Source of the DNA: Pelagomonas calceolata
Lineage: Eukaryota; Sar; Pelagophyceae; Pelagomonadales; Pelagomonadaceae
NCBI GenBank assembly: GCA_918797485.1
Contig: CAKKNE010000002.1
Span: forward strand, 6,042,501 to 6,106,500
Reading direction: 5' to 3'
DNA: 64,000 nucleotides
The position numbers were made by a program, and so were the translations under genes. This document shows positions 1-64,000 of this stretch, one piece after another. Positions within the stretch are counted from its first letter, which is position 1, and every line of letters begins with the position of its first letter. The notes beneath the pieces are model-generated. The model saw only the letters and a program-made list of their open reading frames with translations. It searched no databases and had not been told where the DNA came from.

Positions 1-334
1 GCGCCACTTCGGCGTTCGTCTTCCGCGGGCGCGCGGGCGCCGCGCGTGCGGTCGCTGGGCGCCGCGGCGCCGGGGCACCCTCGCGGCCATCGCTGCGGCC
101 GCCGCCGAGGCCGTCGCCGCGCGGCTTAAAGTTGGGGGGCGCCACTTCCATGACCTTCAGCAAATCGATGTGCGTCGTAAAGGTGCCGCCGCGCTCGTTT
201 TTGATGAAGGCTTGCCCAATGCTCTCGTGCAGCTGCTGCACCACCCATAGTTGCTCGTTCGGGTGACCAATGCGCACAACCTTGGCACCTGGCTGCACCG
301 CCGCGGCATCATCATTGCGGGGCCTCATCTCCAT
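1..334 (-). CDS. Partial unknown protein, runs off left edge
   Basis: Read from an ATG at 334 (a second at 328), the minus frame stays open to the window edge, about 111 codons. The start reads MEMRPRNDDAAAV, followed by a compact, non-repetitive stretch with KVVRIGHPNEQLWVVQQ and FIKNERGGTFTTHIDLL. It then turns into an Arg/Pro/Ala-rich tail that is cut off by the edge. I recognise no family. It is supported by balanced amino-acid composition in the first 75 residues, unlike the Arg-rich shadow frames opposite. The product and the C-terminus cannot be judged from here. Confidence 0.5.
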   Translation of the reverse strand, partial: MEMRPRNDDAAAVQPGAKVVRIGHPNEQLWVVQQLHESIGQAFIKNERGGTFTTHIDLLKVMEVAPPNFKPRGDGLGGGRSDGREGAPAPRRPATARAAPARPRKTNAEVA

Positions 335-555
335 GGTGCGACAGTTGTATCGGCAGCCCGGCGGCTTGCTTGTTTTGCAGCGCCGCGAGAGCCAGAGCGT
401 TCGGCTTGCCAGTTCCGGCTCGTCCGCGAGCCTGGGGGAAGAGACCTCGGCCGCGCCACGGTACTTGTCCGCACGTCCTAGATGTACCAAAACGGAGCGG
501 GGCCCAAGCTGGGGCGCGGCGTGGCCGCGGACGTGCCGACGACGGCGCGGAGTTG

Positions 556-1848
556 CTACAAATACTTAGTCGTCCGCGTCGCGAGCATGCTCGCCAGCAG
601 CGGCCGCGAGATGGCCCCGGCCGTCTCGGGCCGCCGCGTGTCCCGAAGCGACGTCGACGCGGTCGGCGCCTTCCCCGTCGCGGGCCGCCGTCCGAGTGGC
701 GGCTGCGGCTTCTTCATGATGGGACTCCGCCGCCGCGGCCCGGGCCGCCGCGCGGCCTCCAACAGATCAGGCGGCGGCGGGAACGTCAGCTCGCGCAGCT
801 GCGCCACGACCTTCAGCTGGAGGCGGATCTCGTCGCCCACCTTCGGGCGCCTTGATCCGGGCGACGCCGCCGCGGACTGTGCGCGCGTGACAGACGACGC
901 CGCCTTCGCCGTCCTCCCGACGGTCCGCGGCCGCGTCGTCGCCTTCAGCGCGTCGTCGAGCCGCGCCCTCAGCCCCCTATCAAAGGCGTCCAACAACGAG
1001 CGCAGCTCGGCCTGTTCCTGGAAGTCCTGGTTGTAGTCGGACCGGGCTTTGACCAGTTTCCGCTTCGCTCCCCTTATTTCGGCTTGGAGCGTCAATACTT
1101 CGGGAGATGGCACGGCCTCCTCTTCCGCGGCGGGCGCGGGCGCTTCGGCCGCCTCGAAGGTGTCCGCGTTCAGCTCGCGCAGGCGCTGCTGCAATTGGTC
1201 GCGTTTCTGTTTTTCGGCGACCAACTCCGCGATGAGCTCCTTGCGCGCCCTGCACGCCTTCGCGGCGCGCTCGCGCGCGACCTTATTTATGGAAGCCAGC
1301 TTCTCGGCCTGCTTCTTGTAGAGGTCGAGCGTGTCCCGCGACCAGGCCAGGTCCCGTTCGCCCTCCTCGCTCCGGTCGATCCAGCCGAGGCACCGCTCGT
1401 TCCGCGCCTTGCGCATCGCCTCGACCTCCTTGTAGGCGTGCTTGATGCGCGTCGCGAAGGACCGCTGCAGCGACTCCTCCTGGCCCTCGCACAACTCGTC
1501 GCAGCGCGCCTTCGACTCGACGACGGACTCCTGGACCTCGCCGTGCAGCTCGCCGAGCGTCGCGAGCCACCTCGGCACCTTCTCGGAACTTTCGCGCACG
1601 ATGGCCGCCGAGTCGTGCTCGCCCTTGCGCGCCCGTTCGGCGGCGCTCAACCGCGCGTCGCGCTTGTTTTGCTCGATGCGCAGCAGCGTCTCGGTCTCCT
1701 TGACCTCTCTTGCCAAGGCCTCGAGGCGCGCGTCGTAGGTCAGCGCTCTCCGCTTCAGGCCGCGGAGCTTGACGCGGTCGACGGGCGGCCGCTGCGACGC
1801 GAGCAGCGAGTCGGAGCTGCCCCGGCTGGCGCGACTGATGCGGCTCAT
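556..1848 (-). CDS. Coiled-coil protein, function unknown
   Basis: A single-exon frame of 430 residues starting MSRISRASRGSSDS. Residues about 25-240 are almost wholly charged heptad-type helix (ALAREVKETETLLRIEQNK, AEKQKRDQLQQRLREL), i.e. a long coiled coil. A second shorter helix follows at about 260-300. The last 110 residues are basic and rich in Pro, Arg and Thr (RPRTVGRTAKAA, RRPETAGAISRP), a composition common in microtubule or axoneme-associated proteins, but that link is only inference. It is divergently arranged with the gene at 2281, sharing 432 bp of upstream DNA. No enzymatic motif is visible. Confidence 0.75.
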   Translation of the reverse strand: MSRISRASRGSSDSLLASQRPPVDRVKLRGLKRRALTYDARLEALAREVKETETLLRIEQNKRDARLSAAERARKGEHDSAAIVRESSEKVPRWLATLGELHGEVQESVVESKARCDELCEGQEESLQRSFATRIKHAYKEVEAMRKARNERCLGWIDRSEEGERDLAWSRDTLDLYKKQAEKLASINKVARERAAKACRARKELIAELVAEKQKRDQLQQRLRELNADTFEAAEAPAPAAEEEAVPSPEVLTLQAEIRGAKRKLVKARSDYNQDFQEQAELRSLLDAFDRGLRARLDDALKATTRPRTVGRTAKAASSVTRAQSAAASPGSRRPKVGDEIRLQLKVVAQLRELTFPPPPDLLEAARRPGPRRRSPIMKKPQPPLGRRPATGKAPTASTSLRDTRRPETAGAISRPLLASMLATRTTKYL

Positions 1849-2280
1849 CGTCTGTTCCTCGACGAGGCTGCCTTGCGTCTCCGCGCGCGGCGGTGGCGTC
1901 CCTGGGAGGCAGCTCTGCAGAGGTTGCTTGATGAGGGCTTCTTAGCTGCCCCAGCTGTCTTTTCTGTCGACGCGTGGCTCGACGAGTTCCTGCCTTCGCG
2001 CGTGCGGTCCTCCTCCCGCAAAAAGCGGCGGCTCCCGGAGCGCGTCCAGGCGGCGTTGTTGGAGATGAGCGCGGCGCTTCGCGGCGGCCGACGAAAGTCC
2101 GGACACTGGACGGAGTGATCGGACGATGTCCGGACGGATCAGACGCGGCCGCGGCACTCCCCTTAACGTGCGGGTCTGGCTCAGTGGCTCGGTCCATGCA
2201 CACAAAAAGCGGCCCCGGCTGGCAGTGGGAACCCGGTCCAAGCCCGTGGGAGGCGTCGACGCGACGCCATCGACGCAGCG
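1849..2280. other. Shared upstream region of two divergent genes
   Basis: This stretch separates the start codons of the coiled-coil gene (minus) and the acidic protein gene (plus). It is GC-rich. Frames that stay open here are Arg-rich or shadows. Near 2256-2280 it carries the CGCCATCGACGC string that is also the core of the introner elements. I see no clear promoter element. Confidence 0.5.
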
Positions 2281-3345
2281 ATGGCCGACGCGGCTGCCCC
2301 GCCCGAGACGAAGGCGGAGGAGAGCAAGGCCGATGGGGCCAAGGCAGCAGAGCCTGAGGCAAAAGAGGCGCCGCCGCCCGAGGGCGCCGTCGAGGATAAG
2401 CCCGCCGCGGACGCACCGGCGCCCGCGCCCGGCGAGGAGCCGGATGAGCTCGACGCGCGGACGGAGCGCAAGCTCCACCGCGCGGCCAAGGCCGTCTTCG
2501 GGAAGGGGCGGAAGATCAGGAAGAAGGTCAAGGTCGTGAAGAGCGTGCACTGGCGGGACAAGCGCCCCGTGAGCGTGGGGAACTGGGCCGTGCCCGAGCA
2601 CCTGTGGAAGGTGCAGGATATTGATGAATGGGACCGCGACGACCTCCAGGCGTACTTCGAGAAGTTCGTGCTGACGGACGGCACGATCACCGACGAGGAC
2701 CGGGATAAATTAAGGAACAAGATCAAGTTCCTCGCGAAGGCGTCGACGTCCGACTTCCACCGGCCGATGCGCGACTGCTGCGTCGAGCGGCGCGTGAACG
2801 AGGCCGCCGCGGACCTGGCCTGCCACCGGACGCAAAAGCTGGAAGACAAGTGCATCGTCAAGCGGTCGGAAGACCAGACCTTCTTCATCCCGCAGCTCAA
2901 CATCGAGGTGGCCATGAAGAAGCTCGCGATGATGGGCGACGGCAAGACGGAGCGCGAGAAGCTCCAGGCCGTCGAGGCGCGGCGCCGGGCCATGGGCTCG
3001 CGCGGCTCGCAGGGGGGCGCCGAGGAGGCCAAGGACGACGGCCTCATGTCGCCCATCTCCGAGGGCGGCCGGAGCGACGGCTCCGACCCGCAGTCGCCGA
3101 TCTCCGACGTGTCCGAGGGCGAGGAGGGCTCGCGGCCGGGGTCGCGCGCGCCCTCGCTCCGGTCCGAGGGGTCGCGGCCGGCGTCGCGCGCGCCGTCCGA
3201 GGGCTCGCGGCCGCGGTCGCGGGCGGAGTCGATCACGGACGAAATCCGCCAGGAGATCGCCAACAGCATCGACGACGAGTCCGTCGCGCCGGAGACGCCC
3301 GTCGGGAAGAGCAACATGGACAAGTTCGACGAGTACTTGAAGTAA
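2281..3345 (+). CDS. Unknown acidic protein with Ser-Arg-Pro repeats
   Basis: An intronless frame of 354 residues. Residues 1-60 are Ala/Glu/Pro-rich. Residues about 60-230 form a compact region (RKIRKKVKVVKSVHW, VGNWAVPEHLWKVQDIDEWDRDD, CHRTQKLEDKC) that looks folded but matches nothing I know. The tail has four to five copies of a short SRPxSRAPS-type repeat, mirrored in the DNA as repeats at about 3130-3230, and ends DKFDEYLK. The start at 2281 is the first ATG and is directly followed by the Ala-rich leader. The protein is probably cytosolic: I see no signal peptide or membrane segment. Confidence 0.75.
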   Translation: MADAAAPPETKAEESKADGAKAAEPEAKEAPPPEGAVEDKPAADAPAPAPGEEPDELDARTERKLHRAAKAVFGKGRKIRKKVKVVKSVHWRDKRPVSVGNWAVPEHLWKVQDIDEWDRDDLQAYFEKFVLTDGTITDEDRDKLRNKIKFLAKASTSDFHRPMRDCCVERRVNEAAADLACHRTQKLEDKCIVKRSEDQTFFIPQLNIEVAMKKLAMMGDGKTEREKLQAVEARRRAMGSRGSQGGAEEAKDDGLMSPISEGGRSDGSDPQSPISDVSEGEEGSRPGSRAPSLRSEGSRPASRAPSEGSRPRSRAESITDEIRQEIANSIDDESVAPETPVGKSNMDKFDEYLK

Positions 3346-3357
3346 TTATGTGTTTGT

Positions 3358-3407
3358 TAGACTTTGGCCTCGGCGATCGCCTTCACGATGTCGCTGATCT
3401 CCGGCTT
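3358..3407 (-). pseudogene. Duplicated 3' end of the TPI gene
   Basis: About 50 bp copy of 3846-3896, the last codons and stop of the cupin-TPI gene, lying about 490 bp further downstream on the same strand. It still encodes [16 protein letters not shown] plus a stop. The two base differences I see within the codons are both synonymous. Left of it the sequence is unrelated. It may be a duplication relic or an unused alternative last exon: a CGAG precedes the copied codons on the minus strand. Confidence 0.75.
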
Positions 3408-3425
3408 TTCTCGGACGTGTCCCGA

Positions 3426-3609
3426 GGCGTCCGGGCGGCGCCGCGGCGAGCTCCGACGAGTGAGGGGTTGAGCCAAGGGACGCGGCCTCACACATCGAGA
3501 TGTCGATGTGTGAGGCCGCGGTCCGGGCCGCGATTCCGCCATAGGACTACCGGCGGTCCTCTGGCGCGCTCTGGGGCGTCCGGGCGGTGCCCCGGACAGC
3601 TCCGACGAG
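3426..3609. repeat. 35-bp direct repeats flanking a perfect hairpin
   Basis: Two similar 35-bp direct repeats at 3426-3460 and 3575-3609 (shared core GGCGTCCGGGCGG and AGCTCCGACGAG) flank a perfect hairpin. The hairpin arms at 3481-3498 and 3503-3520 are exact 18-bp complements around the 4-base loop GATG, and the pairing continues past one bulged base. There is no coding frame between. The arrangement resembles a small foldback element or a structured RNA. Confidence 0.7.
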
Positions 3610-3845
3610 CGATGTGTCCGGAGGACTGGAATTCTAGACTTTCCGAATTTTGCGGGTTTTTCCAGCGCAATTTTAAGTTTGGTTAGAGCGCGCGCGTGCC
3701 GTTCGCTGGGGAGCTAAGTCCGAGCTTAGTCCAGAGACTACACGTACAAAGTCGAGGCTGTCGAGCGGCAGCTGCGCGCGGAGGACCCCATACGTACGCC
3801 ATCGACGCGCCGTAGTAGTATTACTAAGTTGACGACCGAGCTTTA

Positions 3846-6066
3846 TTATACTTTGGCCTCGGCGATCGCCTTCACGATGTCACTGATCTCCGGCTTGAGC
3901 GACGCGCCGCCCACCAAGAAGCCGTCGATGTCCGGGAACGAAGAGAGTTCCGGCGCGTTGCCCGCATTTGCGCTTCCTCCGTATTGGATGCGGATCGCGT
4001 CGGCCGTGGCGCGGTCGACGTTCGCGGCGATCCAGTCGCGGATGCCCTTGTCTGCGCGGGATTGAGACGTGGTGGCACGCCATCGACGCGTAAAAAGTGA
4101 AGGACGCGGATCACGCACGCGTCTCCTGCGCCTGCTCGGGCGTCGCGGCCACACCCGTGCCGATGGCCCAGACCTGCGACGCGGAAGTTCATCGCGGTGT
4201 CATTGATTGGGACACTGATTTCAAGAGACTGGCTCGTAGGCGATGACGACGCGCGACTTGTCCTCCAAGGCCTTCAGGATCGGCACGATCTGTGTGGAAA
4301 TCAAATTTCAGGCGCCACGCCATTGACGCGACATGGTCCCCATAACTTCATCTGCTCGATGGCGTGGAGCTTCCACGCCATCGATGCGACGTCGTCCCTG
4401 TAACTGCTGCAGCTATGGCGTGGAGGTTCTCCGTAATAATTCGGACCTAACTGACCGGTTGATTTCCACACAGGCGACAACGTCCGTGAGCTGATCGGCG
4501 CATTCGCTGAGGACCTGTGCATAAATCAAAAGTTCACGGCGCGTTCGCGCTGAATCGTCGCGTCGACCTCCACGCCATCGACGCGACGCCTGCTCGATGG
4601 CGTGGCGATACTGGTTCCTCACCGCTCGACGGAGCCAACACGCCCGCGTCATCGCCGAGAAATGACTTAGTGAAGAATTATCGGGTGGACCCGACTCACT
4701 GGTTGATTTGTGCACAGCAAAGGACCGCTTGAATCCCCTTCTGTCGAATCGACAGCGGCTCGCCGATGCAGAAGACGCAATTTAGCCCCTGGTCCAAAAT
4801 ATACTGGAGCTTCGTCGCCATGAGCTGGTTGGACTCGGCCGGCGTGGGCAGGCCGAATTCTCCGCGCCGTTCGCTGTGGCCGATGAGCACCCACCCGAGG
4901 CCCAGGTCTTGGATTTGATCAACCGACATCTCTCCGGTGTAGGCGCCGCAGCCCTTGAAGTTACAGTTTTGCGGAGCTACATGGACACCAGGCGTGAAGT
5001 TGTCCTTGACGAGAGCAACATGTAAATTCGACGGACACACATAAACATCACATTTTTCGAGGTACGGCGCGACGCCGTCGAAGTTCCGGCAGAGCTCGTC
5101 GAGCGACGACGCGGTGGCGGGGTTGCACTTCCAGTTGCCGCCGACGATCGGTCGTCGTTTGCCGCCCGCGTGCGACACAGATGGCGCCGGTGCCGCGGCT
5201 GAAGTGGTCTCCTTGCCGACGACGACTGATACCTGCGCGGATCAAAGTCAACGCCATCGACGCGACCACTGGCTGATTTTCGCACAGACTGTGACCGCTT
5301 TGACCGCGGACGCCACGTCGTAGCGGCCGGTCCAGCCGCGGGGCAAGGCGACCGTGTCGCCGGCGACGCAGCGCACGGCCGAGCCGTCCGCGTTCGTCAC
5401 GAACATCTCGCCGCTCAGCACGTAGATCGACTCCGTCGTCGCCTTGTCGCGGACCTCCACGGGGCCCGGCTGGCGCGTCCAGACCCGCACGGCCGTGTCG
5501 CCTGCCTTGTAGATGTCGCCGTCGGACATTTGCGACGGCGTCGCGATGACGGGGGACGTGGACCTGCCGTCGTCTGCATGCGTGTGCACGGCCCAGACCT
5601 TGTGGAGGTCCTTCTGCACGTCCCATCGGCCCGACCAGCCGCGCGGCAGCACTACGACGTCGCCGGCCGCAAAGCGATGCCGCGTGCCGTCTTCTTCATC
5701 CACGGAGCCTTCGCCTTCAAGCATGATAAACCACTCCGTTGATGTGCGCGGCGCCGGGCTGAGCCAGCCGCCTTCGCTACATGACCACGACCCCACGGCC
5801 ACGTCTCCCAATTTGACGAGGGGCCGCGTCGCGTCAACGGGCGCGCCAACATCGGTGTTCGCGCGTGGGCCCTTGACCGTGAGCTTATCTCTCGCGAAGT
5901 AGCTCGGCGGGGCGTGCGTCAGCCAGTTGTGGCCGCCGATGACGGCGCGGCGGTGGTCGTCCACAGCAGCGATTGCTGGCGCGGACGGCGGTGCAGCGAC
6001 TGGCTTCTTCCAGAGTTGCAGTGCATTGGTTGTGACGAGCAACGCTGCGGCTGCGAGTGTGTGCAT
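3846..6066 (-). CDS. Cupin(2x)-triosephosphate isomerase fusion
   Basis: Six exons on the minus strand: 6066-5290, 5232-4726, 4514-4482, 4289-4230, 4173-4119 and 4051-3846. The protein is about 545 residues. Residues 1-20 look like a signal or transit leader. About 60-255 hold two tandem Cupin_3-type beta-barrels ([12 protein letters not shown]...[24 protein letters not shown]...[13 protein letters not shown]). Exon 2 then continues in frame into a whole [11 protein letters not shown], the catalytic His in LIGHSERR, the catalytic Glu in AYEPVWAIGTG, the YGGS phosphate loop and [14 protein letters not shown] interconverts dihydroxyacetone phosphate and glyceraldehyde 3-phosphate; the cupin substrate is unknown. 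All introns join in phase and restore conserved TPI residues. Introns 2 and 3 are introner elements, and introns 1, 4 and 5 look like shrunken ones. Both TPI activity and the fusion are well supported by the reading frame. Confidence 0.85.
4290..4473 (-). mobile_element. Introner element forming TPI intron 3
   Basis: Ends are CTGTGTGGAAATCAA and its reverse complement. The intron spans 4481-4290: its GT comes from the flanking target copy (GTTGTCGC, decayed against ATCGTGCC on the far side) and its AG from the element end. The interior belongs to a second subfamily, shared with the copy at 37598, which has repeated CGCCATCGA/TCGATGGCG stems. The poor target-site match suggests the oldest of the nine copies. 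Confidence 0.85.
4515..4717 (-). mobile_element. Introner element forming TPI intron 2
   Basis: The ends have drifted to CTGTGCAT and GTGCACAG. The intron spans 4725-4515. The flanking 8-mers read GTCCTTTG and GTCCTCAG on the gene strand, two mismatches. The interior has the common subfamily sequence, with the 12-bp inverted pair CCACGCCATCGA / TCGATGGCGTGG. It is inserted in the same orientation as the gene. Confidence 0.85.
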
Positions 6067-7271
6067 TGCAGTTGCAGCCTGCAGAGAGCGCTGCTGTCTA
6101 CAGCGTTGACGGTGTTGCTTGCTGGAAAATCAAAGCGATTGGCAGCGTCTATAACTAGGACGCTTATCACGCAAGTCCACGTCACGGTGGACGAATGCGC
6201 CCGTAAGTCGCCGCACAAGCGGTGATGAAAAGGGACGCTTAGTTTTGGTGCGGGGTGCGGGACCGCACTCGTCCAACAAACGCGTCGAGGGCTGCATTCC
6301 GGCCTTTGGCATCTCCCCCCAACGGCTTAGACGCGTACGACACGACCCCGTCCGACTGGAAGCGTGCTGGCTCGAACTGGTGACGGGTCCTGACAAAACA
6401 GAGCGGGTTCTTCGGACGGGTACTACGTGGTCACGGCCGTGTCCGTTTGGCGAGTGTTAGACCCCCTTCCCCCCCTCGCGCCGCTCGTCGGTTTAGGAAA
6501 CTCGCCGTAGTCGGCGCAGACCGGGCGGCGGTTGCTCCTGGCCCCCACATTGTAGACGAGGTCGGCGCCTTGACATCCTGAACCATGAGTGGCCGTCGTC
6601 GAGGCGGCGGGGGTGGGTCTCGCGCGTCGTCGACGCGAACCGTGCCGGAGGAGCTGCGTAGGGGTCGTGGCCGTTCCGAAAGTCCTGGAGCCGCCTCGGC
6701 ACGCCGTCGACCATGCCGCCGTCGCCGCGTCGGTGGTGGACCGGCGCCTACGCGGGTAGGTCGGCGGCGGCGTCCGTCCGAGGTCGCAACAGCCAACGCG
6801 GGGCGCGCCGTCCGCGGCGCGTCTTGGTCCTCACGCGACGGAGCGGTCCTTTCGCAGCGGGAGACGTCGGCAGCGCCGGCGGGGGCCCACGACGCGCGCC
6901 GTGCGTGCTCGCTCAGCGTGATGGGCAGCCTGCGCGGCCGCTCGCGGGTGTCGAAGGCAGTGGACACTATGGGAGCCAATTTCCGCTCACCGGCAGCCGC
7001 CTCCAGCCCGATCAGGGCCCGGACGTGTCACCTGAGACACGCCGGACCCACGCGCTGGACCGTCGGGCACGCAGGTGCGGTAGGGCACCGCGTTTCATCC
7101 GCTTTGCCCTGCTGCCCCTCTCCCAAAATCTGTGCAGGAGAGCTGCTGCGGTGCAATTGGGCAACTCGAAGTCCGCAGGCACCCCCTAGGCCACCCCGTT
7201 GTCGTGGGGGGCCGCTAGGCCGGCTAGGCGACCCGCCAAAATGGGGCCCAGCAGCAGGGCCGCCAGCAGCC
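6067..7271. other. Intergenic, long open but doubtful frames
   Basis: This region holds the upstream DNA of the cupin-TPI gene (minus) and of the HNH gene (plus). The plus frame of the HNH gene stays open back to 6585, but the translation there is Arg/Gly/Ala-rich low complexity typical of GC-rich shadow frames, so I leave it out. The 6067-6240 part is less GC-rich. No repeat or RNA gene was recognised. Confidence 0.5.
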
Positions 7272-9344
7272 ATGAGTAACTGGCAACGAGGGCACTGCCG
7301 AGCGCTGTGCGCAGCCATGATTCCTTCACCGATGACAGGAAACCAGCCGCAGTGCCCACATGACCAGTGCGTCGACGCCTGCGGGCAAGACTGCGGCGCG
7401 GAGACGCACCGGCGACGCAAAAGAGGGCGGAGGTTTGGCACTGATGGAAGAGCCTTCTCGCCGCGCGCCGGACCCCACGAGGCGCAGCAGCGGCCGCGCG
7501 ACGCTCTCGCAGCACTCTCCGCCGCCGTCGCGGACAACGAGCCGCGGCCGCGTACAAACGGCCCGCGCGAGCCCGTCGGCATCGAAAACCCCGGGGCGCC
7601 TGCACTGGTCGAGGCCGCCGTGCCGCCGCCGCCGCCGCCACAGCCCGCGGTCGCCGCGCCGCCCGCTGCGCGCGTGTTATCGGCGCCGACGGGCGGCGGC
7701 GCCGTCGAGGCCGCCCTGTCCGCTTTGCAGTTCAGCCCGCGCACGTTCGAGCGGCGTCTCAAAGCCGCGAGTTTTCGCGGCAACCCCGACGATGGGACTC
7801 AGTGCGCGATAGACCCGCTCTCCTGCCAGTTCGCGACGTCGCCGCACTACACGCCCACGGGTGCTGCGTTCGAGGAGGCGGTGAAGACCCAGCTGCGCAT
7901 GGACATCGTGTGCAACGTCCACGCTATTGCCGACGAAGTCTATGCCTGTGTGCGGAGTGGCCGCCACGCGGACCTAGGGCTACTCCGTCGTTTCGTCGAG
8001 TCGACTGTACTGTCTGGCCCCGGACCGGCGGCTTTGGCGGCGCACGCGCCGCACCCTCTCGGCCCTGCCACTGCCTACGAAGCCTCGGTTGAAGCGCACG
8101 ACTTCGCGCCGAAGCTGGCGGCTCTGGCGCTCCTCGAGACGAACTTCGACATCTACTACGCAGCCACGGACCCTGGCGACGCCCCGGCGTCGGTCGTAGC
8201 TCCAGCGGAGGTAGTGGTGGATGACGTGGACTGGTCCGAGCGGCGTCGGCTTCTCGAGGCCGCGCTTTTGAGGAAACGGGAGCGTGCCGACCAATCTCGA
8301 AACACCTGGGCACAAAAGCGTGATGAAGGGACGGCTTCGCGGGGCGGACTGAGCGACAGGTGCGGCGCATCGGGCGCGGTCCTTTTTCGGGAGTTCTGCC
8401 CGATGGGCTGTGCTCCGACGGGTTTTCAGAGGGTGGCGTGCGGCGCGAGCCTCTGCGACGCGTCGGGCAAGTTGGTGCAACGCCCTTTCTGCAAGGAGGG
8501 CTGCCCGGCGACGGACACTCATGTGGCGTGTGGCAGTGCCCTCTGCGACGTGTCGGGGGTGCGACGCGATTACTGCACGATGGGCTGCCCGGCGACGGAC
8601 ACTCATGTGGCGTGCGGTCATGGCCTCTGCAACGCGTCGGGCTCGCGGGTCCAACGGCACTGGTGTACGGCGCGCTGCCCGGCGACTGGCTCTCGGGTGG
8701 CGTGCGGTGGTGGCCTCTGCCCCGGCGAGGACGGCCAGTACCGGCGGAGGCACTGGTGCCGCTGTGACGACGTTCGGTGCGGCGGCGGCTTCTGTGAGAG
8801 GTCGCACAAGCGGCGCGGGGAGTGCATGTGCGGCGACCTCCGCTGCGGATTTAATAAGCCTCGGCACCTTATTGGGCGGATGATCAACAAGGCCTTCGCC
8901 CCGAACCTGACGAACGACCAGATCGACGTGGGCCTCGGGTACACCGCGAAGCAGCTGCGGGAGGCGTTGCTCAAGACGTCGCCGTGGGACGAGGCGACGA
9001 CGATCGACAAGTGGAACCGAGGCGAGCTGCAGGTCGACCACATCTTCCCCCTCGCGCGGTTCCGTGATCGGGGCGCGTTCGTCGACGCGAACGGCATGCC
9101 GACGCCGCTTGCGTTCGAGGCTAACGCGCTCTGGAACCTCCAGCTGCTGGAGGCGGCCGTCAACAACGAAAAGTCGGACTCGTACACCGCGACGTGCGCG
9201 GCCGGCCTGGCGCAGCGGAAGGCCTGCTTCGTGGCCGCGCGCGGCGGCACGGCGTCGTTCGACTTCGCGCGCTACCTCGAGCTCCTCGTCGCGGACGTCC
9301 GCGCCGGCAACCACTCCATCGGCGCCCCGGCCAAAGAGCCCTAG
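7272..9344 (+). CDS. Cys-repeat protein with C-terminal HNH nuclease
   Basis: From the ATG at 7272 the frame gives about 690 residues; it is open from 6585, so the true start is uncertain. The first 250 residues are Pro/Ala-rich with a CPHDQCVDACGQDC cluster. A folded middle follows. Then come five tandem Cys-rich units of about 30 residues (GCPATDTHVACG, LCDASG, RPFC), spaced like zinc knuckles, at about 8395-8840. The last 170 residues carry an HNH endonuclease signature: LQVDHIFPLARF, then NALWNLQLLEAAVNNEKSD, which supplies the His-Asn-Asn/Lys set. A 32-bp stretch is repeated exactly 84 bp apart (8500 and 8584), so the array expanded recently. Likely a DNA-cutting or DNA-binding protein; its host role is unknown, and origin from a mobile or viral source is possible but unproven. 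Confidence 0.65.
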   Translation: MSNWQRGHCRALCAAMIPSPMTGNQPQCPHDQCVDACGQDCGAETHRRRKRGRRFGTDGRAFSPRAGPHEAQQRPRDALAALSAAVADNEPRPRTNGPREPVGIENPGAPALVEAAVPPPPPPQPAVAAPPAARVLSAPTGGGAVEAALSALQFSPRTFERRLKAASFRGNPDDGTQCAIDPLSCQFATSPHYTPTGAAFEEAVKTQLRMDIVCNVHAIADEVYACVRSGRHADLGLLRRFVESTVLSGPGPAALAAHAPHPLGPATAYEASVEAHDFAPKLAALALLETNFDIYYAATDPGDAPASVVAPAEVVVDDVDWSERRRLLEAALLRKRERADQSRNTWAQKRDEGTASRGGLSDRCGASGAVLFREFCPMGCAPTGFQRVACGASLCDASGKLVQRPFCKEGCPATDTHVACGSALCDVSGVRRDYCTMGCPATDTHVACGHGLCNASGSRVQRHWCTARCPATGSRVACGGGLCPGEDGQYRRRHWCRCDDVRCGGGFCERSHKRRGECMCGDLRCGFNKPRHLIGRMINKAFAPNLTNDQIDVGLGYTAKQLREALLKTSPWDEATTIDKWNRGELQVDHIFPLARFRDRGAFVDANGMPTPLAFEANALWNLQLLEAAVNNEKSDSYTATCAAGLAQRKACFVAARGGTASFDFARYLELLVADVRAGNHSIGAPAKEP

Positions 9345-9864
9345 ATTTTGTAAGCACAGTATGTTTGTCACTTGAGTACTCGCACGTCGCCTACCCCGCG
9401 AGTCGCGAGTCCGTCCGGTCGAGGCGCGGCGTACCCGCGGACTATCGGCGCGTGCGGGATGCATCGGCAGGACGCGCCCGATGAAGGAGTCGAACTGTAG
9501 AGCACGCGTAATAACACTAACGTGACGCTGTCCCCGCCGATCCAGGCGCTTCGCGGCGCGTCCCACGTGCCATGCCCCACACAGGGCTTTGACTCACAGA
9601 CGGCTTTACGCGCCTCAAACGCAGCTCATACGCACGCAGTTGCAGCGAGACGTTGCGGCACATCTGCATTCTTGCTAATCTACACATTCGTAAGCGAAAA
9701 CGGCGCGTTCAAACGTCCTACGGGCGCGTTTTTTGGCGTGCAAATCCATACTGCGGGCTGTCTGCGCTGCAAAAAGCATACGCGACGTGATAAGTTCACT
9801 GCAAAAGGTCGTAGTAATCTTCTCCAACAAATTGTATTAATCTTCTCCAACAAGCTGCACAATA
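9345..9864. other. Intergenic, AT-richer leader of flavodoxin gene
   Basis: 520 bp with no believable frame. Just before the flavodoxin ATG is a 24-bp-spaced direct repeat, TAATCTTCTCCAACAA, at 9814-9829 and 9838-9853. It lies close enough to be in the 5' untranslated region. Base use from about 9600 is clearly less GC-rich than in the neighbouring genes. Confidence 0.5.
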
Positions 9865-10759
9865 ATGAAAGTCTGTATCATCTACGGCAGTGAGTCCGGC
9901 AACTCGGAGCGCGCCGTCAAAGCTATCGCGAAGACGTGGCAGGGGTCGAATTTCGAGATCGGCGAGATCATGGAGGGCGCGACGGCCGCGGTCCGAGGGT
10001 TCGCGGCGCTCGCGGAGCAGTACGACTTCCTGGTCGTCGCGACGTCGTCGAACGGCGAGGGCGACCCGCCGTTCAACTTTCATCCGTTTTTGAAAGCCTT
10101 ATACGCGGCCGACGACGCGGGCGAGAAGCCGCTGACGGGCTGCGGCTTCGCGGTGTTGGGCTTCGGCTGCTCGCACTTCGACACGTTCCAGAATTGCCCT
10201 CGTTTGACGGACAAGCTACTGGCAGACTTGGGAGCGATCCGCGCCGTTTCCCGCGAGGAGTGCGACGACTCGGACGAGGATCATACCAAACAAGCCAAGG
10301 CCAAATGGGGCGACGCTGTCCTCAAGGTCCTGCAATCCGGCAAAATTCCGAGCGCGCACGTCGGCGACTGGGCCGACGCCTGCACGCAGAACGGCGCGAC
10401 GATTCTCGACAAGCACGACGACATGCTCGTCGCGGCCTGCGTGGAAATCAACCAGTGCGTCGGGTGCACCCGACAATTCTTCACTAAGTCATTTCTTGGC
10501 GACGATGCGGCCGTGCTGGCTCGGTCGAGCGGTGAGGAACCGGCATCACCACGCCATCGAGCAGGCGTCGCGTCGATGGCGTGGAGGCCGACGCGACGAG
10601 TCAGCACGAACGCGTCGTAAAACTTTGATTTACACACAGGTCGCGGCGGCCCAGGGGGCGCCGTCCGTGCCGTTGCTCGTCTTCGGCGCGCTGGCCGTCG
10701 CCGCGGCCGGCGTCGCCGTGAGCAAGTTCGCCGCGCTGACCGGCGAAGTCGCCGTCTGA
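9865..10759 (+). CDS. Membrane-anchored flavodoxin-like protein
   Basis: Two exons, 9865-10428 and 10640-10759, joined in phase 0; 227 residues. Residues 1-150 are a flavodoxin fold: MKVCIIYGSESGNSERA is the FMN phosphate loop, followed by VVATSSNGEGDPPFNFHPF and VLGFGCSHFDTFQ around the isoalloxazine. The second exon gives a single hydrophobic helix (VPLLVFGALAVAAAGVAVS), so the FMN domain is held to a membrane by its tail. The intron is an introner element. The likely role is one-electron transfer. A separate FAD/NAD(P)H reductase lies 0.85 kb downstream on the same strand, and the pair could act as a split diflavin reductase (inference). Confidence 0.85.
10437..10639 (+). mobile_element. 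Introner element in flavodoxin gene
   Basis: Starts CTGCGTGG and ends ACACACAG. It is flanked by a perfect 8-bp target duplication, GTCGCGGC, at 10429-10436 and 10640-10647. The intron is 10429-10639: the GT lies in the first target copy and the AG is the element end, so splicing restores the uninterrupted codons. It lies in the same direction as the gene. Confidence 0.93.
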
Positions 10760-10771
10760 TAGAAGACCCTT

Positions 10772-10914
10772 CTGTTCCTCTCCCCAAGTAACACGTACAC
10801 GTACACACACTACTTAGCCTGGTCGGTCCTCGAGGACTTCGACGTCCTGTTCCTCCCCAAGTAACACGTCACACACACACACTACTTAGCCTGGTCCTCG
10901 AGGACCTCGACGTC
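10772..10914. repeat. Tandem duplication of a gene 3' end
   Basis: Unit 10772-10846 (75 bp) is a near copy of 10847-10914 (68 bp), which contains the last codons and stop of the TPR gene on the minus strand. The copy still reads DVEVLED, then diverges by a few inserted bases before its own stop. A CA-repeat of different length separates the units, pointing to a recent slippage-type event. Confidence 0.85.
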
Positions 10915-11418
10915 CGCGAGGATCCGCCGCGCGACCGTTCCCGTTCGCGAGTCGCTCTCGTCGCCGAGGCGAAGCGCTGCGCGGGCGTGCTCGCGCGCGC
11001 CGGCGGCATCGCTCTGGCGGATGCGAATGATCGCGAGATTGCACCGCGTCGTCGCCAAGTCTCGCAGCGCGATGGACGCCTCGAGTTCGGCCGCCGCCTC
11101 CGCGAGGTCGCCGCGTTTCAGCAGAAGCGCGCCCACGTTGCCTCGTACTTCGGCGTACGCCGCGGGTGGGACTTTGTGCTCCTCGGCCGCGTCGATGAAG
11201 GCCTTGTACTCGTCCAAGGCACCGTCGAGGTCGCCCGCTCTTTGTAATACGAGTGCCCGCTCGAATTGTGATTTCAGCGAGACAGTCTGCGAGCCCACAA
11301 CCTCGAAGTTGTCGTCGGTTGCGCGTCGCCGCACAGTCCTGCTTGGTCTATGAGGGAGGAGCAGTGCTGTGGCACCAATAACGAGCGCGCAAACGTGCAT
11401 GGCAACTCTCCGAGGCAT
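10882..11418 (-). CDS. Small TPR-like protein with N-terminal leader
   Basis: A single exon of 178 residues. Residues 1-25 are a hydrophobic leader (MHVCALVIGATALLLP) followed by RRRATDD, which resembles an organelle or secretory presequence. Residues about 50-165 contain two to three helical TPR-type repeats (FERALVLQRAGDLDGALDEY, GALLLKRGDLAEAAAELEAS, AREHARAALRLGDE). TPR proteins act as protein-binding scaffolds; the partner is unknown. It sits between the flavodoxin and reductase genes, on the opposite strand. Confidence 0.75.
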   Translation of the reverse strand: MPRRVAMHVCALVIGATALLLPHRPSRTVRRRATDDNFEVVGSQTVSLKSQFERALVLQRAGDLDGALDEYKAFIDAAEEHKVPPAAYAEVRGNVGALLLKRGDLAEAAAELEASIALRDLATTRCNLAIIRIRQSDAAGAREHARAALRLGDESDSRTGTVARRILADVEVLEDQAK

Positions 11419-11609
11419 CGCTATGCTGCCGAAGTGATCGCTGCGGTCAAACGTGAGACTAGTTGGGCTGCCTTTGTTTCTAAAGTTGCGCTCTCTCCAG
11501 CCAGAGAGACTGCTTTTATCAGCTGCTACGCTGCCGCTGTGGTCGCATGGGTCAACGCTTGGTCTCAGTAGTCCGCCGTGGTCTTATACTAACAGGTGCG
11601 ACGCGCAGC

Positions 11610-12545
11610 ATGGCTGAATTGGCGGCGTGCGAGCCATTTTATGCGGCACCCAGCGGGGGGACGACTGCCGCGTCCTACGCACACCAAGCGCACGCACCGT
11701 CCGGCTTCCACGAGTACACATTAGTAGGAAAGAGAGACGCCGGCCGCGACTCGAAACTGCTCACGTTCGCGCTGCCGGACACAATGCCGACGCTCGGCGC
11801 GAGCGTCATCTCGGGAGTAAAAGTTAAGCAGGAGGTCGCGGGCGAGGAGCTCGACAAGAGCTATTCGCCGACGTCGCCGGCCGAACGAACCGAGACCTTC
11901 GATCTTTTGGTGAAGGCCTACGCCCCGCGCAAGGGCGGCGGCCTCGGCGCGTGGCTCTGCGCGCTGGAGCCGGGCCAGAACGCCTCGATGAAGGTCAAGG
12001 GCGCCAAAAAAATCGTGGACGGCGCGCCGCTCGCGAGGAATCGCTTCAGGCGGATCGGGATGCTGGCGGGCGGGACGGGCGTGGCACCCTTCATGCACCT
12101 CGTCGCCACCCTGCTCGCGGATCCGGAGGACGCGACGCTGCTGGACCTCGTCGTGTCGCACCGGGAGCCGCAGGACGCGCTCTTGGACGCGGAGCTCGCC
12201 GCGCTGGCGGCCGCGAGCGCTGGCCGCCTGCGCGTGCACCACACGTTCTCGCGCGTCACGGAACCCGCGGCGCCGCCGCCGGCCGCGCGCTCGACCGGTG
12301 GAACGGTCTTCGCGTCGACGGGCGCCGGCCGCATCGACGACGCGCTCGCCCGGGCGATGCTGCCGTCGCCGTCGGAGGACGACGTATTCATTCTCGTCTG
12401 CGGCACGGACGGCTTTGTGGGCGACATGGCGGGCCCGATCGAGCGCGTCTACGACGCCGCCGGCAAGAAGTCCAAGGTCCAGGGGCCCACGTTGGGCGTG
12501 CTCGGGCGGCTCGGCTTCCGGCCGGAGCAGGTGTTTAAGCTCTAA
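11610..12545 (+). CDS. FAD/NAD(P)H oxidoreductase, cytochrome-b5-reductase type
   Basis: I start at the ATG at 11610 (MAELAACEPFY, 311 residues); the frame is open back to 11547. The fold is ferredoxin-reductase-like. An FAD-binding barrel comes first, with LDKSYSPTSP in the place of the usual RxYTP flavin motif. The nucleotide-binding half follows, with GMLAGGTGVAPFMHLV and the C-terminal CGTDGFVGDM. It transfers electrons from NAD(P)H to a haem or FMN partner. No membrane helix is present. The tethered flavodoxin upstream is an obvious candidate partner, by inference. Confidence 0.8.
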   Translation: MAELAACEPFYAAPSGGTTAASYAHQAHAPSGFHEYTLVGKRDAGRDSKLLTFALPDTMPTLGASVISGVKVKQEVAGEELDKSYSPTSPAERTETFDLLVKAYAPRKGGGLGAWLCALEPGQNASMKVKGAKKIVDGAPLARNRFRRIGMLAGGTGVAPFMHLVATLLADPEDATLLDLVVSHREPQDALLDAELAALAAASAGRLRVHHTFSRVTEPAAPPPAARSTGGTVFASTGAGRIDDALARAMLPSPSEDDVFILVCGTDGFVGDMAGPIERVYDAAGKKSKVQGPTLGVLGRLGFRPEQVFKL

Positions 12546-13050
12546 GTTTAGGTGTATTTCTACTGGCTATTTCCATAGCATGAGGCCAAACGCGGCGCCC
12601 GCGGCTCGACGACGACGCGGCTTTGGCCACTGATTGGCATAAATTGCTCTCAGAGCCCTCCGGTCGGCCCGAGCGTGCTTTTCGTGCGGGTCGCTCTTCA
12701 GAGCTTCCGTGGGCTAGCGGCCTGTAAAGACACTAGGGATGCCTAGCAAGCAGCAGCTTCAGCTCCTCGCCGTATTGTTGCCGCGCGAGTCCCATAGACC
12801 CGCAGCACTTGCCGCGCGTGCCTGACAGGACCCGCGCAGCACTTCTGCACCGTCCGAGAGCAACGCCGCGTCAGCGCTAGCTCAAAAGGCCTCCTCGCCG
12901 ATCGCCGAGGCAGCGCTTGAGTTCCGCGCCGCGCGCCACCCGGAGAGACCGCCGCGGGCAGGGAAGCGCCGCGCGCCACACCCGCAGCCAGCGCCGCGGG
13001 ACACGGGAAGGGAAGGGACAGCAACCAAAGGTAGCGAGGCCGGCCGTTGC
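12546..13050. other. Intergenic upstream of tRNA-host gene
   Basis: 505 bp holding one copy of the GCTAG palindrome (12713-12736), 315 bp before the next start codon. No other gene, terminator or repeat was recognised. Confidence 0.5.
12713..12736 (-). repeat. GCTAG palindromic promoter-side repeat, copy 1
   Basis: GCTAGCGGCCTG followed by TAAAGACACTAG. It lies 315 bp upstream of the start at 13051. Strand marks orientation: plus is the CTAGTGTCTTAC reading. Confidence 0.8.
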
Positions 13051-14581
13051 ATGTCGAGCTTCCCGTTCGGCAAAAAGAAAGCTTCTATCAATTGGGCGGA
13101 TGAGGACGACTCCAGCGACGACGAGAAGGGAGACGACTCGACCGGGCCGGACGAGCCCGACGTGCCCAGCTCGGACTCCGAGGACGAGGCCGACGCCGCC
13201 GCCGCCGCCGAGGAGTCGGAGGAGGAGCAGGACGCCTCCGACGACGACGAGGCCGAGAGCTCGGAGGAGGACGAGCCCGCGCCCGCCCCCGAGGTAGCGC
13301 CGACCGAGGAGAAGCCCAAGCCGCCGCCGCCGAAGCAGCTCACGAAGAAGGAGCGCAAGGCCCTCAAGGCGAAGGAGCTCGACGACCTCGACGCGCTGCT
13401 CGCCGCCGAGGGCCTCGCGCCGCAGGAGGCGCCCGCGCCCGCGCCCGCCGCGCCGCCCGCGCCGGCGCCGCCGGCCGCCGACGACGGCGACGCCAAGAAG
13501 AAGAAGAAAAAGAAGGGGCGCCGGCCGTCGGCCAAGGCGGACGAGCCCGCGGCGCCGCCGCCGCCCGCCGCGCCCGCCGCGCCGGCCGACGTCAAGGCGC
13601 TCCTCGCCAAAAAGGCCGCCGCCAGCAAAGGATCGAAGTCCGGTGCGCGCGCGGCGTCCCACGCAATTTCCTCAACTCCGTGGCGCAATGGATAGCGTAT
13701 CAGACTTCGAATCTGGGGGTTGCGGGTTCGAGTCCCGTCGGAGTTGTTGTTCGCTTGATGGACTGGAAATCTGAAGGTTATGAGTTCGAATCTCATATCG
13801 GTTTCACCGCGGTACTTGGACTCTTGCAAGATAGTGTGGCCGAGTGGTTAAGGCGGTAGACTTGAAATCTACTCCCGTAAGGGTCGCAGGATTGATTCTC
13901 ACCAATCAATGCGCTTTCGAACCCTGTCACTATCGCGCACGTTGATGATGTGGCCGAGTGGTCTATTAACCTGAGATGGTTAGACCCTAGGCGCTGGTTT
14001 TAGGCACCAGTCTTCGGGCGTGGGTTCGAACCCCACCATCATCACTTGAGTTCAATTCCGCACATTTGTATCCGTGGCCGAGTTGGTCTAAGGCGTTGGA
14101 TTTAAGCCCCAATCTCTTCGGAGGCGTGGGTTCGAACCCCACCGGATGCAATTTGGACCGATTGGCGCAACGGTAGCGCGTCAGATTCCAGTCCTGAAGG
14201 TTACGTGTTCGAATCACGTATCGGTCACACAAAAGTCGCGGGCGCCGCCGCACGGAGTTTCCCGAAACTCACGCGTCCCCCGAACGCAGGCGGCGGCTCG
14301 GCCATGTCGAAGGAGTCCGTCGCGGAGGCGAAGAAGCGCGCCGACGCGTTAGCCAAGAAGAAGAAGGCCGCTGAGGTACCGCGGCCGCGTCCTTAAATCA
14401 CGGCAAGGGGGTGTAGCTCAGTGGCAGAGCGTCCGCTTTGCATGCGGAAAGCCCAGGGTTCAAACCCCTGCTCCTCCAGCCTTACGTACGCCGTCGGTAC
14501 CGGGTTCCCCGAACTCACGCGTTTCCCCCTTCGCAGAAAAAGAAGAACAAGGCCAAGGGCAAGGGCCCGCAGCAGCGCTGA
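13051..14581 (+). CDS. Acidic/Lys-rich protein whose introns host six tRNA genes
   Basis: Exons 13051-13642, 14290-14375 and 14537-14581 join in frame to 240 residues. The protein begins MSSFPFGKKKASINWADED, continues as a long Asp/Glu/Ser acid tract, then has KQLTKKERKALKAKELDDLDALLAAEG, a Pro/Ala segment, and ends in Lys-rich helix (EAKKRADALAKKKKAAE, KKKNKAKGKGPQQR). I do not recognise a family; the layout recalls ribosome- or initiation-factor-associated acidic proteins. Intron 1 (13643-14289) contains five tRNA genes and one relic, intron 2 (14376-14536) one tRNA. Both introns have GT-AG ends, and their last 30 bases are alike (CTCACGCGT then a C run). The exon joins are supported by frame continuity and by the same Lys-rich composition on each side. 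Confidence 0.8.
13674..13746 (+). tRNA. tRNA-Arg(TCG)
   Basis: A 73-nt cloverleaf. The acceptor AACTCCG pairs fully with CGGAGTT, the anticodon loop is CTTCGAA (anticodon TCG, codon CGA), and the T arm has GGTTCGAGT. It has no intron. It lies in intron 1 of the acidic protein gene on the sense strand. No run of four T follows. Confidence 0.95.
13757..13804 (+). pseudogene. tRNA 3'-half relic
   Basis: It has a good T arm (ATGAG TTCGAAT CTCAT) followed by ATCGGTT, and an anticodon-stem 3' strand TCTGA. There is no 5' acceptor strand or D arm before or after it. The 3' part resembles the tRNA-Trp 0.4 kb away. Where Trp has TTCCAGTCC in its anticodon loop, the relic has the reverse complement GGACTGGAA. 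It is probably a pseudogene; a split tRNA half cannot be excluded from sequence alone. Confidence 0.6.
13830..13935 (+). tRNA. tRNA-Ser(TGA) with ectopic T-arm intron
   Basis: 106 nt. The acceptor GATAGTG pairs with CACTATC, the D arm is GGCCGAGTGGTTAAGGC, the anticodon loop is CTTGAAA (TGA, codon TCA), and a class II variable arm has stem CCC/GGG. The T arm is broken between GCAGG and TTCGAAC by 25 nt (13891-13915). Removing them gives a perfect T arm, GCAGG-TTCGAAC-CCTGT, and an 81-nt serine tRNA. The insert splits the Pol III B box. No T4 run follows. Confidence 0.93.
13891..13915 (+). other. tRNA-Ser intron with exact bulge-helix-bulge fold
   Basis: Central 4-bp helix CGCA (13885-13888) with TGCG (13910-13913). 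5' bulge GGA (13889-13891), cut after GG. 3' bulge CTT (13914-13916), cut after CT. Inner stem TTGATT/AATCAA, loop CTCACC. Both cuts fall after the second bulge base, as the tRNA splicing endonuclease requires, and yield the canonical T arm. Confidence 0.88.
13944..14044 (+). tRNA. tRNA-Leu(TAG) with ectopic D-loop intron
   Basis: 101 nt. The acceptor GATGATG pairs with CATCATC, the anticodon loop is TTTAGGC (TAG, codon CTA), the stem is CTGGT/ACCAG, and the T arm is GTGGG-TTCGAAC-CCCAC. The D arm is interrupted by 23 nt (13966-13988). Without them it reads GGCCGAGTGGTCTAAGGC, matching the neighbouring tRNA-Leu(TAA). The only TTTT in the whole tRNA cluster lies inside this gene, at the anticodon loop. 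Confidence 0.93.
13966..13988 (+). other. tRNA-Leu intron with exact bulge-helix-bulge fold
   Basis: Central 4-bp helix GGTC (13960-13963) with GACC (13983-13986). 5' bulge TAT (13964-13966), cut after TA. 3' bulge CTA (13987-13989), cut after CT. Inner stem TAACC/GGTTA, loop TGAGAT. The geometry is the same as in the serine tRNA, although the sequence and tRNA position differ. Confidence 0.88.
14068..14150 (+). tRNA. tRNA-Leu(TAA)
   Basis: 83 nt. The acceptor GTATCCG pairs with CGGATGC, the D arm is GGCCGAGTTGGTCTAAGGC, the anticodon loop is TTTAAGC (TAA, codon TTA), with an A-C mismatch closing the anticodon stem. Class II variable arm. No intron. The next tRNA starts only 5 nt later, so the two must share a transcript. 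Confidence 0.95.
14156..14227 (+). tRNA. tRNA-Trp(CCA)
   Basis: 72 nt. The acceptor GACCGAT pairs with ATCGGTC, the anticodon loop is TTCCAGT (CCA, codon TGG), again with an A-C mismatch at the base of the loop, and the T arm is ACGTG-TTCGAAT-CACGT. It is followed by CACACAAAAG with no T run. It is the last tRNA of intron 1. Confidence 0.95.
14407..14478 (+). tRNA. tRNA-Ala(TGC)
   Basis: 72 nt. D arm GCTCAGTGGCAGAGC, anticodon loop TTTGCAT (TGC, codon GCA), T arm CAGGG-TTCAAAC-CCCTG. The acceptor GGGGGTG/CTCCTCC has a T-T mismatch at the sixth pair and a G-T at the third. It lies alone in intron 2 of the acidic protein gene. No T4 run follows. Confidence 0.93.
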
Positions 14582-14716
14582 GCCTGCGGAAATGCACGAC
14601 AAGCTACCTACGGGCTTCCACGGTCTCGTTTCGCTGTCGAATATAGGAGAATTAACACAAGCAACATATGAAACAGCGTCTCCTTGTTGTTTCGCTGTCG
14701 TTGTAGAATGCTGACG

Positions 14717-14815
14717 CGGCGATGGCGTCCTGAAGCGGTACGCGAGTCACTCGCGCCGCGGCGATGGCGTGATGGGCCACGCCGTCGACGCGACTCGTCT
14801 ACGAGAGTCCATAGG
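14717..14815 (+). repeat. Introner-like core fragment between genes
   Basis: Contains CGATGGCGTGATGGGCCACG and CGTCGACGCGACTCG, recalling the introner interior, but lacks the CTGTGTGG ends. Possibly a decayed copy outside a gene. Around it, 14582-14853 has no gene. Confidence 0.35.
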
Positions 14816-14853
14816 CCAACGACGCCCCGTAGAGAGAATTAATACAAGAAACA

Positions 14854-15678
14854 TTATCGGTCCGCGAGCGCGGCGTCGATACGCCTCCGCTCCTTCGCAG
14901 ACAGGGGCGCCCAGCCGCCCGCGACGAGCCCGTCGAGCGTCACGCCGGCGAAGTGCGTCCGGTGCAGCGAGACGACCTCCAAACCGCGCGCGGCGCACAT
15001 CTTGCGGATCTGCCGGTTCCGGCCTTCCGTGAGCGTGAACTCGAGGAGCCGCGGCGCCTTCGCGTTCGGCGCGCGCACCTCGCAAGGCTTGGTCCTGGCG
15101 ACGAGGGGCTTGGCCTTGCGGTCGCGCTGCGCCACGGTCTCGATCGTCACGCCCTCGCGCAGCGCCCGGAGGTCGTCCGCCGTCGGCGCGCGGTCCACTT
15201 CCACCACGTAGCGCTTCTCCTTCTTCTGCGACGGCCGCAACAGCGCCTCGCACGCGCGCCCGTCGCTCGTCAACAGGAGGAGCCCCGTCGACGGCTTGTC
15301 CAGGCGGCCGACCGTGAAGACGCGCTGGTCGAGGTCGTCGAAGCCGCCCCGGGCGATGACGTTCGACGCGTCGTTGCGGTCGGACGTGCAGGTCACGCCC
15401 GCCGGCTTCCAGTACTTGAGGTACAAGAACGCGTCGCTCGACTTCAGGTCCGCCTTCGCCGCCTCGCGCGCCTCCCAGACCTGGGTCTCGCCGTCCAGGC
15501 GGACCTCGCTGCCGCGCTCCACGGGCGTCCGGCCGTCCGCGACCACGCCGTCGACCGTGACGCGGCCGTCGGCGATGGCCGCGTCGGCCTTGCGCCGCGA
15601 CAGGCCGGGCAGCAGCTTGTTGAGGCGCACGGCCAGCCCCGACGCCTTCGCCGCGAGGAGCAGCACGAAGAGTCGCAT
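14854..15678 (-). CDS. RsuA/RluB-family RNA pseudouridine synthase
   Basis: From the ATG at 15678 the protein has 274 residues: a hydrophobic leader (MRLFVLLLAAKASGLAV), an S4 RNA-binding domain (LNKLLPGLSRRKADAAIADG), and the catalytic domain with VGRLDKPSTGLLLLTSDG, whose Asp is the nucleophile of this family, then EGRNRQIRKMCAARG. It converts uridine to pseudouridine in rRNA; the leader suggests plastid or mitochondrial rRNA. The start codon lies 2 bp after the stop of the next gene upstream on the same strand. The longer in-frame extension to 15825 is the shadow of that gene. Confidence 0.85.
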   Translation of the reverse strand: MRLFVLLLAAKASGLAVRLNKLLPGLSRRKADAAIADGRVTVDGVVADGRTPVERGSEVRLDGETQVWEAREAAKADLKSSDAFLYLKYWKPAGVTCTSDRNDASNVIARGGFDDLDQRVFTVGRLDKPSTGLLLLTSDGRACEALLRPSQKKEKRYVVEVDRAPTADDLRALREGVTIETVAQRDRKAKPLVARTKPCEVRAPNAKAPRLLEFTLTEGRNRQIRKMCAARGLEVVSLHRTHFAGVTLDGLVAGGWAPLSAKERRRIDAALADR

Positions 15679-15680
15679 CG

Positions 15681-16126
15681 TCAGACCACCGCGCGGATGG
15701 CGCCGAGCACCGCCCACGCGCCGCCGAAGCAGGTCAGCCAGAGGCGCTGCGCCGGCGTCGTTTTGGCCGCGTGCAGGCAGTAGGCCGCGACGCCGACGCA
15801 GGTCGTCGTGCCGATCACGCGGCACTCGAAGCAGTCGTCCGTGGGGTCGCGGCTCTTGTCCCGGTCGCCGCGCCCGAAGAGGGAGAAAAAGAGCGGCGCC
15901 AGGGTCGCTGTGGTCTGCTGCTAATGCCTAAAAGCGCTGCTGTTGCTCTCCGATGTGCCTAGGCCTTTAGAGATGGAGCAAGCTGGTCTGGACGCAAGCG
16001 CTGCGATTGCTGCGATTGCTGCGATGGTGCTGGCTTTTTTCAGTTGCTTGAATGAGTTGCACTGCGGCTTTTTGCTGCACTGCGGCCAAATTGCTAGCTC
16101 TAGAGTGTGTTACAGGTCGCTAGCAT
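15681..16126 (-). CDS. DMAC1/TMEM261-like small membrane protein
   Basis: The clear part is exon 15907-15681: LFFSLFGRGDRDKSRDPTDD, then DCFECRVIGTTTCVGVAAYC and a second hydrophobic helix (LWLTCFGGAWAVLGAIRAVV). The DCxxCR-plus-helix pattern is that of DUF4536 proteins such as DMAC1, a complex I distal-arm assembly factor in mitochondria. The frame lacks a Met. A 13-nt first exon (16126-16114, MLAT) joined across a 206-bp GT-AG intron gives 79 residues in frame, but that exon is a guess. The stop lies 2 bp before the pseudouridine synthase start. Confidence 0.5.
16099..16124 (+). repeat. Degenerate GCTAG palindrome copy
   Basis: CTAGAGTGTGTTACAGG followed by TCGCTAGC. It lies 167 bp upstream of the UVRAG-like start and overlaps the proposed first exon of the DMAC1-like gene, so one of the two readings may be wrong. 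Confidence 0.5.
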
Positions 16127-16290
16127 CGAGGGGTGCCGGCTCAAAAGCTGGAGCGTACGCACAGCCAGATGGCGAATTCTAGCGTCGTTCGTACCGATTC
16201 GGACCGCTGACTTAGCAGTTCGAGCGCGCTTGGCCAGTGGGCGGTGAAGAATGAAATAAGCTCACATCATCCATCAGCAGTCGAATTCGG

Positions 16291-17449
16291 ATGCCGCGCT
16301 GCTCCGTCTGCGACGACGGCGCCGCGCTCCTCTGCGGCGCCTGCGTAGACGCCGAGCTCGCGGCGTCGCGGGCCCGCCTCGCGCAGGCCAGGCGCGCCGA
16401 GGCCGACTGGAGGGCCCAGGCCGAGGCGGCGCCGGCGCGACCGCCGGAGGTCGACGCGGACGCGGTCGCCGCGGGCCTCGCGAAGACGCTGCTGGCCGTC
16501 GCGCGGCGGGTCCACGCGGACCGGGCGCAATTACGTACGGCGCGCGCCGCGAACGACGCGACGCGGCGGCGCGTCGAGGCGGCGCGGCGGCGCCTTGCGA
16601 AGAGACGCGCCGAGCTCGACGCGTTGCGAAGCGCGATCCAGGCGCCGTCGGCGAGGGCGTCGCTCCGCGCGACGCCGCGCTGGGCGACGGTCGCCGCTTT
16701 ATTTGAAGCGTTTCCCATCGTCGAGATCTCGCCGCGGCCCAAGCGGCGGTCCCTGCGGGGCGTCGCGACGATCTGCGGCCTGCCGCTCCCGAGCGACGCG
16801 CGCGCGTGCCGGGAGCAGCTGCCGCCCGAGGTCTGGCGCTGCGCGCTCGCGGCCGTGGCGCGCGTCGTCGCCACGGCCGCGGACGAGCTGGGCGTGGCGC
16901 TGCCGCACCCGCTGGGCGTCGGTGGGTCGGCGCTCGCGCGCGTCGCCGACGGCGACGCCGCCGCGGCGGCGCGCTACGCGCTGACGCCGGCCGCGCCGGA
17001 CTTCGAGACGGCGCTGGACTTGTTGCGGAACGACGTCACGCGGCTCTGCGTCGAGGGCGGCGTTCGTGCGCCGCGTGGAATTGTTTCCAGAGACGACGGC
17101 GCTTGAAATTCGATTTTCGCACGCGTGGAATTGTTTGAGAGATATATATATGCGGGCTTGAAATTCTATCTTCGCACAGGTCGCGCCGGGCGACCTCGGC
17201 CCGGCGGAGTGCATGCTGCCGAACCTGCTGGCGCTGCGGGCCGTCGCGCGGCGGCGCGCCGCCGGAGCGCCCCCGGCGGCGCGCCCGCACGCCTCATCGC
17301 CGCAGTCGGACGACGCCGCCGTGCCCGAGGAGCCGTCGTCGCCCCGCGAGCGGGCCGCGTCCTCGGCCGAGGAGGACTGGCACATGGTCGGCGACGACCC
17401 GTTCGCGACGCTCGCCGAGGCCGACCGCCAGTACTCCTCCCCTGTTTGA
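16291..17449 (+). CDS. UVRAG/Atg14-like autophagy protein
   Basis: Exons 16291-17061 and 17180-17449, phase 0, 346 residues. The N-terminus has a small Cys cluster (CSVCDDGAALLCGAC) followed by a coiled coil (residues 25-120). The conserved block RRSLRGVATICGLPLPSD, then CALAAVARVVATAADELGVALPHPLGVGGS, and LDLLRNDVTRLCVEGGV ... CMLPNLLALRAV is the BARA-like region of UVRAG/Vps38/Atg14 family proteins, which belong to the class III PI3-kinase complex. The tail is Ser/Pro/acidic. The exon join restores the family spacing before the MLPNLLAL motif. Confidence 0.75.
17073..17177 (+). repeat. Tandem 50-55 bp duplication inside an intron
   Basis: Units 17073-17122 and 17123-17177 both begin GCGTGGAATTGTTT and end in GCTTGAAATTC...TTCGCAC. 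The second has gained a (TA) run. They make up nearly the whole 118-bp UVRAG-like intron, so only the last unit's AG is used. Confidence 0.75.
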
Positions 17450-17487
17450 AGAAAGACATAAGTTTGTTACATTGTACTAGCCGTATA

Positions 17488-18573
17488 CTAGCCGCGGACC
17501 TCGCGCAGCGGGTGGCTCGTGTCGTCGACGTCGCGGACGGGCGCCGTCTCCACGCGACAGAGGCCCCGCTGCTTTGATTTGACCTGCGTCGTCAGCCGGT
17601 CGATGCGCGTCCGCTGCGCCTCCGAGAAGAGGTGCCGCCGCTCGGCGCAGGCCAGGACCGCCGCCTCGACCGGCGTCTTCGCCCAGGGCTTGGACTCGTA
17701 GGCCGCCCAGCCGCTCTTGAGGCAGTGCACGATCGCGTCCCTTCTTTGGACCGCGGCGTCGCTCTCGTCCAAACCCAGCGCCTCGACGGCCTTGTGCACG
17801 CGCTTCATCGCCGCGCAGAAGTCGTAGGTGTCGTCCGTCTCCCGTAAGGTGCGCGCCGTCCGTAACGACAGGCGCCACGTCGCGACCTGGACGCGGTCGT
17901 CGACGCCAAAACTACTTCGGTCCGCCTTCCCTAAAGCTTCCACGGCGTCGCCCAGCGGCCCCACCAAACCGTCGGAGACGGCGCCCGACGCCGCGAAGGA
18001 CCGCAGCGCGTCGACGTACAAGGGCGCCGTCTCCTCGGTCACGCCGCCGTCGACCCCCGCGAGCGTCGCGAGCATGGCCAGGGCCTTGGACGCCTTCGCG
18101 GCGTTCGTCCGCGCGCTGCTCTTCAGGATGGCGCACACTCGTTTCACGGTCGCCGCCGCGTCCACGGTCTGCTCGGTCTTCTTGAACGACACGGACTTCT
18201 TCTTCTTCTTTGGTTTTGTTGGTACGGTGTCCTTGTAGTAGCCCAATCCGTGGTCGCCTTTCTTGAACACGTAGCCCGGCCGCGAGCCGTCATATGCGTC
18301 GGCGGGGGCAAAGGGCGCGTCCGTGGGCGGCTCGCTCGGCGCGGGCCGCGCCTTCTTCGCCGGCGGCGCCTCGGCTGCGACGATGTCGTCGTCGTCGTCG
18401 AACTCGAGGAGGAGTCCCGTGGCCTTCGCGGGCGGCGGCGTCGGCGGGCGCTTCTTGTTCAGGCCCGGCGGCGGCGTCGGCGGCCGCTTCGCTTTGAGGC
18501 CGGGCGGCGGCGTCGGCGGGCGTGCTGCCGGTGCAGAAGCGATGTTGTCGTCGTCGTCGAAGTCGAACTCCAT
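17488..18573 (-). CDS. Unknown protein with KRPPTPPPGL repeats
   Basis: A single exon of 361 residues. The N-terminus has two acidic FDDDDN-type stretches separated by three copies of a KRPPTPPPGL repeat, an SH3/WW-ligand-like pattern. At about 95-115 is GSRPGYVFKKGDHGLGYYKD, a motif seen in assorted nuclear proteins, followed by a Lys-rich nuclear-localisation-like run. The remaining 220 residues are helical (KRVCAILKSSARTNAAKASK, LAMLATLAG). Nuclear location is likely; the function is not recognised. It is divergent from the F-box-like gene, with one GCTAG palindrome between. Confidence 0.7.
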   Translation of the reverse strand: MEFDFDDDDNIASAPAARPPTPPPGLKAKRPPTPPPGLNKKRPPTPPPAKATGLLLEFDDDDDIVAAEAPPAKKARPAPSEPPTDAPFAPADAYDGSRPGYVFKKGDHGLGYYKDTVPTKPKKKKKSVSFKKTEQTVDAAATVKRVCAILKSSARTNAAKASKALAMLATLAGVDGGVTEETAPLYVDALRSFAASGAVSDGLVGPLGDAVEALGKADRSSFGVDDRVQVATWRLSLRTARTLRETDDTYDFCAAMKRVHKAVEALGLDESDAAVQRRDAIVHCLKSGWAAYESKPWAKTPVEAAVLACAERRHLFSEAQRTRIDRLTTQVKSKQRGLCRVETAPVRDVDDTSHPLREVRG

Positions 18574-18774
18574 CTGTTTGTACGTCTCGCGCTACGCCGC
18601 CTTCGCTGTGATGCTGCACACTTGTGAGCAGTGGGTTGTGGTGGGTGGCGTGGCGTCGCACACTAGCGGCTGTGTTGCGTCCGCTTCTGGGCAGCGAGAG
18701 GAGTATTTTGAGGCGGTACTACCGTTGCGATGACAGCAGTAATGTGTTTTTATGCCGTCGAGCCCTCTCGGCTT

Positions 18775-18798
18775 GCTAGTGTCTCTTACACCGCTAGC
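18775..18798 (+). repeat. GCTAG palindromic repeat between divergent genes
   Basis: GCTAGTGTCTCTTAC followed by ACCGCTAGC. It lies 202 bp upstream of the minus gene start (18573) and 161 bp upstream of the plus gene start (18959). The rest of 18574-18958 holds nothing I recognise. Confidence 0.8.
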
Positions 18799-18958
18799 TG
18801 GCCAACTTTTTGACGGCCTCAACAACCACCGAAGTGGTGTCAAATTGGTAAGACACTCGCGTTTCGCAGTGCCTTGCATTGTCTCTCGCTCGTGCAGCGC
18901 GAAGGTTGGTCTACCGCTCGTCCGTCTGGCTTTTTTCAGGAGGCCCCCTTGGAGCAGC

Positions 18959-19873
18959 ATGTCCATCTGCGGCGAAATGGACGCGTCCCCAGCCACGACT
19001 CTGGTTGATCTGCCGAAAGAGGTGCTCGGCGTCGTCGGCGGGTTCGCTGACCCGGTAGGAGTCTTCGGGTGCTTAGCGAAAGCGACGCGGGACGCCTGCG
19101 ACTTGGCCTGCCAGACTCTCGCGCGGGCGCGGTATCCGGCGTGGGCGCTACCGAACCGACTGCCTTTGATGTCCGAATCCGCGGAAAGCTACCCGTCGTG
19201 GCGCGCGCTCATCGCCGATGACAATGCTCGGGCGGGCATGTGGTGTTTGGACGTCGGCACCGGCTCTAGCATTGCGGGTGCGAACGCCAGATATTACGAT
19301 ACGTACATCTCGCGAGTGGCGCGCGATCCGGCTAATTCAGGACAGCTCGTGGTCATCATGGAAGAACGTGGGGAAAACGATCTTGGCAGCGTGCACACAA
19401 GTTCTTGGGGTCCACGTTTTAATATCTTAGTGAACGATTGGGTGTCCACGCATTACGGCTTAGAGCCTGGAGTTTGTAAAAGAATCCGATCGGTGCACGA
19501 GTACATACTCCGTACGGACGGCCACGCGGTCTGCCGGCTGTATTTTCCATCGGTGGCGGGTGCGCATCGCGGAATTGGCTACTCCGCAGGGGGGCTCGCG
19601 ACTGGGTGGGACAAAGGACATTCGATAGGTTTCGAGTACTCCTGGCCTACAGGAGGGACCACTTTGATACCCTATGGCCCCTCCCCGTGCTTCCTGCAAA
19701 GGGGTGAATTCAAGACCTGGGAGGCCGCCTTCCGAGGCCCGGGACTCCCGCCGGGCGCTTGGAGGCGCTCCTTCGTGCCACGCCCGCTGCCGTACGCCGA
19801 CGTGGCGATCGAGTTGTGGGATTTGCCCCCGTCGATCCTTGCCCGCCACCGAAGAGGCAAGTGGGGCGTGTAG
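18959..19873 (+). CDS. F-box-like protein
   Basis: The start is taken at the ATG at 18959 (MSICGEMDASPATTLVDLP), because the longer frame to 18752 runs through a promoter repeat. Residues 10-60, LVDLPKEVLGVVGGFADPVG...CLAKATRDACDLACQ, have the Leu-Pro-x-Glu-Val pattern of an F-box, the Skp1-binding module of ubiquitin ligases. The remaining 240 residues are a beta-rich region with many Trp and Gly (WGPRFNILVNDWVSTHYG, GWDKGHSIGFEYSWP), resembling a SPRY/lectin-like substrate domain without a clear match. No introns. Confidence 0.65.
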   Translation: MSICGEMDASPATTLVDLPKEVLGVVGGFADPVGVFGCLAKATRDACDLACQTLARARYPAWALPNRLPLMSESAESYPSWRALIADDNARAGMWCLDVGTGSSIAGANARYYDTYISRVARDPANSGQLVVIMEERGENDLGSVHTSSWGPRFNILVNDWVSTHYGLEPGVCKRIRSVHEYILRTDGHAVCRLYFPSVAGAHRGIGYSAGGLATGWDKGHSIGFEYSWPTGGTTLIPYGPSPCFLQRGEFKTWEAAFRGPGLPPGAWRRSFVPRPLPYADVAIELWDLPPSILARHRRGKWGV

Positions 19874-19925
19874 ACTATAAAAACGAACGGGGCGACAGAA
19901 CTTTAAAAACCGGTGCCCGGGCGCG

Positions 19926-20204
19926 TCACGCCCCGCCCGGCTCCGGCGCCTGCTGCATGAGCGTGATCGTGTCGCCCTTGAGCAGTATGCGGTTGAGCTT
20001 CTTCCGCTTCTTCGTCTTGACGTCGAGCTCCTCGGCGTCGTCCAGGACCACGTTCATGTACTCGTCGAAGCCGATGATGCGGCCCTCGATCTTCGTGCCC
20101 GTGTTCTCGTAGAGCCAGACCTGGATCCGCGTCCGCGACTGCAGGAACCGGAAGATCAGGTTGATCGGCTGCGTCATCACCTTCTTGACGGAGCGCGTCG
20201 CCAT
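19926..20204 (-). CDS. SNRPE: Spliceosomal Sm protein E
   Basis: 92 residues, the full family length. The Sm1 and Sm2 motifs are clear: [41 protein letters not shown] and [14 protein letters not shown], nearly identical to human SmE. It is a ring subunit of U1, U2, U4 and U5 snRNPs. No intron. The stop lies 53 bp from the stop of the convergent F-box-like gene. Confidence 0.97.
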
Positions 20205-21028
20205 GGTCGCGGGCCTGCGCGGGAATTCGATCGCGGGCGCGCGGGCGAGACACCCGCGTCGAGACGCGCGGCGCGCCCCTCAGTCTCTGCGACGGCCGGC
20301 CGCGGCGGCGAGCGCGGAGCTCTCTCGGGGCATCGCGACACTAGACGTGCCGCCGCCGCGAGCGCGGACGCGACGGCGCGGCATCGCCGGCCGCGGCCCC
20401 GGGGCCGCGACCTCCGCCGCGCCGCGGCGCGGGCCGCGGCCGCCCGTCGCCGCCGGCGGCGCGGGGCGGACGGCCGCCAGTTCGCCTCTTTGGTTGGTCG
20501 GGGGAGCGAACGGCAAGGCGTGACCCCGCGAAGGTTGGTGTGAACCACGGATAAGGGTTAGGGTTCGGGTCCCATTGGTCCGAGGACCGCCGGGTGGCCC
20601 TTCGCCCCGCGCGCCTCATGTGCGGTGGTAGCATCATCGGGGACAACGCTTGAAGGCGGTGTGAGCGACGCGGCGCCGCACGGCTGTCGTTTATATTATC
20701 AGCAAAGCGGCGCGCGGCGCGTGGGGCCCTAGATCTAGGCGGCGGTACCCGCGACGCTCCGCTCGGCAGCAAAGTGGTGCAGGGCGTTAACTGGCAAATG
20801 GTCAACCCAGGAAAGCGCTCACACCGAGCACTGCGGCTCCAAAGCCGGGGAGGCGATGGCCCTGCTAGTGTCTTACCGCCGCTAGCAAGTGCCGCTCAGC
20901 GCCGGTGGCTTTTAGGCCTTTTCGCGCGCCCTGGCCTCGCCGACGGGCGCGGGACAGGCGCTGGGACAGCCTGAGAACCGGAGGAGGACCGGGCAGGACC
21001 GGGGGGCAGCACAGACCAGCCCAGAGAG
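20205..21028. other. Intergenic, very GC-rich
   Basis: 824 bp between SmE (minus) and the ankyrin/IQ gene (plus). Low-complexity CG-rich sequence to 20520, then a short AAGGGTTAGGGTTCGGG stretch near 20552, and one GCTAG palindrome at 20864. No gene recognised. Confidence 0.5.
20864..20886 (+). repeat. GCTAG palindromic repeat
   Basis: GCTAGTGTCTTACC followed by GCCGCTAGC, 143 bp upstream of the start at 21029. Confidence 0.8.
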
Positions 21029-22528
21029 ATGGACCAGATCGAGGAGCGCGCGCCCCCCAAGCCACAGACCAGCCGCTGGAAGGAGATCACGGCGCGCAAC
21101 ACGGCCCAATATAAAGCGAGGCGGGCTCCGCTCCACAAGCGCGCGTTCAAGGGCCTGCAGCCCGACCCGCGGCGCACGTCCGGCGTCGACGCGCGGTACT
21201 CGCGCACCGCGGCGCACGGCGGCCGGCGCGCGCACGGCGGTACGAGGCGCAATCTCCTGCGGTGGGGCTCGGCGCTGCTGCGGGGCATCGCCGACGACGA
21301 CGCGGAACAGGTTCTCGACGCGCTCGCCATGCCGTCCGCGAACGTCCACTGCCGAGTGACGGGCGGCGCCTTCGGCGCGCCCTTCGACTACGCGGGAGAC
21401 GCGCTCGTGAGCGTCCAGCGCATCCAGCGCGAGGTCGACAAGTCGCAGAAGCTCGCGCACGACCTCGCGGACAAGCTGCCGCGCTACTACTCGGCGCAGG
21501 AGTGGGCGAACATCGAGGCGAGTCTCAGGGAGATCTCGACGTACTTCCCGCCCACGTCTGCGATCTTCGAGGTGTGCCGCGTCGGCGACTCCGCCTTACA
21601 TTTAGCGGTGCGGCACGGCGCGTTCGGCGCGGCGAAGATCCTGCTGAGCCGCGGCTGCGACCCCATCGCGGAGAACGACGAGGGCCACACCGTCGCCTAT
21701 TTGTTGGGGGAGCGGTTCAAGGTCTTCGAGGAGATGTTGCGACAGGCGGACTCGCACGCGGACGCCGCGGCGCGGCGCGACGCGCGGCGCAAGGTCGACA
21801 ACGCCCGCGACGACATCCGGGCCGTCGCGAACGCGGTCATCGACCGCCTCGAGGAGCGCGACGAGGCCGTCATGGCGCCGCTGGCGTTCAAGAAGTGGCA
21901 GCTCCAGATCGAGGGCGAGGATTTGGATCGCAAGGACCAGGCGACGCTGGACCAGCGCGCCAAGCTGCAGCAGGAGCTCGAGGTCGCCCACGACATCGCT
22001 CACAAAACGAAGGCGGACGCGCGGTCGCGCCGCGCGTCCAAGGCCACGTCGGCGCGAGCTCTGTTCCGGAGCCGCGACGAGCGCAAGGCGACGCTGCGCC
22101 AGCGCGCCACCTCCAGCGCCGGCGCGCCGGCGCGGCACTACGAGACGGCGTACTCGTCCGCGCGCGACTTCGAGCCGGGCGAGCGCCGGAGCCGCGGCTC
22201 CGTCTCCTTCTCCGTCGGCCACTACTACCAGAACGCGCCGTCGGCCTTCGAGCGCGGCGAGGCGCGGCGCCGCGCGGGCCCGCCGTCGCTGTCCGACGTC
22301 TCCGAGGGCTTCTTCGACGACATCGACGTGAACGACTGGCTCATGGACCTCGACCACGCGGCGGTGCTGGTCCAGGCGAACTGGCGCGCGATCGCCTGCC
22401 GCCAGGCGCTGCTGCGCGCCGTGCGCCACGCGTCCGCGGCGGCGATCCAGACGCGGTACCGCGAGCACCGCCGGGCGATGCGGCTCTGGGACGCGGCGCT
22501 CGGGCGGCGGAAGCGGGGCTACTACTAA
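21029..22528 (+). CDS. Ankyrin-repeat and IQ-motif protein
   Basis: 499 residues, no introns. After a basic N-terminus, residues about 185-230 hold one or two ankyrin-type repeats (DSALHLAVRHGAFGAAKILLSRGCDPIAENDEGHT). A helical coiled region follows (AHDIAHKTKADARSRRASKA). The C-terminal 60 residues carry two IQ-like motifs (AAVLVQANWRAIACRQALLR; AAAIQTRYREHRRAMRLW), which bind calmodulin. It may be a calcium-responsive scaffold, of the kind found in axonemal or cytoskeletal proteins. The start is the first ATG after the palindromic repeat. Confidence 0.75.
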   Translation: MDQIEERAPPKPQTSRWKEITARNTAQYKARRAPLHKRAFKGLQPDPRRTSGVDARYSRTAAHGGRRAHGGTRRNLLRWGSALLRGIADDDAEQVLDALAMPSANVHCRVTGGAFGAPFDYAGDALVSVQRIQREVDKSQKLAHDLADKLPRYYSAQEWANIEASLREISTYFPPTSAIFEVCRVGDSALHLAVRHGAFGAAKILLSRGCDPIAENDEGHTVAYLLGERFKVFEEMLRQADSHADAAARRDARRKVDNARDDIRAVANAVIDRLEERDEAVMAPLAFKKWQLQIEGEDLDRKDQATLDQRAKLQQELEVAHDIAHKTKADARSRRASKATSARALFRSRDERKATLRQRATSSAGAPARHYETAYSSARDFEPGERRSRGSVSFSVGHYYQNAPSAFERGEARRRAGPPSLSDVSEGFFDDIDVNDWLMDLDHAAVLVQANWRAIACRQALLRAVRHASAAAIQTRYREHRRAMRLWDAALGRRKRGYY

Positions 22529-22569
22529 TGAGGTTGTTGTATTTTCTTGTGAGACCCGCGCTAAGACGA

Positions 22570-22593
22570 GCTAGCGGCCTGTAAGACACTAGC
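22570..22593 (-). repeat. GCTAG palindromic repeat
   Basis: GCTAGCGGCCTG followed by TAAGACACTAGC, 42 bp after a stop codon. It is the only copy whose nearest gene end is a stop. Confidence 0.8.
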
Positions 22594-22903
22594 ACTAGAT
22601 ACCCTTCCTCCGACAGGCGCCGTTGTTGGCGACGACGCCGTAGGCCCAACAACACGCGGCCGCGATCCATAGATTTATAATGTGTTGGTTTTTAGTCGTC
22701 TCCGCGGAGGGGGGGGGAGGGGGGAGCCGCGCCTGGTAAGGGCGCGAGCGTCACGAAGACGGGGGAGATGCGTCCGTGCCGTCACGCGTAATCGAGGTTG
22801 ATTTCGCTCTCACCGCGGCGAATAAGCCGTCTAGAGAGCAATGACCAAAGGCCCGACGGCGCTTATTTTGATGCTGCTAAGCCGACGCATCTACGCTTTC
22901 TAA

Positions 22904-22925
22904 CTAGTGTCTTACAGGCCGCTAG
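22904..22925 (+). repeat. GCTAG palindromic repeat
   Basis: CTAGTGTCTTACAGG followed by CCGCTAG, about 650 bp upstream of the start at 23579 (570 bp if translation begins at 23498). Confidence 0.75.
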
Positions 22926-23578
22926 GGTCAGAGCTCGGGACTCGTCGAAGACAACATTACGAATTACAAGGGGCGCGAGAGCTATCGCCGCGGTCGCGAT
23001 GGGTTACAGTTTATGCGACGCCCGAGAGACGTCGAAATAACCATAAACCTGAGCGCGGCCTGCTCGACGCGCCGCGCATCTGTTAAAGTGCGCATTCCGT
23101 TCACCCGGAACTCCCGCGATCGCTTGAGGGACGGAGTGGCCGGCATTGGTTTTGACTCACTCACCTCGGCGCCGAACCCCACACACTCGACAGATCAATG
23201 TGGAAAGCCACGTCCACATCAGACGCGCGCCACCACCTGAGTCCATGGTGTTCGCCCCGGGCTGCCCCATTGCCTTGAATCGTTACTGGAGAGGTCCCTC
23301 GTCGAGAGAAGACTAGTACGCTGCCGTGCTGCCGTGCGGGCGCGCAGCGCGATCTGCAGGCTGCTGCGTCTTTGGGCCTACTTGCGCATCGGCGTGTCGG
23401 CCTGATCGGCAGCCCGCGGTCCTACGCGACGTGTTTCGGCCCACTTGACAGCCACGGACCGTCGCGGGGTTAGTTTACCGCGCCGGGGCTGCTTGAGGTG
23501 AAAGAGGAGCTTCTGGAGTCCAGGGCTTGGACCAGCGACGGGGATTTTTTTTGGCGGCCCGTGACGCCCAGAAGACCG

Positions 23579-24343
23579 ATGGGGGCGGGCGCCAGCGCCC
23601 AGCCGCTGGTACCGCCACCGACGGAGCCGAAAGAAACAGCGGACAAGAACGACGACTCCCTGACGTCGGTCCACGACGCGCGCCTCGCGGCGCTGCTGCG
23701 CGGCGCCGGGACCCCCAAGCTCACGTACTCCGACTCCGCCTTCGAGGCGCTGTTGGCCCGAAACCTGCCGTCCCCGTTGGAATGGCCGCCGGCCTCGGAG
23801 ACGCGGCGGCGGCGCAAGACGCTGGACCGCCTCCAGGAGCTCTTCGGGAAGGCGAGCCTCTCGTCGCGGCAGGCGGCGCAGACCGTGGCCCAGCTCATGC
23901 CCGACGACGACGAGCGGGACGCCGTCGCCGAGTTCCTGATGGCGCGCGTCGACGCGAGCGCGCGGCCGGCCTACGTTACTGCTTTGTCGAGGTGCGAGCC
24001 GCCGCTCGCCGCCGATCTCCTCGAGCGCCTCGGGGACCGCGCGACGCGTGACGCGCAGGACGCCGCCATCGAGGCCGTCAGCAGAGGGCCGGCGCCGCAG
24101 CAACAGGCGACGCGCCCTGTCGCCACGACGCCGACGAAAAAGAGCGCGCCGCCGCCGCGGCATCCCAACAAGCCGTCTGCGTTTGCATGGCTCTTCCGTG
24201 ACCCGGCGCCACCGCGACCCGGGCTGAAGTGGGTCTACGGGAAGGGTTGGATTCCTGACAATCTTGGAAAACACGGCGCGCCCCCGTCGCCCCTGGAGCA
24301 TATCATCGACGCGGACGTCGCCGACCGACGGTCGCAGGGGTAG
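23579..24343 (+). CDS. Unknown protein, possible N-myristoylation
   Basis: I start at the ATG at 23579 because it gives MGAGASAQ, a classic N-myristoylation context; the frame is open to 23498. 254 residues. The middle (residues 40-190) is helical (TLDRLQELFGKASLSSRQAAQTVAQLMPDDDERDAVAEFLM). The tail has Pro/Thr-rich sequence and a final compact WLFRDP...GLKWVYGKGWIPDNLG segment. I recognise no domain. It probably sits on a membrane face if myristoylated. Confidence 0.6.
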   Translation: MGAGASAQPLVPPPTEPKETADKNDDSLTSVHDARLAALLRGAGTPKLTYSDSAFEALLARNLPSPLEWPPASETRRRRKTLDRLQELFGKASLSSRQAAQTVAQLMPDDDERDAVAEFLMARVDASARPAYVTALSRCEPPLAADLLERLGDRATRDAQDAAIEAVSRGPAPQQQATRPVATTPTKKSAPPPRHPNKPSAFAWLFRDPAPPRPGLKWVYGKGWIPDNLGKHGAPPSPLEHIIDADVADRRSQG

Positions 24344-24493
24344 TCCCCACTCCCAAAAAAAAACAGCCAACGCCCACCCGGTACATGTCCGGTCTCGACC
24401 ACGACATGCCCCCACACCTCCCTTGTCCTGTATACGCATGTGCACCGACGCCACCCGCGCGTCCCTGAGATAAGTTGACACAACAACGACAAG

Positions 24494-26479
24494 TTAGGAC
24501 GCACACGCCTCCAAAAAGCGCGCAGCGGCTACATCGTCCAGCCCGCGGACGCCGTTCGCCTCGAGCATGCCGTGCAGCTGCCGCCGGACGGTCTCGTCGG
24601 CCACGGTCACGGCGACCTCGAGCGAGTCGTGGCGCGCCGTGTCCACGAGGCCGCGGAACGCCTCGTGTAACGTCGTTCTGCGCGGCCGGTCCAGCGCGCT
24701 GAGCGCCTCGAGCCCGGCGAGCGCCGCGGCCGCGGCGTCGTCGACGCCGGCGAACGCCCGGCGCGCCGCCGCGACGCGCGCCGCCAGCAGCTTCTGGGGC
24801 CGCCGCTTCAGCGCGTCCTCGACCACGGACTTCGCGAGCGGCGCCCGCAGCGCCCGCAGCGCCGCGCGCGGCAGCGCGTCCCGCGCCTCGGCGAGGAAGC
24901 CCGCGAGCCACGCGTCGCCGAGCGCGTCGCTCCTGCGCGACGCCCGCCGGAACGCCGCCGCCGCGAGGTCCGCGACGCGCTTGAGATAATTCTCGGCCCG
25001 CCTCGTCAGCGCCGCCGCCGCGTCGGCGCCGAGCGCCGCGGGGTCGAGCTTCAGGTCCTCGGCGAGCTGCGCGCGCGCCGCGACGCCCTTCGTGCGCTTC
25101 GCGACGCGCAGCGCCGCCTGGAGCACGACGCCGCCGCCGATCAGGGACCGCTCGCCCTCCTCCTCCTGGACCCTCTCGAGGACGCGCTCGCAGCCCCGCG
25201 CCTCCGCCGCGGCGTACACCAAAGCGCAGGCGCCGCCCGCCGCCCGCCACGCCGTCGGCGCGGCCTCGCCCCGCCGCCGGCTCCAGCCCACCATCTCGAT
25301 GTCGCGGACCTCGTCCCACCGCGGCGCCGCCCAGGCGAGCACCTCGCGGACGACGGCGCCCCGCGCCGCGCTCCACAGCTCCTTGCGCGCGACGGGGTCC
25401 AGCCGCGCGTAGCGCGCCTCGAGCCGGTTCAGGACGCCGACGACCTCGGCTTGCACGAGCGACGGGCCGCGCGCCGCGTCGTCCAACACGGCGAGGGCGT
25501 CGGCGCCGGCCTCGCCGGCGTCGCACCGTTGCAAGACGCGGCGGCACGCCTCGGCCGCGCCGTCCGTGTCGGCGGCGCGCCACGCGTCCCGCCGCGCCCG
25601 CGTCGCGGCGAGGACGGCGAGCGCCGAATGAGACGACGCGACCTCCTCGTCGAGCGCCGCGCACGCGTCGGCGAGGACCGCGACGTGGACGACGGGCAGC
25701 GCCTCGAGCAGCTTCGCGCGCGCGCAGGCGCCCACCGCCTCGCCCAGCTTCGCCGCGACGCGCGCCGGCGCGCCCTTGAGCGGCGCCTGCGCCGCGCGCC
25801 ACACCCGCAGCAGCCACGCGCAGGCCCATTCCGGCTTGTCGCGGCGCCTCGGGCCGTCGTCGTCGTCGGCGTCGTCGTTCTCTTGCAAGAAAAACGCGGC
25901 GAAGCGGCCCTCGATCGGCGCCGCCAGCACGCGCGCCGCGCGGCAGGCGTCGCCGCGTCCGTGCAACTCGTCGAGGCGCTCGAGGCGGCGGCACGCCGTC
26001 GCGAGGCGCCGCACGCACTTCCGGTCGAGGGGCGCCCGCTCGGCGTCGCCGGCCGCGACGCCGCGCGGCCAGCCGACGCCGGCCATGGCGCGCTCGAGCT
26101 CCGCGGCCCAGAGCCGCTCGCACGCCGCGAGGGCCCGCGCCGCCGCGGCCGCGACGGGGCCGGCCTCGTTCTGGACCGCGGCGAGCGCCTCGACGTCGCC
26201 CGCCGCGTTCGCGCGCGCGACGCAGGTCCACGCCGCGAGCAGGGCCTGCTGCTCGCGCAGCGTCGCGCGCTTCTCGCGGAGGTCGCGCCGCGCGTCGGCC
26301 GCCGGGTCCGATTCGAGCGGCGTGGCCGCGACCGCGGCCCGCATCGCGCGCGCCGCGGCCGCGCACGCGTCGGCGTCTCTGGCTGCTGCGGCGGCGAGCT
26401 GCTGCTCCAGTGCTTGCTTCTTTTGTTTGAGCGTTGCGAGCTTGTCTCGCTCGGCGGCTAGCTCGACGGCTGCTGCCAT
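24494..26479 (-). CDS. RINT1/Tip20-like tether subunit
   Basis: I start at the ATG at 26479 (MAAAVELAAERDKLATL, 661 residues); the frame is open to 26524. An N-terminal coiled coil (residues 5-45) is followed by a long all-helical Ala-rich protein. The family hallmark is at about 200-235: ...EGRFAAFFLQ, then RRDKPEWACAWLLRVW, matching the RFxxHF...DKPEW block of RINT1. The C-terminal part (DALKRRPQKLLAARVAAARRAF, FRGLVDTARHDSLEVAV) fits the RINT1/Tip20 domain. In other eukaryotes this protein forms the Dsl1/NRZ complex that tethers Golgi-derived vesicles at the ER. Ala content is unusually high, like the rest of the genome. Confidence 0.7.
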   Translation of the reverse strand: MAAAVELAAERDKLATLKQKKQALEQQLAAAAARDADACAAAARAMRAAVAATPLESDPAADARRDLREKRATLREQQALLAAWTCVARANAAGDVEALAAVQNEAGPVAAAAARALAACERLWAAELERAMAGVGWPRGVAAGDAERAPLDRKCVRRLATACRRLERLDELHGRGDACRAARVLAAPIEGRFAAFFLQENDDADDDDGPRRRDKPEWACAWLLRVWRAAQAPLKGAPARVAAKLGEAVGACARAKLLEALPVVHVAVLADACAALDEEVASSHSALAVLAATRARRDAWRAADTDGAAEACRRVLQRCDAGEAGADALAVLDDAARGPSLVQAEVVGVLNRLEARYARLDPVARKELWSAARGAVVREVLAWAAPRWDEVRDIEMVGWSRRRGEAAPTAWRAAGGACALVYAAAEARGCERVLERVQEEEGERSLIGGGVVLQAALRVAKRTKGVAARAQLAEDLKLDPAALGADAAAALTRRAENYLKRVADLAAAAFRRASRRSDALGDAWLAGFLAEARDALPRAALRALRAPLAKSVVEDALKRRPQKLLAARVAAARRAFAGVDDAAAAALAGLEALSALDRPRRTTLHEAFRGLVDTARHDSLEVAVTVADETVRRQLHGMLEANGVRGLDDVAAARFLEACAS

Positions 26480-27292
26480 TTTGTTGGGTGAGCGTGCGCT
26501 AGTTTTCCGTCTAGGCACTACCAATGCCGCGGAGCCAAAAACGCTAGCGGTCTGTAAGACACTAGGAATGCTAGTGTCTTACATACCGCTAGCAACGCTT
26601 TTGCCGCAATTCACGTCTTGCCTCGCTGAGAGCTTAGCGCGCGTATACGGCGCCAGCAAACGCCTCCAGCGCGTCGACGCAGCGCGCTGAAGCTTCGACG
26701 CGCGTACAGGACCGGTGCGAACTCGCAGCACACTGCAACAAGACAACGTCGCCAGCCGCTACCAAGCTGCGCGCTGCGGCGCCGCGTCTAGAGGCAGCTA
26801 CAACGTACAACACTACAACGTACGACACTTCTCGCTGAAAGCGCAACCGCAGCATCGGGCGCGCCTCCAGCGCCAGGCGCAAATACGCCAGACGCGAATA
26901 CGCAAATACTTCAAAAAAAGAGCACGGCGTTGCGCGCGGGTGCGACGTTCACAGTAGGTTGCGCCCGCCCCGCCGCCCCCATCACACGACGAATTCACCC
27001 TAGATCAAGTGGGGGACAAGAGTTCGGGGAGTGCTCGAGATCATGCGTGGGCCGTTCGTGTCGAGTCGCTCCGGCGATTCCGCGACCGCTCGCCCCAAAT
27101 TCCACCTCCTTCAAGGGTTCGGCCGTCGGCCGCCACCCTTGCTGGGAGATAACCTTGGGGCTAACACTTCTTCGCACAGGCATGCCGAGGTAAAGTTAGC
27201 CTAACTAGGGTATCTCAGCGATCTTTCTGCCAACGGACGCCAAGGCACCCCAGGGCCTCCGCACGGACCTCTACAAAAAACCGAGGTAGCGG
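26480..27292. other. Intergenic between RINT1-like and TRM13 genes
   Basis: 813 bp. Near the RINT1-like start lie two GCTAG palindromes facing each other. The remainder (26600-27290) is only moderately GC-rich, with short frames and no recognised motif. I looked here for the missing zinc-finger exon of TRM13 and saw none. Confidence 0.5.
26543..26593. repeat. Two GCTAG repeats in inverted array, long palindrome
   Basis: 26543-26565 and 26570-26593 are opposite-facing copies separated by GAAT. Together they form a roughly 50-bp near-perfect palindrome, 64 bp upstream of the RINT1-like start. Confidence 0.85.
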
Positions 27293-28407
27293 ATGTATCG
27301 ACCTTGGCTGGTGCTCGGCGTGGCGGCCGCGCTGCGGCTCCCCGCCGCGCCGTACATAAGTCAGGACTGCAACGCGGGCCGGCGGGCGCCGCGCGCGCCC
27401 GAGCGGCCGCCGCCGAGCCGGCGCGACTGGAACGACTTCATTCGCTTGGTGCAACACGCGCACGGCCAGATCGCCGAGCCGGCGCGGACCGGCGTCCTTC
27501 ATTGCTCTCGTGGCCTAATGGACAAGGCGTCGCCCTCCTAAGGCGAAGATTGCGGGTTCGAGTCCCGTCGTGAGTAGCGTCGACCGGTCCGCGCCCGACG
27601 CAGGTGACGAGTCAGCTGGCCACGGGCGACATCAAGGCGCTCTGCGCGGCGCGCGCGGCCGCGGCGACGGACCAGATCCGGGACGTGGCGGCGACGGGGT
27701 CGCGGCGGTGCCTCGTCGAGCTGGGCGCGCGCGAGGGCCGCGTCGCGACGGTGCTCGCCGACCTGGGCTTCGAGAAGACCTACCTCGTCGACCGCGACCA
27801 CCCGACGTCCGACGAGGCGCGGGCGACGCGGGGCGAGCGCGTCACGGCGGATTTAAGGCACTTTGATGTGGCGGCGCTCACGGACGCGTCCTGCGTCGTC
27901 GCCAAGCACGTGTGCGGCGTCGCGATGGACTACTCCGTGCGCATGGTCGCGCGCGCGCGGCCCGAGGTCTTTGCGTTCGCGCCGTGCTGTTATTTTTCCT
28001 GCGAATACGACGCGTACCCGGGTCGCGAGCTGCTCGCGGAGCTGGGAGTCTGCAGGGACGCGCGCGACTTCGACATGCTCAAGAAGCTCACGCAGTGGGG
28101 GCCGAACCAGTTCTCGCCGTCCACCGAGGCCGCGGGCCGGTGGGCTATGGACTTGATTGATGCGGGGCGCGTCGACTTTCTGCGGCGGAGCGGCCTCGAC
28201 GCGGCGGCGCTGCCCTACGCCGACGCGCGGCTCGCGCTCGACGGGGCGCTCGAGTGCACGCTGCTGGTCGGCTGGCGGCCCCCGGACGCGGACGCGGATG
28301 CGGCGGCGGCGTCGCCCTGGGATACGTACCAAGACGAAAACGGCACGCCGTACTACCACAACCGCGAGACGGGGGAGACGGCGTGGACGCTGCCCGGCGA
28401 GTCCTGA
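27293..28407 (+). CDS. TRM13: tRNA 2'-O-methyltransferase TRM13 with C-terminal WW domain
   Basis: Exons 27293-27493 and 27604-28407, phase 0, 334 residues. Exon 1 has YISQDCNAG, matching the FYIQDINAG of known TRM13. Exon 2 has the methyltransferase core RRCLVELGAREGRV, then VAKHVCGVAMDYSVR and FAPCCYFSCEYDAYPGRE, and the C-terminal ALECTLLVGW. The enzyme methylates the ribose at position 4 of tRNA acceptor stems. Two oddities: the usual N-terminal CCCH and CHHC zinc fingers are absent from what I can read, and a WW domain (WDTYQDENGTPYYHNRETGE, then TAW) has been added at the end. The 110-bp intron encloses a tRNA-Arg gene on the same strand. Confidence 0.88.
27504..27576 (+). tRNA. tRNA-Arg(CCT) inside the TRM13 intron
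   Basis: 73 nt. D arm GGCCTAATGGACAAGGC, anticodon stem TCGCC/GGCGA with loop CTCCTAA (CCT, codon AGG), T arm GCGGG-TTCGAGT-CCCGT. The acceptor GCTCTCG/CGTGAGT has one T-T mismatch and one G-T. It occupies most of the intron 27494-27603, sense to TRM13. GTAGCG follows rather than a T run. Confidence 0.93.
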
Positions 28408-28446
28408 CTGTTATGTGTAAGATTTTTTGTAGACACGCCGCCGTCG

Positions 28447-28577
28447 CCAAGTTCGTCGCCTCCGAGCTAACACTCGGGGCGACGGCGTACGGGGGCGGGG
28501 GCGGGGCGGGCGTTCGGTCACGCAGCCCCCGCGGCGGGTCGCGGCTAGGCGGCCTAGCTCTAAGCAAAGCAGACACA
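28447..28577 (-). repeat. Shared 3'-flank module, copy 1
   Basis: Read on the minus strand it begins 4 bp past the UNC93 stop: TGCTTTGCTTAGAGC, the palindrome GCTAGGCCGCCTAGC, a C-rich tract (plus strand GGGGGCGGGGGCGGGGCGGG, G4-capable) and GTCGCCTCCGAGC at the far end. Copies 2 and 3 lie at 43035 and 46495. It also separates UNC93 from the convergent TRM13 gene. Confidence 0.75.
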
Positions 28578-28580
28578 AAC

Positions 28581-30155
28581 TTAAGAATACGGATCGTCCA
28601 GGGACTTTGGCGGCCTCGGCCGCGTCTCGGCCGCCGCAAACCCAAATGCGATCAACGCCGCGAAGGCGATGAGCGTCGCGCCGCCGAGGCCCTTGTTTTC
28701 GGCGAAGAGCGTAAAGTAGGTGATCGTCGAGGCGAAGCCGGAGTGCACGTAGATCGACGCCAACGCGGCCGCGGCGCAGGGCGTCCCCCGGAAGAACTCC
28801 ACGTATATGTGTTTCGTCGAGTTTTCAAAGACCGCGCGATTCACGCCCTGCAGCGCGAACAGCAGCACGAGCTGCCGCCACGCCATGAGGTCGGACGTCG
28901 AGTGCGCGCAGAGGCACACGCCGAGCACGGCGTACGACGAGAAGGCCACGGCGACCGGCGCCCGCGGCCCGCCCTTCCTCGCGGCGCCGGCGAGCACGAT
29001 CGCGGCGAGGCCGGCGGTCACGGTCGTCACCGTCGAGCACACCGCGACGGCCGCCGCGCCGCGCTTCTCGTCGACGAGGCCGTCGACCCAGTCCGTGAAC
29101 AGCGCGCTCGAGAAGCCGAAGCCTAGCGGGAGGGGCGCGAGGAGCCAGAGCCGCGGGTCGGCGACGTGCGCCAGCGCCACGGCGCGCAGGCTCTTCCCCA
29201 CGTCCGACGACGGCTTGCCCCGCGCGCCGCGCGCCAGCCCGAGCTCGAGCGGGTCGTGGACGAAGAACGCCGTCGCGCAGGCGCCCACGCCCACCAAGCC
29301 CGCCGTCGCGCCCTCGAGCGTCGCGCCGAGGCCGAGCGCGACCGCCGTCGCCACCTTGACGCAGGCCTCCATCGCCACGTAAATGACCGCAAAGAGCGTG
29401 GCAAAGTCCGCCGACGCCTCCTTCGCCGGGATCTGCTGCACGTCCGCGTGGGCCGCCGAGGCCTGCGCGTAGTGCTGCGTCTGGCCGACCCAGAGCGTCG
29501 CGCCGCCGACGCCCGCCCCGACCGACGCGAGCAGGACGACCTGTGTGGTAATCAACCAGTGCGTCGGGTACACCCGACAATTCTTCACTAAGTCATTTCT
29601 CGGCGATGACGCAGCCGTCCTGGCTCGGTCGAGTGGTGAGGAATTCACACCGCCACGCCGTCGAGCAGGCGTCGCGTCGATGGCGTGGAGGACGACGCGA
29701 TGATTCAGCACGAACGCGCCGTAAATTTTGATTTCCACACAGATGACGACTGCGTCTGCCACGGCGCCGCCGCCCAGGATCTCGTAGGAGAGGTAGCTCG
29801 CCGCGAGGAGCACGTAGCCGCAGAATCCGGTGAGCAGCGCATAGAGCACGCCGACGCGACGCACGACGTCCGTCGCTACGAAGAGGGCCGCGGTCGTGTA
29901 GGCCGCGAAGAACGCGCCGAGACTCGCGCTCGACAGGTCCTTGCCCTGCAGCGACGACGCGTAGACCATCGACGTGACCGCGCAGCCGTGCAGCACGCCG
30001 AACGTCACGCAAAACATGATCCAGGTCCGGCGCGTCGTGGCGTACGCGGGCAGCGCGCCGTCGTCGTCGGGCAGCAGGTACTGGTGCTCGCCATCCGGGT
30101 AGAACGACTGCTGGAAGGGGCCCGGTTCCATCATGATTGTGTCCGCAGAGCTCAA
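28581..30155 (-). CDS. UNC93-like membrane protein (MFS fold)
   Basis: Exons 30155-29751 and 29540-28581, phase 0, 454 residues with about eleven hydrophobic helices. LLASVGAGVGGATLWVGQTQ matches the UNC93 signature helix, and NRAVFENSTKHIYVEFF corresponds to the conserved late loop. UNC93 relatives regulate channels or traffic receptors; transport by this one is unproven. The 210-bp intron is an introner element lying antisense to the gene. Because its length is a multiple of three and it has no stop, the frame stays open even if it is retained (70 extra residues). Confidence 0.8.
   Translation of the reverse strand: MSSADTIMMEPGPFQQSFYPDGEHQYLLPDDDGALPAYATTRRTWIMFCVTFGVLHGCAVTSMVYASSLQGKDLSSASLGAFFAAYTTAALFVATDVVRRVGVLYALLTGFCGYVLLAASYLSYEILGGGAVADAVVICVEIKIYGAFVLNHRVVLHAIDATPARRRGGVNSSPLDRARTAASSPRNDLVKNCRVYPTHWLITTQVVLLASVGAGVGGATLWVGQTQHYAQASAAHADVQQIPAKEASADFATLFAVIYVAMEACVKVATAVALGLGATLEGATAGLVGVGACATAFFVHDPLELGLARGARGKPSSDVGKSLRAVALAHVADPRLWLLAPLPLGFGFSSALFTDWVDGLVDEKRGAAAVAVCSTVTTVTAGLAAIVLAGAARKGGPRAPVAVAFSSYAVLGVCLCAHSTSDLMAWRQLVLLFALQGVNRAVFENSTKHIYVEFFRGTPCAAAALASIYVHSGFASTITYFTLFAENKGLGGATLIAFAALIAFGFAAAETRPRPPKSLDDPYS
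29541..29742 (+). mobile_element. Introner element in UNC93-like gene
   Basis: Ends CTGTGTGG/CCACACAG, flanked by AGGACGAC and ATGACGAC (one mismatch). The intron is 29750-29541 on the minus strand. It is inserted antisense to the host gene; splicing still works because both ends supply the same CAG. Confidence 0.92.
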
Positions 30156-30497
30156 GGGCAGCGTTTTTAGGTCAACACATCGTGCTCACGGTGCAATAGT
30201 GTGGCCCACGCCCTCCTCCCGCAGCTTACGCGCCCCGCACGCCCGATTTTTTGCAGGGCATCCGGCTAGCGCCATAGAGCTACTAGCGCTGCATGCTAAA
30301 TATCAGTCTTGCTGCAGCAAAAAAACAGACAAAAGCACGCCAGTAATCTTTGTGGGACACATTTCAGCGGCGCAACCATCCGTGCTTCTATTTTACCTGC
30401 AAGCACCAGGGCGCAGGCCCGCAGAGCTCGCAGTCGTGACCTCTTCGAACTTCTGCAGACCTCAAACCCATTCGTGCCGCCGCCCCGCAACAGCATC
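30156..30497. other. Upstream region of divergent UNC93 and MBOAT genes
   Basis: 342 bp, less GC-rich, with an A-run near 30318. The MBOAT frame is open back to 30309, but that part reads as unstructured Lys/Ser sequence. No GCTAG palindrome is present. Confidence 0.45.
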
Positions 30498-32108
30498 ATG
30501 CAGCTCGTAGAACCGCTCCTCTTCGTCGCCTACTACTGGGTCTGCCTCTTTTGCACGGAGGAGAGGCTCTGGGCGATCTTTGCGAAGCGGCCGCTCCACA
30601 CGCTGCGGACCTCGTGGTTCGGTTCCAAGCATTTCGTGGTCGCGTACGCCGTGGCGATCCTGCTCTTCGGCGTGGCGCTGCCGCGGAGCTGCGAAGCTAT
30701 GCGTCGTGCCTGTTTTGCCGACATGCAGTGCGCGCGGCGGCTGACGCGCGACGCCTACGGCTGGTACGACGCCGACGACAGCCAGTGGCGCGCGTACCGG
30801 GGGAGCTTCGTCACGCTGCTGCTCGCGGCGGCGGTCACGACGGCGCTCACGCGGCGGATAAAGGCCGAGAAGCCGACGGCGCGCCTCGCGTGCGGCCTCG
30901 CGTTCGTGGCCGTCGCGCACGGCGGCGGCGCCGGCTGCGTCGTCGGCGTCTGCGGGCTGTTCCACGCCGCGTCGTTCCTGCCCCCCGCGCTCGCGGTGCC
31001 GGCCGCCTGGGCGCTGGCGCTCGCGTGCCTGCTGGCCAAGGACCCCGCGCTGCCCTACCGCCGGGCCCTGCCGGCGCCGTGCTGGCCCGTGCTCGGCGCC
31101 GGCATGTACGCCTGGCCCGACGCGCTGCCTTTATTGGTTCTGCGGCTCGTCTCGCACGTCGCCGACGCGGCGCGCGCGCGCAAGCAGGGGACTACTACGA
31201 GACCGGCCGGCTACGACCTGCAGGGTTGCCTCGCGCACGCGCTTTACGCCCCTTTGTACGTCGCGGGGCCCGTCGTCGCCTTCGACGCCTTTCGCAATTC
31301 CAAATCAAAGCCCATATCCGGCGGCGACGTCTCCTACGCGCTGCGCACGCTCATCGTGGGCGGCTTCCTCGAATTGGTGTTGAGACGGTGCCCGGCCTTC
31401 GCCCTGGGCGCGTCGGGCGCGTTCCGGCGGTTGGAAGCCGTCGACATGGCGGCCTTCGCGTTCGTGACGATCAACGTGCTCTGGCTCAAGTTCTGCTTCA
31501 TGTGGCGCGTCGCGCGGAGCTGGGCGCGCTTCGACGGCGTGGACCCGCCCGAGAACATGGGCCGCTTCGTGTGCGACAACTTTGCGGCCGCGGGGTTCTG
31601 GCGGGGCTGGCACGGGTCCTTTAACCGGTGGCTCGTCGCGTATGTGTACCGGCCCCTGCTCGGGGCGAAGGCGTCTTCCGTAAGACGGCTCGCAGCGACG
31701 GGCGTCGTGTTCGCGTTCGTCGCGCTGTGGCACGACGCGCGGCCCAAGCTGTTCGTCTGGGGCCTCGTCAATTTTGTTCTGGTGGGCCTCGAGCGGGTCG
31801 TGGGTGTGGAAGCTCGCGCGAGGCGCGTCGTGGAGCGCGCGGGGCCGCCGGCGTGGGACACCGCGTGCGTCTGCGCGCTCGGCGCGGGCAACATCGTCCT
31901 GTTGATCGGCGGGAACGTCGTGGGCTACGCCGTCGGCGTCGGCGGCGCGACGACCCTGTTTTCGGGCGTCTTCGGGCCCGGGGCGGTGGGCGCCGCGGCC
32001 CTCGCGGCGTGGGTCGTCCTCGGGGCCGGCACGTTCGCGGCGCTCGCCGTGCGGCGCGTCGAGTTTTTTTCGTCGCGTGGTGATAATTATAATGTGAAAT
32101 CCTACTAG
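30498..32108 (+). CDS. MBOAT-family acyltransferase (HHAT/GUP1-like)
   Basis: From the ATG at 30498 (MQLVEPLLFVAYYWV) the protein has 536 residues and about eleven membrane helices. The MBOAT signature FWRGWHGSFNRWLVAYVYRPLLG is followed by FAFVALWHD, which carries the catalytic His. The order and spacing match GUP1/HHAT, which acylate GPI anchors or secreted proteins in the ER. The substrate here cannot be told. Single exon. Its stop is 17 bp from the stop of the convergent hydrolase gene, so the 3' ends must overlap. Confidence 0.85.
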   Translation: MQLVEPLLFVAYYWVCLFCTEERLWAIFAKRPLHTLRTSWFGSKHFVVAYAVAILLFGVALPRSCEAMRRACFADMQCARRLTRDAYGWYDADDSQWRAYRGSFVTLLLAAAVTTALTRRIKAEKPTARLACGLAFVAVAHGGGAGCVVGVCGLFHAASFLPPALAVPAAWALALACLLAKDPALPYRRALPAPCWPVLGAGMYAWPDALPLLVLRLVSHVADAARARKQGTTTRPAGYDLQGCLAHALYAPLYVAGPVVAFDAFRNSKSKPISGGDVSYALRTLIVGGFLELVLRRCPAFALGASGAFRRLEAVDMAAFAFVTINVLWLKFCFMWRVARSWARFDGVDPPENMGRFVCDNFAAAGFWRGWHGSFNRWLVAYVYRPLLGAKASSVRRLAATGVVFAFVALWHDARPKLFVWGLVNFVLVGLERVVGVEARARRVVERAGPPAWDTACVCALGAGNIVLLIGGNVVGYAVGVGGATTLFSGVFGPGAVGAAALAAWVVLGAGTFAALAVRRVEFFSSRGDNYNVKSY

Positions 32109-32125
32109 TAGTACACACAACTGAG

Positions 32126-34735
32126 TTAAGAATGACACATCTGGGTGTCGCCACCGGTGCTGCCTAGGCCCGCCGCACACTCCTCCGCCACGCGGCGGCA
32201 CTCCTCGGCGTACGACGCTTGATGAGCGAAGGACCAGTCGTGGTCCCAGAAGCCCGCGAGGCGAAAGCCCCCCGGTCCGAAGCGCCGGGCCTGTCGCGCG
32301 TCGAGGACGACGACGTCGGGCAGCGCGTTGCTGAACGGCTGCCGCGCCATCGGCGGGATTGTGGGCGTCGCAAGGAGCTCGATTGTCGTGTCGAGGGCCT
32401 CGTCGCTCGTCGCCGCGAGGAGCAATGCCAACCGGCCGTCGCGCAGCGGCAAGAGCGACGCGACGCCGAGGTCCCCTGAGAAATAGCAGTCGCCCACAGA
32501 CATGCCGTCCTGACGCAAGCCAAGCGGTGCGGCCGTCTCGTTGAGCGCGCGTTGCGCGGCATCTGAATCACCTCCGACGAGAACGAGGTTCTCGCCTTTG
32601 TCCCGTGCCGCGTCCCAGGAGAATTCTTCGCCAGAAATAGGCGCGCGCGCGTGCCCCGTGAGGTGGAACTGATTTGCCAGGTACGTGGCTAGCCCGAGCG
32701 CCCCCGGCTCATATACAACGCGAAACGCGGACTCGACGACCTGCCGCATCGGACCGGAGCTCCCGGGCCCACGTCCAGTAGCCTCGCACGGGACCCACGC
32801 CGCGTCGGAAGAACGGCAGATCCTCGTCGTCGTATCGGCGATGGCGTCGCCGTCAACAGTATCAAAATGACCAGCCTCGACCGCGAGGCGTCGGACGTTC
32901 TGCGTCCTCAAGCTTCTGTCGGCAATGAGAGCTACTCGCGACGTTCGGAAGGGCACGACCTGCTGCTCGACGCGGAAGCCACACGACCCGAGGACGGCAT
33001 CGACGTTTGTCGTGACGTGTTCATAGCCGATCGGACAGTCGTCCTGGGACGAAAACGCCTCCGCAAAGAACTTTCGTAGCCTCTCGTCATTGACCGTGCC
33101 GCCGTCGTTCGCCACCGCCGTGTCCCACCACCAGTGGCCCTTCGACGGGACCTCCTCGTACTCCGACGAACATCCCTCCAGAAGACGCGCGATGCGGCCC
33201 ACGTGATACGGTGGCACTGCCTCGTCGACCGCCCCAACCCGCAGCAGACTCCTCATGCAGCACAGATTCGACGCGACGGCGTCCACAGCGGAGCCGGCCA
33301 GCGTCGCGTCCAGGACGCCGCGGAGCGCCGGCTCGATCAAGTGGGCCCCCTGGTCGTGGAGGTAGCGCGTGTTCGAGTCGCCGTAGACCTCCTTCCGCGG
33401 CCAGCCCGCGTTGATGGCGACGCCTTTGGCTCCTGAGCCGAGCGCCGCTGCGAGCAAACCGGCGCCGTGGCCACCCATCGAGTGCCCGGCGACGACGATT
33501 TGCGGCAGCCCCGCGCCCCGCCACGCCGTCAGCGCGTCGAGGGCCTTGAGCGCGTGCCGCAGGCCGACGCCCTCCCAGTTGTGGGCACCGTGGCGCGATG
33601 GCGCTAACAAAAACGCACAAGCTCCGGGAACGCCAAACGTGTAGTCAACGTCGTCGCTCGATCCGCGCGGCTTGAATTTGTAGCTGTCCGCCGACGACCT
33701 CGCGGAGACGCCCGTTCCGTGAAGAGCAACCAGGACGCGGAACGGAGCATCTGGGCCGCAAGACGCCGGCGGCCTCACGACCGCGGCGGTCTGCACCGAG
33801 CCATCGCCGTCGAGGAATGCCATCAGCGCGCTCGACGTGGGGGCCCGGCACTCGATCGACACGTCCGCGGTGGCGATGCGTTCGCCGTCCGCTTCGACGG
33901 TGATCGGAACGGATATTTGCTCGCCGGCGGCGGCGCATTTTCTATCGCTGCGCTGCGACAGGCTCGCGCGGAGAGCCGTCACCGTCGCCGGCGGTATTGA
34001 TGTGTCGTCGTCGAGGGCTGTGATGGCAAACGTGCCGTCGGAGGCCAGCGTTACGCGTCGCATCCAGGCCGGCCGCCAGACCTCGACAGAGAGCAGGCCG
34101 CCAAACGGCGAGGCGTCGCCGACCACCCAGTCCGGCACGGCAAGAGAGCGCGCATACGCTTTGGAGCTCCTCCAGACGGAACACCTGACCGAGCCGACGT
34201 GTTTCGCTCGTAGACGCATCCTGATCTCGTGGACTCCCGCATCGAGCTCGTGAGTCGATGCGAGGCTCGGGATATATCTCCCGTAGATGTCGCCGGCCGC
34301 TAACGCGCCGTCGACTCTATACGCGGCGACCCCTTCGCATCGACAGCGGATGGCTCCTGGCGCTCTCGTCTCGAAGCGCGCGACGACCAGCGCTTGCCAC
34401 TCCAGGATCTCTTGTCCGCCTGCTCGATAGAGTGCGTTCCAATCGATGGCGTCAAATGATACGCGCGCGGAGCCGTCGGTGCCTTTCCGCACCGTCTGCC
34501 ACTCGTTGATTACTCCTCCGTTCGCGAGTTCCGAGGGCAGAGGGTGTGATAGGTGCGGTGCTGCTGCGGCGAGCGCGGTCGCGTTGTCGAATGGAGAGCC
34601 CTCGACCTCATCTTTACCACATACAAAAGGCCCAAGTATATCATAGCTGCCCAGAAATATCTGTTTGTTGTGCAGGACGATTGGCGGCACCGAGGAGGCA
34701 CTGCAGAATTGCAGCAATAGTGCTGCTATGAGCAT
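32126..34735 (-). CDS. Secreted alpha/beta hydrolase, prolyl-oligopeptidase-like
   Basis: 869 residues, single exon. Signal peptide MLIAALLLQFCSASS. The N-terminal 330 residues are beta-rich. The hydrolase core has LVALHGTG (oxyanion region), IVVAGHSMGGHGAG with the nucleophile Ser, AGWPRKEVYGDSN, and a GHWWWDTAV segment with the likely catalytic His. The C-terminal 250 residues form a second domain with FWDHDWSFAHQASYAEEC. The protein is exported or lysosomal. The nearest type is S9 peptidase or feruloyl-esterase-like; substrate unknown. The 5' side carries a GCTAG palindrome 143 bp from the start. Confidence 0.78.
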   Translation of the reverse strand: MLIAALLLQFCSASSVPPIVLHNKQIFLGSYDILGPFVCGKDEVEGSPFDNATALAAAAPHLSHPLPSELANGGVINEWQTVRKGTDGSARVSFDAIDWNALYRAGGQEILEWQALVVARFETRAPGAIRCRCEGVAAYRVDGALAAGDIYGRYIPSLASTHELDAGVHEIRMRLRAKHVGSVRCSVWRSSKAYARSLAVPDWVVGDASPFGGLLSVEVWRPAWMRRVTLASDGTFAITALDDDTSIPPATVTALRASLSQRSDRKCAAAGEQISVPITVEADGERIATADVSIECRAPTSSALMAFLDGDGSVQTAAVVRPPASCGPDAPFRVLVALHGTGVSARSSADSYKFKPRGSSDDVDYTFGVPGACAFLLAPSRHGAHNWEGVGLRHALKALDALTAWRGAGLPQIVVAGHSMGGHGAGLLAAALGSGAKGVAINAGWPRKEVYGDSNTRYLHDQGAHLIEPALRGVLDATLAGSAVDAVASNLCCMRSLLRVGAVDEAVPPYHVGRIARLLEGCSSEYEEVPSKGHWWWDTAVANDGGTVNDERLRKFFAEAFSSQDDCPIGYEHVTTNVDAVLGSCGFRVEQQVVPFRTSRVALIADRSLRTQNVRRLAVEAGHFDTVDGDAIADTTTRICRSSDAAWVPCEATGRGPGSSGPMRQVVESAFRVVYEPGALGLATYLANQFHLTGHARAPISGEEFSWDAARDKGENLVLVGGDSDAAQRALNETAAPLGLRQDGMSVGDCYFSGDLGVASLLPLRDGRLALLLAATSDEALDTTIELLATPTIPPMARQPFSNALPDVVVLDARQARRFGPGGFRLAGFWDHDWSFAHQASYAEECRRVAEECAAGLGSTGGDTQMCHS

Positions 34736-34877
34736 AGTTCCTCGATAGCGCTCGCGTGCGCGGCGGTGCGCATAGATGTGCCCTTTTCCAAGCTCTGGAC
34801 GCGATGCGGTGCCCTAGACTGGCGCACGCTGTGCGAGCTCGTAGCTCTCCGGAGCTCCGGTAGAGCTGAGTTGCCTC

Positions 34878-34900
34878 GCTAGTGTCTTACAGCCGCTAGC
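34878..34900 (+). repeat. GCTAG palindromic repeat
   Basis: GCTAGTGTCTTACAG followed by CCGCTAGC, 143 bp upstream of the hydrolase start (34735). Confidence 0.8.
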
Positions 34901-35009
34901 CGTCCATCCTGTCGGTGGTTCGAGGACTAGGCGCCGCCGCATGGCGCCTCCCAAGAAAGAAGACCCAAGATCCCCCTCCCCGCCAGATAAGTCTGGCATG
35001 AAATAAAAC

Positions 35010-36335
35010 TTAAACGGCCGAGCGGGACGACGTCGACGACACGCTCTTCCCCCACGGCTCCACCATGCCCGCCGGCGCGGGACAGCCGCCGGTCATGGGC
35101 GAGATCGTGAAGCTGAGGGAGCCGATCTTCGACCCCTCGGGGCCGTCGGCGCGCCGCGACGCGGCGCGGTAGCTGCCAGCGAGGAAGACGCCTGCCAGGC
35201 CCATCAGGCCGCAGACGACGTAGACGAGCCCGTCCCAGCCGATCGCCGTATACGCGTAGCCCGACGCCAGCGACCCCGCGCCCGCGACGCCGAAGATGAC
35301 GAGGTCGTTGATGCCCTGGACCCGCAGCGCGTCCTTCTTTTCGTAGCAAGCTGTCAGTAAGACCGTACCGCTCGTAAAACATATGTTCCACGCGATGCCG
35401 TTGAACACCATGCCCAAGATGAAATTCCACAACTGCTGAGAAATTGCGAGGATAACCGCACAGATGGCGAAGATGACGAAGCCTAGGCCCGACGCCGCGT
35501 AGGGCCCGATGTGTTTGATCAGATACCCTGTTCCCACAATACCAGGAGCGTACATGCTAAAGAAGTGCAACTCGAGCGCCAGGGAGGTGAGTCGGAACGG
35601 GAACCCGTCGTCCTTCATCGCTAGTGTGAGCGGCGACATAAGCATCACCATCGAAGTGTGAGCGAACGTGGCGACGGAGACCGCACAGATGGAGTCAGGC
35701 TTCCCAAAGATTTCGCGGAGCGGCGTCGGGGTCTCCTTTTCGTCGGGAGCTTCGACCGGCGCGAACCGCACACACGCGATCAATGCGTAGTTGATCAGAT
35801 TCGCGACGGCGACCAGCAAGAAGCAGCCGCTATACCTCGCGTTCAGCCCGAGCCACGGAAATGATTGGGCTCCTACTGCCGCCTCGGGCCCCGCGAAGGC
35901 AGCGAGGATCCCACCGCTCAGTACAAGCGCGACCGCCGGCGCGCGCTCGTCCTCGTCGCAGATCTCCGTCGCCGCGAACCGGTAGAACTGCCCCAGTCCT
36001 TGGCTCGTTCCGATGAGGAAGCACGCGATGAAGATCAACCACGCCGCCCTCACCTCCATGGCGATTGCACCGAGGACGCCACCCGCGAGTCCTAACGCGC
36101 AGCCGAAGCCGAAGCCCTTCGCTCGGCCGAGCGCCGTAAATATTTGAGCGCTGTACGCGCTTATCAACGCGGCTCCGATCAGGAACATCCCGATCGTGAA
36201 CGGCGCGACCGAACGGTTAATGCCAATGGAGACGGCGGCGAGAGGACTGGCGGAGGTGATGAGAGTGGAAGCGGTCAGTACTGTAGCCCAGCAACCTGCC
36301 AGTACCCATATGTCCCGCTTGAGGCATTTTCCCAT
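35010..36335 (-). CDS. Major facilitator superfamily transporter
   Basis: 441 residues, about twelve hydrophobic helices in two halves, single exon. Helix 4-5 has FLIGTSQGLGQFYRFAATEIC, and the central loop is short and acidic (EAPDEKETPTPLREIFG). The overall pattern is that of a bacterial-type MFS drug or metabolite permease; no substrate motif is recognised. A cytosolic Ser-rich tail ends the protein. The start codon lies 83 bp from a GCTAG palindrome. Confidence 0.8.
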   Translation of the reverse strand: MGKCLKRDIWVLAGCWATVLTASTLITSASPLAAVSIGINRSVAPFTIGMFLIGAALISAYSAQIFTALGRAKGFGFGCALGLAGGVLGAIAMEVRAAWLIFIACFLIGTSQGLGQFYRFAATEICDEDERAPAVALVLSGGILAAFAGPEAAVGAQSFPWLGLNARYSGCFLLVAVANLINYALIACVRFAPVEAPDEKETPTPLREIFGKPDSICAVSVATFAHTSMVMLMSPLTLAMKDDGFPFRLTSLALELHFFSMYAPGIVGTGYLIKHIGPYAASGLGFVIFAICAVILAISQQLWNFILGMVFNGIAWNICFTSGTVLLTACYEKKDALRVQGINDLVIFGVAGAGSLASGYAYTAIGWDGLVYVVCGLMGLAGVFLAGSYRAASRRADGPEGSKIGSLSFTISPMTGGCPAPAGMVEPWGKSVSSTSSRSAV

Positions 36336-36417
36336 ATGCTCAGTCGTCGGGTTAACGTCTTAATCGATGGCACGACGTCAAAACGCGTCCTCCACAGCCC
36401 AGGACTCAAGAAAAACA

Positions 36418-36441
36418 GCTAGCGGCCTGTAACACACTAGC
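36418..36441 (-). repeat. GCTAG palindromic repeat
   Basis: GCTAGCGGCCTG followed by TAACACACTAGC, 83 bp upstream of the MFS start (36335). Confidence 0.8.
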
Positions 36442-36510
36442 GAGCGCTTGGGTCAGATCTACCAGGCGCTCGAGGCCACAGACTACTATGAACATATTAT
36501 TCGCGCTCTC

Positions 36511-38445
36511 CTACTTCCCGAACCGCGCCTCGAGCAGCCGGAAGAGTGCCCGCATGCCCATGGCCTCGCCGCCCTCGGGCCGGCCCGGCTTCGAGCCCGT
36601 GTTGAAGGCCATCATGTCGAGGTGGAGCCACGGCGGCGCCGCGCCGCCCTCCGCGGCCGGCTCGACGAACTCGGCGAGGTAGAGCGCCGCCGTGATGGCG
36701 CCGCCGTACGGCCCGTTGCCGATGTTCTTCAGGTCCGCGACTTTGCCGTTTATCTCCTCCCGGTACCCCTGCCACAGCGGCAGGCGCCAGACCTGGTCCT
36801 GCTCCTTCGCCGACTCCGCGACTAACACGTCCGCGACGGCGACGCCCTCGTCGTTCGCGAAGAGGCACGGCACGTCCGTGCCCAGCGCGACGCGGCCCGC
36901 GCCCGTCAGCGTCGCGCAATCCACAAGCAAGTCCGGCGCCTCGCTGCAGGCCTCGACGAGCGCGTCGGCGAGCACGAGGCGGCCCTCGGCGTCCGTGTTG
37001 CCGATCTCCGTGGTCTTGCCGTTTCTAGCGACTAGGACGTCGCCGGGCCGGAACGCGTCGCCTGAAATCGCGTTCTCGACGGCCGGCACGAGGACCCGCA
37101 AGCGCACCGGCAGCTGCGCGTCCATGACCATAGCCGCCAGGCCCAGCACGTGCGCCGCGCCGCCCATGTCCTTCTTCATCGTGAGCATCGCCGCGGCGGG
37201 CTTGATGTCGAGGCCGCCCGTGTCGAAGCAGACCTGTGTGGAAATCAGAATTTTACGGCGCGTTCGTGCTGAATCATCGCGTAGTCCTCCACGCCATCGA
37301 CGCAACGCCTGCTCGATGGCGTGGCGATGCCGGTTCCTCACCGCTCGACCGAGCCAGGACGGCCGCGTCATCGCACCCGACGCACTGGTTGATTTCCACA
37401 CAGAAACAGACGCCCTTGCCGACGAGCGTCACCTTCGGCGCGTCTTCGGATCCCCAGGTCAGGTCGATCAGGCGCGGCTGCTGCTTCGGGCCCGCCGCGC
37501 GGCCGACGGCGTGGATCTGGGGGTAGCCCTCGAGGAGCGCGTCGCCCTCGACGGTACGAACGGACGCGCCCGCGGCCTTCGCCAGGTCGCGGGCGACCTG
37601 TGTGGAAATCAAACTTCAGGCGCCCCACGCCATCGTCGCGAGATTGTCTCCGTAGCTGCATCTGCTCGATGGCGTGGAGATTATACGCCATCGACGCGAC
37701 GTTGTTCCCGTGACCGCGTCGGCTCGATGGCGTGGGTGCACCTAACTCACTGGTTGATTTCCACACAGCGGGCGACGGCCTCCAGCTCCGCGGGCCCCAG
37801 GTCCCCCGCCGGCGTGTTGATCAGGTCCCGGCAGAGGTAGGTGCCTTTCAGGGACGTCGCGTAGTCGTCCGCCGCGGCGGGCACGACGAGGCTCGCGAAC
37901 TTCGGCGGGTCGTCGGCCTTCGGCTGCGAGCCCGTGCCCTTGCAGGCGTCGAACGAGTAGCAGCCCAGGCCCCACGACAGCGCCGCCGTCGCCGGTAGCG
38001 GCTCCGCGGACTCGAGCTCGTAGACCGCGCCGTCGGAGGGCAGCCGCGCCGGCAGCGACGCAAAAGCATAAAGAGACGACGCATTCTTCGTCATGAAGGC
38101 CCACTTGCGTTCTGGCAAGAGGACGAGGGCGTCGTCCTTGAACTTCGCGAGGCCCGCGGCCTTCAAGTAAGCCTGCGTGTCGGCGGCCTGCTCGCCGAGC
38201 CAGGCCTCGTACTCGTCCTTTTGCAGCACCAAGACCGGAGTGGTAGGAGTATCGCTGGCGCTCACGAGGTTCGGCGCCCAGCGGTCCGAGCTCGGGAAGG
38301 CGCCGCCGGCCAGCGCGCGCACGTTGCGGTGGAGGCGCCGGGCGCCGCGCGCGAAGGCGCGGATCATCGGGAGCGATGCGAGCGTCAACGCCGTCCGGAA
38401 GCGCATCGGAGCCAAGCGCGCAGGTGCAGCACTGCTTGCTTGCAA
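36511..38445 (-). CDS. M17 leucyl aminopeptidase
   Basis: Exons 38445-37777, 37597-37412 and 37233-36511, all phase 0, 525 residues. An N-terminal region with a basic presequence (PMIRAFARGARRLHRNVRAL) precedes the regulatory domain. The catalytic domain has LVGKGVCFDTGGLDIKP, where the second join falls inside the conserved motif, KKDMGGAAHVLG, and NTDAEGRLVLADAL, which provide the two-metal site and the catalytic Lys and Arg. It releases N-terminal residues from peptides, in mitochondria or plastid if the presequence is real. Both introns are introner elements, inserted at points that splice back perfectly. Confidence 0.93.
37234..37403 (-). mobile_element. Introner element, M17 gene intron 2
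   Basis: Flanks AAGCAGAC and AAACAGAC (one mismatch). The intron is 37411-37234 (178 bp). It is a shortened common-type interior, joined directly from the GATGACG region to the CCCGACG end. Sense to the gene. Confidence 0.92.
37598..37768 (-). mobile_element. Introner element, M17 gene intron 1
   Basis: A perfect target duplication CGGGCGAC at 37590 and 37769. The intron is 37776-37598 (179 bp). The interior is the second subfamily, with three TCGATGGCGTGG-type stems, shared with TPI intron 3. Sense to the gene. Confidence 0.93.
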
Positions 38446-38578
38446 TTAGCTGCAACTGTGCCAGCGCTGCGTCTCAGCGCTGTTACCGATGCGCACAATA
38501 CAAGAGCGTGTGTTGCAACAACAGCGGACACAGAGCAACGCGAGTTGCCACGTTTTTTGCTCAAGCCTCCAACTCCGA

Positions 38579-38602
38579 GCTAGCGGTCTGTAAGACACTA
38601 GC
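38579..38602 (-). repeat. GCTAG palindromic repeat
   Basis: GCTAGCGGTCTG followed by TAAGACACTAGC, 134 bp upstream of the M17 start (38445). Confidence 0.8.
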
Positions 38603-38720
38603 AAATCTCAAAGCTCGTGTCCGCGACGTAAATAGCCTGAGCCTGAGCCTCGAGAGATCGTAGGCACCAACAAACAACGCGAGGCACAGCGCGCGCGCGA
38701 GAAAACCACAAGGAGAACAT

Positions 38721-39807
38721 TTACACACCACCCTCCGCGCCGTCCTCCGCCGCAGGAGCAGCAGGAGCAGGAGGAGGCGCCTCACCGTTCTTCACTGCGG
38801 TGCGCTTCTCGAGTGCGTCGACGGAGTGTGCCAGCGCGATCAAGTTGCCCCGCAGCGCGCCCAAGTCCGCGACGGCGTACTGATGCGACGCGACGACGCG
38901 CTGCAACTCGGCGACCGCGTGGGTCACGTTCGAGAAGTCGCCGCCCCACTGGCCGTCCAGTTTCGCCATCTTGCCCTGGATGGCGCGCTGCCGGCCTGTG
39001 TGGAAATCAAAATTTTACGGCGCGTTCGTGCTGAATCATCACGTCGTCCTCCCCGCCATCGACGCGACGCCTGCTCGATGACGTGGCGATGCCGGTTCCT
39101 CACCGCTCGAAGGAGCCAGCACGGCCGCGTCATCGCCGAGATATGACTTAGTGAAGAATTGTCGGGTGCACCCGACGCACTGTTTGATTTCCACACAGCT
39201 GCCGGCCCTCGAGCGTCGACAGCTTCGCCAGGGCCCCGGCCAGGCCCTGTCGTACGTCATTGAGAGAGCCCTCGTCGGGCGGCGGCGCCGGCGGCGACGG
39301 CGACGGCGCCGGCGCCGCGGCCTTCTCGCGCGCCGCGCACCGCGGACACGTCCGATCGGCCGCAAGGAACCGCTCGAGCCGGTCCGAGCCGACCTCGGCG
39401 TCCAGCGTCGCCCGGACGCGCTCGCCGATCTCGCGCGCGACGGCGTCGGCGAACTCGTTGACGAGCGGCCCGACGAGCGACCGCGCCGACCGCGCCGCGG
39501 GCGCCGGCGCCGCCGCGGCCGGCCGTCCTATCGCTCGCTGCTGGGCGCCGGGCGACGACGCGGCGCCGGCCGGCCGCCGCCGCCGCGCGTCCGGGCTCGC
39601 GGCCGCGAAGAGCGAGCCGTCGTCGGGCCGGAACTCGGGGAACCGCGCGCCGTCGGCGAGCGTTAGTTCGGGCTTCGGTTCGGACGCCACCGACAGGCCC
39701 CCGAAGCGCGGCGCCGTCCAGTCGTACAGGCCCTCCGAGCCCGTCGACGCGTCGCCCTTGGAGTCCATCGAGCCGAGGGAGGTGGCGCTGTTCGAGGGGC
39801 GGAGCAT
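38721..39807 (-). CDS. Coiled-coil protein with a GC-AG introner intron
   Basis: Exons 39807-39207 and 38995-38721, phase 1, 291 residues. The first 200 residues are Ala/Pro/Arg-rich with a CPRCAAREK zinc-like pair. The rest is amphipathic helix (NDVRQGLAGALAKLSTLEGR, MAKLDGQWGGDFSNVTHAVA, LGALRGNLIALAHSVDALEK), consistent with a coiled coil. I do not recognise the family. The join gives LEGRQRAIQGKMAKL in frame only if the intron starts with GC (the target duplication is GCCGGCAG), so this is a non-canonical GC-AG intron made by an introner. Confidence 0.72.
38996..39198 (-). mobile_element. Introner element with GC donor
   Basis: A perfect 8-bp target duplication CTGCCGGC at 38988 and 39199. 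On the gene strand the intron runs 39206-38996 and begins GC. Using the GT inside the element end would shift the frame, so GC is the only in-frame donor. Confidence 0.9.
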
Positions 39808-40145
39808 TTATATTGGACGCGTCGATGGCGTGCACCTGTGAATTGTGCCGTGTCGCGCAAGTTTGCACGCCCGACAGTGTAGAGCTCTGTTGTGCAAGCT
39901 CTGGTGTGGTTTGTTTAAGCGCTGTTCTAAGCTGCGGGTCTCAAGCAAGGGGTGGCGCGGTGATGCTAAGCTGTCTTTTCCTCCAAGTGCTGTCGGATGC
40001 ACGAGAATGCGGCCGCTGAACTTGGAGCCAGGGCTCTGCATGGAACCCGCACGTTCGAGATCCGTCCAAGTCCACTCCTCACCGCGAGAAGACCACCCCT
40101 AGATGCCGAGAAGCATGCTTTCGGCGCTTCGCGGCAGGGGCGAAT
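39808..40145. other. Intergenic upstream of two divergent genes
   Basis: 338 bp between the coiled-coil gene (minus) and the SHIPPO gene (plus). It starts with GCGTCGATGGCGTGCACCTG, an introner-core-like string, beside the coiled-coil start. It is less GC-rich from 39840 to 40010. Nothing else recognised. Confidence 0.45.
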
Positions 40146-41177
40146 TTGCCCGAAAAGCTAATGGCGCCATTTGAGAGCGTCGTCGATAGCACCGGAAATC
40201 TCGGGGTCGGGAGCACCAGGCTGCACCAGACTCGTCGAGCGCCGAGCTCCAGCCAAACCCCACGCCTCCCTGCAAAACGGGCTGCCCCGCGCCCGCCGTC
40301 GCCGCGTTCCCACCAGGAGAGCCATATGGCCATGGACTCGACGCTAAAACTCGACCCCTCCTGCGTCTTCTTCAATGACTCCGTGCTTAGTTATACCAGC
40401 ATGGGCCCGCCCACGCTGAGCACGGACCTGGGCAGCCCGTCGCACCTCTTCGTGGAGCGCCCGAGCACGGCGCCCGCGCAAATCTCGCCGGGCTGCGGCG
40501 AGGTCCACGAGGATCCCCACAAGCGCCGGTTCCCCGGCCCGGGCTACTACGAGCTGCCGAGCCCGGACTGCGTCTCGCAGTTCCCGCACCGGCCGGCGAG
40601 CCCGCACTACTCGCTCGCGTCGCCGCGGAGCCGGCGCGCGCCGCCCGTCGGGCGCCGGCCGAAGGGTCGGCCGCTGCCCCCGCGGCGCTTCCCGGACTCG
40701 CCCGGCCCCGCCTCGATCCCGCGCTCCCAGCTCTCGTCCGGCCGCACGTCGACGGACCCCGGGCCCAGGACGTTCCGCTCGCCGCGGCGGGCGCGCCCGG
40801 ACGTCTTCTCGGCCGACAACCCGCGCTGGAAGCTCGGGAAGCCGCACGCTTACTTTGGCCGCGACACGTTGACGGCTGTGTGGAAATCAACCTGTGTGTC
40901 GGGTGCACCCGACAATTCTTCACTAAGTCATTTCTCGGCGATGACGCGGCCGACCTGGCTCGAGCGGCGAGGAACCGGCATCGCCACGCCATCGAGCAGG
41001 CGTCGCGTCGATGGCGTGGAGGACGACGCGACGATTCGGCACGAACGCGCCGTCAAATTTTGATTTCCACACAGGTTGACGGCGCCGCGCGTCAAGGGAT
41101 CCAAGTTCCTGCCGGGGAAACGCCACGTCGAGCCCCGCGTCTGGGGCCGCCCGCCCGCGGCCTCGCTCGTCTGGTGA
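40146..41177 (+). CDS. SHIPPO/PG-rich-repeat protein
   Basis: Exons 40146-40867 and 41075-41177, phase 2, 274 residues; an alternative start is the ATG at 40326. It is Pro/Arg/Ser-rich with several PGPxxY-type repeats (KRRFPGPGYYELPS, FPDSPGPASIPRS, STDPGPRTFRSP, FLPGKRHVEPRVWG), the hallmark of ODF3/SHIPPO proteins that line axonemal and other stable microtubules. It is likely a flagellar or cytoskeletal component. The last exon after the introner supplies LTAPRVKGSKFLPGKRH and a clean stop. Pairing with IQ- and coiled-coil genes in the window may be chance. Confidence 0.78.
40876..41074 (+). mobile_element. Introner element in SHIPPO gene
   Basis: A perfect 8-bp duplication GTTGACGG at 40868 and 41075. 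The intron is 40868-41074 (207 bp). Common-type interior, sense to the gene. It is among the cleanest copies, so probably recent. Confidence 0.93.
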
Positions 41178-41251
41178 CTTTCCCGTTCGTAACCCCTCGC
41201 GCAAAGGGGACTCTATTATCTAACCACTAATCACATTACAAAACAAGACGC

Positions 41252-42856
41252 CTAGCGCGACGACGACGTCGGCCGCGACACGAGCTCGGGCCGCCGCGCC
41301 AGGAACGCCGCGAAGGTGAGGCCGGCCGCGACGACGGCCGTCGCCGACACGTCCGCGACGACCTCGAAGTCCGTCGCGTACGTCAGAGCGACGCCGGCGA
41401 GCCCGAGCTCCGCCGCGCCGGTCAGCGCCGCCTCGCACCCCTGCACGGCGTTGCGATCGGCCTCGGCGACGAGCTGCTGCTGCAGCTCGACGTACGCCAC
41501 GTCGAACGCGTACAGGAACACGCGACTCACGACGACGGCGACCATGAGCGTCTGCGGCGCGTCGACGAAGGTAGCTGCGACTGTGACCGCGACGACCTGG
41601 CCAAGGATGCTAAGCGCCGCCACGTCTCGCGTCGCCAGGCGCCGAGCCTCAGATGTGGTCGTCGTTTGCGCCCGCCGCGCATCTGTGCGGCCGTCGGCGG
41701 CCGCCGCGTAGAGGGCCACGCCGCCGGCGCCCGCGAGCGCTCCCGCCGCGCGAAAGGCCGCGAGCGACTCCGCCGGCGCGCCGCGGTCGGCCAGGGCCGC
41801 CAGGAGCACGGGCGCGTGCGGCGTCAGGGCGGTGAACCAAAGCAACGCAAAGACCACGGTCGTGATCGCCGCGCCGCTCGGCTGGCCGAAGAAGGCGGCC
41901 CAGGCCGGCGCGGTCGTGATCGCCGCGCCGCTCGGCTGGCCGAAGAAGGCGGCCCAGGCCGGCGCGGCCTTCGTCGTTTCGCCCTTCGGCGCGCTGAGCG
42001 CACTGGGCGCGCGGGCGCGGAGCCGCTCGAGCGCAGCCTGGGCGGCGAGCTCGCCGGCGACGGCGGCCGCGCCGACGGTCGGCGCGCCGCTCGCGCCTAA
42101 GACGAATGCGCCGAGCGCTGGGCCAGCTAATTCCCCAAGCAGCGCCGCGTTCGAGAGCGAGACCGTTGCTTTGCGCAGCGCGTCGCCCTCGAGGAGCGTC
42201 GGCGCCCAGTCTTTGCGGGGGGCGCCCTTCGTGACGACGGCGCCGAGCGCTTCGATCGCCGAGCCGGCGAGCAGGAGCGGGAGCCACGACGTTTCGTCGG
42301 CGAGGTGTGGCAGCGCGAGGCAGCTGAGCCCGACGCCACAGGCCTGAGCGGCACGAGCGGCGCGCGCCGCGTCGACGCGCGGCGCCTTGTCGGCGAGCCG
42401 GCCCACGGACGGCGCGAAGAGCACTTTGGCGCCCGTCGTCGCGGCCATGAGCGTCGCGGCGGCCTGGGGGCCGCCGGACTCGAGCAGCGCGAGCGGGAGC
42501 GCGAACTGCCACGCGGTGGCGAACGTCGTCGAGGCGCCCGCCGACAGCGTGAGGAGGAGCGTCGTCTCGGCGTCGGCGTCTGCTTTGAGCCGGTCTCCGG
42601 CGTCGACGGCCTCGAGCCAGTACGCAGTGTCGAGCTCCGACGGCTCAGAAGTGCCCTCGACGTCTGCGAGCCATTTCTCAGTGTCTAGGAATGGTACGGC
42701 GTTCTCGCGCTTCCCGCCGACAGAACGCTGCGCGTCCTGCTTGCTCTTGAGCAGCACATGCTCTCCTCTAGAGACATAGGGTGTCGCGAGCCTACCAAGC
42801 GTTGCTGGTGGCTGTGTGAAGCCCCAGACAGCTGGCACGATGATCAAGAACCGCAT
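41252..42856 (-). CDS. Ferroportin-like (SLC40/IREG) metal exporter
   Basis: From the ATG at 42856 (MRFLIIVPAVWGF) the protein has about 534 residues; the frame is open to 43120. A leader and a soluble 80-residue stretch precede about ten hydrophobic helices. The late block VVSRVFLYAFDVAYVELQQQLVAEADRNAVQGCEAAL matches the ferroportin SRxGLWxFDL...ER...VNG motif. Ferroportins export ferrous iron or related metals; with a plastid-type leader this may be an organelle envelope form, as in plant IREG3/MAR1. An 18-residue segment with WAAFFGQPSGAAI is present twice in tandem between helices, from a perfect 54-bp DNA repeat. Confidence 0.75.
   Translation of the reverse strand: MRFLIIVPAVWGFTQPPATLGRLATPYVSRGEHVLLKSKQDAQRSVGGKRENAVPFLDTEKWLADVEGTSEPSELDTAYWLEAVDAGDRLKADADAETTLLLTLSAGASTTFATAWQFALPLALLESGGPQAAATLMAATTGAKVLFAPSVGRLADKAPRVDAARAARAAQACGVGLSCLALPHLADETSWLPLLLAGSAIEALGAVVTKGAPRKDWAPTLLEGDALRKATVSLSNAALLGELAGPALGAFVLGASGAPTVGAAAVAGELAAQAALERLRARAPSALSAPKGETTKAAPAWAAFFGQPSGAAITTAPAWAAFFGQPSGAAITTVVFALLWFTALTPHAPVLLAALADRGAPAESLAAFRAAGALAGAGGVALYAAAADGRTDARRAQTTTTSEARRLATRDVAALSILGQVVAVTVAATFVDAPQTLMVAVVVSRVFLYAFDVAYVELQQQLVAEADRNAVQGCEAALTGAAELGLAGVALTYATDFEVVADVSATAVVAAGLTFAAFLARRPELVSRPTSSSR
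41859..41966. repeat. Perfect 54-bp tandem duplication in coding DNA
   Basis: 41859-41912 equals 41913-41966. It adds 18 residues in frame to the ferroportin-like protein. Identity implies a very recent event, a length polymorphism or an assembly duplication. Confidence 0.92.
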
Positions 42857-43034
42857 TTTTAGGGTCTCTGCGCAGAGCTGCGACAGCTGTTGCTTTAGAC
42901 TCAGATCTGGCTCAGCTAGAGCCATACGAACGCTAGCTGTAGCGAACGCTATACCCCTCCTGGGGCTCGCCCACCATTGCTCTGAATCGCAAAAACAACG
43001 TAGCTCATGATCAAGACATGCCGAGTACAAAACG

Positions 43035-43110
43035 CGGGGGCGGGGCGGGCGTTCGGTCACGCAGCCCCGCGGCGGCCGGGTAGCTAGGCGGCCTAGCTCT
43101 AAGCAAAGCA
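43035..43110 (-). repeat. Shared 3'-flank module, copy 2
   Basis: On the minus strand it starts about 35 bp after the VPS9 stop with TGCTTTGCTTAGAGC and the palindrome GCTAGGCCGCCTAGC, then the C-rich tract and CGAACGCCCGCCCC. It matches copy 1 over about 65 bp and also lies upstream of the ferroportin-like start. Confidence 0.75.
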
Positions 43111-43143
43111 AAGCACACAAAAAAGCAACTTAACAACAACCAA

Positions 43144-44928
43144 TCACGAGGGCTCGGGCCACTCCTCGCCCCCAAGCGGTGACGCCGGCGGCGGCGCCGG
43201 CGGCGCCGGCCACGACTCCCCGCCCAGATCGAGCACGGGCTGCTCTCCGGAGTCGTCGCCGTCCGCGAGCACGTCCAGCGCGCAGCTCAGCGTCGTCAGC
43301 GCGTAGCCCTCGGCGCCCAGTAACACGTCGTCGCGCGCGAAGGCGTCGACGTACGCGAGCTCGGCGCGGAGGTGCGGGACCTTGGCCTCGGCGACGCACG
43401 CGACGGCCCGCGGCAGCAAGACGTCCGCCGTCACGAGCGGCCCCTCGTCGCTGTCGCCCAGCGCCTCCAGGCAGAAGACCAGGGCCCGCAGCTTCGCGTG
43501 CGCGTCCCGGCCCGCGCCGATCTTCGCGAGCGCCGCGGCGCCCCGCCGCACGGACCGCGCCGCGCCCTCGCCGGCGCCGCCGCGCGCCGCCAGGACCCGC
43601 TCCAGCGTCGCGTCCGCGTCCCGGTTCCGCCGCACGAGCGCCGTGAACGCGTGAATATAGGTCGCCTCCGCGACCAACGCGTCGGTGGCCGCGACGATCG
43701 GCGCGCCGTCATCGTCCGCGACGGCGAAACGCAGGGCCTCCACGTCGATGGCCGTCTCGCGCGCCCAGAACCTGGCGTCGGCGACGGCGTCGCCCCGCGC
43801 GTCCGCGCGCCGAACTTTATACAAATCATCGAGCGCCGCCCACACCTTCGCCGTCGCGGGGTCGGCTTCCAGCGCAAAGTTCGCAAAGGCCCGCGCCTGC
43901 GCGTCGAGGCCCGCGACGTCGCGCAGCGTGGCGGCGGCCCGCTCCGCGGCGCGCGCGGGCGGCCACGGCGCCTCGGCGTGCGCCGCGCGCGCGGCGGCCG
44001 CCGCCGCGGCGAACGGCTCGGCCGTCGCGCCGCCGACGGTCCGCGCCGCGCGGTTGACCGCCGCCGCGCGCGCGCCGCGGCCGCCGGCGGCCGTCGCGGC
44101 GGCGTGGATGCCGAGCGCCCCGCCGACGACGGCGCCCGTCGCCGCCGGCGACCCGAGGACGAGGCCCGCGCCCACGATCTGCGCCGCCTTGGCGCCGAGC
44201 GCCGCGCCCGCGGGGCCGGCGACGGCGCCGCCGACGACGGCGCCCGCCGCCATGCCGCCGACGGCGGCCTTGGCGACGCGGAGCCGCAGCTCACTGCCCG
44301 CGTCCGACTCCTCGCGGAAGCGCCGCGCCGCCGCCCGGAGGCGCGCGAAGGCCGCCGTGTCCGGCGTCGCCGACGGCGGCAGGGGCGTCGGCGCCGGCGC
44401 CGGCGCGGGCTCCGGCGGCAGCGCGTCGTCGGGGTCCCAGCGCGGCCGGCGCGGCGCCTCCAAGCCCGAGAGCGACAGGCGCGCCGCGGCCTCGCGCAGC
44501 CGCGCGACCGGCGCCGGCGCCGGCGCCGGCGCGGCGGCGGGCGGTTTCGTGTCCGCGGCGCGCGTTGCCGACCGCCAGAGCCGGTCCAGGGGCTGCTTCA
44601 CGGCGACGTTGAGCACGGCCGCCGGCGACGACGTCGCGTCGAGGCGGCCCGACGGCGGCTCGGCCGGCGGGATGTGCGAGCCGTCCGACGTGCACTTGAG
44701 CGACGCGTCGGTCTTGCACTTCTCCGAGAGCGCGTAGAGGCAGCGCCGGTGCGCCGCGACGCCGCAGAGCAGGCAGCGGTGGTCGCGCAGCGCGACGATG
44801 CGCTGGCCGCAGCCGTGGCAGACGGCGCCCGCGACCGTGTGCGACGGCGCGAAGCTGTGCCGGCTGATCGGGTGGCGGATCAGGGGGTCCATCAGGAGGG
44901 CCAGCGTCTCCTCGGGGGTGGGGGCCAT
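43144..44928 (-). CDS. C1-domain and VPS9-domain protein (candidate Rab5 GEF)
   Basis: I start at the ATG at 44928 (MAPTPEETLALLMDPLIRHP, 594 residues); the frame is open to 45102. Residues about 20-75 are a C1 zinc domain: HSFAPSHTVAGAVCHGCGQ, CLLCGVAAHRRCLYAL, SEKC. The middle is Ala/Pro-rich, with a Gly/Ala block at 240-290 that looks like a membrane-associating hydrophobic stretch. The C-terminal 120 residues are a VPS9 domain (LPRAVACVAEAKVPHLRAEL, AYVDAF, LLGAEGYALTTLSCALDVL), which loads GTP onto Rab5-type GTPases at endosomes. The combination suggests lipid-regulated endosomal Rab activation (inference). Confidence 0.78.
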   Translation of the reverse strand: MAPTPEETLALLMDPLIRHPISRHSFAPSHTVAGAVCHGCGQRIVALRDHRCLLCGVAAHRRCLYALSEKCKTDASLKCTSDGSHIPPAEPPSGRLDATSSPAAVLNVAVKQPLDRLWRSATRAADTKPPAAAPAPAPAPVARLREAAARLSLSGLEAPRRPRWDPDDALPPEPAPAPAPTPLPPSATPDTAAFARLRAAARRFREESDAGSELRLRVAKAAVGGMAAGAVVGGAVAGPAGAALGAKAAQIVGAGLVLGSPAATGAVVGGALGIHAAATAAGGRGARAAAVNRAARTVGGATAEPFAAAAAAARAAHAEAPWPPARAAERAAATLRDVAGLDAQARAFANFALEADPATAKVWAALDDLYKVRRADARGDAVADARFWARETAIDVEALRFAVADDDGAPIVAATDALVAEATYIHAFTALVRRNRDADATLERVLAARGGAGEGAARSVRRGAAALAKIGAGRDAHAKLRALVFCLEALGDSDEGPLVTADVLLPRAVACVAEAKVPHLRAELAYVDAFARDDVLLGAEGYALTTLSCALDVLADGDDSGEQPVLDLGGESWPAPPAPPPASPLGGEEWPEPS

Positions 44929-45391
44929 CGGTGCTCCACGCCTGCCGCGGAGGGGCTGTGGCCTGCTCTCTGGTGGCTGCTCTTGTTGCTGGCGCAGCGA
45001 TCGCAGTGATGAAAGCTTCGACGAAGCGACCCTTTGCCGATCACTTGCGCCGCGAGACCGCTTTGCCGCGCTATGCGCGAAAAAAAAGTCCGGAGATGCC
45101 AAGCTGTGTTTCGGGTTTTTCGGGTTTTGTCGAACTCCTTCAGAATGGTCTGAGATGCCGTCGTATCATTCGAATTGCCGCCTGACGCGTCCCATCCAGA
45201 CACCGGGCCTGGATTTACGCGACAGCCACCGGACGACGTGGGTGATAGCAGACATTGGTGATCAAAGGCCTCCCAGGTGGACTGCAGTACCGAGGCAGCC
45301 CCTCCGAAATCAGGCGCAGACGCTGTCGCGGAGGCAGCATTCAGCGAACCAGGACCCACATCCACCCCTGCCTGCTAGGCAGCCTGCCATC
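44929..45391. other. Intergenic between divergent VPS9 and EF-hand genes
   Basis: 463 bp. Both neighbouring frames stay open into it without recognisable protein. Contains an A-run at 45070 and a repeated TTCGGGTTTT near 45110. No gene. Confidence 0.45.
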
Positions 45392-46321
45392 ATGCAGGCG
45401 GCCGCGAAGAACCTGAGCAGCAAACCGGCGACGACAGGCTCGCGCGCGCAGCACCACATGAGCATCTTCGACCTGAACGGTGATGGGAAAGTCGACGCCG
45501 AGGACTTTCGGATAGCGGCCGAGCGCGCGCACCTGGCCGGCAAGGAGATGTCGACGTTCTGGTATAGGGCGCCCATCGCGAACCTGGTCTACGGCCTCCT
45601 GGACGGCGACCGGCCGCCGTCCCAAGAGAATCTGAAGGCCGTGCTGAACGGCTACGCCCTCGTGGACGCGTTGCTCCTGACGATCGTCATGTCCATGCCC
45701 ATGTCCATGACCTTCGAGGAGATCGAGCTCGCGCGGCTGCGGTTCGACGGCGTCGTGCGCTTCGAGTTCACGGACGAAATCGATTATGACCGGCGCTACA
45801 ACGACTGGGAGGGAGTCACGGGGAAGAGCATGGTCGTGGGCTACGCGCGCTGGACGGTGGCGGCGGCCATGTTGCTGGCGCTCTCGCTCTTCGCGGTCTT
45901 CATGGTGCTCGGGCTCTGCGACCTCGTCTTGAGCGAGGTGCACCACCTGCACCGCGTGAACCGCGCGTGGTGGCGCTGGATGCGCTACGTGCTCGTCACC
46001 ATCATCATCTTCACGATGCTCGGCAGTGTCGCATCGATTTACGCGTTCTCCTACACGATATACTTCAAGTGGCCCGATTATTATGTAGAGGCCCACGGCC
46101 GGCCGAACACGTGGAGCCCCTACGGCTTCGGGAACTGCTTCGTCTACGTGGCCATCCTGCCGCTCTTCATTGTTGTATGTTTATTATCCGCGGCCACACG
46201 ATCCGCCTTCGACGCGATGCAGGGCGACGTCGACGGGGACGGGAAGGTCGACGAGCGGGACAAGGCGCTGGCGGCGTCCGGGTACGACGACGCGACCGCA
46301 AAGGTCGCGCCGGAGAAGTAA
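45392..46321 (+). CDS. Membrane protein flanked by two EF-hands
   Basis: Start at the ATG at 45392 (MQAAAKNLSSKPATTG), 309 residues; the frame extends to 44798 but reads as noise. An EF-hand loop near residue 28 (DLNGDGKVDAEDF) precedes four hydrophobic segments (DALLLTIVMSMPMSM, AAAMLLALSLFAVFMVLGL, YVLVTIIIFTMLGSVASIYA, FVYVAILPLFIVVCLLSA). A second EF-hand-type loop (DVDGDGKVDERDK) sits at the tail. Both loops have the D-x-D-G-D-G-K-V-D pattern, so calcium binding on the same membrane face is plausible. Family unknown. Confidence 0.75.
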   Translation: MQAAAKNLSSKPATTGSRAQHHMSIFDLNGDGKVDAEDFRIAAERAHLAGKEMSTFWYRAPIANLVYGLLDGDRPPSQENLKAVLNGYALVDALLLTIVMSMPMSMTFEEIELARLRFDGVVRFEFTDEIDYDRRYNDWEGVTGKSMVVGYARWTVAAAMLLALSLFAVFMVLGLCDLVLSEVHHLHRVNRAWWRWMRYVLVTIIIFTMLGSVASIYAFSYTIYFKWPDYYVEAHGRPNTWSPYGFGNCFVYVAILPLFIVVCLLSAATRSAFDAMQGDVDGDGKVDERDKALAASGYDDATAKVAPEK

Positions 46322-46656
46322 CTATGGTGTATATTATGAGCCCGTGGCCAGCTTGACGGACGCCATCGCCTTATCCCGTCGACCGTGACTCGGACACGTA
46401 CTCGGACGGGACTCCCGAGGATCATGATCATATGTTGCTACGCGGCGGGCCCTCAAAAGCCGGCGACAGCGAGGGGGAGCAGGACTCGGCTATGTTGCTT
46501 TGCTTAGAGCTAGGCCGCCTAGCCACCAAGCCGAAGCGGTCCGCCCCTGGACCTCATACGCCGTCGCTCCGCGCGTGAGCTCGGAGGCGACAGATGCTAA
46601 ACTAGAACACGCGTGGACTTGGGTCTTCTTATACGTCTTGCTTGCGCACGCAAAAA
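46322..46656. other. Convergent intergenic region
   Basis: 335 bp between stops of the EF-hand gene (plus) and an unknown gene (minus). It contains the third 3'-flank module. No coding frame. Confidence 0.5.
46495..46591 (+). repeat. Shared 3'-flank module, copy 3
   Basis: TGCTTTGCTTAGAGC, then GCTAGGCCGCCTAGC, then CCTCATACGCCGTCGC and GAGCTCGGAGGCGAC. It matches both ends of copy 1, with the middle shortened. It lies 174 bp downstream of the EF-hand gene stop, in the same sense orientation as the other two copies to their genes. Confidence 0.7.
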
Positions 46657-47094
46657 CTAGTCGTAGCCCTTGATGTACGTGTACGGCGGGTCCTCAACGC
46701 CGAGGTAGCCCGCCCACTCGGGGAACTCGTGGCGCAGGAACTCCGTGAACTCCTCGATCTCGCCGTAGACGCGGCTCCGCTCCATGACTTCGCCCCGCGG
46801 CGAGATTTCTTTCTCCCACTCGCCCAGCGTGAAGCTGACGCACCGCGACAGCACGCCGATGTTCCGCGAATACATCCACGCGTCCGCCGCCTCGATCGCG
46901 TCGTACAGTTCCGGCGGCGTGAAGCCGCCCTCCCTATATAAGACGGGGATGTGCGGCCGCGGCCGCGGCGTCGGCATCTGGCAGCCTCTGAGATCAATCG
47001 AGATGAAGTCGCCCGTGACAAAAAGCTGGATGCGGTCCATCTTGAACTTGTCGCCCGCGCCGCCGCCGGCGCCGAAGCGCTGCGTCTTGTTCAT
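46657..47094 (-). CDS. Unknown 145-residue protein
   Basis: Starts MNKTQRFGAGGGAG, single exon. The body has a balanced, folded-looking sequence (FKMDRIQLFVTGDFISIDL, TPPELYDAIEAADAWMYSRN, EFTEFLRHEFPEWAGYLGVE) without Cys pairs, signal peptide or membrane segment. No family recognised. Its low Ala/Arg content compared with shadow frames supports real coding. Confidence 0.7.
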   Translation of the reverse strand: MNKTQRFGAGGGAGDKFKMDRIQLFVTGDFISIDLRGCQMPTPRPRPHIPVLYREGGFTPPELYDAIEAADAWMYSRNIGVLSRCVSFTLGEWEKEISPRGEVMERSRVYGEIEEFTEFLRHEFPEWAGYLGVEDPPYTYIKGYD

Positions 47095-47595
47095 GGTTTG
47101 TTATCTAGGCTCGTCTCCGGCTGCCCCGCCGCTGCCCTCGGCGCTGTTACGCAGAGCCTGTGGCGTTGCAAGCAGGTAGGGGGTCGTGTGGCGTCCCGGC
47201 GGCTTGCGACCACCCGGCGACGGCGTGCGAGCGGTGCGGAGCACTGGTGGCGGTATTGGTGTCGTTTACGGTCCTGCCTGGCCTTTTCTCGTCCTCCCCC
47301 CTGCGTCTCGCGGCGACTCCGTGCCTGCCCACTCTTCTTCGAGTGTGATTATACGTCTCTGAGGCGGCGGAGCGAGGCGTCGGCTGCGGGCGCCAATGCA
47401 CGCGTTTTTAGCTGTGGCGGCTGTCTAATCTTCCTCCGTCGTGTGCTCGCCGGCTGCTCAGCTTTGATTGAGAAGAAAGCCGCGAGGAATCAGCTCAGTC
47501 CTCCTTCTGCTGGATATCATACGTTGCTGCAAAAATTAGCTGCAAACAAGCGAGAAATACATGAAACTGGGCTGAGGCTCCCTGTTATTCAAATC
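47095..47595. other. Intergenic upstream of ChaN-like gene
   Basis: 501 bp. The ChaN frame is open through it to 46951, but the translation is Cys/Arg/Ser-rich and unconvincing. Base composition falls towards the start codon. No repeat recognised. Confidence 0.45.
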
Positions 47596-48951
47596 ATGAG
47601 GGGTCTCGCGCTGGCGCTCGTCGTCCACGGAGCTCACCCGCTGCGCCTGCCGAGCCGGCGGGCCTTCGCGCGCGCTGCCGCCGCGACCGTCGCCGCGCCG
47701 GTCGCCGCGCGCGCCCAAGCGCCGCCGCTGGAGCAGCCAGCAAAACCGCCGATCGACCCGTCGATGCTCGACGTCGCCGTGCAGCTCGGCGACCTCCGCC
47801 TCTCGCGGCCGTACGAGGTGCGGTCGCAGATGCTGGTCCCGACCTGTGTGGAAATGGCGCGTTCGTGCCGAATCGTCGCGTCGTCCTCCACGCCATCGAC
47901 GCGACGCCTGCTCGATGGCGTAGTGATGCCGGATCCTCACCGCTCGAAGAACCCGACGAACTGGTTGATTTCCACACAGGTCCCGACGCCGCCGCAGACG
48001 GTGGTTGGAAGGCTGGTGGACGCAGGAACGGTGTGGCTTGGCGAAGATCGCGACCTCACGTCGGACGCGCAGATCTCGGCGGGCATCGTGGCCGCGCTGG
48101 CGCTGGCCAAAAACGCGCAGGCGCCGTCCGAGCGGAACAAGGGCGCGCCGCTGGCCGTCGGTCTGGAGGCGGTGCGCGCCGAGTACCAGCCGACCCTCGA
48201 CGACTTCGTCATGGGCAAGCTGAATCCGAAGCAGGAGGCGACGCAGGCGCTGAAGGGGCCGCTCGACTGGGACCGGCACTGGCCCTACCCCATCGAGCGC
48301 TACGCGCCCGTCTTCGAGGTCTGCCGGGCGCTCGGTCTGCCGTTGGTGGCGCTCGGGACGAATGCGAAGGACCTGAAGACGGTCGAGGCGTCGGGCCTCG
48401 CGGGCTTGGACGACAAGGCCTGGGCGCGCCTGTCGCTGCCGGAAGGTCCCGACGCGCTCGCGGACCGCGTGAAAATCGGGACGACCTACGCGTCCTACGC
48501 GCGCGAGGTGCTCCAGCCCGACTACGAGCGCTTCGTCTCCACGACCGCGGCGCCCTTCTTCGAGGCCGGCGACGCCGGCCCCAACGCGCGGCAGAATTTT
48601 TTTTGTGCGCGCCTCGTCACCGACGCGTCGATGGCGGCGCGCGCGGCGGCCTGGGTCGACGAGTCGCCGCGGCGCGACGCGACGATCGTCGCGCTCGTCG
48701 GCGCGGAGCGCGTCGCGTACGAGGGCGGGGCGGCGTCGCTCTGCGCCGCGCGCACGGGCCGCAGCGCGACGCGGCTCCTCATGAACCCGCCGTCGGCGAC
48801 GCTCGAGCGCGCGGTCGGCGCCGAGGGGCCGCCGTCGTACGTGCCCGTCGCGACGACGAGCTCGCTGCGGGGCATGCTGCCCGCGGCGCCGCCGCGGCCG
48901 CTGGCGGACTACGTCTGGTTCAGCGCGTACCGCGGCGAGAACTTCATCTGA
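47596..48951 (+). CDS. ChaN/DUF399-like protein, thylakoid-lumen leader
   Basis: Exons 47596-47835 and 47980-48951, phase 0, 403 residues. The first 45 residues hold a hydrophobic start and SRRAFARAAAATVAAPVAARAQA, a twin-arginine export signal with an ARA-type cleavage site, as used for thylakoid lumen import. The body fits the haem-binding ChaN family: GTVWLGEDRDLTSD, VGLEAVRAEYQPTLDDFVMG, GLPLVALGTNAKDL, then GLAGLDD. ChaN-like proteins bind haem or act in iron handling; the exact role is unknown. The 144-bp introner intron has no stop and keeps frame, so a retained form would carry 48 extra residues. Confidence 0.8.
   Translation: MRGLALALVVHGAHPLRLPSRRAFARAAAATVAAPVAARAQAPPLEQPAKPPIDPSMLDVAVQLGDLRLSRPYEVRSQMLVPTCVEMARSCRIVASSSTPSTRRLLDGVVMPDPHRSKNPTNWLISTQVPTPPQTVVGRLVDAGTVWLGEDRDLTSDAQISAGIVAALALAKNAQAPSERNKGAPLAVGLEAVRAEYQPTLDDFVMGKLNPKQEATQALKGPLDWDRHWPYPIERYAPVFEVCRALGLPLVALGTNAKDLKTVEASGLAGLDDKAWARLSLPEGPDALADRVKIGTTYASYAREVLQPDYERFVSTTAAPFFEAGDAGPNARQNFFCARLVTDASMAARAAAWVDESPRRDATIVALVGAERVAYEGGAASLCAARTGRSATRLLMNPPSATLERAVGAEGPPSYVPVATTSSLRGMLPAAPPRPLADYVWFSAYRGENFI
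47844..47979 (-). mobile_element. Introner element in ChaN-like gene
   Basis: A perfect 8-bp duplication GTCCCGAC at 47836 and 47980. The interior is shortened to 136 bp. It is inserted antisense to the gene, as in the UNC93 gene, and these two are the only copies that leave the reading frame open. Confidence 0.92.
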
Positions 48952-49440
48952 CGACGAATATACCGGATATACGCACCCCCCTCCGCCCCGAAGTCGACCG
49001 CTGATGTAATCCCTTGCTTTGTTCCTTACTAGTTTTTAAGGGTACGGGCAGCCCCCAAAATTGGCCCGGACGTACCTCAGCCACACATCTTCGGGCTCCC
49101 ACCCTTAGTTTCCCCGCAGCATACCGTACGCGCGCGCAGGAGGGTGGTCTCAAAACATGTTGTCCGGAGAGGGAGTCTGGTGCACTCTAAAGACAGACGA
49201 CTCAAGACGAAAGACCGGTTGAGTGGAGTCCCTAGTCCTTGTAATGCGTTATTAGCTAGTTATAACCCACTAGATTTTGATGTTTTGTTTTTTTTGGCAA
49301 AGTTGCCGTAGTGTGACGCGACGTCACTCGAGCGATCAGGCGTTGCCTCGTTTATTTATTTACGCGACGGACACGCGTCACCCTGGCATCGCCGACGCCG
49401 GCGACAGTAAAAGTGGCAAAATAATATTGTTTGCACCTAG
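48952..49440. other. Intergenic, AT-richer, no gene
   Basis: 489 bp after the ChaN-like stop. It has T-runs (49288) and TTTATTTATTT (49353). I searched it for upstream exons of the SLC4 fragment that follows and saw none. Confidence 0.5.
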
Positions 49441-49827
49441 CTCTGGGAGCGCGTGTGTTTGCTGGTGTCGGAGCCGCGGCTGCGGAGATCGGATAGAGCG
49501 TGGTACTCGTTGGAGTTCCCCGTCATCGCGCGCTTCACGCGGTTGCAGTTCGCGCTGGCTGTGGTGATTTTCTTCGTCACCGAGGTCCCGGTCATAGGCA
49601 TGACCTTCCCGCTCTTCATCGCCGCGCTGGTGTTCGTGCGCACGAAGTACCTGCCGAAGAAGTACGACGCGCGCACGCTCGAGTTGATCGACCCCTTGAT
49701 CGACCTGGCGCCGATCGACAAGACGCCGTCGACCGCGGACCTGCTCGAGGAAGGCTCGCCGCCGTCGAGCCCCGCGCCCCAGGTGGTGTCGAGTCCCGTC
49801 GTCCGGAACCGAGGCGGGTCCGCGTGA
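49441..49827 (+). pseudogene. C-terminal fragment of an SLC4-type anion transporter
   Basis: The frame begins LWERVCLLVSEPRLRRSDRA, directly after CACCTAG, and continues YSLEFPVIARFTRLQFALAV, VIFFVTEVPVIGMTFPLFIA, LVFVRTKYLPKKY...LELIDPLID. This is the last two helices and tail of bicarbonate/borate transporters (compare the FPVLI...VR..LLP...LD end of BOR1). All earlier helices are missing from the upstream 490 bp, and the previous gene intervenes. It is therefore a truncated duplicate or an orphan last exon; TAG could be a leftover acceptor site. The surviving frame is intact for 128 codons, so the loss looks recent. Confidence 0.65.
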
Positions 49828-49896
49828 GAGACCGCGACGCGTGTGTATATTATGCTTCTCGATTTCTCCCTTGTCGTCTCCCGTTCCTAGGGATAC

Positions 49897-49917
49897 CTAG
49901 TGTCTTACACCGCTAGC
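49897..49917 (+). repeat. GCTAG palindromic repeat
   Basis: CTAGTGTCTTAC followed by ACCGCTAGC, 201 bp upstream of the PUS3 start. Confidence 0.8.
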
Positions 49918-50117
49918 TGGCTTTGAGAGCGGCTCTCCCAACTTGACCAAAAAGAGAAGAACGCTGCGCTCAAATCACGACAAGTGACGACACAATTCAT
50001 ATAAAAAAGCTTGCAGGCCACCGGAGTTCGCGCCGCGAGGTGCCAGAGCCAGCAAGAACTGCAGCCTGCACTGCACCTCAGCCTCAGCGTCGCCGGTCAC
50101 AGCGACAAGCGCAAAAA

Positions 50118-51628
50118 ATGGACGCCGGCCCGCAGCAGCACCAAGCCATGGACGTCGACGCCGCCGACGCCCAGGCCCTGGCCAAGCAACTGAGGGCCCT
50201 CGACGCGAAGGAGCTGCTCGCCGTCGCGCTCGACGCCCTCAAGCGGGACGCGGCGCCGCTCGCCGCGGCGCTCGCCGCGCGCGAGTCGAAGCGGCCCAAG
50301 AAGCGGCGGCGCAAGGCCCAGAAGCCCATGGACCTGACGAAGTATGAGGCGCGCGACGTGGCGCTCTGGATCGCCTACGACGGCGGCGCCTACCGGGGCT
50401 TCGCGGCCCAGGAGAAGGCCGAGGTCGACGTCGATACCGTGGAGCGGCAGCTCTTCCAGGCGCTGGAGAAGACGTGCCTCGTGAGCGGCCGCGACGCGTG
50501 CGCCTACTCGCGCTGCGGGCGCACGGACAAGGGCGTCTCCGCCGCGGGGCAGGTCGTCGGGCTGCGCCTGCGGTCCGTCGCGCGCCGCGGGACGGCCTTC
50601 GAGCCCGCGACGCACCCGGGCGACGCGCTGGCGAACACGGAGCGGCGCGACGCGGAGACGGACGAAGTCGTCCCGAACACGCAGAAGCGCGAGCTCGACT
50701 ACGTGGGCATGCTCAACCGCGTGCTGCCCGACGACGTGCGCGCGCTCGCCTGGGCGCCGGTCGCCGAGGGCTTCTCGGCGCGCTTTTCCTGCGCGTCGCG
50801 CACGTACCGGTATTGGCTCGCGCGGGAGAACGCCCACGGCCGGCCGCGCGACGTCGAGGCGATGCGGCGCGCGGCGTCCAAGTTCGTGGGGGACCACGAC
50901 TTCCGCAACTTCTGCAAGATGGACGCGCGGCCGCGGCGTCTTGACCCGCTCCATGCGCCGTCGCCGCGACTCGGTCGTCTCGAACGCAGGTCGTGCACGT
51001 GAGCAACTTCCGGCGCGAGATCTACGCCGCCCGCGTCGAGGCGGCCGGGCCCGGGCTCCTGCGCTTCGAGGTCCACGGCCAGGCCTTCCTCTGGCACATG
51101 GTGCGCTGCCTCGTCGCCATCATCGAGCTGGTGGGCGACGGCCTCGAGGCGCCGGACGTCGTCGACGCGCTGCTCGACGTCGCGCGGTCGCCGCGGCGGC
51201 CCCAGTACGCTTTAGCCGACGAGGCGCCTCTGGTGTTACACGACTGCGCCTTCGACACGGTGCGGCCGGTGCCGACGCCCGAGGCCCTGCTGCAGCTCCA
51301 CGAGCACCTGACGCGCGAGCGGCACGCCGCGCGCGTGGCGCTTGCGCGCACGGAGAACCTGCTCGAGAAGCTCGACGGGTTCGGCGTGCGGGCCGCGGGC
51401 GCCGAGGTGCCGTGGGCCCGGGCGCGGCCGCCGCTGCTCGCCGCCGCGGACGAGCGGGCGCGCGCGGCGCACCGGCCGCTGCTCGCGCGCGAGGGCGGCA
51501 AGACCTACGAGGAGAAGGTCGCGGCCGCGCGCGAGAACCCGACGAAGCGCTCGAAGTTCGAGGCCTGCGCGTCGAAGCGGTCGGAGAACCGCGGGGGGTT
51601 CCACGCGGAGAAGCGGCGGTGTGGCTGA
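50118..51628 (+). CDS. PUS3: tRNA pseudouridine synthase PUS3/DEG1
   Basis: Exons 50118-50924 and 50990-51628, phase 0, 481 residues. TruA-fold motifs: WIAYDGGAYRGFAAQ, AYSRCGRTDKGVSAAGQV with the catalytic Asp, MLNRVLPDDVRALAWAPV, GFSARFSCASRTYRYW, and DHDFRNFCKMD joined to VVHVSNFRREI, then FLWHMVRCLVAIIELVG. The CGRTDKGVSA and FRNFCKMD blocks are specific for PUS3, which modifies positions 38 and 39 of tRNA anticodon arms. The 65-bp intron reads GC...AG, since the only nearby GT would break the frame. The C-terminus has a family-typical basic KTYEEKVAAARENPTKR tail. Confidence 0.93.
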
Positions 51629-51711
51629 CGACTGTTTTTTCTTGGCGTAAGTGTTTGTGTGCAATCGACAATCTACATGTTACAGCGGGAACGGGTGATG
51701 GGTGGGCGCGC

Positions 51712-52683
51712 CTAGTACGTGTCCGGGTAGAAGAGGTAGCCCGCCGTGTTGAGCTCTTGCGCAACCATGCCAGCGATGCCGAGCATTGCGAGGCGGCCCA
51801 CAATAAGCTCCTCGCCGCGGAGGTCGCCCTTGGCCGCGAAGCCGAGGGGGTCGAAGCCGATGTCGCCCGCGACGCCGCGGTTCTCGTTGAACGCGTAGTA
51901 GCGGCCCTCCTCAGCGGTGCCCTTCATGTCCGAGATGTACGACGCCGACTCGATGAGGCCGATCGCGCCGACGACAATGGGCCAGAACGTCTGGAGGGGC
52001 GTGGCCTGGAAGGCAATCAACGAGGGCTCGTTGATTGACCCGCCCCAGAGCGGATGGAAGACCTCGGCGACCGGGTAACCGAGCGCCGCGAGCATGGCGA
52101 CGCGGGCGTGCTTGATTTCCGCCTCCTGCACCCAGTTCACCAGATCGGGGAACTTCTGCTGAGAGAACGGCTTGCCGAAGGAGTAGGCGAGGCCCTTCTC
52201 GGCGGCCCAGCCGTAGGCGCCCGGCATATCCTTGAAGGGCGAGACGTACGTCTGGGCGGACGTCTTCGTGTTGCCGAAGCTGAAGCCGGCGGCCGGCGCG
52301 GCGAGGGCGAGGATGAGAGCCTGCGAGGAAACGGACGGGTAAGAGCTGTGTTCGCGCGCGGCGATGTTCGCGCGCGTCGATGTTCGCGCGCGGCGATGCC
52401 ATGTTGCAGCCACCCGCGTGCGTGTCGGTCACCGCGCCAGTGGCCCACGCGGCGTTTTTGTGGCCGAGACGAGCTGCAGACGTTGCGCAAAGGTGCTGCA
52501 CACATGCGCGACCCATGTCGCAGCGTGTAACCGCCACGAACACGATTCATGCGCAAGGTTGTGGCATGAGCAGTGTGCGCGGCGCGGTTTTTGCAGCGCT
52601 CGTTGCGCGAGTGGCCTCGGGATGCAAGCAGGAGCGCCGGGAGTGGTGAATATGGACGCGGCGGGCCGCACGGAGGTCTGCAT
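51712..52683 (-). CDS. Fucoxanthin-chlorophyll light-harvesting protein (LHC family)
   Basis: The main exon is 52320-51712. A 12-nt first exon (52683-52672, MQTS) joined over a 351-bp GT-AG intron gives MQTSALILALAAPAAGFSFG, a typical chromist leader; this exon is my proposal. The mature protein has the two chlorophyll-binding LHC helices, EAEIKHARVAMLAALG and RGEELIVGRLAMLGIAGM, with the Glu-Arg ion-pair residues, and a middle helix (FWPIVVGAIGLIESASY). About 207 residues, normal for FCPs. It sits in thylakoids and feeds energy to the photosystems. The intron contains three tandem 16-bp units, GTTCGCGCGCGKCGAT, at 52350-52397. Confidence 0.88.
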
Positions 52684-52909
52684 GATGGCTGTGAGGTGTT
52701 TTCCGTATGGGTTGGGCAGTGACTTCCGAGGCTGAGCTGGGACTTGAGGCTGATTCGGGTTTTGTGCGTGGCAGAAAAAAACGTTCCTGGGGCGTTGTAT
52801 AGACGTCTATGACGCCTCAACAGCTCCTGAAGCCAATGCCGTTGCGTGAAGCGGATTTGTCCCTTCGTTGGCATTATGCGGTATGGACCAGGACCACTTG
52901 AAACTAAGA

Positions 52910-55114
52910 TTACGCAAGCGCCACACCACGTCGTCGCCACCACCGAAGCCGAAACCTCGGAACGGCCGCCCGCACCCCGACGATCGCCGCGGCCGCCGCC
53001 AGGACGACCGCGTCCGCGAGCGCGCGCGGCGACCGCACGAGGACGCGAAGGTGCCTGAACACGAGCAGCCGCGCGACGCGCCGCCGGCGCCAGGCGGGCG
53101 GCGGCGGCTCCGTCGCGACCGGCGCGGCCTCGAAGAAGGCCGCGTCGCCGCCCAAGAGGTCGCCGCCGGCGGGGAGCACCGGCGGCGGCTTCGGGGCGCG
53201 GCGGAAGGCGCCGCGGAGCGTCTCGCGTAATTCGGGCGTCAGCGGCTTGGTGGCCGCGGCGACGGCGGCGCGGCGCGCGGCCCGCAGCGCCGGCCGCGCG
53301 TCGACGTCGTAGGCGACGCGCCGCAGCGCCCGGCCGTCGGCGTCCTCGAGCAGGAGCGCCTTGACGACGGCCCCGACGTCCGGCGCGTCGCCGGCGTCGC
53401 CCGCCGACGACGCGAGCTTCTTCAGCCGGTCGACGTCGAGGCCGTTGTCGCTGGTTAGCAGCGCGGCCCGCAGGCGCGCCTCGCCCTGCGGCGTCCGCGG
53501 CGACAGCGCGCGCCGCGCGGCGTGCGGCGCCGCCGCCGCTAATGCCGAGAGGGGCGGGTCCATGCCGGCCGCGAAGCCGTCCAGCGTGATCACCGCGCGG
53601 ACGACGAAGAGCAGCCAGGGCGGCAGGATGAATTGATACGTGAGGGCGAGCTCCGTGAGGCGCGTCGTGATCTCCGTGAAGGAGCCCGCCGTGCCCTGGG
53701 ACGCCTTCTCGAGCGCGTCGACGAAGGACGCGGCGAAGTCCTCCTCCGAGCACGCCTGCCAGACGCCCGGCAAGAGACCAGAGGTCGGCGCGCCCGTCTT
53801 CGCGTCGACCCAGATGTTGGGTGACGGCGGCACGAGGCCGATCTCGCGGAAGGCCTCCAAGAGGTTCGGCCAGTCCTCGCTTACGATAGACGAGACGGCG
53901 TTCGCCATGGCCTCGCCCTGCGCCGGCGTCAGCCGCGTCACCAATCCAAAATCTAATAAAACTAAGCGGTCGTCGGGGTCGTAGAGCATGTTCCCGTAGT
54001 GCGGGTCGGCATGAACAAAATTCGTCCCGAAGAGCTGCAGGAAGCACACGTCCAGGCCCTTCTCGACCATGGCGCGCTGCCGTTCCGGGGTCAACGCCCC
54101 GAGCGGCTGGCCGTCGACCCACTCCGCGAGGTGGACGCGCGGCGTCACGGACCACTTCGCGGGCGCCACGTCGCGCGAGAAGCCCGCGCGCGGCACGCGG
54201 AGGTACGACGCCTTCGGGAAGTGCACGTCCCAGAACCGCGCCGCGTTCTCCGCCTCCTTGCGAAAGTCGAGCTCGCGGAACAACCCCGCCGTCACCTCGT
54301 CGACGATGGCCGGGTAGTCCGTCGTGCCGCCCCAGAAGTCCTGGAGCCACGCCAGCAGCAAGCGGACGGCGTAGCAGTCGAGCGCGACCTGGTCGACGAC
54401 GCCCGGCCGGCGCACCTTGACCGCGACGGTGGCGTTGTTCGCGGTCGTGGCCTTGTAGACCTGGGCGAGGGATGCGGCCGCGATGGGCGCGTCCGAGATC
54501 TCTTTCAGTTTCACGGGCGCGCCGGCCTGCGTCGCGGCGGGCGGTTACCAAGCGCGACTCCGTCTCTGAAGGACACGGGACACACGTACCAGGTCCTCCT
54601 CCACGGCTTTTTTGGCGATGGCATCCGCAAAGGGCCGGTTCGAGTCCTGGAGCGACTCGAGCGACGCCGCCGCCTCCTCCCCAATAATATCCGGCCGCGT
54701 CGCCAGCGTCTGCGCGAGCTTCACGAAGACGACGCCGAGCTTCGACACCTCGTCTCTCAAAGTCGCGCCCCGCGGCGACGCGCCGGGCCGCTGGCCGACG
54801 GCCCTCGCTTCCCGCGCCGCCTTCTGGTCGAAGTCGTCGGGGCTGCCGCGGCGCCAGGCGGCGTAGCTCCGCGCCACCGCCGCGGCGATGGCCGAGAGGC
54901 GCCTGGCTACCGCAAAAGGTCGCCGCTCGTAGTAGGCGGTAATGCCGGCGATCTTCTCGTCGAACGTCTTGCTGTCCGAGAGAATGAGCGGTTCGAGTTC
55001 GGGCGACTCGTACTGCTGCTCTGCAACTGCGGCGGCATGCAGTCGCGAGCTGTGACGTCGCGGCGGCGTTAGCGTATACCCACGGACAGCTGCAATGAGC
55101 AGCATACATCGCAT
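52910..55114 (-). CDS. ABC1K/UbiB-family atypical kinase
   Basis: Exons 55114-54590 and 54526-52910, phase 0 across a 63-bp GT-AG intron; 713 residues. N-terminal leader (MRCMLLIAAVRGYTL...) then a helical region. KLGVVFVKLAQTLATRPDII is the KxGQ motif, but with Ala in place of Gly (KLAQ). The join gives AGAPVKLKEISDAPIAAASL, leading to the family A-rich loop AAASLAQVYKA. VAVKVRRPG has the ATP-binding Lys, and FVHADPHYGNMLY and LVLLDFGLVTR the catalytic and metal sites. A C-terminal hydrophobic tail may anchor it. Plastid ABC1 kinases regulate prenyl-lipid metabolism in plastoglobules; this is the likely setting. Confidence 0.9.
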
Positions 55115-55244
55115 GGTGCGTGAGCAACGCGCCTAGAGCAGTGCACCGTTGATGCCAGGCTAGGTATGTAACTAAATATTAAATTATCACACGTAGGCCG
55201 CAGCAGCACCGCATGCAGCGGTCAGAGCCAGCTGCAGCATGTCT

Positions 55245-55267
55245 GCTAGTGTCTTACAGCCGCTAGC
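55245..55267 (+). repeat. GCTAG palindromic repeat
   Basis: GCTAGTGTCTTACAG followed by CCGCTAGC, 131 bp upstream of the ABC1K start (55114). Confidence 0.8.
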
Positions 55268-55343
55268 CGCAGGAGTCCTGCCCGTAACAAAAAAGTCGGA
55301 GTCTCGGATATTATCTTACTTAGTTCACAGATAGAGGGATAGA

Positions 55344-56492
55344 TCACTCCGCTTCCGGCTCTGACCGGGCCGCCGGCGTCGACGGCAGCTCGACGACGAC
55401 GGCCGTGATGTTGTCCGTGGAGCCCTTCTCGAAGGCCGCGCGCGCGAGGCGCTCGGCCGCGTCGTCGGGCCGCGCGCCGACGACGACGTCCGCGGCGCCG
55501 GCGGCGTCGAGCACGTCCCAGACGCCGTCGCACGCGAGGATGACGTGCGTCGCGCCGGCCACGGGGACCGTGGCCGTCTCGGCGTCGGCCACGACGGGGC
55601 AGCTCGACTTCATCTTGAGCGGCCGGCCGCCCAGCGCGCGAGTCAGCGTGATGCCGCCCGGGTAGACCCGCATGGGGTTCTTCGGGTGCGTGCGGTAGGC
55701 GATGTTCGGCGAGAGCACCTTCGCGGCCAGCTTCGTCGCCTTCGAGGCCTTGGCCTCCTTCTCGTTGCGGCCCACCAACCCTCCGGCCGCGCGGACCCGC
55801 TGGGCCTCGGCCGGGTTCGACGCGTTGTGGTCGCGCGTCAGCACGCGCGCGCCCGCGCCGGACACGACGACGCAGCGCGAGTCGCCGACCCAGCCCACGG
55901 ACAGCGTGTCGCCGTTGACGACCGCGACGACGGCCGTCGTCGCGTCGACCCAGCCCGCGCGCCGGGCCTCGGCGTCCACGGCCGTCTCGCAGCTCGCGAG
56001 GAAGGCCGCGATGGCGGGCGACGCGTCGCCCGCTCTAGAATCGAGGAGGGCCTGGCGGAGCTTCTCGCTCGCGAGCCGCGCGCCGCAGAGCTTCGCCGCG
56101 CGCGCGCCGCCGCAGCCGTCGAAGACGCCCGCCACCGTGACCGGGCCCTTCGACGCCACGACGTGCGCGTCCTCCATGGCCGCGCGCTTGCCCTGCATCC
56201 CGAAGGCCGACGTCTTGTGCGCCGGCGGCTCCTCGCTGGAGCCGCCGCCGCGCAGCTTCTGCTGGGGGGGCGCCTCTCTACTTGACTCCTCGCGCTCCTT
56301 CTTGGCGCGCTTGAAGAGCAGGCCCGCCGCGACGACGACGACGAGGCCCGCGAGCGTCCCGGCCGCGAAGGCGAGGAGCCACGGAAACCAGCCCGCCGGC
56401 GGCGGCGCCTCGACGGGCGCCGCCGGCGCGGACCGGCCGCGCCGCGCGAGCGCGCCGCCCACGCGTTTGAGATTTTTGATCATGGCTGCCAA
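55344..56492 (-). CDS. Membrane-anchored PP2C protein phosphatase
   Basis: 382 residues, single exon. One membrane helix (WFPWLLAFAAGTLAGLVVVV) at residues 34-60 places the catalytic domain in the cytosol or stroma. PP2C motifs in order: GKRAAMEDAHVV, VAGVFDGCGG, SVGWVGDSRCVV, LTRDHNA, VILACDGVWDVLD and KGSTDNITAVVVE. The metal-site motif reads FDGCGG where the family has FDGHGG, so His is replaced by Cys; the Asp ligands are kept. It removes phosphate from Ser/Thr; substrate unknown. Confidence 0.88.
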   Translation of the reverse strand: MAAMIKNLKRVGGALARRGRSAPAAPVEAPPPAGWFPWLLAFAAGTLAGLVVVVAAGLLFKRAKKEREESSREAPPQQKLRGGGSSEEPPAHKTSAFGMQGKRAAMEDAHVVASKGPVTVAGVFDGCGGARAAKLCGARLASEKLRQALLDSRAGDASPAIAAFLASCETAVDAEARRAGWVDATTAVVAVVNGDTLSVGWVGDSRCVVVSGAGARVLTRDHNASNPAEAQRVRAAGGLVGRNEKEAKASKATKLAAKVLSPNIAYRTHPKNPMRVYPGGITLTRALGGRPLKMKSSCPVVADAETATVPVAGATHVILACDGVWDVLDAAGAADVVVGARPDDAAERLARAAFEKGSTDNITAVVVELPSTPAARSEPEAE

Positions 56493-58225
56493 TTGGCCTG
56501 GATTTGCCTGGAGCCTTCAAGTTGCGCGCGCTCGCTCGCCGTGTGCAGCGCGCTGGGATCTAGGTCTCAGCGCTCGTTTACACGCACCGGTGCTGCCTAG
56601 CGCTCCAATGCGCGAGAAAGCCGGCGGCCCGAGCTTGCTAGCGGCATGTAAAGACACTAGCAAGCAAACTCGGACGCAGCATGCAGCCGCTTGAGTAGCC
56701 TTCTGTTCGCTAATGGTCCAAAGAGATCAATGGGACACTTACTGGGGGCCGAAAAAATTAAATTTTTTAATTCGCGATATTGACGATCCCGCCATGACGG
56801 CCGCGCCGGTGGAATCCTGTCAATCCCTGTCAAAGAGATCTCCCTGGGGTCGCCTGGGGTCGGTACTATACACGTGCAAGCGTCTACACCGCATACGCCG
56901 GCGCTTCAAGCATTTTTGGCCGATTTCTCTCAGCAGACCACTCCAATTTAGCAATAAAAGGCCAAGGTTTGCTTCCAGGGCTCTCGGAGAGCACTGGGCT
57001 GCCGCATCGACGGCGTATGCGGTGCAGGCGCTTACCCCTTATCAGACCTACCTCGGGAGGCCTCCAGGAGCCGATCTGCATCCGAAAAAAGTGTGCAATT
57101 TGGGCCCGATGGCGCCCCGTTCCCGTCAAAAACGGCAATTACCCGAGGGTCCCCAGTGGTCGCCGTAGCGGTCTCGTTGGACCCCATACTACCCCACCGA
57201 TAGTCAATTACAAGTATATGGCATCTACATCACGAGAAGGGTACTTTTGGCTGCCCATGCTCGGGACGTGAACATCTTGATCTGGACCTCGCTTAAGTCG
57301 GTCGATCATGGGACAAATGATCGCGTCATGATGCATGGTGATGGTACACGGGCTGATGGTCGCAGGGCCAAGTAATTTGCCATTCTTTGCTAGATAGTGG
57401 GCTCGCGAGACCGACGACCCGCGCCGAGCATCTTTGGGTCTCGGGGCAATGTAGTACACGTCCGGGCCTGTTATCTGGCCCGTCCCACAACTAAATCGCC
57501 TGAAACGCAAATTTATTTTATAAACCACCGGTCTGGGGCCTTTCCGGTGCTCCGTCTCCGCACCGTCGTCCGCGGAGAACGGGCAAGTCGGTCGATTGTG
57601 AATAGAACAACGGCGTTATGGTCCATCTGGGTGGTGGCGTCGCTGATACTCGCAGGTTTGGGATTCTTGCTCGTTTAACATAAAACGCGCGGTACCGAAG
57701 TCGTCGAATCCCGCGGCTCTAACGGGTGATCTAAAATAGCTCAGTAGTCGCTGATTCGGCCTAGATGGACTGTACCACTAACAAACGGAAGGAAACGAAC
57801 ATAAACGCGAGAGTTGTCTAGTATAATTCTTTTCCCGCCCTCCGGGCGCGGGCCGTCGGCTCCGGTTCCGTCGAATATGTATGAAAACTGGGCTGGAGTT
57901 GATATGATGTACCATTTGGACGGTAGAAGGCACCGTCAAACGCTGGTGTATTTTGGCGAGCCGCAAGACGCAGTGACCTAGCGTATCGACATACTAGGAA
58001 TCTGTGGGGAGCGGGAGGGGTACGGGGAACCCTGCGACGTAACTAGCCTCAGCCTCAGCCTCTGTATATATATACATACATATAGTATACACGTATACAG
58101 GCCTAGGCGGATGGCTTTTGAAAACAGACCTCTCCGACTGACCCCCGAATAGTGAAGTTCAAACGGCAATCTCCGCTCTGTAGGCGAAGAAGGATATATA
58201 AAATCAACGACATTACACGCATAGA
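56493..58225. other. Gene-free, less GC-rich block with inverted repeat
   Basis: 1.73 kb with no believable frame. Beyond the GCTAG palindrome at 56637 the base composition drops to roughly even GC, unlike the rest of the window. It contains a 23-bp inverted repeat with two mismatches (56878-56900 and 57011-57033, core CACCGCATACGCCG) around a 110-bp spacer, an AAAAATTAAATTTTTT palindrome near 56756, and a TA/CA microsatellite at 58062-58100. It is possibly a decayed transposon or an inserted foreign segment. Confidence 0.55.
56637..56661 (-). repeat. GCTAG palindromic repeat
   Basis: GCTAGCGGCATG followed by TAAAGACACTAGC, 145 bp upstream of the PP2C start (56492). Confidence 0.8.
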
Positions 58226-58696
58226 TCACCGCGGAGGTTTTGGCACGCGCAGTTCTCCGTCCCGATCCACGAACTCGATAACGGACATCGGCGCCGCGTC
58301 GCCGCGCCGCCGCTGCATCAAGTGCAGCACGCGCGTGTAGCCGCCGTTGCGCGTCGCGTAGCGAGGCCCGATGACCTCGAACAGCTTCCGCAGCGCTCCC
58401 TGCTCGCGCACAATGCGCGCCGCCAGATTCATGCCGTGGCGCTGGTCGCTCTTCTTGGCGTAGGTGACGAGCCGCTCGGCGTACGGCCGCAGCGTCTTCG
58501 CCTTGGGCGTGGTGGTGCGGATGCGCTCGTGTTTGATCAGCGACGTGACCATGTTCCTGAGCATCGCGATGCGGTGCGCTGACGTTCTGTTAAGCTTCTT
58601 CCTTCGATGACTCTTCAGAGAGCGCGCGGGCGTGACGACCGGGGCGCGCTGCGCAGAGACGCGCTGCACCGCGCGAGCGAAGGCGAGGCGCAGCAT
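58226..58696 (-). CDS. Mitochondrial ribosomal protein bL17m
   Basis: 156 residues. After a 25-residue basic presequence (MLRLAFARAVQRVSAQRAP), the bL17 core is clear: LNRTSAHRIAMLRNMVTSLI, KHERIRTTTPKAKTLRPYAE, GPRYATRNGGYTRVLHL. It is a large-subunit protein near the exit tunnel. The leader fits mitochondria better than plastid, because no signal peptide is seen. No introns. Confidence 0.92.
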   Translation of the reverse strand: MLRLAFARAVQRVSAQRAPVVTPARSLKSHRRKKLNRTSAHRIAMLRNMVTSLIKHERIRTTTPKAKTLRPYAERLVTYAKKSDQRHGMNLAARIVREQGALRKLFEVIGPRYATRNGGYTRVLHLMQRRRGDAAPMSVIEFVDRDGELRVPKPPR

Positions 58697-59185
58697 TATC
58701 AGTGGTACGGCGGGCCAGCGATGGGCAGGGTCAGCGCAGGTGGCGGCCGCGTTTGCACAGCGGCGAGGCAGAGAGGCCTGTCAGATGATTGGGTGCGGCC
58801 GCGTGAACGCGACAATTTTCACAGCGGTGGGTCTGAGGCTCGCGCGCTGCTATGTATCGACCAGCGTTTGGCGTAACAGCGTCAAAATGGCCGCCGGCGG
58901 CCGGTGGCTTGCTCGCTAGTGTCTTACCGCCGCTAGCGCGACTTGGGCGCCGGTGCCCAAAAACCAGCCGGCACGGGGAAGCCAGAGCCGCATTGGCCGC
59001 CCAAGGACCCACATCGATCGCAGCGTAGGCCTATACGCCTTCGCAGCGGCTGCAAGCTGGTACAAGGCACCCCAGTGGCTGAGCTCGTTCTCGCAAGGCG
59101 TCCTTGCGAGCTTCGGCTGGTTTTGCGAGCCCCATCGACGGACGCCAAACAATCGTAGGGGCGCAAAAGATAGGCTCGCAGAACG
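58697..59185. other. Upstream region of divergent bL17m and PP2C genes
   Basis: 489 bp with one GCTAG palindrome (58915) about midway between the two starts. No other recognised feature. Confidence 0.5.
58915..58937 (+). repeat. GCTAG palindromic repeat between divergent genes
   Basis: GCTAGTGTCTTACC followed by GCCGCTAGC, 219 bp from the bL17m start and 249 bp from the PP2C start. Confidence 0.8.
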
Positions 59186-60043
59186 ATGCCGCGCAAAAAG
59201 GCGAAGCCCACGCGCATCGTAAAGCTCGACTACGGCTCAGCCCACACGGAGAAGGCGCGCTACGCTAGTAGGGAGGATCGCCACTTCGCGTCTGAGATCG
59301 GAAGCGCCGACGACTTCCACGACGGTGCGTTTTACCTCGTGGGCGTCATCGATGGCCATCGGGGCGCGGCGTGCGCCGAGGAAGTAGCGCGTTTCCTGCC
59401 GTCGGTGATCGGCGGCGGGTCGTCGTTCCAGGACGCATTCGCCCGCATGGACCGCGTAGTAAGGGATGAGCGCTCCGGCGCGTGCTGCTGCGTGGCCACC
59501 GTCAAGGGCGTGCTGCTGGAAGACGCGCAGCCGACGCTGGACGTCGCGTGGCTGGGCGACTGCCGGGCGTTCGTGGCGCGCCGAAGCGGCGGCGTCGAGC
59601 GCCTGACGACGGACCACGCTCCAGACAAGGAGCGCGAGCGCATCGAAGCGGCCGGCGGCATGTTAGTTGATGACGACGGCTGTGTCCGAGTCGGCGTGAG
59701 ACCCGACGACGACGACGACGCAACGACCGTCGACCTGCTCGCCGCCTGCCGGGCCTTCGGCGACGCCGACTTCAAGCGGCCCAAGCCCGTGGTCGTCGCG
59801 ACGCCGGACGTGAGGACGATGCAGTTAGACTCGGACTGCGAGTTCATCGTGCTGTGCACGGACGGCTGCTACGAGGGCTTGCCGACCGACGAGCGTGTTC
59901 TAGAAGCGGTAAAGGCGGGCATCGCCGACGACGAGTCCGGGCAAGCGGCGGCGGCGGGCGCGCGAGCGGTCGTCGACGCGGCCGTCGCGGGCGGCGCTAC
60001 GGATGACGTGACGTGTGTGGTGTTGCGGACCGTGCTCGAGTAA
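59186..60043 (+). CDS. Soluble PP2C protein phosphatase
   Basis: 285 residues, single exon, start MPRKKAKPTRIVKLDYGSAH. Motifs: ASREDRHFASE, LVGVIDGHRGAACAEEV, DVAWLGDCRAFVARR, LTTDHAPDKERERIEAAGG, FIVLCTDGCYEGL, GATDDVTCVVLRT. Metal ligands are complete: Asp-Gly-His and the late Asp residues. No membrane helix or leader, so probably cytosolic or nuclear. It is a different subfamily from the membrane PP2C 3 kb away. Confidence 0.88.
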   Translation: MPRKKAKPTRIVKLDYGSAHTEKARYASREDRHFASEIGSADDFHDGAFYLVGVIDGHRGAACAEEVARFLPSVIGGGSSFQDAFARMDRVVRDERSGACCCVATVKGVLLEDAQPTLDVAWLGDCRAFVARRSGGVERLTTDHAPDKERERIEAAGGMLVDDDGCVRVGVRPDDDDDATTVDLLAACRAFGDADFKRPKPVVVATPDVRTMQLDSDCEFIVLCTDGCYEGLPTDERVLEAVKAGIADDESGQAAAAGARAVVDAAVAGGATDDVTCVVLRTVLE

Positions 60044-60330
60044 ATGTGTCCTGTGCTTGTGTGGTGTGTCGCTCGCGTACCCTTCCGAGGCCAAGTGGCT
60101 CTAAGGTATTTAGTTTTTTTGCGAGACCATACCTGACGGGTTTCTCAGCGCGTTTTTGCAGCTCCGCTCGAGCCTCTGCGCTTGGTGCCTCCTCGCGTCC
60201 TCTATATAACACAACCGCTCCAACCGAGTCAACAAATCACGGGACGAAAACCATAACTCAGGGGCTAAAAACCGATCTGGATACTGGAGCCACGGCTGTG
60301 GTCGTGGAAGACCCGGCCGCGACGCTAAAA

Positions 60331-61539
60331 ATGAGGCCCCTGCGAGCGCTCTACATCGCGCTCGCGATCTGCTACACAGCGCAAGCTCGGCTCTCGCGGT
60401 CGCGGTCGTCGCGCGTGCACCACTCGACGATGCATCACGCGACGATGCATCACGCGACGATGCATCACCCGATTACGGCGGGGCACACGCCGCATACCTC
60501 GAAAGCCCTTGAAGCGCTACACAAGCAACGCGAAAAGAAACAAGCGGAAGCCGAGGCCGCCCGGCGCAACGCGACCGCGAAACAGCCTCCGCCTCAAGCC
60601 CCAAAGCCGGCGCCGCGCAAGCCGCCGCCGCCGCGCCAGGCGCCGCCGCCGCGGCTCTCGCCGACTGTGGTCGCGCGCGCCGAAGCGACGTCGTGCTGGC
60701 TCCACGTGAGCGGCCTCCACCACTCGGGCACCGGCGTGTTGCGGATGCTCATCGCGAGGAACCCGCTCGCGTCGATCCAGAGCTGGTCAAATTCGCGTTT
60801 TGTGGAGCACGAAAGCCAGTGGGCCCAGCACTCGTATCCCGCCTTCGCGGCCCGGACAAATGCGACGTGCCCACCGGGCAGCGCGGCGGCGGCGTACACG
60901 TGCCCGCAACTCCAGGCGCTCGCGACGCCGTCGACGCGGCACGCGATCGCCAAGGAGTGGCTCGCCGCGCACCGCGAGCCGACGAAGCCCATTCTCGTCC
61001 AGAAGAACCCGACGCTCGACATAGGCTTCCTGGAACATCTGTTCCCGAGGACCGCGCACGCGTTGGTCATGCGGCACCCATTTCACTGGCGCATTGGTCT
61101 CCGGACGCACTGCAACCACTCGGCGGCGTGCCGGTTCGACGTCTGGCGAGCCGTCTGGAAGGAGACATTCGAAGTCCTCCCGACCATTCGAAGGTATTTC
61201 GTCGTTCAGTACGAGGCCTTGCCGGGGTTCGAAGCGCAGGTCACCGCGTTCGCGGGACGGCTCTGCGGCGGCGCGCCTCGGCGGCGTCTCTATCTGACCG
61301 GCACCGACGTGCACTACGACGGCGCGGAAGCGTCCAAATACGATGCGGTGTGGGCCTCGGCGGACCGCGCGAGCCTGACGCCATGGGAATCATTTATGCG
61401 TGGCACGTTCGGCTACTCGCTCCTCCACCGCGAGAACGCGTCGGCGGACGTGCGGACCGGGCGGTTCCTGGCGACTTCTCTGGAGCCGGTTGTTGGGGGC
61501 CTGGAGTGGGTGCCGCGCCCGTACGTCCGGCGCGCGTGA
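60331..61539 (+). CDS. Sulfotransferase-like secreted/Golgi protein
   Basis: I start at the ATG at 60331 (MRPLRALYIALAICYTAQA, a signal or anchor sequence), 402 residues; the frame is open to 60013. Next comes a His/Met repeat (MHHAT x3, from a 15-bp tandem repeat at about 60420-60470), then a Lys/Pro stalk. The catalytic part has LHVSGLHHSGTGVLRMLI, the 5'-phosphosulfate-binding loop, VQKNPTLDIGFLEHLF, and VMRHPFHWRIGL, the 3'-phosphate-binding strand, as in PAPS sulfotransferases. It probably sulfates glycans or proteins in the Golgi. A TATATAA lies at 60203, 128 bp upstream. Confidence 0.75.
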   Translation: MRPLRALYIALAICYTAQARLSRSRSSRVHHSTMHHATMHHATMHHPITAGHTPHTSKALEALHKQREKKQAEAEAARRNATAKQPPPQAPKPAPRKPPPPRQAPPPRLSPTVVARAEATSCWLHVSGLHHSGTGVLRMLIARNPLASIQSWSNSRFVEHESQWAQHSYPAFAARTNATCPPGSAAAAYTCPQLQALATPSTRHAIAKEWLAAHREPTKPILVQKNPTLDIGFLEHLFPRTAHALVMRHPFHWRIGLRTHCNHSAACRFDVWRAVWKETFEVLPTIRRYFVVQYEALPGFEAQVTAFAGRLCGGAPRRRLYLTGTDVHYDGAEASKYDAVWASADRASLTPWESFMRGTFGYSLLHRENASADVRTGRFLATSLEPVVGGLEWVPRPYVRRA

Positions 61540-61833
61540 CTCCGAAGAGCCACGGCGCCACCACGAAACAAGCAAGACCAAAGAAGAATAAGAGTACAAA
61601 AACCATCTATAGGACGTGTCCTGCTGTACCCCACCGAGCCGCTGGGCGAAGATGACTGGCAGACTCCATCTACACAGACGACGGCGCGAGGCACGGCTGC
61701 GCAAAGTGATTGTGGCTTAAAGTCGCGTGAATTGCTGCATTCGCACGAGTCGAATCACAAGCGACTTTCGACAGCTGAGGTTTCAGCGGCTGCAAACCGA
61801 GCAACAGCCTGACACCTGCTGCAACGCAGAGCT

Positions 61834-64000
61834 ATGACGCGCTCGTTGATGCTCAGCGTCGTGTTAGCAGCCGCAGTAGCACTGCAGCCTGCGCGACTAC
61901 GCAACGCGGCAACAACGACTCGCCTCCACGCCGCGAACATCCAGTACGGCGACACGGGCGGCGCCGCGTTGGTGCTCGACGACCTCTCGGTTCGAAGGGG
62001 CCCGGTCGAACTCGTCTCCGGCGCGACGTGGACGATCATGCCCGGCGAGCGCTGGGGCATCGTCGGCCCGAACGGCGCCGGGAAGAGCACGCTGCTCGGC
62101 GCGATCCTCGGGATCCACGACATGACGACGGGCCACGTCGCGGTGAAGACCGATGCGGACGTCGGGTACTTAGAACAGACGGGCGTCGGCGGGAGCGACA
62201 CGAGCGTGCGGACAGAAGTGATGTCGCGAATGGGGGCCCTGGCGGAAGCGCAGAAGGCCCTCACGGAGGCCACGGAGCGCGTCGAGGGCGGCGACTACTC
62301 CGAGGAGGCCCTCGAGGCGCTCGGCGAGGCGCAAACACAGTTCGAGGAGAAGGGCGGCTACACGGCCGAGGAGACCGTGTCCAAGGTGCTGGGCGGCCTC
62401 GGCTTCGACGTCAAGAAGGACCTGGACCGGCCGTGCTCCGACTTCAGCGGGGGGTGGCAGATGCGCATCGCGCTGGCGCGGCTCCTCCTCTCCGGCCCGG
62501 ACGTTTTATTCTTGGACGAGCCGACGAACCACCTGGACAGCGCGGCGCGGGCGTGGCTCGCGACCTACCTCGCGAGCTACGAGGGCACGCTGGTGCTCGT
62601 GAGCCACGACACGGCCATGCTGAAACGCGCGTGCGACTCCATCGCCGAGATCACGGGCGACGCGCCCACCGCGGACAAGCCCGGCTCGGGCCGGCGCCTC
62701 GAGACCTACAAGTCCTGCAGCTTCGACCAGTGGCGCCAGCAGCGCGCCGAGCGCGCCCAGCGCTGGGTGTCTACTTACGAGAGGCAGAAGGAGGAGGAGC
62801 GGGACCTGGAGGACTTCATCCGGCGCTTCGGCGCGAAGGCGTCCAAGGCGACCCAGGCCAAGGACCGCGAGCAGAAGCTCAAGCGCCTGCGGGAGGAGAT
62901 GGTCGACCGGCCGCCGCGCGACGTCATCGACCTCGCGGCGACGCTCGCCGACGAGGTCGAAGCCTTGAAGCGGGCGCAGCGCGACGGCGCCCCCGAGGAG
63001 AACCTGGGCGACACGGTCGCGTCGCCGCTCTTGAAGGTGCGCGGCGGGCCGGTGCTGCGGCTGCCGTCGCCGCCGCCGTGCGGCGCGCGGCCCGTCGCCC
63101 TGGCGGGCGCGGACGTGGGGTGGCCGAACGAGGGCGAGACGCTCGCGCGGCGCGCGCGGCGCAGCGACGACGAATTGGACCTGGAGGAGATCGAGGACGC
63201 GACGGTCATCGTAAAGAACGTCGACCTGACCATCGAGCGGGAGATGCGCCTCGTGGTCCGCGGCGCGAACGGCGCGGGCAAGTCGACGCTCATCAAGGCC
63301 CTCGCGGGGGCCATGCCGCTCGTCGGCGGCGAGCGCATCGAGGACGACCGACTCGCGTTGGGCTACTTCCGCCAGGACCTCTCGCAGGAGCTGCCCCAGG
63401 ACAAGACGGCCCTCGAGGTCGCCGTGGAGACGGCGCGGCGCGACGGCGACGACATGACGAGCGAGCAGCGCGTCCGGGAGGTCCTCGGCGCGCTGGGCCT
63501 CAAGGGCGAGATGGCGCTGCGCCTCGTCGGCTCGCTCTCGGGCGGCGAGAAGGCGCGCGTCGCGCTGGCCTGCTTCGTCCTGACGCCGCAGAACGTCCTG
63601 ATCCTCGACGAGCCGTCGAACCACCTGGACGTGGACACGGTCGCGGCGCTCGCGGGCGGCCTCAACGCGTTCGAGGGCGCGATCGTCGTCATCTCCCACG
63701 ACCGCGCCTTCGTCGAGGAGCTGCGGCCGACGCACGTCCTGACGGTCGCGGACGGCGCCGCGACGCTCGAGAAGCGCGAGCTCGTCGACGCGGATTGGGA
63801 CGTGTCCTCCATCGACGAGCGGGGCGCGATCATCGAGGAGGCGACGGCGGAGCCCGCGGTCGCGGCGCCGGTCGTCGTCGTCGAGGAGGACGCGGCGACG
63901 CGGAAGAAGCGGCACAACGCGCCGCGGCGCATGGCGAAGCTCGAGGACCTGATCGCGGAGGCCGACGCCGCGATCGCGGCCGTCGACGACGACATGGTCG
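61834..64000 (+). CDS. ABC-F ATPase, plastid-targeted, partial at right edge
   Basis: Open from the ATG at 61834 to the window end, over 720 residues. The leader MTRSLMLSVVLAAAVALQPA, then TTTRLHA, is bipartite signal plus transit type. ATPase 1 has GIVGPNGAGKSTLLGAI, SDFSGGWQMRIALARLL and LFLDEPTNHLDSAARAWL. A charged linker follows (QRWVSTYERQKEEERDLEDF). ATPase 2 has VVRGANGAGKSTLIKAL, SLSGGEKARVALACFVL and LILDEPSNHLDVDTVAAL. There are no membrane helices. ABC-F proteins act on ribosomes, so a role in plastid translation is likely. The C-terminal extension is acidic/Lys-rich, as in plant ABCF members, and continues outside. Confidence 0.92.
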   Translation, partial: MTRSLMLSVVLAAAVALQPARLRNAATTTRLHAANIQYGDTGGAALVLDDLSVRRGPVELVSGATWTIMPGERWGIVGPNGAGKSTLLGAILGIHDMTTGHVAVKTDADVGYLEQTGVGGSDTSVRTEVMSRMGALAEAQKALTEATERVEGGDYSEEALEALGEAQTQFEEKGGYTAEETVSKVLGGLGFDVKKDLDRPCSDFSGGWQMRIALARLLLSGPDVLFLDEPTNHLDSAARAWLATYLASYEGTLVLVSHDTAMLKRACDSIAEITGDAPTADKPGSGRRLETYKSCSFDQWRQQRAERAQRWVSTYERQKEEERDLEDFIRRFGAKASKATQAKDREQKLKRLREEMVDRPPRDVIDLAATLADEVEALKRAQRDGAPEENLGDTVASPLLKVRGGPVLRLPSPPPCGARPVALAGADVGWPNEGETLARRARRSDDELDLEEIEDATVIVKNVDLTIEREMRLVVRGANGAGKSTLIKALAGAMPLVGGERIEDDRLALGYFRQDLSQELPQDKTALEVAVETARRDGDDMTSEQRVREVLGALGLKGEMALRLVGSLSGGEKARVALACFVLTPQNVLILDEPSNHLDVDTVAALAGGLNAFEGAIVVISHDRAFVEELRPTHVLTVADGAATLEKRELVDADWDVSSIDERGAIIEEATAEPAVAAPVVVVEEDAATRKKRHNAPRRMAKLEDLIAEADAAIAAVDDDMV

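Follow-up and report, generated by a model that had tools for sequence, protein, structure and literature searches.

Till now, introns of tRNA genes that lie away from position 37/38 have been described chiefly in a single red alga, in the relict nuclei of algae and in certain archaea. The tRNA-Ile(UAU) gene of the red alga Cyanidioschyzon merolae is reported to contain introns in its D, anticodon and T arms (PMC9602550), and the same organism codes for homologues of Sen2, Sen34 and Sen54 with no apparent Sen15, according to PMC3978253. The nucleomorph of Guillardia theta also has tRNA introns in the D and T arms and several introns per gene, and the excision of some of them was confirmed by RT-PCR (PMC4090602, PMC3978253). 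In Thermoproteales archaea, introns bounded by a strict or relaxed bulge-helix-bulge (BHB) motif are reported from various tRNA regions (PMC8450103, PMC3978253).

The locus that we describe here, from the stramenopile Pelagomonas calceolata, shares features with each of these systems. Like the nuclear tRNA genes of C. merolae, those of P. calceolata carry short predicted introns off position 37/38, including one in the T arm, with several per gene in a probable case and a permuted candidate alongside. Unlike in the red alga, the affected Ser(TGA), Leu(TAG) and Leu(TAA) genes of this stramenopile are multi-copy and apparently arrayed inside introns of protein-coding genes. D- and T-arm introns, and more than one per gene, are also what likens this genome to the G. 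theta nucleomorph; the introns of that relict nucleus are described as 3-24 nt long and many as devoid of a defined BHB, whereas P. calceolata shows a strict BHB on a nuclear contig. The likeness to the Thermoproteales lies in the BHB and its varied placement, and the difference in that their endonuclease and genomes are archaeal. A first-pass annotation had cited Thermoproteales and Cyanidioschyzon as the known cases of such introns; both are correct, and the list is incomplete in that nucleomorphs also have them (PMC4090602).

We analyzed a stretch of 64,000 nt (the window) that corresponds to positions 6042501-6106500 of the second contig in an assembly of 32,445,274 bases and 8 contigs. 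The published genome of P. calceolata RCC100 is reported to comprise a plastid genome of 90 kb, a mitochondrial genome of 39 kb and six nuclear contigs that total 32.4 Mb (PMC9481584). Further places in the assembly are designated below by locus numbers (L). The tRNA array of the window contains the following features.

13674..13746, + strand: intact tRNA-Arg(TCG), same array
13760..13804, + strand: tRNA 3'-half-like element (GGACTGGAAATCTGAAGG, T arm, acceptor-like 3' strand) with no adjoining 5' half
13830..13890, + strand: tRNA-Ser(TGA) exon 1 (acceptor 5' strand, D arm, anticodon arm, long variable arm, T-stem 5' strand)
13885..13916, + strand: strict BHB of tRNA-Ser(TGA), CGCA[GGA]TTGATT ctcacc AATCAA TGCG[CTT]
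13891..13915, + strand: predicted ectopic intron of tRNA-Ser(TGA), 25 nt, at the boundary of T-stem 5' strand and T loop; B box broken; found in 6/6 copies
13916..13935, + strand: tRNA-Ser(TGA) exon 2 (T loop, T-stem 3' strand, acceptor 3' strand, discriminator G)
13944..13965, + strand: tRNA-Leu(TAG) exon 1
13966..13988, + strand: second predicted ectopic intron, 23 nt, in the D loop of tRNA-Leu(TAG), GGTC[TAT]TAACC tgagat GGTTA GACC[CTA]
13989..14044, + strand: tRNA-Leu(TAG) exon 2
14068..14150, + strand: intact tRNA-Leu(TAA) of the same array, a paralogue without the D-loop intron of other copies
14156..14227, + strand: intact tRNA-Trp(CCA), same array
14407..14478, + strand: tRNA-Ala(TGC), 31 nt downstream of a donor-like GTACCGCGG at 14376

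The first-pass annotation had read 13830-13935 as a tRNA-Ser(TGA) gene with a 25-nt insert that splits its T arm and forms a strict BHB, and the coordinates, shuffles and excisions described here agree with that reading. The 5' side of the motif consists of helix strand CGCA (13885-13888) and bulge GGA (13889-13891), the 3' side of helix strand TGCG (13910-13913) and bulge CTT (13914-13916), and the inner stem TTGATT/AATCAA (13892-13897/13904-13909) encloses the loop CTCACC. If each 3-nt bulge is cut behind its second base, 13891-13915 is removed and an 81-nt tRNA with full acceptor and T stems is left. The insert begins after 61 nt of the gene, outside the anticodon loop, and is therefore ectopic (non-37/38). 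When every stretch of 0-45 nt was removed from gene position 41 onward, the excision of gene positions 62-86 was the sole one that restored a 7/7 acceptor stem, a 5/5 T stem and a TTCRANY loop, and this excision is the cut pair named by the BHB rule; the earlier claim of a perfect T arm after cuts at the second bulge bases thus holds among all the excisions tested. When the mononucleotides of the insert were shuffled 200,000 times, an equally good in-register BHB never appeared. ARAGORN missed the uncut gene of the window and called a tRNA-Ser(TGA) once the insert was cut at the BHB sites. The CGCA/TGCG helix is present in the minimum free energy fold, which places the inner stem in a shifted register; in the centroid fold, the inner stem is in register with the BHB and the helix is missing. 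The sequence supports an ectopic BHB intron, and we consider it very probable that the insert is such an intron at a non-canonical T-arm position of a nuclear gene, one that an endonuclease would cut out and whose flanking exons RtcB would join.

A DNA search of the assembly (E up to 10) located Ser(TGA) at six places, all of them (6/6) interrupted at the same point by an insert of 25 to 29 nt. The exons of the six copies are identical except for one base of the variable arm, and the inserts vary. All six have a 4/4 helix and a 6-bp inner stem, with one G-U in two copies, and one inner-stem pair, the only one altered on both sides among the six, is T-A in the window copy and C-G in the other 5. 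No intact tRNA-Ser(TGA), a point raised in the first-pass annotation as one that would speak against the intron, was found: a stretch of 31 bases from the spliced 3' part occurs nowhere in the assembly within 3 mismatches, so that in this assembly a mature Ser(TGA) T arm would arise solely by splicing. One scan of viral contigs for relatives outside this genome gave no match. These observations bear on the possibility that the insert is a hairpin retained in a pseudogene or unexpressed tRNA, with UCA being read by another serine tRNA, for instance through inosine-34. The interrupted B box would suit a dead gene, and non-canonical insertions in eukaryotic tRNA genes are reported to occur mostly in one of many synonymous genes and to mark supposed pseudogenes (PMC4090602). 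Here, however, the insert occupies the same place in every copy found, exons remain near-identical as inserts drift with their pairing kept, no uninterrupted gene was found and removal of the insert yields a perfect T arm, which makes a pseudogene or unexpressed tRNA very improbable.

A second strict BHB lies in the D loop of the adjoining Leu(TAG) gene, a point beyond the first-pass annotation, as are the widespread disruption of tRNA genes and the arrays inside protein-gene introns described below. The D-loop BHB intron was found in 6/6 Leu(TAG) copies read (window 13944-14044, L024, L025, L026, L027 and L028). ARAGORN missed the uncut window gene, for which a second, weaker BHB register (13967-13987) was also returned. 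The inner stem of the Leu(TAG) BHB takes the form of three unrelated paired sequences among the copies, TAACC/GGTTA, ACCC/GGGT and GCTC/GAGC; changes on both sides with pairing kept affect three pairs in Leu(TAG) and one pair in Leu(TAA). Leu(TAA) carries a D-loop BHB intron in 4/10 copies and is intronless in 6 copies of the sequence read. Cut at one of their BHB registers, all four intron-bearing genes (4/4) give a product equal to an intronless paralogue; the genome itself displays the predicted spliced Leu(TAA) product in the form of that paralogue. In two of the four (L025 and L043), a rival BHB register is stronger, with an inner stem one pair longer and no G-U, and its product is two bases shorter than the paralogue. 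A similar rival register exists in Leu(CAA).

An unspliced Ser(TGA) RNA that is itself functional, with an extended T arm, would account for a score of 45.7 bits with the Rfam tRNA model against a gathering score of 29. Such an RNA would form 3/5 of the T-stem pairs in their normal place. Genes for Leu(TAG), Leu(TAA), Leu(AAG), Leu(CAA), Val and Tyr moreover have parallel inserts elsewhere in the tRNA that obey the same BHB rule, and Leu(TAA) exists in an intronless form as well; we regard a functional unspliced form as very improbable. An artefact of assembly or sequencing, to which work based on one assembly could be exposed, is extremely improbable given six separate places with differing inserts and a published assembly reported to have been polished with nanopore and Illumina reads (PMC9481584).

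The case for spliced ectopic introns extends to other tRNA genes. In the window and loci L009-L102, a scan for the strict BHB gave 22,641 motifs, which were cut and run through ARAGORN. The 44 hits that spanned a junction were sorted by judgement into 22 real genes, 4 second registers and 18 spurious calls. The 22 genes represent 9 isoacceptors: Ser(TGA) with 6, Leu(TAG) with 6, Leu(TAA) with 4, and Leu(AAG), Leu(CAA), Val(TAC), Tyr(GTA), Lys(TTT) and Ala(CGC) with 1 each. The Tyr gene, in L066, was labelled Leu(TAG) by ARAGORN because its canonical intron is still present. The weakest of the 22 is the Lys gene of L011, called by ARAGORN without a 5' acceptor strand and with an acceptor stem that pairs poorly. 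The loci of this inventory were reached through T-arm patterns, 100 of the 233 matches of one pattern being listed, and it leaves out 15 nuclear places on contigs 4 and 5 together with 15 further T-arm-pattern places. With both cuts shifted by 1-9 nt, 11-22 of 25 in-register gene calls were still returned. Recovery by ARAGORN therefore reports tRNA-likeness, not cut precision, and its use as a test of the latter was dropped. Leu(AAG) of L037 and Ala(CGC) of L093 were omitted from the count with shifted cuts because their uncut forms are also called as tRNAs, truncated or odd-shaped.

A relaxed search pointed to further structures. The best parse of Glu(CTC) in L067 has three introns, whose helices pair at 4, 3 and 3 of 4 positions, making this a probable three-intron gene. 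For Glu(TTC) in L071 the one-intron parse ranks second, and the top parse adds an excision that spoils the acceptor stem. The D-loop insert of Gln(TTG) in L083 has a full helix; a second insert in the same gene gave no convincing BHB and was rejected. A Pro(CGG) insert of L032, TGATT[CAT]..AATCA[CTG], was seen by eye and not returned by the relaxed search. At L032:1067-1960, three Pro(CGG) genes stand in tandem, with an insert that separates the D arm from the anticodon stem, and an intronless Pro(CGG) is present in L084.

A scan for permuted genes gave 19 rows, of which one was taken as real and the others as tandem neighbours or chance. In L055 (minus strand, near 1008), the 3' half of an Ile(TAT) gene (ending CTGAAGG A) is followed by a TCT linker and then by the 5' half (CCTTCAG TAGCTCAG), an order like that of the permuted tRNA genes reported from C. 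merolae and prasinophytes (PMC4033280). The acceptor stem (7/7) and T arm were matched by script, the D arm and the anticodon-stem join by eye. This looks like a candidate for a circularly permuted gene with a 3-nt linker. Unlike its counterparts in C. merolae and prasinophytes, it has no clean BHB at the junction that could be drawn by eye. An ARAGORN call of Lys(CTT) in the window (54922-55013) has no Rfam match and was taken as a false positive. Suppressor-like genes with stop anticodons and a T discriminator were seen in L047, L082 and L094 (TTA) and in L081 (CTA), and a tRNA-Sec(TCA)-like gene in L108 adjoins a Trp gene.

Every one of the six Ser(TGA) genes is closely preceded by a 3'-half-like element (window 13760-13804, L025:5115, L026 (-) 3744, L027:5346 and 6455, and L028:4794). 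The T stems of these six elements are compensated between copies (GCGGG/CCCGC, ACGGG/CCCGT, CCGGG/CCCGG and ATGAG/CTCAT), and their leader is complementary to the anticodon region of Trp, as paired by eye. A search for a Trp 5' half returned 28 Trp genes matching at least 93% over the whole 72 bases, including window 14156-14227, one diverged copy (83%) and one copy matching 15-72 alone. A split, trans-spliced tRNA was set aside for the element, no lone Trp-type 5' half being found in the genome; the element may be one half of a split tRNA, a relic or else a spare B box. By eye, the anticodon stem of the Trp genes has an A31-C39 mismatch.

The arrays appear to be nested in protein-coding genes. 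In L004:1166-2953 (the same place as in L027), tRNA arrays occupy three introns of a cyclophilin gene on its sense strand, with two Ser(TGA) genes in the first and third introns on that same strand; the hand-joined exon translations match PF00160 at 3.2e-47. A host intron is suggested for the other four Ser(TGA) copies, and the tRNA-Ala(TGC) at 14407-14478 looks like it lies within a further host-gene intron. A T4 run within 40 nt downstream was found for 1/51 array-type genes (Trp 0/10, Arg(TCG) 1/13, Ala(TGC) 0/7, Ser(TGA) 0/6, Leu(TAG) 0/5, Leu(TAA) 0/10) and for 12/12 hand-chosen dispersed genes, ten of them disrupted. Some intact dispersed genes also have no T4 run. Of the 73 tRNAs called by ARAGORN in the window and the loci read, 71 are followed by enough sequence, and 10 of these have such a run. 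For 28/65 array-type genes a donor-like motif lies on their own strand no more than 1 kb upstream, and for 0/65 at the mirrored place. The missing T runs and the upstream donors fit transcription of array tRNAs together with a host pre-mRNA. We tentatively suggest, as a possibility that may well prove wrong, that the array tRNAs, including the six Ser(TGA), are not ordinary Pol III genes: they would ride in protein-gene introns, be made with the host pre-mRNA, be cut out by tRNA-end enzymes and then be spliced ectopically. If so, Ser(TGA) could have accepted an intron that breaks its B box because it no longer needed internal promoters.

Genes for a splicing endonuclease and for RtcB are present. 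Two catalytic-type endonuclease domains (PF01974, E 1.2e-18 and 3.1e-16) are encoded by open frames of 302 and 312 aa, and a Sen54-type N domain (PF12928, 2.1e-11) lies on another contig than these frames, the first of which has a weaker Sen54-type N domain. The genome encodes one RtcB of 481 aa (2.4e-163). A search with prokaryotic genomes as controls, and thus no eukaryotic positive control, found no match to Sen15 in the genome. The Sen15 family diverges fast, and for both reasons a missing Sen15 is weak evidence. The pair of PF01974 domains and the Sen54-type N domain, with Sen15 unmatched, resemble the set of C. merolae. In the path that we infer as the most probable, the precursor Ser(TGA) RNA would fold into the BHB, and both 3-nt bulges would be cut behind their second base by a TSEN-type splicing endonuclease acting away from 37/38; RtcB would then join the exons into the 81-nt tRNA, and modification of the T loop would follow splicing. 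The yeast endonuclease is reportedly confined to 37/38 (PMC4033280), which counts against ectopic cutting.

The first-pass annotation knew of no such intron in stramenopiles. In agreement with this, we found no report of ectopic, disrupted or permuted tRNA genes in a stramenopile nucleus in the open-access literature searched, subscription papers aside, nor any there of the nesting of such tRNA genes in introns. Term searches found no mention of tRNA in the main text of the P. calceolata genome paper (PMC9481584) or in an introner survey (PMC9860276). The kind of intron is known; its lineage, its presence in every copy found and its nesting in protein-gene introns appear to be new.

If the introns are indeed spliced, relaxed endonuclease specificity either evolved on more than one occasion or has a wider spread, and standard annotation of eukaryotic tRNAs misses such genes; in tRNAscan-SE 2.0, the search for non-canonical introns is described for the archaeal model (PMC8450103). 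What would carry this conclusion is the combination, in one stramenopile, of ectopic introns with a strict BHB, a gene that probably has three introns and a candidate for a permuted gene; this alga is culturable and abundant in the ocean, and the specificity of its endonuclease can be assayed directly.
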